From the IMG/VR virus record IMGVR_UViG_3300030103_005513, positions 1-30,443 of that record: DNA of 30,443 nucleotides, one strand, 5' to 3'. This document shows positions 1 through 30,443 of this stretch, in pieces. Position 1 is the first letter of the stretch, and each line of letters starts with the position of its first letter. The position numbers were made by a program, and so were the translations under genes. Source of the DNA: a virus. Below the pieces are notes generated by a model, which saw nothing but the letters and a program-made list of their open reading frames with translations, had not been told where the DNA came from and did not search any database.

Positions 1-417
1 GAATACAAACCGTTTGTTGAGTATTTTAAGACATGCAATAATGTGGTGGCATATAAATCAGACCTTATAGATGTACATATATCAAGATTACAACTTATGG
101 GCAAGGATTTGCAAAAAGTAAAAAGAGAAGATATTTACTTTTATCTTGACCACTATATTGTATGTAATAGGATGGTGGAGTCTAAATTACGAGATAATAA
201 TATACCTTATGAATATTTTGACCTTGATACAGAAGATTATGATAAATGGATAGATAATTTATTACCACGCATTGATGGATATGGATGGGGTGCTTATCCA
301 TTTGATAAGACTACTGAACGATACTCAATAGCACGACAAATATCAGAGGACTATATAACTTCAAGAGGGTTGACAGACATCCGCTTAGATGGTAAACTAT
401 TTGATAGAGTTAGATAA
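1..417 (+). CDS. Partial member of unknown five-copy paralogue family (5' end cut by window edge)
   Basis: The reading frame is open from base 1 without a start codon upstream, so this is the C-terminal 138 residues of a longer protein; the GTG at 43 is probably an internal valine, not a start. Function is not recognised. It matches the C-terminal third of four downstream genes: an AYKSDL segment (bases about 49-66) corresponds to the family motif [PA]YK[ED][DN]IRH, and IPYEYFDLDTEDYDKW (about 202-250) followed by LPR corresponds to IPYxxFxLDxxDY...LPR. Unlike the others it carries about 45 extra residues after the LPR motif. The stop at 415-417 is two bases before the ATG of the kdsB-like gene, so the two are cotranscribed and probably translationally coupled. 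Family membership is clear by eye; function is unknown. Confidence 0.75.
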   Translation, partial: EYKPFVEYFKTCNNVVAYKSDLIDVHISRLQLMGKDLQKVKREDIYFYLDHYIVCNRMVESKLRDNNIPYEYFDLDTEDYDKWIDNLLPRIDGYGWGAYPFDKTTERYSIARQISEDYITSRGLTDIRLDGKLFDRVR

Positions 418-419
418 CT

Positions 420-1139
420 ATGTACAAAGAAAAATCTATTACTTGTGTAATACCTTCAAGAATGTCATCATCAAGGTTTCCAAATAAACCTTTGGCAAAA
501 ATACTTGGAAGAGAGTTAGTTCTTAGGGTAGCGGACTGTGCTAAAAAAAGCAAATATTTCGATAGAATTATTGTTGCGACTGAAGATCAAGTCATAAAAG
601 ATTTAGTTGAAAGCGAGGGATATGAAAGTTTGATGACAGGTAAGCACTGTACATGTAATCATAGAGTCTCTGAGGTCGCATCAGATCTTGAATGTGATTA
701 TGTTTTTAATTTACAGGGGGATGAACCTACTGCCAACCCAGATCATTTAGATTACATAATCGAATATGGTATTGATAATGAATATGATATGGTGCAACCA
801 ATTAGAGAAACTTTAGAGGGAGACACAGAAGATCCAGACGTAGTGCAAACGATTGTAAATAATGGTAAAATATTATACCTTATGAGAACACCCGAAGTTG
901 TGACTGAAAATGTATATACACAACTAGGATATTATTTTTATAAACGAGAAGTCATTGATGATTATAAAAATCTTGATATGTCATTTGTAAAATATTGGAG
1001 GGGATTAGACACCATAGCATTTTGTGGTAAATATGATGTCATGCCCTTGCTTCTTCCTAATTGTGGTAAACAAATAGCGATTGATAGACCACAGCATGTG
1101 GAACTTGTAGAGCAAATATTGATGGAACTCGCAGAGTGA
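420..1139 (+). CDS. kdsB: CMP-KDO synthetase-like cytidylyltransferase
   Basis: This 239-aa protein resembles 3-deoxy-manno-octulosonate cytidylyltransferase (KdsB), which couples CTP to KDO to give CMP-KDO for LPS or capsule synthesis in the cytoplasm. The N-terminus has the nucleotide-binding signature IPSRMSSSRFPNKPLAKI (residues about 11-28; family pattern IPARxxSxRxPxKPL). IIVATEDQ follows near residue 50 and the metal/substrate-binding NLQGDEP near residue 98. Length is close to the family norm of about 245-250 aa. The expected T.R...H.SGT.R segment is altered to MTGKHCTCNHRVSEVA, so the activated sugar might not be KDO. It starts two bases after the previous stop and ends overlapping the next gene by four bases (GTGA), so it sits inside the paralogue array. 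Related nucleotidyltransferases for other acidic sugars (for example CMP-sialate synthetase) are the alternative; the NLQGDEP motif favours KdsB. Confidence 0.85.
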   Translation: MYKEKSITCVIPSRMSSSRFPNKPLAKILGRELVLRVADCAKKSKYFDRIIVATEDQVIKDLVESEGYESLMTGKHCTCNHRVSEVASDLECDYVFNLQGDEPTANPDHLDYIIEYGIDNEYDMVQPIRETLEGDTEDPDVVQTIVNNGKILYLMRTPEVVTENVYTQLGYYFYKREVIDDYKNLDMSFVKYWRGLDTIAFCGKYDVMPLLLPNCGKQIAIDRPQHVELVEQILMELAE

Positions 1140-1951
1140 AATATAGTTACTTCAATACGAATCGTAGCGGTCTAAGTCATATAAGAAATTTAGGAATGTA
1201 TAACAATAAAACTGTGACACACATCTTCAAGTGTCACTATGCAGAGGGCAACCCTTTGTGTGCTGTTATATTCAAACCACAAGAATCGATACAAACATGG
1301 TACTGGGAAGATAAAGAAGAGTCTATACCATGTGACTATGATATTGATTATGTGAAGTTGATGGATGACTTGAGGAGACGACCTCGACCAAAGCATTGGA
1401 TAAATGGAAATAGAGGTAGATACTATGCTCCTATCAAAAAAGGTATAACATCCCCTATCTTTTACAAATCATTTCCGAAAATATTTGAATCAGATTATAT
1501 ACTGTATGCTCTACCTATGTTGGGATACATTGGTAAAGGTAAAGATATTGATGAGAGATTAAGAAATGATAATAAGAATGTTGTGGTTGATCTAAAGTAT
1601 TCTATTGAACAGTTTAGAAAGAGAATCAATATCATACCATACAAGGAAGATATAAGACACATGGCAAGAGAGTGGTTTATCAATAACTATAGTTACAAAG
1701 AAGATTGGTATGAAAATATATCTGAGAGAATAAATTATGGTAGGCAGTTTCATAAAAGAGTAGAAGATTTATTCAGAAAATTAGATATACCATACAGATT
1801 ATTCTCTCTTGATACTGGAGACTATAAATCTATAGGATTAGAGAAAGATCTACCTAGAAATCATACAGAAGGAATTGACCCTACAATACCAGAATCAGTG
1901 ATGGAAAGGTTAGAACCAATAGTTGATAGGTATATGAATGAGAACCCATGA
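1136..1951 (+). CDS. Unknown family protein, paralogue copy 2
   Basis: A 271-aa protein of unrecognised function, the first full-length member of the array. The GTG start at 1136 overlaps the previous stop (GTGA) and gives an N-terminus (MKYSYFNTNRSG) that lines up with the other copies. Shared landmarks are an N-terminal YFN...SG...YNNK segment (residues about 4-25), WYWED (about 55), a central LPMLGYIGKG (about 127), PYKEDIRHMAREWF (about 166-179), and IPYRLFSLDTGDY followed by DLPR (about 219-242). No signal peptide or membrane segment is visible. Aromatic and charged residues dominate, consistent with a soluble enzyme or binding protein. The ATGA overlap with the next copy indicates translational coupling. 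Its place in a nucleotide-sugar operon suggests work on a glycan, but that is inference. Confidence 0.8.
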   Translation: MKYSYFNTNRSGLSHIRNLGMYNNKTVTHIFKCHYAEGNPLCAVIFKPQESIQTWYWEDKEESIPCDYDIDYVKLMDDLRRRPRPKHWINGNRGRYYAPIKKGITSPIFYKSFPKIFESDYILYALPMLGYIGKGKDIDERLRNDNKNVVVDLKYSIEQFRKRINIIPYKEDIRHMAREWFINNYSYKEDWYENISERINYGRQFHKRVEDLFRKLDIPYRLFSLDTGDYKSIGLEKDLPRNHTEGIDPTIPESVMERLEPIVDRYMNENP

Positions 1952-2766
1952 AGTTCTCTTTTTTCAGTGGTGGTAAATCAGGTAAATTTCTCCTGATGAA
2001 TCAGTTTTTATATAATAATAAAACTCATTGTTATATCAATGGGAGTGGTGGAGTATCGTATGCAATACTGGTCACGCCTGATGGTCATTATGATTGGTAC
2101 TGGGAAGATTTAGAAGGTAAATTACAAACATTTCATTTCAAAGTAGATGATAATATTATTATGAATCGTGATTTATGGGAGACATGGTTTCCTATAGGAG
2201 ATAGAGGTTACAGACAAAATACATTGAAAGCATACATCAATCGTCAAGGTCTAACTGATTGTAATAAAGATTTCTATAAGTGCTATCCACATGTGTTTAG
2301 ACAGGATATAGTTGTGAATCCATTACCTCTTCTAGGATACATAGGTAATCAAGGTTCAAAAAAATTAAATAAGAGAATTTCATCAAAAGAATCAGTTGCT
2401 AGTAAAGACAACCTTGAGTATGTGATTGAAGAACTAAAGAAGAGAACCAACTTTGTGGCATATAAGGAAGATGTGAGGCACATGGCATATAATTACTTTG
2501 GAGACCCTAAAGCAAGAACAATTCCTTATGATAAGATGAAGATGATAATTGACAATAACAGAGCAATAGTAAAAAATATTTCTCACCTGCTGGACTTCTA
2601 TGGCATTCCATTTGAATACTTCAATTTGGATACTGATAGGTATGATAAGTCATTTATGTTATCAAAACAAATACCAACTGAAGATGGAGACAGATTTTTT
2701 ATAGATGATGTTATAGATGAGCAGCGTGTGAATGAAAATGTAGAAAGGTACATGCATGAAATATAA
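1948..2766 (+). CDS. Unknown family protein, paralogue copy 3
   Basis: A 272-aa protein from the same unrecognised family. The ATG at 1948 overlaps the preceding stop (ATGA). Family landmarks are FFSGGKSGKFLLMNQFLYNN at the N-terminus, WYWEDLEGK (residues about 51-59), NPLPLLGYIGNQG (about 126), AYKEDVRHMAYNYF (about 171-184) and IPFEYFNLDTDRYD (about 220-233). The GGKSGK string superficially resembles a Walker A loop but lacks the GxxxxGK[ST] spacing, and the other copies do not keep it. The 3' end overlaps the next copy by 11 bases. Function unknown; the ordered conservation of several separate blocks argues for a real fold shared by all copies. Confidence 0.8.
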   Translation: MKFSFFSGGKSGKFLLMNQFLYNNKTHCYINGSGGVSYAILVTPDGHYDWYWEDLEGKLQTFHFKVDDNIIMNRDLWETWFPIGDRGYRQNTLKAYINRQGLTDCNKDFYKCYPHVFRQDIVVNPLPLLGYIGNQGSKKLNKRISSKESVASKDNLEYVIEELKKRTNFVAYKEDVRHMAYNYFGDPKARTIPYDKMKMIIDNNRAIVKNISHLLDFYGIPFEYFNLDTDRYDKSFMLSKQIPTEDGDRFFIDDVIDEQRVNENVERYMHEI

Positions 2767-3568
2767 TTATTTCTGTCATCAAAAAGGTGGTAAGTATCTT
2801 ATAAGAAGTCAGTTTTGGTACAATAACTTAGATACAGTATATCTCTCTCAATCATTCCCACTGTTTGCCAGCACAGGTAAAAATATCTCTGATGGTTATT
2901 ATAAGTTATCATGGTACTACTGCGATAAAGATAATAAACTACAAAGCAGGTGCTGCGAGCAGCAGGTAAAACTAGCGAACGCCAAATATGATGAAATGTG
3001 GTTTCCAGAAGGAGATAGTATATTATCGTGGAGACATGACAACATGACACCATATCATGAAAATTTCAGTCAGTGTTTTGAAACGCTGCTGGATCATGAT
3101 TTGATTGTCAATCCACTAAACATGATGGGATACTGTGGTTTACTTGGGTCAGAAAAAATGCAGATCCAACTCGCTGCAGGTGAACCTCTGTTTCATGTTC
3201 CAGAATCAATTATTGTAGAACTTCGTAAAAGAACTAGCATAATAGCATATAAAGATAACATAAGACATCTAGCGTACAATTTCTTTGCTGGAAACGGATC
3301 TCCGATCCACTTACCTGAAGCACAGTTCGTTGAACGGGTGACATACATAATAAATCAATCAAGAAAATTTATTGCTATGTTACCACAAGTGCTTGAGAAG
3401 TACGATATACCCTATGAGATGTTTAGTTTAGATTCAGGGGACTACCAGCAACGTTTCAATTTACCGAAAGCACTTCCACGTTCGACCAGTGATACTATAT
3501 TCACAAAACCCACAGATAAAACAAATAAGTATGTTGATGATTACATGAGGGAATATGAAAAGATATAA
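2756..3568 (+). CDS. Unknown family protein, paralogue copy 4
   Basis: A 270-aa member of the array. The ATG at 2756 gives MKYNYFCHQKGGKYLI, which aligns with the other N-termini. The more upstream ATG at 2752 is in a different frame. Landmarks are SWYYCDKDNK (residues about 53-62, in place of WYWED), NPLNMMGYCGLLG (about 120), AYKDNIRHLAYNFF (about 164-177) and IPYEMFSLDSGDY (about 218-230) followed by ALPR. It overlaps the previous gene by 11 bases and the next by 14, the tightest packing in the array. Codon and base use look like its neighbours. Function unknown. Confidence 0.8.
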   Translation: MKYNYFCHQKGGKYLIRSQFWYNNLDTVYLSQSFPLFASTGKNISDGYYKLSWYYCDKDNKLQSRCCEQQVKLANAKYDEMWFPEGDSILSWRHDNMTPYHENFSQCFETLLDHDLIVNPLNMMGYCGLLGSEKMQIQLAAGEPLFHVPESIIVELRKRTSIIAYKDNIRHLAYNFFAGNGSPIHLPEAQFVERVTYIINQSRKFIAMLPQVLEKYDIPYEMFSLDSGDYQQRFNLPKALPRSTSDTIFTKPTDKTNKYVDDYMREYEKI

Positions 3569-4451
3569 TTACTGGAACTATGTAAAGACAGGTGGTTGGC
3601 AGATCTCACATAATTTTCTGCATAACAAAAAGATTGTCTGTGTCAATCATCACTCTAAACCAGCGTTCAGTATTTTATACACACCACATGGTATTGGAAG
3701 ATATAATAAGACATGGTATTACCAGAGAAATGGTAAGTTAGAAAAAATAAGCAAGAGCAAAGACTACAGCACCTATGAAAAAGTGATGGAAGATTGTTTT
3801 CCAGCACATAGAAAATGGGAATGGTTCTTTGAATCTCCTTTTATATCATCAAGAGGAGATTATAACATGAAGATATGGGGTAAAGATAACATTGATAAAA
3901 TACCTACAACTTACTACGCTGCATATGCTGCCATGTCAGTTGCACAAGTAACATGCAACCCACATGTTATGTTAGGATATTATGGTAGCACTGGTATAGA
4001 TAATGATATAACAAGTGATTTAGAGAACATGACACCCCCACACCCACCTGCTGCCGTGATAAGGGATGAAATAATTTCAGATTACAAGAAAAAAATAAAT
4101 ATAGTACCATACAAAGAAGATATAGTATCTCTTGTTGAGGATTTTATACATGGCGTTCTAGGTTCTGCTTACATGAAACATGGAGAAGATTATTTTATAG
4201 AGTCATGTGTGCATAAATTAAAGAACCATAAAAAGACTTACCATTTGATTACTTCTATGCTAGAATATCAAGGTATAGATTATATTCCATTCAATTTAGA
4301 TCGTGACAATTATTCAGATGTGTTTGATCTTGATACTTGGTTGCCATTGGATAAAATTAAAAAAGACCAAAGCAACAGGTACAAAACTATGCCTGATAAA
4401 AAACTCAAAAAACTTCCCCAATACATTGATAAAGTTTTATGCTTGATATAG
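3555..4451 (+). CDS. Unknown family protein, paralogue copy 5 (most divergent)
   Basis: At 298 aa this is the longest and most diverged full-length copy. It keeps the N-terminal YNYW...GGW...FLHNKK block, TWYYQRNGK (residues about 54-62), NPHVMLGYYGSTG (about 136), PYKEDIVSLVEDF (about 185) and IDYIPFNLDRDNY (about 241). IRHMA has become IVSLV, and the IPYE segment has become IDYIP. The extra length lies mostly before the central NPHVMLGYYG motif, including a YYAAYAAMSVAQ stretch, with a lysine-rich C-terminus. The ATG at 3555 overlaps the preceding gene by 14 bases, and the 3' end overlaps the SIS-domain gene by 13 bases. Function unknown; the divergence suggests it has taken a different role or substrate. 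Confidence 0.78.
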   Translation: MKRYNYWNYVKTGGWQISHNFLHNKKIVCVNHHSKPAFSILYTPHGIGRYNKTWYYQRNGKLEKISKSKDYSTYEKVMEDCFPAHRKWEWFFESPFISSRGDYNMKIWGKDNIDKIPTTYYAAYAAMSVAQVTCNPHVMLGYYGSTGIDNDITSDLENMTPPHPPAAVIRDEIISDYKKKINIVPYKEDIVSLVEDFIHGVLGSAYMKHGEDYFIESCVHKLKNHKKTYHLITSMLEYQGIDYIPFNLDRDNYSDVFDLDTWLPLDKIKKDQSNRYKTMPDKKLKKLPQYIDKVLCLI

Positions 4452-4894
4452 ACCTAAGACACTTCCCATCAAAACTTCATAAAGCAAAAACTGTTGCCTT
4501 GTTGGGTAATGGGGGAAATCTTGCTGTTGCTCAACATATGGCATCAGACATTTTTAGACATACAGGAAAATTTTGTTTTGCCCCTGACTCAGTAAACACA
4601 ACTGCTTTAGCAGATAAAAATGATTGGAAAGTGCCATGGATGGAATATGCACAATTCGCTGATCTCGTTATTGGGATAACATGTAGAAAACATGCAGGTG
4701 TGTCGGATGCCTTAATGGTTGTAAAGGATAAATGTGATACACTTCTTATTTGTCCACAACAACACGAGGTTCTTGATACACTTATTATCCCTGCACGAAG
4801 TTATCACGAATTTGAGTGTAACTCATTATGGACTATCTACATGATGATGGAACATATTGGAGTTGAATTACCTGATTTACCACACATAAAATGA
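4439..4894 (+). CDS. SIS-domain protein, phosphoheptose isomerase-like
   Basis: A 151-aa single SIS (sugar isomerase) domain protein. The motif VALLGNGGNLAVAQHMASDI (residues about 18-37) matches the first phosphosugar loop of GmhA-type sedoheptulose-7-phosphate isomerases (GNGGS.. .Q H). It is shorter than GmhA (about 190 aa). Two things differ from what I recall of the family: the glutamate following the His is replaced (HMASD), and the second phosphate loop, normally STSGNS, reads ITCRKHAGVS (about 80-89). Both could weaken or change catalysis. It overlaps the preceding paralogue by 13 bases and the HAD phosphatase by four (ATGA). A role in a heptose or other phosphosugar step supporting the kdsB-like gene is plausible; a sugar-binding or altered isomerase is the alternative. 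Confidence 0.7.
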   Translation: MLDIDLRHFPSKLHKAKTVALLGNGGNLAVAQHMASDIFRHTGKFCFAPDSVNTTALADKNDWKVPWMEYAQFADLVIGITCRKHAGVSDALMVVKDKCDTLLICPQQHEVLDTLIIPARSYHEFECNSLWTIYMMMEHIGVELPDLPHIK

Positions 4895-5283
4895 AACCAC
4901 TTATTGAAAAATTCAACGACATCACAGATGTTGTCACGAACATCTATTGTATTGATATAGATGGCACATTGACTGAACCACACGAAGGTACACCATGGCA
5001 AGCAGTGCCAATACCCAGTCGTATTGATAAGGTAAACAAATTATATGACGAAGGTGCAACCATATATCTTATGACAGCACGAGGATTCATACGAAGTATT
5101 TGTATACACGAAGATGATATATTAGCAGCACAGAAAGAAGCAGATAATTATTGTAGAGAACGAACTGAAGCACAACTCAAGGAGTGGGGTGTCAAGTATC
5201 ACAAATTATATTTTGGAAAACCTAGAGCAGTAACATATGTGGATGATCGTGCGGTGTCAGATCATGAATTTTTTCAAGATTAG
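4891..5283 (+). CDS. HAD-family phosphatase, BcbF/EcbF capsule type
   Basis: A 130-aa haloacid-dehalogenase-fold phosphatase. The nucleophile motif CIDIDGTLT is near residue 22 (two aspartates of DxDGT), motif II is LMTARG (about 57), a lysine is supplied by YFGKP (about 110), and the acidic motif is YVDDRAVSDHEF (about 116-127). The order, short length and the GKP..YVDDRAV ending resemble capsule-biosynthesis phosphatases of the BcbF/EcbF type, which dephosphorylate sugar phosphates. All catalytic residues appear present, so the enzyme should be active. It starts in a four-base ATGA overlap with the SIS gene. Its last 62 bases overlap the 3' end of the convergent gene on the other strand. 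The probable substrate is a sugar phosphate made in the same operon; the exact sugar is not deducible. Confidence 0.8.
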   Translation: MKPLIEKFNDITDVVTNIYCIDIDGTLTEPHEGTPWQAVPIPSRIDKVNKLYDEGATIYLMTARGFIRSICIHEDDILAAQKEADNYCRERTEAQLKEWGVKYHKLYFGKPRAVTYVDDRAVSDHEFFQD

Positions 5284-6205
5284 ATCTTAACCACTCATAT
5301 GCCCTGTCATATTCTATGTTGGGTGTGAATTTTTGGTGTGGTTCTAGCATACCTATGCTCATCATTTCACGATGCAACTCCTCTGGTCGTTTTAAAACGT
5401 CTAGTCCTAAAATTTCTATGGTCAATTTTTTTCTTATTGATCTTTCTATATTATTCCAATCACGAGTCCATTCAAAAAAGATTTTTTGATTATCAGTCAA
5501 CCAATCATATCCCCACTTCAAGTAATGTATTACTGGACTATTCCATCTTTCCATTTCATCACGAGTTTTAGTACGATATTGCTCTAACTTATCATAAATG
5601 TGTACTTTCTTATCTAAAAACTCAGAGTAATAAACGTCAGTGCCAGGCCATGGGATGAAGATATGCTCATGACTCATAATATTATGGGCAAGTGTCTCTT
5701 GTCTTATAATAGGATCACTCATTTGAACAAAATTATACTCACCAGTCAATTTCAATTTGTTCCATTGCTTCCATATATCACAAGTACGCCATGGCAACAT
5801 AAAAGTTATGGGACGAGGAGCCGAATCTATCAGTTTTTGCACTGACTCATATTCTTCCTCCCTTATGGTACATTGATCATCTCTTGGTAAAAAGAATAGA
5901 GATCCTTTTGGATCAAATTCATTCAGTGTGGCGACTCTACCTAACTCCCACATAAATGGTGCTGTGCCATAGTATGCTCTAGTAGTCTTGAATTTCGATG
6001 AATTTATCTTATCAGCATGATGTTTTGACCATGCATACACATACTGACTATTGAAACAATCACGTTTGGTATACATGTGATCATATCTACCTATTGCTTC
6101 ACGACATAATCCTGGTAAAATACCAAATAAAAAAGAGGTATTGAGTGGTAAACCCAAATACCTCGCCATTGTATGATGCCACTTATCTGATTTATCAGCG
6201 TACAT
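5222..6205 (-). CDS. Putative surface-polysaccharide glycosyltransferase (GT-B-like)
   Basis: A 327-aa soluble protein, not firmly recognised. The middle has GSLFFLPRDD (residues about 100-109), then an EEEYESVQKLI helix and PITFMLPW. Further on is a HNIMSHEHIFIPWPGTDVYY stretch (about 174-193) followed by SEFLDKKVHIYD. This order resembles GT-B-like proteins of bacterial surface-polysaccharide clusters, where a GxxxxY[AS]xxxxKK segment binds the activated sugar. It is convergent to the sugar operon, and its last 62 bases overlap the phosphatase gene. It may use the nucleotide sugar made by the kdsB-like enzyme. The ATG at 6205 lies 20 bases after the stop of the preceding minus-strand gene, without a clear Shine-Dalgarno sequence. 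Alternative: an unrelated phage protein; the glycosyltransferase call is inference. Confidence 0.5.
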   Translation of the reverse strand: MYADKSDKWHHTMARYLGLPLNTSFLFGILPGLCREAIGRYDHMYTKRDCFNSQYVYAWSKHHADKINSSKFKTTRAYYGTAPFMWELGRVATLNEFDPKGSLFFLPRDDQCTIREEEYESVQKLIDSAPRPITFMLPWRTCDIWKQWNKLKLTGEYNFVQMSDPIIRQETLAHNIMSHEHIFIPWPGTDVYYSEFLDKKVHIYDKLEQYRTKTRDEMERWNSPVIHYLKWGYDWLTDNQKIFFEWTRDWNNIERSIRKKLTIEILGLDVLKRPEELHREMMSIGMLEPHQKFTPNIEYDRAYEWLRSNLEKIHDLTPHDHPHMLLL

Positions 6206-6225
6206 AATATAATAACAAAGATATA

Positions 6226-6642
6226 CTATGTAGCACCGAAATAAGCACCTCCACTGTGTGATCCTGCATCTGTAGCAGGTCTTGAAAAACCTTTGAACTC
6301 TGATGTTTCTATCAATATAGCATCAACCTCATCATCAGTAAGAACACCTTTTTCAAGTAATATCTGCACCAACGCCTCTGTTGATGCCTCTGTCTTATCC
6401 TCCCAAAAAGGTGTCCATAATATTTTTTGCTCCCAATCTGCTACATCACCATACGCTCCATTTATTGCCTGTGTGTACAAATATCTTGAGTGTTCGCAGG
6501 TCGTATCTGTAGGGGATGCTGTATATGGCAACCACTCTTCATCTAATGGTGCAAAATCAACCTCAAGGTCAATCATGTTCTTTTCAGGATTTGCCCACTT
6601 AGGGTTCCTCGCTCTTGCGACTTCGTAACTTGTTTCTGACAT
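6226..6642 (-). CDS. Small tail-fibre-associated protein, possible fibre assembly factor
   Basis: A 138-aa acidic protein. The N-terminal part (RARNPKWANPEKNMIDLEVD, residues about 10-29, then DEEWLPYTASPTDT) resembles proteins encoded next to tail fibres in other tailed phages, in which a host-residue stretch R.xNP.W.N....I...V.F..L.E.. is followed by Y.PFTA. The C-terminus is a helix with many acidic residues and ends in a Gly/Ala-rich tail. It follows the 273-aa fibre-like gene by six bases and is the last gene of the fibre cluster, a usual position for a fibre-assembly chaperone. No membrane segment or signal peptide. A small structural fibre component is the alternative. Confidence 0.5.
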   Translation of the reverse strand: MSETSYEVARARNPKWANPEKNMIDLEVDFAPLDEEWLPYTASPTDTTCEHSRYLYTQAINGAYGDVADWEQKILWTPFWEDKTEASTEALVQILLEKGVLTDDEVDAILIETSEFKGFSRPATDAGSHSGGAYFGAT

Positions 6643-6648
6643 AATTGT

Positions 6649-7470
6649 TTAGGAATAACGTAACCAAAGAGTTGATGAATATGCTACGGTAGTGTTGACT
6701 GTAATAGATCCTAAGTTCACGTTGACCGCAACGTTACCAGCAACTGATAAATCATCTGTTGCGATGGTTCCTGTAGTACCAGTTATGCTAAGATCGTCAG
6801 TAGCGACGTTACCTGCAACACTTGCATTATTAAGGGAAACTGAAGCACTACCACTAAATGTATCATCGGCTGGTTTTGTTGTATTACCAGTATTTACTGA
6901 TGCTCCAAATGATGAACTTGGGTTTGCTGCGTTGAGACTGAAACTCTTTGAACCCTGTATGTTACCAGATACGTTTACGTTGGCATTACCCTGAACATTA
7001 CCACCTGATAACGCAAGGTCAGCAGTTGGATTACCAGAAATATTTGCGGAAGTATCACCTTGAATATTACCACCTTGTAGTGATCCTGACCCTGCTGCTG
7101 AACCTCCAACTGTTCCAGAGTTTGTCAGTGCTGCACCTGAGTCATATCCCATACACCTCCAGTTTCCTGATGGTGTATCATTATGCATACGACCTGTAGC
7201 ATCTGAGTATCGGAGACTTGAACCTGCTAACGTATCACCAGGATCGTATTGTGTATTACCACTTGCCTGTTGCATGAAAGCATAACTTCCAACAGACCCA
7301 ACGTTCGCATTAGCATTCAATGTGCTATATGTAACTGACGCTGTGTTTATAGAATTAAGTCTGCCACTACTGTCAATGTTGATAACGGGAATGGCATTGC
7401 CTGACCCATAGTTTCCTGACGAAACGTCCGTCGTAACATTTAATCCAGAAGCATTTCCGTGAAAACCCAT
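6649..7470 (-). CDS. Gly/Ser/Asn-rich fibre-like structural protein
   Basis: A 273-aa protein very rich in Gly, Ser, Asn, Thr and Ala and almost without charged residues, as in phage fibre shafts or tips. Residues about 115-235 hold irregular repeats built on SGN[IV]QG, SGNPTAD and AGNVA[TV][DN]. The N-terminus contains a VINIDSSGRL segment like the IxxINxxGQI segments in the 1557-aa fibre. The ATG at 7470 has a strong Shine-Dalgarno AAGGAGA about 10 bases upstream and an exact TATAAATA box before that, so it can be expressed from its own late promoter. It lies directly after the large fibre gene and may form an additional tip or decorating fibre. No enzyme motif is seen. Confidence 0.65.
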   Translation of the reverse strand: MGFHGNASGLNVTTDVSSGNYGSGNAIPVINIDSSGRLNSINTASVTYSTLNANANVGSVGSYAFMQQASGNTQYDPGDTLAGSSLRYSDATGRMHNDTPSGNWRCMGYDSGAALTNSGTVGGSAAGSGSLQGGNIQGDTSANISGNPTADLALSGGNVQGNANVNVSGNIQGSKSFSLNAANPSSSFGASVNTGNTTKPADDTFSGSASVSLNNASVAGNVATDDLSITGTTGTIATDDLSVAGNVAVNVNLGSITVNTTVAYSSTLWLRYS

Positions 7471-7493
7471 TGAATACTAATCTCCTTCTTGGT

Positions 7494-7501
7494 TATTTAT
7501 A
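7494..7501 (-). promoter_or_regulatory. T4-type late promoter box TATAAATA
   Basis: The plus strand reads TATTTATA, so the minus strand carries the exact T4 late-promoter octamer. It sits 23 bases before the ATG of the 273-aa fibre-like gene, in the short gap after the large fibre gene. A Shine-Dalgarno AAGGAGA lies between box and start. In T4-like phages such boxes are used by the gp55 sigma factor with the gp33 and sliding-clamp coactivators. Confidence 0.7.
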
Positions 7502-7505
7502 AGTT

Positions 7506-10500
7506 TTATACTTGTTCCATTACGAAACGGAACTTCTTACCACTACGCTTGTTAGTGATGAATAAGTCGTTTTCACCCTCCTCAATTTGATATGAACCCC
7601 ATGACCCATCAATTGAGTTTCCTCCACGATGTTCGTTGCTCATTCTTATGTCACCGCAGTATACATCATCGAAGTAACCTGCCCTCCATCTGACTGAGTT
7701 AGTACCCAAGTCATAAGTTGAGTCTGCTTCTGGATTGATTTGTCTTGCTGTAAGAGTAGCAGTCATACCATCAGCAGTATCTGATCTTAGGAAAGATCCA
7801 GAACTTACACCATCTAATGTGTCAGCATCAAGTCCTGAACCAGAACCGTCAACTGTTTTGATCAACGTCAAGATCTCTGATGCTGTTTGATCCGCAGTAG
7901 CACCTGATTCTATTCCATCAAGTTTACTGTGGTCAGAGTTAGTAAAATTATTGTCAGTTTGTGATGCTACAGAGAAATCTAAAGTACCATCACCATCTTG
8001 ATATGTTACCGTAATACCAGATTCGGTGTTACTTGATACCATACCACCCACGATGTCCTGAACCTGCTCAGTGGTAAGTGTTGCAGTGATAAATCCAGCA
8101 CCGTTTGTAAGTTGATTTGTATTAGTGACGTTGGTTGCACCTGAAGCAATACCGTCAAGTTTTGAGTGGTCATCATCGGTGAATACATTACTGTCACTGG
8201 CACTCTCGACAAGGGCACGAATTTCAGATGCTGTCTGGTCTGCAGTAGCACCTGATTCTATTCCATCAAGTTTACTATGATCAGCGTTAGTGAAGTTGTT
8301 ATCAGTTTGAGATGCAACAGCGAAGTCTATCGTACCATCACCATCTTGATATGTTACCGTAATACCAGATTCAGTATTACTTGAGACCATCGCTCCTACT
8401 ATGTCCTGAACCTGCTCGTCTGATAACTGTGTGTTAGCAGTGACATATCCAGCACCATTTGTTATGGCGTTGTTATTCAATGATATGTTCGCTGATCCAT
8501 CGAATGATACACCTGCAATAGTCCTTGCGTTGGCAAGTTTTGTTGCAGTAGCAGCATTGCCTGTTGTGGATCCTGAAGATCCAGATACATTACCAGTGAC
8601 GTTACCTGTCAGAGCACCCACAAATGTGGTGGTTGTTAGTGTATTTGAACTTGGATTATACGATAACCCAGTGTCAGATTCTAATCCTTGTGTGCCTGTG
8701 GCACCGTCTACAAATACAGGATAGACAGTCTCATCTGTGCTATTGTTAGCAGTGATGGTTGAGTTCGTTGCAATAGTAGCAGTGGCAGAATTTCCAGAAC
8801 ATGCTGCAGATGTACCTGAACTTGTGATATAACCTGCACCATTGGTAATTGCATTATTGTTTAGTGATATGTTCGCTGTACCATCAAACGATACCCCTGC
8901 GATTGTTCTGGCGTTCGCTAGTGCTGTGGCAGTGGCAGCATTACCAGTACAGGATCCTGAAGAACCTGATGCGTTACCAGTAAGGTTTCCTATAAATGCA
9001 CCCTGTCCCAATACGATACCACCAGCAGCGATGGTCGCTGTTGTCGTGCCATCAATGCTTGCTATAATACTACCCGTACCACTATCGTCCACACTCATGC
9101 TTGTGTTGCCCTCAGTTATCTGAGTAGCATCTATGTCAACTGAAGCGGTAGATAGTGCTGTTATCTGACCCTGTGCGTTTACAGTGATGATTGGTATAGC
9201 ACTTGCTGATCCATAACTTGCAGCAGATACGCCTGTGTTAGCTAGTTTGCTGCTCGCAATAGAACCTGCTAGTTGAGCATTGGTTATGGTACCACTCAGA
9301 CTACTTGTAGGATAATTGGTAGCATCACTCAAATTGAATGCTGGAGTGGCATCTGTTCCCCCAAGCGTCAAGGTCACACCACCCACACTCATGGTTGAGT
9401 TCGCTAGATATGCGTTACCAATCGCTGTACCCTGCCACACACCAGTGGATATAGTACCAAGACTTGTAAGTGATGATCCAGTAACGCTAGATCCAAGTGT
9501 AGTTGCACTAAGAACTGATGTATTATCAATCTTATAAACCTTGCCATCGGCCAGGTTCATATTTTCTGATGATCCGAAGTTATCACCTGTTGCCTCAAAC
9601 TGGAAGGTCTTATCACCATCACCTGAGTCTATGGTAATACCTCCACCATCAGCAGCAGCATCATCTGCAGCACCAGTGGCAACCTGAATATTTTTATCTG
9701 CTATGTTAACTGTTGTTGCATTCACAGTGGTGGTGGTGCCGTTTACAGTCAAGTTTCCTGAAACTGCTAGGTTGTCAGCAACAGTTGTGGTACCACCTGC
9801 AGAGTCTATCGTAAGATTACCTGATGATGTTGTGACTGTATTTCCATCCAGCGATAAATTATCGACAGATGCTGCACCTGAAACTGTCAAAGTGCCAGTA
9901 AATGTATCACTGGTGTCTGATCGTAAGAAGGATGCTGAACTTATACCATCAAGAGTGTCTGCATCTAATCCTGAACCAGATCCGTCGACAGTTTTGATCA
10001 GTGTAAGTATCTCACTCGCAGTCTGATCTGCTGTAGCACCTGCTTCAATACCATCGAGTTTTGAATGATCTGCTGTAGTAAAATTCTCATCTGTCTGTGA
10101 TGCTACAGCAAAGTCTATAGTACCATCAGCATCTTGATATGTTACAGTAATACCTGATTCAGTATTACTTGATAACATGGCACCCACGATATCCTGAATC
10201 TCTTCTGATGTCTGATCTGCGGTGGCACCTGACTCTATTCCATTGAGTTTTGATAATAAGGCATCGGTGAATGCATTGGTGTCACTATTGTTCTCATAAG
10301 CAGTCTTGATCTCTGTATCAGATTGATCTGCTGTTGCACCTGCTTCAATACCATCCAGCTTTGAATGGTCTGCTGTGGTAAAGTTTTCATCAGTTTGAGA
10401 TGCTACAGAAAAGTCTATCGTACCATCAGCATCTTGATATGTTACTGTAATACCTGATTCAGTGTTTCCAGTGAGCATAGCTCCCACAATATCCTGAATC

Positions 10501-12179
10501 TCCTCATCAGTTTGGTCAGCAGTAGCATTTGATTCAATGCCATTAAGTTTTGTGTGATCTGCATCGGTGAACACGTTGCTATCACTCGCATCTTCAACTA
10601 AAGTTCTTATTTCAGCAGCAGTTTGATCAGCTGTTGCACTCGCCTCTATGCCTGAAAGTTTTGATGCAAGAGCATCGGTAAATGCATTAGTATCTGATTC
10701 CGCTTCGTATAATGACTTGATCTCAGCACCTGTCTGGTCTGCTGTTGCTGCTGCTTCAATACCATCAAGTTTTGAATGGTCTGCATTGGTGAAATTCTGA
10801 TCTGTCTGTGATGCTACAGAAAAGTCTATCGTACCATCAGCGTCTTGGTATGTTACTGTGATGCCTGATTCAGTATTACCTGTGAGCATGGCACCCACAA
10901 TATCTTGAATCTCCTCATCTGACTGATCTGCTGTAGCACCTGCCTCAACCCCGTCAAGTTTTGAGTGGTCTGCATCGGTGAACACATTACTGTCAGATGC
11001 ACTTTCAACTAATGTTCTTATTTCAGCAGCAGTTTGATCGGCTGTCGCAGCAGACTCAATCCCGTCAAGTTTTGTTCCGTCAGCAGCAACATCACGACCA
11101 TCTATAGTACTATCACAAGTTATTGCACCGTTGACAGCAAGACCTGTGCCATTTAGTAATTGGAAACTATCACTCCTGAATCTTCCAGTGATTGTCTGTG
11201 ATCCACCCTTGATGTGTGCGAATTCTATGGCACCGTCTTCAGAACCATCACTTGCATCTAATATCTTACCAGATATCTTAGCATAATTTCTCTCTGTGCT
11301 ATTATCACTCTCTCCAGCAAATTTTATTTGTCCCAAATAGTCTGCGTCTGCAGGTGATGCACTGTTCCTGAATAATTTGAACTCAGGTCCTGCAGCAGAG
11401 TCAGCAGTGGTGTCTGTTATAGTAATATCACCCGTGCCAGTTATATCACCCGTAACGTCGATACCTGCTGTAAAGTCATGATTACCAGTAGAAGTGATCG
11501 GACCATTGCTTGCCACTGCGACTGACGCTGATCCATTCTCTATAGTGGTGCTATCAATGGCAGTAGTGGACGTATTTGTTATCTGACCTTGAGCGTTTAT
11601 TGTAAGAATAGGTATAGCAGTTGATGATCCAACTGTACCTGCTGACACACCTGTGTTTGCTAACTTAGCACTCGCAATAGACCCTGCCAATTGTGCATTG
11701 GTTATAGTACCAACCAGTGATGATGTGGGGTAATCTGTTGCATCACTCAAGTTGAATGCTGGTGTATTGTTTGTACCACCTAACGACAGTGATACACCAC
11801 CAAATGACACAGTGCTATTCGCCAGTTTTGAGTTTGCAATTGAACCAGCAAGTTTATCATTTGATATTGACCCTGCTAGTTGTGCATTGGTTATGGTACC
11901 ACTCAGACTACTGGTAGGATAATTTGTTGCATCACTCAAATCAAACGCTGGAGTGGCATCTGCTGCTCCAAGTGCTACTGATATACCACCTAATGATATT
12001 GTGCTGTTTGCTAAATTGCTATTTGCTATCGCTGTGGATAGCACTGTTGTCCCATCTACTGTAATATTTCCATGTATTCTTACGTCAGACGCAAAGGTCG
12101 AGACACCAACAAATGTCGATATTCCACTGATGGTCTGAGTTAGTCCACCAACTTTGGATAAAACTCTTCCTCTTGACAT
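7506..12179 (-). CDS. Giant repetitive tail fibre protein
   Basis: A 1557-aa fibre protein with a modular plan. Residues 1-60 (MSRGRVLSKVGG...) are the probable attachment end. Residues about 35-225 and 945-1060 carry related blocks with LANSTxSxGGVxLxLGG, then NLSDATxYPTSSLxGTITNA. Residues about 365-725 and 1250-1440 carry tandem [ST]KLDGIExGATADQT units alternating with ESGITVTYQDADGTIDF. The C-terminus (about 1490-1557) has YDLGTNSVRWR, a VYCGDIRMSNEHRGG stretch and a final GKKFRFVMEQV, a tip shared with the 634-aa fibre. No chaperone-type autoproteolytic domain was recognised. An exact TATAAATA box precedes the start. The protein is probably a host-binding distal fibre; the repeats make its length prone to change. 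Confidence 0.85.
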   Translation of the reverse strand: MSRGRVLSKVGGLTQTISGISTFVGVSTFASDVRIHGNITVDGTTVLSTAIANSNLANSTISLGGISVALGAADATPAFDLSDATNYPTSSLSGTITNAQLAGSISNDKLAGSIANSKLANSTVSFGGVSLSLGGTNNTPAFNLSDATDYPTSSLVGTITNAQLAGSIASAKLANTGVSAGTVGSSTAIPILTINAQGQITNTSTTAIDSTTIENGSASVAVASNGPITSTGNHDFTAGIDVTGDITGTGDITITDTTADSAAGPEFKLFRNSASPADADYLGQIKFAGESDNSTERNYAKISGKILDASDGSEDGAIEFAHIKGGSQTITGRFRSDSFQLLNGTGLAVNGAITCDSTIDGRDVAADGTKLDGIESAATADQTAAEIRTLVESASDSNVFTDADHSKLDGVEAGATADQSDEEIQDIVGAMLTGNTESGITVTYQDADGTIDFSVASQTDQNFTNADHSKLDGIEAAATADQTGAEIKSLYEAESDTNAFTDALASKLSGIEASATADQTAAEIRTLVEDASDSNVFTDADHTKLNGIESNATADQTDEEIQDIVGAMLTGNTESGITVTYQDADGTIDFSVASQTDENFTTADHSKLDGIEAGATADQSDTEIKTAYENNSDTNAFTDALLSKLNGIESGATADQTSEEIQDIVGAMLSSNTESGITVTYQDADGTIDFAVASQTDENFTTADHSKLDGIEAGATADQTASEILTLIKTVDGSGSGLDADTLDGISSASFLRSDTSDTFTGTLTVSGAASVDNLSLDGNTVTTSSGNLTIDSAGGTTTVADNLAVSGNLTVNGTTTTVNATTVNIADKNIQVATGAADDAAADGGGITIDSGDGDKTFQFEATGDNFGSSENMNLADGKVYKIDNTSVLSATTLGSSVTGSSLTSLGTISTGVWQGTAIGNAYLANSTMSVGGVTLTLGGTDATPAFNLSDATNYPTSSLSGTITNAQLAGSIASSKLANTGVSAASYGSASAIPIITVNAQGQITALSTASVDIDATQITEGNTSMSVDDSGTGSIIASIDGTTTATIAAGGIVLGQGAFIGNLTGNASGSSGSCTGNAATATALANARTIAGVSFDGTANISLNNNAITNGAGYITSSGTSAACSGNSATATIATNSTITANNSTDETVYPVFVDGATGTQGLESDTGLSYNPSSNTLTTTTFVGALTGNVTGNVSGSSGSTTGNAATATKLANARTIAGVSFDGSANISLNNNAITNGAGYVTANTQLSDEQVQDIVGAMVSSNTESGITVTYQDGDGTIDFAVASQTDNNFTNADHSKLDGIESGATADQTASEIRALVESASDSNVFTDDDHSKLDGIASGATNVTNTNQLTNGAGFITATLTTEQVQDIVGGMVSSNTESGITVTYQDGDGTLDFSVASQTDNNFTNSDHSKLDGIESGATADQTASEILTLIKTVDGSGSGLDADTLDGVSSGSFLRSDTADGMTATLTARQINPEADSTYDLGTNSVRWRAGYFDDVYCGDIRMSNEHRGGNSIDGSWGSYQIEEGENDLFITNKRSGKKFRFVMEQV
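7870..8430 (-). repeat. Fibre repeat block, C-terminal set
   Basis: Three copies of the SKLDGIxSGAT unit and two copies of the GITVTYQDGDGTIDF unit are encoded here, with high DNA similarity between copies (for example around 7950-8050 and 8310-8410). They match the larger block at 10010-11085 in the same gene, so the gene contains both local and long-range direct repeats. Confidence 0.75.
10010..11085 (-). repeat. Fibre repeat block, N-terminal set (eight KLDGIE units)
   Basis: Eight copies of the [ST]KLxGIExxATADQ unit are encoded near 10050, 10235, 10350, 10535, 10645, 10765, 10945 and 11060. Spacing alternates between roughly 110-120 and 180-185 bases; the longer spacers hold the ESGITVTYQDADGTIDF segment and the shorter ones an EIxTLxExxSDxNxFTDA segment. 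This is a higher-order direct repeat of about 300 bases with single-unit insertions. Confidence 0.8.
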
Positions 12180-12208
12180 AACGGGTATTTAGAAATCCTA
12201 ATCTTTTA

Positions 12209-12216
12209 TATTTATA
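12209..12216 (-). promoter_or_regulatory. T4-type late promoter box TATAAATA
   Basis: Plus-strand TATTTATA gives an exact minus-strand late octamer. It overlaps the stop codon of the 634-aa fibre gene (12212-12214) and lies 29 bases before the ATG of the 1557-aa fibre gene, so the largest fibre can be transcribed independently. Confidence 0.7.
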
Positions 12217-14116
12217 CTTCAGTTAGACTGATTTTGTATTTCTTACCTGATATATTGTTCAACATGTAAATATCCTCTTCACCCTCTTGCAATGTCCAAC
12301 TACCAGATGTGCCATCTACTTCATTTACTCTCTTACCTACATTAGAGAAGTGCATGTCAGCACAATAAAAGTCGGAAGCATATATTTCATTTAGTGCAAC
12401 AGTGCTTGAACCTATGCTTCTAAGACCATTTACATCTGGTATCATGTTACCTTTCAAGGTAATATTAGTGACTGTGATATCAGGATCGCCTGTCAGTCCT
12501 GTACAAGATCCATTGAACGCTGATGCTGTCAGTGTATTCGATGACGGGTTGTATTTTAGACTACTATCACTTCTCAATCTCTCACCACTTCCACCTGCTG
12601 TATCAACGAATGTTATAAAATGATCAGCAGCAGTGGTGTCAGTTGCTGTAATATCTATGAGTGATGTTACCACATCAGTCAGTGCCGAACCATCTAAAGC
12701 AGGTAGAGCACCTGACAAATTACTAGATGCAAGTGTACCACTCAATGATGTTGCAGATAATGCACCTGTTGCAGCATTGAATGTCAAAGCGGTGCTTGAT
12801 TTTGCTGCTTGCTCACCCGTCGCAGTGCCTACAAATAATATATTGGTTGTGGTGTCGGTGGTGTCTGCTGACACAGTGACCAATGTAGACGCACCAGTGA
12901 CAGTTCCTGTAAGGTTACCAGTGACATTACCTGTTACATTTCCAGTGACATTACCTGTCAAGTCACCAGTAAATACACCTGCGATTGCTCCTGTGCCTGT
13001 AATAGTGGGCGAAGTTAGACTCTTATTGGTGAGTGTCTGTGTACCAGTGTCAGAAACGAGAGTGGCATCATCATTACCAATAGTTGAACCGCCAGGTAAA
13101 GTAAGTTTATTAGTTGCACCTACACTATGATCTGCAGCAGTTATAATCTGTCCATGAGAGTTCACATGGCAATTAAGTTGTATTTGCCCTTCTATTGATG
13201 AACCGTCACCTTTGACCTCAAGTATTTGGGTGGCAGGGTCAACCTCTACATTACCAGACGAAGAACTTATATTACCTGTCAAATTACCTGTCACATTTCC
13301 TGTCACATCACCAGTGACATCACCAGTCAAGTCACCTTCTACATTTCCTGTGATATTTCCTGTCAAATTACCTGTGATATTACCCGTGACATTACCAGTC
13401 AAGTTACCATCAAACACAGGTGCAGATGCAATACCACTGACACTCAAATGCTCAAGATAAAAAGGTGAATCAGGAGCTAGTGATCCTATGCCAGAGGAAA
13501 CTGAACTAATTGTAAGACCTACACCAAGTCTTATCACGTTGATCTCATCAACTAATTCAAAACCCTGTGCATCCTCAAACTTTATACTGCTATCAGCGAT
13601 AGAGAATATTGATGCTATACCTGATGTATTATCTCCTACAGGCACCGCCATAAATGAAAGACCAGCACCTACTCGGATAGTTGTGATACCAGTGTTTCTA
13701 GTAAAATCGTTTGCGTCTTCAAAGTCTAATTGGTTTTTTTGTATATGTACGGTGGAGACACCAATTTGAATCGTACCACCTATACCTGTATTTTCTTTCG
13801 CTTCTGTTACAAATACACCATTGCCTGTAAAGTTTACTCTAGTCGTTGAGCCAGCAAAACCAACAGGAGTTATACCCTGATCTTGTATTGTGATACCAAA
13901 CGCTGAACCACCACCTGTACCTGAAGGTGGTGCTGCCCAGAATCTTTCTCCGTTTGTATTAGCATATAATATAAACTCATTATTAATTGGCAAACCTAGA
14001 TTAGGTTCTGCCTCTTCCAGACCAAGAAAGGACGGGAATCCATTAGTTTGATTTCTAAATGTAGATAAACCAGCATAACTGGTTACACCCACTCTGCCTG
14101 AAAGTAGTCTTCCCAT
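12212..14116 (-). CDS. Tail fibre protein with GNxT repeats
   Basis: A 634-aa fibre. The N-terminal region (residues 1-230, MGRLLSGRVGVTSYAGLSTF onwards, with NEFILYANTNGERFWAAPP near 45) is non-repetitive and probably anchors to the baseplate or to another fibre. It holds two or three related ITxIRxGxGLS blocks. Two runs of 4-residue GN[LIV]T repeats follow (about 238-282 and 381-405). A SDTGTQTLTNKSLTSPTI segment lies between them. The C-terminus (about 570-634) has the tip NEIYASDFYCADMHFSN, WTLQEGEEDIYML and a final GKKYKISLTEV, homologous to the end of the 1557-aa fibre. A GGAGAA Shine-Dalgarno lies 11 bases before the ATG, within the preceding gene, from which it is separated by one base. 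Confidence 0.85.
   Translation of the reverse strand: MGRLLSGRVGVTSYAGLSTFRNQTNGFPSFLGLEEAEPNLGLPINNEFILYANTNGERFWAAPPSGTGGGSAFGITIQDQGITPVGFAGSTTRVNFTGNGVFVTEAKENTGIGGTIQIGVSTVHIQKNQLDFEDANDFTRNTGITTIRVGAGLSFMAVPVGDNTSGIASIFSIADSSIKFEDAQGFELVDEINVIRLGVGLTISSVSSGIGSLAPDSPFYLEHLSVSGIASAPVFDGNLTGNVTGNITGNLTGNITGNVEGDLTGDVTGDVTGNVTGNLTGNISSSSGNVEVDPATQILEVKGDGSSIEGQIQLNCHVNSHGQIITAADHSVGATNKLTLPGGSTIGNDDATLVSDTGTQTLTNKSLTSPTITGTGAIAGVFTGDLTGNVTGNVTGNVTGNLTGTVTGASTLVTVSADTTDTTTNILFVGTATGEQAAKSSTALTFNAATGALSATSLSGTLASSNLSGALPALDGSALTDVVTSLIDITATDTTAADHFITFVDTAGGSGERLRSDSSLKYNPSSNTLTASAFNGSCTGLTGDPDITVTNITLKGNMIPDVNGLRSIGSSTVALNEIYASDFYCADMHFSNVGKRVNEVDGTSGSWTLQEGEEDIYMLNNISGKKYKISLTEV
13272..13403 (-). 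repeat. 12-base tandem repeat (11 units) encoding GNxT
   Basis: Eleven consecutive 12-base units with plus-strand consensus TTACCTGTSAMA (S, G or C; M, A or C) can be laid end to end. On the minus strand each encodes a Gly-Asn/Asp-Val/Leu/Ile-Thr unit. A twelfth, degenerate unit follows. A shorter run of the same unit lies near 12900-12975 in the same gene. Confidence 0.85.
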
Positions 14117-14117
14117 T

Positions 14118-14456
14118 TTACTTAGCGTTCTCCAGTATGCTGACTATGCATTTTTGTGTGTTCAAGAAATCACCTTGAATCTTGAGCACGTCACCTGTTT
14201 CTAATACTAATCTACCATCTAAGAATGACATAGCATCCTGATGGGGTATACGTCCTAGTTCTATGATAGGGGTGTCAACTGAATCTCTACTGTGATATAC
14301 ACTGAATGATGTCACAGATGAACTCGTACCTACGTTTGCTACATTGCCATATATGACTAGCGATGAGACACCTGGTGGGCATGTGTATATACCAACCTTT
14401 GCTGTGGTAAGGGTGTGAGTTACAGTCTTGAATTTATTTAATGGTATCGCAGCCAT
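14118..14456 (-). CDS. Small virion-associated protein of the fibre cluster
   Basis: A 112-aa protein rich in beta-strand-type sequence: THTLTTAKVGIYTCPPG (residues about 13-29), SLVIYGNVANVG, and a C-terminal LETGDVLKIQGDFLNTQKCI. The pattern of a pro-gly turn followed by SxVIYG and a late LxxGDxL resembles small jelly-roll or decoration proteins encoded beside fibre genes in marine T4-like phages, but I do not recognise a named family. It lies between two long fibre genes with zero- and one-base spacing. A strong GGAGGT Shine-Dalgarno (14466-14471) lies nine bases upstream of the ATG, inside the end of the previous gene. Probably a fibre-attached head or joint; function unproven. Confidence 0.6.
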   Translation of the reverse strand: MAAIPLNKFKTVTHTLTTAKVGIYTCPPGVSSLVIYGNVANVGTSSSVTSFSVYHSRDSVDTPIIELGRIPHQDAMSFLDGRLVLETGDVLKIQGDFLNTQKCIVSILENAK

Positions 14457-16496
14457 TTATAGATTACCTCCGAGAGCGATAATAAGTGGAGTGAGTTGTG
14501 CTTGGATGCTCTTTTGGAAAGCATCACCTGTGATATCACCTGTCTGTTGATTGATGGTGAAGTTGTCACCTACCTTCAGGTTACCTCTCTCATCCGTGGA
14601 TGTGTAGACAACCTTTCCACCTTGCTCTGAAATCGCTTGGTTTGCAGGTATAGCAACACCTCCTTTGCTAGGACGTGCTGTATTAATATCTATTCCTGAA
14701 CCTACATGTTCAAAAGTATATGATGAAGCAAGGATCAATGACTGTCTGGCGAATGGGACAGTCGAACCAACACCGACTGCGTTTGGTAACGTCTGGTCGA
14801 TGGTGATTGTAGAGACACCAGCTGTAACAGGTGTCGCACTATTTATAGTATAATAGACGGGCGACATCTCAACAGTTGCCTCTGCTGTCGTTCCTGAAGT
14901 TGGGGCAGCGATTGTCACCGTGGGTGCTCCACGATATTGTGATCCAGATGAACTTACTTCTATTGCAGTTATACTACCAAAACCATTTACAACAGCGACA
15001 CCTTCAGCACCTCTACCACCTGGACCTGTAGGTGATGCTATTGTAACAACAGGAGGTTGTGCACTTGTATACCCTGTACCTGCATTGGTTATAGTAAAAC
15101 TTCTTACTTCATTGAATAATTCACCAAGATAGAATGCCTGACCTGTGAATGGTCTGCTGGTCAAACTACCAACTGTGATGGTATTGTCCTCTACAATACC
15201 TTCAACCGCCACCGCACCTGTTTGATTTACCGTACCAACACCTGAAGCAACCAATCCTCTAGTTCCAAATGAGGCGTTGGAGTTGTTGACATCACACTGT
15301 GCACCTGACACAGCAGTGATACCTGTAACATTACATATAGTGAATAGTGATACTAATTGTGCATACGCATTGTTGCTTATGGTAACACCTATACCACCTT
15401 GGTTATACTGTGTGTATGAATCAACGTTCATTGACTTCAAACCTTCAGCATGTGAACCATCAACCTTGAGACCCTGACTATTTGGTATGAAGTTTGTACA
15501 GTTTCTTATGTACGGTGATTGTGTGATGATACCTGCTGACCCGTCAGGTGGGAAAGCAATGATAGCACCTGTGTTTGCAGCACCTACAAATGATAAGTTC
15601 TGGAACAGTGTGCCATTTTTGGCATGGAATAGATCCACACCAGTATTTGATGGCGTAACTTGTGTCTGTCTTAGATCATCACCATCTATCGTGACATTGT
15701 TTGGTACGACAACTGGATTGTTCTCTGTATATAAACCTGCAGAAACTCTTATAGTATTACCTGAAGTTGCTATCGCTACCGCACCACCAATAGTTCTCTT
15801 CGCAGTTTTGAGTGTGAATCCATCATTGCCATCATTTCCATCCTGATTGACATGAAGTATATTAGTGACACTAGCACCTGCACCCACCCATAACAACTCA
15901 CCAGATTCACCTGCTGCTAGAATACTTTTAGCAACACCAACTGCACCTGATGAGTCAAGGAATGTACCACCTATCTGTACGAATCCATTAGAACTATCAC
16001 CAGGTGCTCTTGCAACTTGTAGAAGATACTCAGGTAATGTGGTTCCAATACCTACCCGTTTGTTTGTTGGGTCGAAAACAAAGTTGTCAGCACCTTGGAA
16101 TTTACCATCCGATGCTTTCTTAAATTGTATTGAATTATTAGCGTCAGATGCAAGTGTATGAATTTCTGCTTGTGTAGACCATGAGACACCTGTGCCACCA
16201 CCTGTTGATATTATTACCTGCCCGTTAGTCCCTGCTCCCTCTGCATTATCTTTGATTGCACCACCAAATAAAGCGTCTCCCCTTACATCTAACTCATTTG
16301 CAGGTTGTGTGCTACCTATACCTACTTGACCTGCTGCTACTATGCCATCAAAATTAGCAGTTGTTGCTACATCAAGACCAAATTTGGCATCAGTTTTACC
16401 AATACCAGTTTTATTCGTTTGAGCATCAACAACCAGAGCGTCATCACCGACCTCCAGTCCTTTCTCGACAGCAAACTTCTTATTTACTGATGCCAT
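14457..16496 (-). CDS. Beta-helix fibre/baseplate protein related to the 1891-aa neighbour
   Basis: A 679-aa structural protein. The N-terminus (residues 1-160) has VGIGxTxP..LDV units (TGIGKTDAKFGLDV, VGIGSTQPANELDV, VGIGTTLPEYLLQV), common in fibres. From about 205 a beta-helix-like part begins with ILHVNQDGNDGNDGFTLKTA and RVSAGLYTENNPVVV, resembling right-handed helices of pectate-lyase-like fibres, with VNNSNASFGTRG near 405. Residues about 462-538 carry two Gly-rich AGTGYTSAQPPVVTI-type repeats. Residues about 575-650 (SLILASSYTFEHVG ... GGKVVYTSTDERGN) match a module in the 1891-aa protein. An AGGAG Shine-Dalgarno lies 11 bases before the ATG and a GATAAATA box further upstream. Confidence 0.75.
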   Translation of the reverse strand: MASVNKKFAVEKGLEVGDDALVVDAQTNKTGIGKTDAKFGLDVATTANFDGIVAAGQVGIGSTQPANELDVRGDALFGGAIKDNAEGAGTNGQVIISTGGGTGVSWSTQAEIHTLASDANNSIQFKKASDGKFQGADNFVFDPTNKRVGIGTTLPEYLLQVARAPGDSSNGFVQIGGTFLDSSGAVGVAKSILAAGESGELLWVGAGASVTNILHVNQDGNDGNDGFTLKTAKRTIGGAVAIATSGNTIRVSAGLYTENNPVVVPNNVTIDGDDLRQTQVTPSNTGVDLFHAKNGTLFQNLSFVGAANTGAIIAFPPDGSAGIITQSPYIRNCTNFIPNSQGLKVDGSHAEGLKSMNVDSYTQYNQGGIGVTISNNAYAQLVSLFTICNVTGITAVSGAQCDVNNSNASFGTRGLVASGVGTVNQTGAVAVEGIVEDNTITVGSLTSRPFTGQAFYLGELFNEVRSFTITNAGTGYTSAQPPVVTIASPTGPGGRGAEGVAVVNGFGSITAIEVSSSGSQYRGAPTVTIAAPTSGTTAEATVEMSPVYYTINSATPVTAGVSTITIDQTLPNAVGVGSTVPFARQSLILASSYTFEHVGSGIDINTARPSKGGVAIPANQAISEQGGKVVYTSTDERGNLKVGDNFTINQQTGDITGDAFQKSIQAQLTPLIIALGGNL

Positions 16497-16521
16497 TTAC
16501 CAGTGCACTCCTAAGTATTTG

Positions 16522-16529
16522 TATTTATC
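16522..16529 (-). promoter_or_regulatory. Near-consensus late promoter box GATAAATA
   Basis: Minus-strand GATAAATA differs from the T4 late octamer at the first base. It lies 25 bases before the ATG of the 679-aa gene and overlaps the last bases of the 1891-aa gene, the same layout as the exact boxes at the other fibre genes. Confidence 0.55.
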
Positions 16530-19500
16530 AACTGATACGCATGATATAAGCGATTGCATAATATGGAGGAAGGTTCGCATCAGTGACGCTTGATGAACCT
16601 GCAGGTGCTGCAGCAGTCAATGATAGACTACCACTTTGACCTATTTGATCACCTGATGTTGAACCAGGTGTAGAATTATTTGCTGCGAAGTCTTGAACAC
16701 CAGTGTTATCTAATATGTAACCACCAGATGCATCAGCAGTAACTGCACCTGTCTGCTGAGTTGAGTGTCTAACAGGGTGACCATGACTTCCACCAGTTGC
16801 GGTGTGAGTGTGTGTTGGTACGATAGCGTCTTTACTACCACCTGTGTCACCAGCTGCATATGCACTTCCTCTACCAACTATGAACTTATCAATGAGGTTT
16901 GGCGTTCCATTCGTACCATTACATAGTTGCCAATTAGATGGTATATTACCATCAGTGCCTGACCACATTATGATACCACCTATGGGTATTGTTCCGTTAC
17001 CCACAAAGTCACCTGCAGTACAGGTTCCTGTGATGTTGGCATCATCAGTTGATGTAAGTTGCTCTGCCTGAACCGTTGCACTCGCTGTCACATTTGCAGC
17101 AGTGACATCACCAGTGACCTGTGCGTTTGCAGTTGCAATTAGGTTTACACCTTGAACATCTCCACCTGCCTCAATTCTATCACCAGCAATAATATCATCT
17201 GTAGAATGAAGATGCTCCGCAGTAGTTATACCAACAACGGTCAAGTTTCTGTTTATAGTAGCATCCACGCCAACTGTGGCATTTACATCAACTGAAAGGG
17301 TGTTAGCTGTCAGTGTTGCACCAGCAAAAGTAAGTGCGGAATTATCTTGTAATTCACCATTTGCACCTATAGTAACAACACGTCCTATGGTAAGATCATC
17401 TACCTTAAGACTTCCTACACTGGCATTTCCAGTGACACTCATGACTTCACCAGTGTCAGCATAGGTTTGACCTATCGCTACTCTGTCAAATACATAGTGC
17501 TCACTACCATTCTCAGTAGACACAGGTCCAAAACGTTGCCACTTCTCTGTACCTGTCTCATTTGTTTGAACCCAACCAACATATCCACCTCTGTTTACAC
17601 TGGTGGCAAATAAAACATTATCACCAGTCTGTGATGATGGAGGTTCTGTCTCTTGAACACCAACAAACACCTGCTTACCAATAGCACCCGTGCGATTACC
17701 TCTGAGTTTGAGGTCGATAACATCAGTATTTGCATTACTATAGAAGTTCTGATTGACAGTGAGGTTGTCAAATGATGCTACAGATGGAAGTTGTGCTGTT
17801 GGAGCTGACACTGAGGTGGTATCAAATTCATCAATGGTTGACACTTCCTCACCAGTAAGAGCATCAATCTTCTTACGTCCGATAAAGAATTCACCCTTGT
17901 CATTCATAGCGGTATAGACCACCAATCCACCACGTGTTTGTTCTGACTGTGCTAGTATCTGCTCATCATTATCAAGAACTCTATCTTGAACCTGTGGCAT
18001 CGCAGTTGAGTAGTTACCAGGTCCAAAACCAACATATTCAAAGGTATGACCTGACGCTCTTATCAATGAGTTTCTTCTTGTTTCTACAGGTATAACCTTG
18101 ATTTTGACTGCTGCTACATTCTTAGCATGTGATGTGGCATTAGTACCAAGAGCACCTCTAAGAATTTTTGTTCTATTTTTATCAGTGATTCTGACGATTT
18201 CATCTTCAATCTGTAGATAATCACCTCTCTTGAGCATACTTCTGTCTGCCAAGTTTATTGAAGCAGATGTAGCAGTAACAGCACTATTCAACTCAGTGGT
18301 GAATCCACCGTAAATAGGCATGGTTTGATTGAATCCTTTTGCACTTATACCAGATCCATGTGCTATAGCAGCAGCACCTGAGAATGCAGGTTGTGATGCT
18401 GTTCTTCCTATGTTGACTGTAAGTGAGGAACCATATCCTATCCTATCAGTGATCGTATGTGTGCCATTGTAGACAGAGTTTGCACCACTGATTATGATTT
18501 CATCTCCTCTGCGAAGACCTATATCAGAGTGTAAAGTAACGGTTGCAATACCACTTAGTCTATCATGAAGTATATTTGTGACCTGAGTAGATACACCGAC
18601 ATGATATATAAATCCACCAGATTCTGAGAAATCATTGTCTGCAGATCCTCCATACTTAATTTGTTTCGAGTCATCTATGTTTGTGATCTTGTGAACACCA
18701 TTATATGAATCACTTCCAACTCCAATGACCTGTATTATATCACCCTTCGCATTGTTTATTGTACCTACAGTAAGAGCACAGTCTGTAGTAGATCCTGATG
18801 GTCTAAAAGGCACTCCCTGTATCTGAAGTATATCTCCAACTTCATATGCTGAACCATAATTGTTTATGTCTACACTGGTTATGGTTCCACTTGCACCCAC
18901 AGTGACATCGACAGTAGCACCTTTACCATTTCCTCCTTTTAGCGGTATATTGAAGTAAAACTCAGCATCACCACTACTTGTACCATATCCTACACCACCT
19001 GTATTATTACTAAATCCTGTGATACCATTGAGTCCATGATCCACTCCAGTGTCTATAGTGATTTGTCCAGTGTCATGCCCACCACCTGTCACACCAATAC
19101 CTAAGTTAGATTCTTGTATGAAACTGTGAACTAACTCCTTAGTAATACTATTTTTAGGATCATTTGTGATAACCTGCCCAATTTTTTCTCTCAACGCATG
19201 AGATACTGCTGCATCAGGATCAAAGTTTATATTATCTACATCAGTCTTTGGTCTAAGATTATTGATATTCTGAGCAAAGAAGTTTACAGTGGTAGAGAAA
19301 GGACTTACATTAGGTTGTGATATGTAACCTAAGACTGTTAGGTCATATATTCCATCCTGTACATCTTTCTTAAACTCTTGTACTACTTCATTATTGAATA
19401 CTTGATAAGTCTTATTGAACTCTCTCTTTGTAAAGAATGGTGCAAAAGTTCTACCTGAACCAACAACAGACTGATCATGTCTTGTGTATGGCACATTAGC

Positions 19501-22203
19501 AGTGATAGTGCTGATACCACCAGGATTAGTATTGATACCTATATTGAATATATTATCACCACTCACACCTGTAACTTCAAATAATCCGTTGAATCCTTGA
19601 TTATCAACACCGTTCTCATTATTACCACTTCTTACTCTGCTTACCTCAATAATATTACCAACACTAAGTCTATGAGGACTTTGTGATGTTATAATACCTG
19701 AATTGCTACTTGAATCCCATGTGGCATCTATGATTGCGTTATTGGTTCTAAGGTTTGATACTGATGTAAGATCAGTGTTATCATTTCTGTAGAAGGTGTC
19801 ATCAATGAGTGTTGCTGATTCCTGTAATGAGAAACCATTTGTAGGTGCAGCTGCAGTGGTGGAGTCATCAGGCACCACAAATCTCACACGGTATATCTTC
19901 TCTAAATCTTTTCTTGTCTCAGGTGTTCTTACTATAAAGGAGTTGTTTGTATCTACTGATACGACACCTTGATTGGTAACAATCGCAGCACGTAATGAGT
20001 TTGCTGCACCAACATTTACATACCATCCATTAGTGGTGTCATATTGTATTGGATGACCTGGTTCGCCAGGTTCCTTACCCTCTACTGTGGACACAACTCT
20101 TATCTTACCACCAAGATTGTTTATACCAGTAAGACTACTGCCTGCAGTGGCATTATTGAAAGTGGTTGCAATTTTTATCTGATCAGTCTGTAATCCAGAT
20201 GTGATAGCAAAGTAATCTCTATCTGATTCGATGTTATCTGGTAATGACCCTGTATCTGAATAGAATCTTATTTTCTCACCAGTATTGAACTTATGCACAT
20301 CCTCAAGAGTTATCACATTACTTGTGATAGAGTTGATACCAGAGTTACTTCCTACAAATATCTCTTTCTTACCCGATGCCCATGTGTCAGTGTCAGTAAG
20401 AGGTCCTGGCATAAGGATATCAGCACCATATACAATATTTTGAATAGAACAGAATAACTTATCTCCAATCTTATTACCTACAGTAAACCCACTTGCGGTC
20501 TTTACTGGTACAGTATCCTTGACCTTGAAACCAGACAAATACAATTGAGTATCAGTGGATACACCTATTGTTGATTGTACATCTATTGCTATCCAGTTGA
20601 CATCCTCTGTCTTATTGAATGTCTTTTTAGGTGGTACGATACCTGTGATATACGCCTTATCGTCCTTGATAAATGCTTGAGACTTGAATCCATCAGACTC
20701 AAGTGCAGTGTGACCAAAGTTTGAGTTAGAGTTTGTAAGTGATATATCACCACCAGACTCAGTAACAAACTGCTTCGCATAACCCACAGCGAAACAAGAT
20801 ACAATCTGTAGCACAGAGTCTCTTGTTACCTTGATGTGGAAGTTCTCATACTCTGGTTTATACAGTGCCAGACCATCAGTGTGTAGGGTGACTGATGTAC
20901 CAAGAGTTGCTTGGTCTTGCCATGTACCTGAAGTTTTGTTATATTTTACAAACGCATTGTCATCTTTCTGTAGTCCTATGCCTGTGAACTGTGCACAAAC
21001 CATAGATTTGAAACCAGTTGCCTTACTACCATCAGACAACATACCACACATACCAAATACTGAACGTAGAGAACAGTTGAATACGTATGGTGAGGCAGAC
21101 GTGACACTATCACTCTCAACAATTACGATTGGAGCGAGACCTGTGAGTGATGGTGTAGCAGTTGAAGGAGGTGCAACAGGCACTGTGTATGTAAATGATG
21201 TCGTGCTAAGAACCTGTGCTACAACATGACTACCATCATAATCACTATTGTTTACGCCATTTATAATTATTGGTGTTTCTACATTGAGGTTATGCTCTGT
21301 CTTTGTAATTACTGTGACCACTGTGGTAGCGGTAGCAGATGACGCATCTGTACCAGAGAATATGTCCTGTATCTCAAGATCACCGAGTCTTGATATCGCA
21401 CCAACGATACGAGATTCGTCAACTGTCTTCTGGAAATCAGAGTTTGCAGGGTAGTTGGGGAGTGCTCTACCACTGTTTGTACCATAAGCAAGAGTCAACT
21501 TAGCATAATACATGTCTAAGTCAGTGTTACCCTTGCCTTCTACAACGTTATTACCATCAGCAAATTCAAAACAAGTTAGTTTATGGTGTGAATAGTTTGG
21601 AGCATATACATTACTGGTGTAATCCTTAAAAATTCTATCAGCAGGGTCACCATCAAATAAACTGAAGTTGAAGAAGAAACAACCACCAGTTACTCTGAAT
21701 ATCGCTGTTCTTTCTATATTGTCATTGTCTGGTTGCGGTATGAACTTTGGTCTTATCTTTGTCTTTCTAAGATCCATACCGATGATGGATGTACCTCTTG
21801 GTAATATAACTCCACCATGAACAGAGTTGAAATGATATAGTACATTGTCTGGATCTTGTATATCAAACTTAGTTCCAATAGATAACTCACTAATTGACGC
21901 AGCAGTGCCATTGACATCGGTAACATTACCACTATCATCAATCACAAAACCTGGTCTATTATCAATATAGTGTGTGCCAGGTGACACCATTATTGTAGTT
22001 TTATCAAACTTATCGTTATCTTTACCTAACTGATATGAGAATCTAGCAGACTCTATCAGTGCTCTCTGTATAGTTTTGAACGGACGAGTTCTGGAATTAC
22101 CAGTGTTGCTTACGTCATCTGTTGCATCAAGTTCCTCAGGATTAACGTATATAACGTTACCCTGTACATTTTTTAGAAAATTTTCAAGTCTACTAAGTGG
22201 CAT
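16528..22203 (-). CDS. Giant beta-helix virion protein with C-terminal tail-collar domain
   Basis: An 1891-aa structural protein, the longest in the window. Residues about 1-560 begin MPLSRLENFLKNVQGNVIYV and carry a beta-helix-type part: TRPFKTIQRALIE (about 38-50), TTIMVSPGTHYID, GTSIIGMDLRKTKIRP, FGMCGMLSDGSKATGFKSM and NSNSNFGHTALESDG. The middle has a GGNGKGATVDVTVGASGTIT repeat (near 1100) and, at about 1370-1440, SLIRASGHTFEYVGFGPGNY and GGLVVYTAMNDKGEFFIG. The C-terminal part (about 1740-1891) is a phage tail-collar domain: IPIGGIIMWSG, PSNWQLCNG, DKFIVGRGSAY, THTHT and a final LPPYYAIAYIMRI. The tail-collar fold is known from T4 gp12-type short fibres. This protein may combine wedge and short-fibre roles; it has an AGAAGGTAGG ribosome site and an exact late box. 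Confidence 0.85.
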   Translation of the reverse strand: MPLSRLENFLKNVQGNVIYVNPEELDATDDVSNTGNSRTRPFKTIQRALIESARFSYQLGKDNDKFDKTTIMVSPGTHYIDNRPGFVIDDSGNVTDVNGTAASISELSIGTKFDIQDPDNVLYHFNSVHGGVILPRGTSIIGMDLRKTKIRPKFIPQPDNDNIERTAIFRVTGGCFFFNFSLFDGDPADRIFKDYTSNVYAPNYSHHKLTCFEFADGNNVVEGKGNTDLDMYYAKLTLAYGTNSGRALPNYPANSDFQKTVDESRIVGAISRLGDLEIQDIFSGTDASSATATTVVTVITKTEHNLNVETPIIINGVNNSDYDGSHVVAQVLSTTSFTYTVPVAPPSTATPSLTGLAPIVIVESDSVTSASPYVFNCSLRSVFGMCGMLSDGSKATGFKSMVCAQFTGIGLQKDDNAFVKYNKTSGTWQDQATLGTSVTLHTDGLALYKPEYENFHIKVTRDSVLQIVSCFAVGYAKQFVTESGGDISLTNSNSNFGHTALESDGFKSQAFIKDDKAYITGIVPPKKTFNKTEDVNWIAIDVQSTIGVSTDTQLYLSGFKVKDTVPVKTASGFTVGNKIGDKLFCSIQNIVYGADILMPGPLTDTDTWASGKKEIFVGSNSGINSITSNVITLEDVHKFNTGEKIRFYSDTGSLPDNIESDRDYFAITSGLQTDQIKIATTFNNATAGSSLTGINNLGGKIRVVSTVEGKEPGEPGHPIQYDTTNGWYVNVGAANSLRAAIVTNQGVVSVDTNNSFIVRTPETRKDLEKIYRVRFVVPDDSTTAAAPTNGFSLQESATLIDDTFYRNDNTDLTSVSNLRTNNAIIDATWDSSSNSGIITSQSPHRLSVGNIIEVSRVRSGNNENGVDNQGFNGLFEVTGVSGDNIFNIGINTNPGGISTITANVPYTRHDQSVVGSGRTFAPFFTKREFNKTYQVFNNEVVQEFKKDVQDGIYDLTVLGYISQPNVSPFSTTVNFFAQNINNLRPKTDVDNINFDPDAAVSHALREKIGQVITNDPKNSITKELVHSFIQESNLGIGVTGGGHDTGQITIDTGVDHGLNGITGFSNNTGGVGYGTSSGDAEFYFNIPLKGGNGKGATVDVTVGASGTITSVDINNYGSAYEVGDILQIQGVPFRPSGSTTDCALTVGTINNAKGDIIQVIGVGSDSYNGVHKITNIDDSKQIKYGGSADNDFSESGGFIYHVGVSTQVTNILHDRLSGIATVTLHSDIGLRRGDEIIISGANSVYNGTHTITDRIGYGSSLTVNIGRTASQPAFSGAAAIAHGSGISAKGFNQTMPIYGGFTTELNSAVTATSASINLADRSMLKRGDYLQIEDEIVRITDKNRTKILRGALGTNATSHAKNVAAVKIKVIPVETRRNSLIRASGHTFEYVGFGPGNYSTAMPQVQDRVLDNDEQILAQSEQTRGGLVVYTAMNDKGEFFIGRKKIDALTGEEVSTIDEFDTTSVSAPTAQLPSVASFDNLTVNQNFYSNANTDVIDLKLRGNRTGAIGKQVFVGVQETEPPSSQTGDNVLFATSVNRGGYVGWVQTNETGTEKWQRFGPVSTENGSEHYVFDRVAIGQTYADTGEVMSVTGNASVGSLKVDDLTIGRVVTIGANGELQDNSALTFAGATLTANTLSVDVNATVGVDATINRNLTVVGITTAEHLHSTDDIIAGDRIEAGGDVQGVNLIATANAQVTGDVTAANVTASATVQAEQLTSTDDANITGTCTAGDFVGNGTIPIGGIIMWSGTDGNIPSNWQLCNGTNGTPNLIDKFIVGRGSAYAAGDTGGSKDAIVPTHTHTATGGSHGHPVRHSTQQTGAVTADASGGYILDNTGVQDFAANNSTPGSTSGDQIGQSGSLSLTAAAPAGSSSVTDANLPPYYAIAYIMRIS

Positions 22204-22233
22204 TACCTACCTTCTGACACCATTCCTTCAACT

Positions 22234-22241
22234 TATTTATA
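22234..22241 (-). promoter_or_regulatory. T4-type late promoter box TATAAATA
   Basis: Plus-strand TATTTATA gives an exact minus-strand late octamer 30 bases before the ATG of the 1891-aa gene, six bases after the stop of the small membrane protein gene. A Shine-Dalgarno AAGGTAGG lies between box and start codon. Confidence 0.7.
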
Positions 22242-22246
22242 CCCTA

Positions 22247-22585
22247 TCAGATTCGTGGTATTCTCTGCACAAGTGGTACTATGTCGGATTCAACCTTTTC
22301 AACTATCTGATCTATGATGTTTATATCTATATCCATAAAAGGAGGTGTGATGCCCAATAATCTCAAAAGACCATCAACAAATAAAGCAAGTGTAGTGAAA
22401 CCTAGAATCATACTGATGATTGTAGCATCACGATTATGCTTTGCCATAGACTCTTCATCTATACGTCTTGCTTCATCAACAGCATCCTTGATAAGTTTGT
22501 CAACTTCATTCTTAGTGTAGAATTGACCTACAACAGGCACGTCGTGAAACTTGATATCTGATAATGGTAATTTTACTTTAGACAT
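22247..22585 (-). CDS. Small membrane protein
   Basis: The preferred start is the ATG at 22585, giving 112 aa beginning MSKVKLPLSDIKFHD. It overlaps the preceding stop by eight bases (ATGTCTAA) and has AAGGTGG just upstream; an ATG at 22609 would add eight residues with no such site. The protein has an N-terminal soluble part, a charged helix with NEVDKLIKDAVDEARRIDEE (residues about 26-45), one strong hydrophobic segment (ATIISMILGFTTLALFVDGL, about 56-75) and a C-terminal acidic part. It is probably a single-span membrane protein. It lies between hub and fibre genes. It might act in tail insertion or lysis, but it does not resemble a known holin closely enough to name it. Confidence 0.65.
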   Translation of the reverse strand: MSKVKLPLSDIKFHDVPVVGQFYTKNEVDKLIKDAVDEARRIDEESMAKHNRDATIISMILGFTTLALFVDGLLRLLGITPPFMDIDINIIDQIVEKVESDIVPLVQRIPRI

Positions 22586-22763
22586 AGACCACCTTGATTT
22601 CGTCATCAATCTCCTCTGCTACTTTAGCAACTTCTAGAACTCTCATAAACTGATCAACATCATCACACTCTATTTTTTTGATGTCTGCATCAGAACCATA
22701 GATTCTGAACCATCTTCCAGACAGGGAGATTTCTAGGCGGTCAACGTATTGATCGGTAAACAT
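22578..22763 (-). CDS. Small conserved-looking protein of unknown function
   Basis: The preferred start is the ATG at 22763 (61 aa, MFTDQYVDRLEISLSGRW...). A longer frame to 22880 would overlap the preceding gene by 68 bases and add a basic, non-globular stretch, so the short form is favoured. The protein has an EISLSGRWFRIYG strand pair and an acidic VDQFMRVLEVAKVAEEID helix. It is preceded by a 49-base gap containing an ACTAAATA element. Its 3' end overlaps the membrane protein gene. No family recognised. Confidence 0.55.
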   Translation of the reverse strand: MFTDQYVDRLEISLSGRWFRIYGSDADIKKIECDDVDQFMRVLEVAKVAEEIDDEIKVVYV

Positions 22764-22777
22764 AGTATTAGAAGTTT

Positions 22778-22785
22778 TATTTAGT
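22778..22785 (-). promoter_or_regulatory. Possible weak late promoter element (ACTAAATA)
   Basis: Minus-strand ACTAAATA lies 14 bases before the ATG of the 61-aa gene, in the only gap of about 50 bases in this part. It keeps the AAATA core but differs at two positions from TATAAATA. The short distance to the ATG makes it weaker than the other candidates. Confidence 0.3.
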
Positions 22786-22812
22786 ATAGCACAACGAAAT
22801 TCAAAGTCAAAT

Positions 22813-23046
22813 CTAAGACGTGATTGATTTTTCTTTCGCATGGATATGATAATATGCATTGATTGATCCACCAGAAGCATTTCTAATGATGACCTTAGCC
22901 CCGTACTCTATTGCTTGCACAAATAGATTTTGATACACACCGATAGGTGTCACGTTTACACAGATAGTCTCAGGATCTATGTTTCCTACCATATAATCAG
23001 GTAATTCAATTACTCCGTCAACTCTGACGATTCCGCAAGTTTCCAT
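22813..23046 (-). CDS. Small stand-alone copy of a structural domain in the 273-aa neighbour
   Basis: The preferred start is the ATG at 23046 (77 aa, METCGIVRVDGVIELPDY...). A longer form to 23094 would overlap the preceding gene and add 16 basic residues. The segment VIELPDYMVGNIDPETICVN followed by VTPIGVYQNLFVQAIEYGAK matches IVLPEYWKNLVYEDSITVQI followed by TPIGKQEDIYVKSF in the preceding 273-aa protein, so it appears to be a duplicated, separate domain. Both share the ITPIG/VTPIG turn and a C-terminal YxIxxxER/YHIHAKEK end. No Shine-Dalgarno is evident; a short AT-rich gap separates it from the preceding gene. Role unknown but likely structural. Confidence 0.6.
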   Translation of the reverse strand: METCGIVRVDGVIELPDYMVGNIDPETICVNVTPIGVYQNLFVQAIEYGAKVIIRNASGGSINAYYHIHAKEKSITS

Positions 23047-23059
23047 AGTTTTATTTTTA

Positions 23060-23881
23060 TTATATAACAGTTTTGGTATTTTGACCAGTATCAAAGTTAG
23101 GATCTTTTATGTTTCTTTCCTCATCGTCAGGTGCCAATTTAAAGTTGGGGTCAGGATAATTTTTCCATGTCTCACCCTCATACTCTACAATAAGTGGGTT
23201 GATGTCATTCCTTTCGCCAACAATCATATAAAAACAATCTATATCTGAATCAGATTCCAACACTACTTTCTCACTATCAAAGGACTTGACATATATGTCT
23301 TCTTGTTTACCTATTGGTGTAATTTGTACAGTAATACTATCTTCATACACCAAGTTTTTCCAGTACTCTGGTAGAACTATCTCCGTGCCTACACACCTAC
23401 CTCTGTGATACACTGCTACTTCAGGACCCTCAATACATGCATATCTCAATCTATACCCTTCTTTGGTAGGATGCTTTATATCAAAAGATTTACCAAGTGC
23501 ATCAGCAGTGCTAAACCTTTCGGCAAGTAATCCTTTGTTACCACAATCAACTTTACCATTTATTTTTACATCACCCTGTATTATTACAGCGTTTGGAAAA
23601 TTATCTCCAAAAGGATCTTGTGCAATCTCAACATCACCCTCCACACTAAGAGCTAGACCTTTTACTAAAGGTTTGAATTTTTGAATACCTAAACCAGTTC
23701 CTATATTAACATGACCTGCTGCTATGTCACTATGCTCACCAAGAAACACAGGTCCTACTGCTGCAAGTGTACCCTCAAATTCTTTGTCACCATCTAAAGT
23801 TTCTTTTGATTGATCTTGTTTTCTTGGAAACTCAGGTCCTATGTAAACCTTCCCTGTAGAAAGGTCTCTCATCTCTGCCAT
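23060..23881 (-). CDS. Baseplate/spike-region structural protein
   Basis: A 273-aa protein. The N-terminal half has short strands and repeats of beta-helix type (VFLGEHSDIAAGHVNIGTGLG, then GLALSVEGDVEIAQ, then VIIQGDVKINGKVD, residues about 45-115). A conserved part at about 132-215 holds FDIKHPTKEGYRLRYACIEG, PEVAVYHRGRC, IVLPEYW and ITVQITPIG. The same IKHP...L.Y..[VI]EGPE...YRG order occurs in C-terminal parts of many phage fibre and tail-spike proteins. The C-terminus is hydrophilic and acidic. It follows the 198-aa spike gene with one base between them, and an AAAGGG site lies upstream of its ATG. It likely attaches to or tips the central spike. A short homologue follows directly. Confidence 0.65.
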   Translation of the reverse strand: MAEMRDLSTGKVYIGPEFPRKQDQSKETLDGDKEFEGTLAAVGPVFLGEHSDIAAGHVNIGTGLGIQKFKPLVKGLALSVEGDVEIAQDPFGDNFPNAVIIQGDVKINGKVDCGNKGLLAERFSTADALGKSFDIKHPTKEGYRLRYACIEGPEVAVYHRGRCVGTEIVLPEYWKNLVYEDSITVQITPIGKQEDIYVKSFDSEKVVLESDSDIDCFYMIVGERNDINPLIVEYEGETWKNYPDPNFKLAPDDEERNIKDPNFDTGQNTKTVI

Positions 23882-23882
23882 A

Positions 23883-24479
23883 CTAACCCTTTAGATTTTT
23901 AATTTGTCCCTCTATATATTCTCTCATGAACGCAGGGCATATCTTTGTAATTGGTTCATGTAATCTAATACACTGTCCTATGAGTATAGTCCATCCCTCA
24001 GAGTGTGACAAGATTCTTTCTTTAGCATCATGCGTGACGTTCTCTGCAGTTACAATATAGTCTCTACCAGATGATATTCTTATGTCACTCTCTGCATTCA
24101 CATTCACACCCACTCCATCATCCGCATATGACGTAAGTTGAATACGCTCTGCTTTTACAGAAAATGTTCTTTTACAAACAATGTTTATGTCACCCTCAGA
24201 TGTAATGGTAAGTGGAGCGTCTGTACAAGACTGTATAATTTGAGAACCGTCTTTCTGATTTCGTTTACCATCTTTAGGATCAGCAGTTGCACTCGATTGT
24301 AATTCAAAACCACCGTCTCTAAAAAGTCTCAGATGATTATCTGATTTGCTCGCATATAGACCTATATCTCTTGGTCTTTTGGAGTCTTTGCCCTCTGCCC
24401 CCATGATTATGTGACCACTCTCATTGTGGTTTATAATAATGGGAGGTATTTTACTTTTATCTTTTTTCTCTTTTGCCAT
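23883..24479 (-). CDS. Beta-helix spike protein, gp5 C-terminal-like
   Basis: A 198-aa protein with a lysine-rich start (MAKEKKDKSKIPPIIINHNE). A series of strands follows from about residue 80 (APLTITSEGDINIVCKRTFS, then VKAERIQLTSYA, then ADDGVGVNVNAESDIRISSG, then RDYIVTAENVTHDAKERI). These regular, hydrophobic-polar strands with repeated GDI and SDI turns resemble the triple-stranded beta-helix needle of T4 gp5 and of VgrG spikes. T4 joins this needle to the OB domain; here it follows as a separate gene with a one-base stop/start overlap (TAATG) after the OB-domain gene. It probably forms the membrane-piercing spike. No lysozyme residues are visible. Confidence 0.65.
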   Translation of the reverse strand: MAKEKKDKSKIPPIIINHNESGHIIMGAEGKDSKRPRDIGLYASKSDNHLRLFRDGGFELQSSATADPKDGKRNQKDGSQIIQSCTDAPLTITSEGDINIVCKRTFSVKAERIQLTSYADDGVGVNVNAESDIRISSGRDYIVTAENVTHDAKERILSHSEGWTILIGQCIRLHEPITKICPAFMREYIEGQIKNLKG

Positions 24480-26506
24480 TAGTAAAATCTAGGACAACTG
24501 ATTACAGTTATAATTTTAGCTTGAGGTACAATAGGATCAGTGTATGCCTCACGCTTGACAAATCTAGTTATAGGTATAACATCTGCACCAAATCCAGTCT
24601 CGCTTTGAATTGTAAATGCAGGTATTTCTGATAAACCTTGATCAACTTTGCCATATCCACCTACTATTCTACCATCTTCAATTACTGGTGTCATTGTTTG
24701 TCCACTATCACTCACTATGAGATCACCCTCTTGATACCCTGCACCAGTTGAAACCACTCTTACACCATCTACCTCACCTATAACATCTACACCCTCAGTG
24801 TCTGCAATTTGTTCACCACCCAAATAATTTGAACCCCCATTAGATATAATTATGTTTATCACCTCACCATCTTCGACAATCGCTTCTGCAGTAGCACCTC
24901 TTCCAATATCACAATCATCAACAATTGATACAAAAGGAGGTTCAAGATATCCTACACCTGTGTCTTGCATTCTTACACCTATCACCTCTCCTATCTCGTT
25001 GACCACTGCATCAGCTGCTGCACCAATACCACCACCACCAAATATTACCACTCTAGGTGGATAACATTGTTTGGATGAAACATTACAACCATCTACCAAA
25101 CCTGCTAGTGGTGATGAACCACTTGGAGATCCAGTGGTGTCGCCTATCTTTGCTTGATTTGGAAAAGATAAGTCTACAAGATCATCTAAAAGATTAGGTA
25201 GACCACTGCCATTGAGAGTATGAAATCTACTAAGGATATTATCTAATTTTAAGACACTTTTTGGATCAGGACCTGAATTCAATACAAAATCAAATGCATC
25301 GTCACACTTACCACCTGTACAATCAAATAATTTTTTCGCTGCACTTACACGTCCTAAAGCATCTGCCATCAAACCTGAAAAACTTGGCATCGCTTTACCT
25401 GTAAAAGCACTCAAAGCACCAAGAATAGGTGCTATTGCCGATTGAATTTTATCTGTTATACCTGCTATCAATCCTCCTAAAAATTGCTCAGCTGCACATA
25501 AGGGGATGTTTACAACCTTTCCAAACAGTTCTTTCAAGAATTTTGTGATAAAATTTTGCAACCCTTTTAGAACATTTTCAATAGCACAATAAAAACCATC
25601 CTTGAGTTTTTTTGCCTTTATACTATCTGTAAGCCAAGTGGGTGATAAGAAATCTAATTTCTCGTTTATTTTTTTATTGATTTCATCAAACGCTTTATAC
25701 CTTACCCCTCTTATCAACCCTGCCATGGCACCTGAAATTTCTCTTACCGCTTTATCCAACTCTTTATCAAAATCAATAATTTTACCTAAAACAGGATCAA
25801 TAAATCCACCAGAGAAAGGTGTCAACTTTGAGAAAACTTCAAAAATTTCTTGCAGAGCTTTTGAGATATTACTCATTTTTTGCTTTGCATCTTCACACTC
25901 AGCAGATGAAAGTCTTACTTTTTTAGTAACATTATCGTTTGCTTTTAGTTTTGTTTTTGTCTTTATCTTACTATTGTTTGGCACATACCCATCACTGTCA
26001 ATGACTACACCAGAAGTCTTAGGTTTTTCATCATTTATTAGTGAGTTACCATCAGCATTGTCCAATAAATGATCAAATGATAGTGCACCAAAACCAGTGG
26101 TTCCTTTTTTCAGAGCTTCATTATATGATACTATATCTTCAATATTATAATTTGCAAAAAATGCACCAATGACCACAGGTTGTTGTGCCTCTTCTCCATC
26201 AAGAAAGAAACCAACCACCATCTCACCACCTTGTAATGCAAATGAGGTGCCTGTGTTATTATTACCTGCACCAAATTGAGGTGCAACTAAGAAGTGTGCC
26301 CAAGGTAAATTTTCATCAGAGATACCTCCCTCCGTTTCATTTTGGTGAGGGTGGTATCCAAGAATTCTTATCTTTGCTCTAAAACCATTATTAAATGATT
26401 GATTGTCTTCAACTCTCCATGCTTTATCAGGTGCAACCTGTGCAATGAACCATTGAAAACCGTCTTTACCAAGGAATTCTGTATTTGAATGTCTTGTATC
26501 AAGCAT
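24479..26506 (-). CDS. 5: gp5-like baseplate hub protein with OB domain
   Basis: A 675-aa hub protein. Residues about 12-125 are a gp5/VgrG-type OB domain: GFQWFIAQVAPDKAWR, a KIRILGYHP stretch, DENLPWAHFLVAPQFG, then GGEMVVGFFLDGEEAQQPVV with IGAFF. The middle (about 200-410) is helical and hydrophobic, with Cys pairs (CTGGKC near 396; another pair near 475-485). The C-terminal part (about 480-625) has glycine-rich repeats (PRVVIFGGGGIGAAADAVV, TGVGYLEPPFVSIV, GGSNYLGGEQI). T4 gp5 carries lysozyme and needle domains instead; neither is recognised here. The protein probably forms the hub trimer with the gp27-like protein and holds the spike encoded next. It overlaps both neighbouring genes by one base (TAATG). 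Confidence 0.8.
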   Translation of the reverse strand: MLDTRHSNTEFLGKDGFQWFIAQVAPDKAWRVEDNQSFNNGFRAKIRILGYHPHQNETEGGISDENLPWAHFLVAPQFGAGNNNTGTSFALQGGEMVVGFFLDGEEAQQPVVIGAFFANYNIEDIVSYNEALKKGTTGFGALSFDHLLDNADGNSLINDEKPKTSGVVIDSDGYVPNNSKIKTKTKLKANDNVTKKVRLSSAECEDAKQKMSNISKALQEIFEVFSKLTPFSGGFIDPVLGKIIDFDKELDKAVREISGAMAGLIRGVRYKAFDEINKKINEKLDFLSPTWLTDSIKAKKLKDGFYCAIENVLKGLQNFITKFLKELFGKVVNIPLCAAEQFLGGLIAGITDKIQSAIAPILGALSAFTGKAMPSFSGLMADALGRVSAAKKLFDCTGGKCDDAFDFVLNSGPDPKSVLKLDNILSRFHTLNGSGLPNLLDDLVDLSFPNQAKIGDTTGSPSGSSPLAGLVDGCNVSSKQCYPPRVVIFGGGGIGAAADAVVNEIGEVIGVRMQDTGVGYLEPPFVSIVDDCDIGRGATAEAIVEDGEVINIIISNGGSNYLGGEQIADTEGVDVIGEVDGVRVVSTGAGYQEGDLIVSDSGQTMTPVIEDGRIVGGYGKVDQGLSEIPAFTIQSETGFGADVIPITRFVKREAYTDPIVPQAKIITVISCPRFY

Positions 26507-26733
26507 TAGTCATCGTACATTAGACACTCAGGTTCGTCGGGGTGCATTTCACAGAATAATTCTAAAGCGTTTGGATCATGATGATCACCTGCTTCAATTT
26601 CGTCATGATGGTGATCTACGTACTCCTCAAGTTCATGTAACTCATCCAGAGTATGTCTCCTCATGGGTTCTGAGGTTTTAGGATCAGCAAGAAGTTCTTT
26701 GTCATGCTGAATGTGGTCTTCGATTGTTTTCAT
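26506..26733 (-). CDS. Small acidic, histidine-rich protein between hub genes
   Basis: The preferred start is the ATG at 26733 (75 aa, MKTIEDHIQHDKELLADP...). A longer form to 26823 would overlap the hub gene by 89 bases. The protein is acidic and helical with a LHELEEYVDHHHDEIEAGDH run (residues about 33-52) and a Cys pair in the tail (FCEMHPDEPEC). This has the look of a metal-binding or chaperone-type small protein, but no family is recognised. It lies between the gp27-like and gp5-like genes with one-base spacing on one side and a TAATG overlap on the other, suggesting a role in hub assembly. Confidence 0.65.
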   Translation of the reverse strand: MKTIEDHIQHDKELLADPKTSEPMRRHTLDELHELEEYVDHHHDEIEAGDHHDPNALELFCEMHPDEPECLMYDD

Positions 26734-26734
26734 G

Positions 26735-27982
26735 TTACTCGTGTGTGGTAAATGAATCTCTAACGAGAGTAAGTCCAGTAAAGTCACCATCTGTGTTTCC
26801 CAATTCATGAGATAATCTGGCAATCATATAATTGCCACTCTCAGGTGAGTTTTTAGGAATACTCCTATCAGTATTTATGTTAGGAAATCTGATCTTGAGC
26901 ATCATACCTGCCCTCAATGAAAGATTCATAGGAATTGTAATATCAAGCATTTGTGAGAATAAAGCAGAGTATCTTGCTGATGCTTGTGCCTGTGTTCGTG
27001 CTTGATCCTGAGGTGTTGCTAAACCTTCACCCTTTGGAGGTATGGTAGTAGTTCCCTGATCAATAGTACCTAAAATTATTCTAGAGTAAAAATCTCTGTA
27101 ATCTTTAGGTGTCACGTCCTCATCATTCGCTTTCTCTACACTCTTATTATACTTGAAATTGTAAAACTCAACCTTTCTTGTTATAACATCGTAATACCAG
27201 TTCGCTGTGCTATATGAACCTGCTCTCAATTTTTTTACAATATCATGACTCTCCTTGAAATTTGGTTCGCTTGCCACAAAAAAATTATTTTCTGGGTCAA
27301 CGTGTATTTTTACAGGTGTCATTACATACTCATCTTCAATTGGATCACCTGCAAATAATTTATCAATACTCTTGAATTGATATCCATCCAGAGTCTCATA
27401 GAATAAAAATCCAGCAGTTCCAGAATTTGCACCACCTTTTGAAAATGTGGTGGGTATTGATTTTTTACATAGATCTGCTATACACTTGAATGGTCTCCTA
27501 TAATTTCCAAAAAACTCACTCTTGTTAGCAGTCTCGTCCACTGTAACCTTTGCACCAATTAATTTCACTAATTCCTTGACTGTATTAGAAATAGATCCTT
27601 GATATTTCTTAGTAACTCGTGTGGTCTCATTTGATAATGCTGTCGTTGTTTCACACGTCAGAGTATAAATTTCTCTTTTTTGGTCTATAGTGTGACCAAA
27701 TATATTTGATATGACTAATTCAAGTTCCACCTCTTCATCTTGACTGGGGTGTTGGTACCTCAATCTGACTGCTGATCCACTTCTTATTGGTAATTTATTG
27801 ATTATTCCTAAAGCATCTATAACACTGATCTCAACATGTAATGATGGGTCTATAACATCTTCATAGTATTTGACGTAACTTAGTTGCAAACCTACATCAA
27901 CATAGTCTCCACCTCTATCATCAGGGAACACCTTGAATTCCTTGATGACATGCCCTTTAGTCCATAGCACATTTTTATTCAT
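26735..27982 (-). CDS. gp27-like baseplate hub protein candidate
   Basis: A 415-aa protein, close to T4 gp27 (about 390 aa). It lies immediately before the small acidic gene and the gp5-like gene, as expected for a gp27-gp5 hub pair or for the N-terminal half of VgrG. The sequence is beta-rich in two halves: DVGLQLSYVKYYEDVIDPSL and LHVEISVIDA (residues about 28-58), then VELELVISNIFGHTIDQKRE and IYTLTCE (about 85-111). Helical VKELVKLIGAK and PFKCIADLCKKSIPT follow (about 133-180), with DVITRKVEFYNFKYNK near 265. The late NLSLRAGMMLKIRFP and NYMIARLSHEL match the typical late part of hub D-type proteins. It starts in an ATGA overlap. Direct homology to T4 gp27 is not provable by eye. Confidence 0.55.
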   Translation of the reverse strand: MNKNVLWTKGHVIKEFKVFPDDRGGDYVDVGLQLSYVKYYEDVIDPSLHVEISVIDALGIINKLPIRSGSAVRLRYQHPSQDEEVELELVISNIFGHTIDQKREIYTLTCETTTALSNETTRVTKKYQGSISNTVKELVKLIGAKVTVDETANKSEFFGNYRRPFKCIADLCKKSIPTTFSKGGANSGTAGFLFYETLDGYQFKSIDKLFAGDPIEDEYVMTPVKIHVDPENNFFVASEPNFKESHDIVKKLRAGSYSTANWYYDVITRKVEFYNFKYNKSVEKANDEDVTPKDYRDFYSRIILGTIDQGTTTIPPKGEGLATPQDQARTQAQASARYSALFSQMLDITIPMNLSLRAGMMLKIRFPNINTDRSIPKNSPESGNYMIARLSHELGNTDGDFTGLTLVRDSFTTHE

Positions 27983-29760
27983 GTCGTAAATGCAACAGAG
28001 GTGAACTCAGCATATTTATTCAAAGATGCGAAACTATTTTCAGTTCCGCCAATCATAGTAATATCATTTGTATCCTCAACTATATTGACTTGATTTGATG
28101 GTGCTTGATTTATAACAAAAATATTATTTCTAGGCACTAAAGCAATATTTGAGGATCCTGTTGTGTCTAAAGGATCTAACCTTTGATCTTTAGGTAATGA
28201 ACCAAGTGGTGTCGGTGTCTCTTCAAATATTTTAAATAAATCGTCAAGTGATTGAAAATCTTCTCTATTAAATTTTGGGGTATCTTTTTTAATATTTTTG
28301 AGATTTTTATCAAATTTTGGGTTTTCTAATCTGAATATTTTTCTTTCTAATAATCTTTTAAGTGTCTTCACCGCCTTCAATTGTTTGGCATCAATCATAC
28401 CACTCGCTTGGAATTCTTTTATAAGGTCAAAAACTAAATTTGCACCTCGTTTTATATCTGCTGGAGTAGAAGAACCTGGAAGTTCACCAGTTCTTATAAA
28501 TTCTCTGATCAATTCTGAAGTTGACTTGATCTCCTGTAATTGTCTAAATTCTCTACCTGATTCCTTTAGGTCTTCTGCTTTTCTGATTGCTTCCTCTTTT
28601 TCTAATCTTCTTTTTTTGACAATATTAGTTTTCTTTTTTATTTTACCAGGTGCTCCCTTCTGACCAGGCACCACTCCCCCCCTTTTATTAAGAAATGGTG
28701 ATGCATTCATTCTTACTTTTTGTTGAGCAGATTTTGGAAGTTCCCTCATTATTATTCTTCCAATCGCTGCTACTTGTTCTTTTTCACTTAAATTTTTTAA
28801 GAATGGTTTTTTTAATAATACATCATCTAAAATTTTAGTATAAGTTTTTGGATCAATTTTACCTTTTTTAGCTGCTAATACCACTAATGCCAAAACAGCT
28901 GCGACTTTTATACCATCAGTTAGCACTTTTCTTGTTTCCCTGACAGCAGGTCTTTTGAAAAATGGTGTTGGTAATGGAGGTCTAGGTTTTCGTGAACCTG
29001 CAGCACCCTCTTCTTCATCATTACCACGAAGTCGTAAGACTAATGCAGGTGCTACATCTTCAAATTTATCCAGTACCTTATCGAAATCATCAAGTGCATC
29101 AGAAAATAAAGTTTTTTGTGTCCTTGCAATTGTTCTCTCCTCTTCAAATCTTCTTCTCCTATTCGCACCTGTAAATAAATCAGCAATTCTACCACCTGCA
29201 AGACTACCTATAATAGCACCCCCTACACCTCCTACTGCTGTACCAAGAGGTCCTGCAATTGCTGTTCCAAATAATGCACCTGCCTTTGCACCTGCAATTG
29301 AACCTGCTAAACCACCTGCAGCACCTACCCCTGCCTGTACATTTGATTGACCCTCTGCACGTCTACCTATAAAATCAAGTCCAGTGCCCACCACAGCAAG
29401 AGGTCTTGCTAACTTACCTAATCTACCAACCCTAGATAAATTGGATGTGCCTCTTTGCATTCTTAGTAGTTGAGAAGGAGATCTTGGTGTTCTTCTTAAT
29501 CCTCTTCTAAGTAGACCGCCCCCACCACCAATACCAAGTAACCCAAGTGCACCGCCTAAACCTCCTCTTTGTGAGTCTATATCTCTTGACCCTATCCTTT
29601 TTAATATACGACCTCTATCTTCTACGATTTTTCTTTTGAGGTCAAGAGATTTTTTCTCAAGAGATCTCTCTAATGTAATAGAACTACTTAAGTTACGAGT
29701 TAGAAATAATGATGCTCTTGTAACTTCACCACCAAGTTTGCTTAATTTTCTTTCTATCAT
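27979..29760 (-). CDS. Basic structural protein with glycine-rich hydrophobic zone
   Basis: The preferred start is the ATG at 29760 (593 aa, MIERKLSKLGGEVTRASLFL), in an ATGA overlap with the preceding stop; a longer form would add five residues. Residues about 60-85 hold GGLGGALGLLGIGGGGG. Residues about 130-190 hold a series of glycine/alanine-rich hydrophobic segments (VGAAGGLAGSIAGAKAGALF, GTAIAGPLGTAVGG, AIIGSLAGGRIADLF) resembling glycine zippers. A membrane-like AAVLALVVLAAKKGK lies near 290. The rest is helical and very lysine/arginine-rich. This plan is like tape-measure or pore-forming internal tail proteins that enter the host membrane, but the protein is short for the tape measure of a T4-like tail. 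Role inferred. Confidence 0.6.
   Translation of the reverse strand: MIERKLSKLGGEVTRASLFLTRNLSSSITLERSLEKKSLDLKRKIVEDRGRILKRIGSRDIDSQRGGLGGALGLLGIGGGGGLLRRGLRRTPRSPSQLLRMQRGTSNLSRVGRLGKLARPLAVVGTGLDFIGRRAEGQSNVQAGVGAAGGLAGSIAGAKAGALFGTAIAGPLGTAVGGVGGAIIGSLAGGRIADLFTGANRRRRFEEERTIARTQKTLFSDALDDFDKVLDKFEDVAPALVLRLRGNDEEEGAAGSRKPRPPLPTPFFKRPAVRETRKVLTDGIKVAAVLALVVLAAKKGKIDPKTYTKILDDVLLKKPFLKNLSEKEQVAAIGRIIMRELPKSAQQKVRMNASPFLNKRGGVVPGQKGAPGKIKKKTNIVKKRRLEKEEAIRKAEDLKESGREFRQLQEIKSTSELIREFIRTGELPGSSTPADIKRGANLVFDLIKEFQASGMIDAKQLKAVKTLKRLLERKIFRLENPKFDKNLKNIKKDTPKFNREDFQSLDDLFKIFEETPTPLGSLPKDQRLDPLDTTGSSNIALVPRNNIFVINQAPSNQVNIVEDTNDITMIGGTENSFASLNKYAEFTSVAFTT
28013..28020 (-). promoter_or_regulatory. 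Possible late promoter element AATAAATA
   Basis: Minus-strand AATAAATA differs from the T4 late octamer at one position and lies 30 bases before the ATG of the gp27-like gene, inside the 3' end of the preceding gene. The spacing matches the exact boxes upstream of the fibre genes, but coding constraint could also explain it. Confidence 0.35.
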
Positions 29761-30443
29761 ACAAAGGCACCCCATGTCCTAAGTGCAGATGCAGACTCAA
29801 ACTTAGGGATACTAGCAAATTTTGTTCCTACACTTACAAAAACAGGTTTAGCAGATTTTCCGCTAAAAATAGGATCGGTTTGGTTATTTTCTGATTCTAC
29901 ATTTATAACTTGAGTGCCCCCGTCACTAACCACTGTATCTCTTAATCTATCACCCATCATCTTAATGCTAATGTTTTCTAAATTAGATGATGGTAATTCT
30001 GCGTTAGACTCTAATAAATTCATTGAGATCAAATTATCACCAGCATTTTGAAACTTATTATTTACATTTGCAGTAAAATTATTATCACCTAAAATGTTTG
30101 TCGTTGAAGATACATCTTTATTTTTTGGAGGAGGTTCAATTCCTTGAAATCTCAATAAATCATCAAGTTCAAGTGACTTAGGTAACTTAAATGGTCCTAC
30201 CTGATTGAATTGCTCTTCATCTGGTATATCATCAGCAGTAATTGGAAACAATAAATTATTAATCATTTCACCTAATCCATTATCATTATTATCGTCATTT
30301 TTATCTTTATCTTTATCTTTATCTTTATCTTTATCATTATCTAATTCATCAAGAATATCCTCCTCAATAGTATCCTTACCCTTTCTTCTTCTTTCCAAAG
30401 ATATATTAGATAATATACCATCAAAACGTGTCAGTATACCCCT
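29757..30443 (-). CDS. Partial structural-region protein with Asp-Lys repeat (5' end cut by window edge)
   Basis: The frame stays open from the stop at 29757 to the last base of the window, reading RGILTRFDGILSNI before the first possible TTG (30398), so the gene starts beyond the right edge. At least 228 residues are seen. After a basic SLERRRKG stretch comes IEEDILDELDND, then a (KD)6 run and an Asn/Asp-rich stretch. The rest is hydrophilic: NNLLFPITADDIPDEEQFNQ, PFKLPKSLELDDLLRFQGI, then GGTQVINVESENNQ, and a C-terminal SKFESASALRTW-like end. No family recognised. It overlaps the next gene by ATGA, so the two are cotranslated. Probably a scaffold or accessory for the hub. Confidence 0.65.
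   Translation of the reverse strand, partial: RGILTRFDGILSNISLERRRKGKDTIEEDILDELDNDKDKDKDKDKDKNDDNNDNGLGEMINNLLFPITADDIPDEEQFNQVGPFKLPKSLELDDLLRFQGIEPPPKNKDVSSTTNILGDNNFTANVNNKFQNAGDNLISMNLLESNAELPSSNLENISIKMMGDRLRDTVVSDGGTQVINVESENNQTDPIFSGKSAKPVFVSVGTKFASIPKFESASALRTWGAFV
30300..30335 (-). repeat. Hexanucleotide microsatellite (TTTATC)6
   Basis: Six perfect TTTATC units on the plus strand encode alternating Asp-Lys in the partial gene on the minus strand. Loss or gain of units would keep the frame, so only the length of the charged linker would vary. Confidence 0.9.

Follow-up and report, generated by a model that had tools for sequence, protein, structure and literature searches.

The window, the whole stretch analyzed here, is made up of the first 30,443 bases of a virus record of 73,301 bp (IMG/VR IMGVR_UViG_3300030103_005513) and opens, on the forward strand, with a compact gene run built around one protein family. 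This run begins with copy 1 of the family (1..417), which lacks its N-terminus since the contig start falls inside the gene, and continues with a KdsB-like CMP-sugar (cytidylyl) transferase (420..1139), copies 2 to 5 (1136..1951, 1948..2766, 2756..3568, and 3555..4451), a SIS-domain protein resembling sugar-phosphate isomerases (4439..4894), and a HAD-type phosphatase-like protein (4891..5283). The coordinates first proposed for the five family genes were checked and are correct. Copy 1 and the KdsB-like gene are separated by 2 nt, and the remaining junctions overlap by 4, 4, 11, 14, 13, and 4 nt, so that six of the seven junctions from copy 1 to the HAD gene show overlaps of 4-14 nt, consistent with translational coupling. 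A conserved protein of 325-334 aa without database match adjoins the array; in the window its gene (5222-6205) runs opposite to the array, and in another contig (L008:10182-11156) it runs in the direction of the array.

Among the non-family genes of this run, the KdsB-like protein clearly belongs to the CTP_transf_3 family (PF02348, 6e-28) and matches PDB 1gq9 (E = 1e-19); its best score against the NCBIfam kdsB (CMP-Kdo synthetase) models is 146 bits, below the equivalog/subfamily cut-off of 255. The SIS assignment reflects a weak match to PF01380 (E = 0.036, below cut-off). The HAD gene matches PHROG 1238 (1e-23), an entry bearing the name phosphoheptose isomerase, as well as the capsule phosphatase model EcbF-BcbF (1.6e-5, below cut-off) and a capsule protein structure, PDB 9iqw (5e-6). 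SIS and HAD are two overlapping genes in the window, whereas in three other contigs they appear fused into one protein of 288-293 aa (L011:8804-9682, L018:9637-10500, and L021:10066-10929); the L018 fusion weakly matches GmhA (E = 0.04).

The virus record as a whole has a cyanophage character. The baseplate hub gene has its matches in T4-like cyanophages, and outside the window the record encodes transaldolase, psbA (PF00124; 94% identical to Prochlorococcus psbA), and further glycan genes, namely GT10 and GT11 family glycosyltransferases, a sugar epimerase, and a DegT aminotransferase. These psbA and GT10, GT11, epimerase, and aminotransferase genes, the latter forming a large glycan cluster, lie at record bases 50200-70100. 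Since the psbA gene resembles that of Prochlorococcus, this genus is the most likely host of this marine virus, as judged from a gene that phages exchange. Phage-carried surface-sugar genes likewise make up the LPS clusters of the large T4-like cyanophages P-SSM2, S-SSM7, and S-SM2; the passages found in PMC3037559 treat these clusters in general terms, whereas the window array adjoins tail genes.

The five copies belong to a single family of ~270-300 aa proteins. Pairwise BLASTP among the four full-length copies yielded 23-32% identity with E-values from 1e-10 to 3e-42, and the truncated copy 1 matched copies 2, 3, and 4 at about 1e-4 to 1e-6. Copy 1 had no significant match to copy 5 by BLASTP alone, but a profile of copies 2-5 recovered it at E = 3e-8, far beyond chance. 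The original prediction of a five-copy family in a sugar operon is thus borne out. The layout is one copy, the KdsB-like gene, and four further copies, with copy 1 placed by the tree in a distinct subfamily (c1). The ordered motifs it listed as shared by all copies, including an N-terminal YNNK and a central NP[LH]xMLGYxG, are recognizable in outline and looser than proposed, with several copies deviating. Copy 2 reads ALPMLGYIG instead of NP at the central motif, copy 5 carries the variants HNKK, IDYIPFNLDRDNY, and KEDIVS, and copy 1 retains the C-terminal motifs only (AYKSDLID and IPYEYFDLDTEDY).

Contig scans combined with iterated HMM searches expanded the family to 63 distinct full-length members (at least 150 aa) in about 35 IMG/VR contigs. 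No match above chance was obtained between the scanned members and Pfam, NCBIfam, or PHROGs, and profile searches of PDB sequences with three family alignments returned chance matches only. Likewise, no member was found in GenBank phages by tblastn with five diverse members, in viral contigs searched with a single family protein, or in bacterial genomes scanned with a family pattern. Across 300 picocyanobacterial genomes, the family profile yielded one 42-residue match (E 0.007), rejected as sub-threshold, and no credible member. Searches of the open-licence literature on phage sulfotransferases turned up no account of the family, which is previously undescribed; as first stated, it has no name, and the three profile libraries linked it to no well-described family.

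Gene order and phylogeny indicate that the copies have long been distinct. The order copy 1, KdsB-like gene, further copies, SIS, and (HAD) is kept in at least four other phages (L008, L009, L010, and L013) and partly kept in L007, L011, L012, L014, and L016, of which L007 and L016, with a nearly identical copy, possibly come from one phage; L018, L020, and L021 hold copy 1, the KdsB-like gene, and SIS/HAD only. Copies 1, 2, 4, and 5 each cluster with position-matched copies from other contigs (clades c1, c2, c4, and c5; 99-100% ultrafast bootstrap), copy 1 grouping with the L008, L009, L010, and L013 copies that also sit upstream of a KdsB-like gene, while clade c3, containing copy 3, is less firmly supported (94/89). 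Between orthologs, dN/dS ranges from 0.05 to 0.38 for pairs with unsaturated dS. Because of these position-matched clades and dN/dS values, the five copies are an old, specialized paralog set under purifying selection rather than recent repeats or filler, and a recent-duplication reading is ruled out. This agrees with the earlier view that the copies are retained for use and specialized, and does not support its alternative of a recent copy-number expansion serving antigenic variety: the only more recent expansion concerns the copy-4 type, present as three genes in L009. L010 has its copy-5 type between the SIS and HAD genes.

To characterize the fold, copy 4 was modeled with AlphaFold from 38 aligned family sequences (pLDDT 91.1, pTM 0.90). 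The model presents the element order beta1-loop-alpha1-beta2-(three-strand insert)-alphas-beta3-alphas-beta4-alpha-long alpha-beta5, with a P-loop-like core. Its top PDB fold match is the trehalose 2-sulfotransferase Stf0 (PF09037, 1tex_D; E 0.016, probability 0.85), at a TM-score of 0.39/0.42, i.e., a weak likeness where same-fold level is usually 0.5. Other matches are weak and mostly noise, and include a dNMP-kinase-like protein, adenylate kinases, and a Schistosoma sulfotransferase; a BFVD fold search returned no meaningful match. A model of a c1-type relative from L018 (pLDDT 81) arranges its helices and strands in the order seen in copy 4, so that, as far as two models from overlapping alignments can tell, the copies do not adopt unrelated folds. 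Foldseek with this c1-type model retrieved no sulfotransferase and no other meaningful match. The suggestion that a transferase fold might emerge, with sulfotransferases among the options named, finds support in the best match of copy 4.

Motif comparison with Stf0 relatives from cyanobacterial genomes revealed both likenesses and differences. In the family, the loop after strand 1 has six residues ending in Gly (60 of 62 members) and is followed by Lys (51/62), with [KR][SAGT]G at the loop end in the array copies; this resembles the start of the 5'-phosphosulfate-binding loop of Stf0, [KR][ST]G[ST]T, but the residue that follows is mostly K and not S/T. After strand 4, a Lys accompanied by [ED][DN] is invariant (63/63), and the residue at +9 from it is Ser in 33 and N in 19 of the 63 members. 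In Stf0 relatives, the corresponding 3'-phosphate-site residue is Arg with Ser at +9, so the family has Lys with the same spacing to Ser when Ser is present (for instance, RRNLIDQAVS in a Stf0 relative and KENLIDCFAS in the family); copies 2-5 of the window have E, N, N, and D instead of Ser. The C-terminal strand following the long helix also resembles Stf0, and pairs with its YED strand in one profile alignment, whereas the three-strand insert with WYW[ED] (residues 37-70 in copy 4) sets the family apart.

Sequence profiles gave no significant match to Stf0. With the largest family profile, Stf0 was the best among the alignments tried, and its 57 columns paired the two motif regions and the long helix, at a non-significant P = 0.024; with a smaller family profile, the unrelated kdsB family outscored Stf0. 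A column-shuffle null was set aside, as 2 of 60 shuffles gave aberrant scores above 120. Pfam and NCBIfam sulfotransferase profiles matched none of the scanned members, and profile comparison with canonical sulfotransferases stayed at chance level (P 0.22-0.66). Because the sequence-profile test failed and the fold test is suggestive only, we file the family under the working label sulfotransferase-like, and not as a member of Stf0.

Canonical sulfotransferases, recognized by the motifs GWSATSP and RDPVRRxYS and by profile (3rnl, E 1e-8), have no detectable sequence relation to the family (hhalign probability 0.2-0.3%), yet occupy the same genomic neighborhoods, likewise in arrays. Across loci L184-L205, 18 of 26 family genes directly adjoin a canonical sulfotransferase gene, compared with a mean of 5.1 and a maximum of 12 for shuffled positions (2000 shuffles), although these loci may be closely related phages and the counts are then not independent. 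One family branch sits at the end of canonical sulfotransferase gene arrays, and the position that copy 1 takes in the window, directly upstream of the KdsB-like gene, is filled in phage AG-345-D19 by a canonical sulfotransferase gene. Such a shared neighborhood may reflect a shared pathway and not shared chemistry. The canonical arrays occur in related marine phages (G007:24627-33302, L015:2177-7448, L030:1959-8132, and L184-L205), with up to about 8-10 genes per contig; none of the four array members scanned exceeded a Pfam cut-off, and one G007 copy (31488-32321) has an in-frame TAA. In L015, a family gene has a carbamoyltransferase gene (PF02543; 2-949) as its immediate neighbor, and the sulfotransferase array includes a 2OG-Fe(II) oxygenase-like gene (4911-5504).

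Taken together, we favor, with a probability of roughly 0.55, the reading that the family comprises divergent sulfotransferase-like transferases, with a P-loop core nearest Stf0, that would decorate a phage-made glycan. Under this model, the KdsB-like, SIS, and HAD enzymes, the phage glycan cluster, and host enzymes would together provide a sugar or glycan in activated form. Two elements of the array proteins, the N-terminal loop that follows strand 1 ([KR][ST]G[K]) and the YK-[ED]-[DN]...S element that follows strand 4, would hold a nucleotide donor, most likely PAPS from the host, and the proteins would transfer a group from it, most likely a sulfate, to differing positions or substrates. 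The product would form a coat on the infected picocyanobacterium or the virion, or modify its surface. A point against the model is that no APS kinase gene was found in the phage records, which would leave the host to supply the donor. A more specific version, possible but tentative, is a phage-only sulfotransferase-like class, unrelated in sequence to those described and kept as a conserved array. Each paralog would then modify its own position on a phage-encoded sugar with sulfate or a similar group, so that the infected Prochlorococcus cell or the virion would bear a defined sulfated glycan.

We consider it unlikely that the copies are instead glycan transferases of another kind (glycosyl-, acyl-, or carbamoyl-), using for example the CMP-sugar of the KdsB-like enzyme and sharing a pathway, but no chemistry, with the sulfotransferases. 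The tight coupling to a CMP-sugar synthetase gene wherever array loci retain this stretch, together with the carbamoyltransferase beside one family branch, fits this idea, but neither the profile libraries nor the best PDB fold matches include a glycosyltransferase or acyltransferase, and L018, L020, and L021 keep kdsB-SIS-HAD with copy 1 only, so this sugar pathway does not depend on the later copies.

Somewhat less probable still are P-loop kinase-type phosphotransferases, which would phosphorylate sugars or nucleotides of the operon with ATP held at an N-terminal G-x4-G-K loop. The frequent Lys after the loop Gly, the full GxxxxGKS of two c1-type members (L009 and L010, the only ones), and the kinase-type P-loop proteins among the weak fold matches would agree with such an activity; against it, nearly all members lack the Mg-holding Walker A Ser/Thr, and no Walker B Asp is conserved at the end of strand 3 in family alignments A2 and A6, so that the family does not show the Walker A GxxxxGK[ST] plus Walker B Asp signature of P-loop NTPases and kinases. 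In addition, the best fold match is a sulfotransferase, and the neighboring genes are sulfotransferases and not kinases.

Large sequence change between copies and putative active-site parts that differ between clades could also be read as the mark of non-catalytic glycan-binding or scaffold proteins derived from a transferase fold, an improbable scenario given the invariant Lys, an Asp conserved in all 42 members aligned, and the dN/dS range. Filler DNA without function, an idea raised for cyanophage LPS genes in PMC3037559 and suspected for large cyanophage glycan clusters, is largely refuted by dN/dS and synteny: every copy is an open frame coupled to its neighbors, the gene order is shared between phages, and selection is purifying.

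Many sugar genes of unknown use occur in cyanophages, and whether they are filler has been raised as a question; here an undescribed family is kept as an ordered, selected paralog set. The role of phage sulfotransferases has been stated to be unclear (PMC10580990), and the word "sulfotransferase" does not occur in the PMC3037559 text. The putative link of this family to sulfotransferases would tie the question of how a cell or virion surface might be modified by marine phages to specific enzymes that can be tested. Phages of this set also carry tandem genes whose products start like MKIYFDGCSxTxGxELEN and look SGNH-hydrolase-like by eye (L062:5593-8311, L015:9546-12244, and L030:8090-11570).
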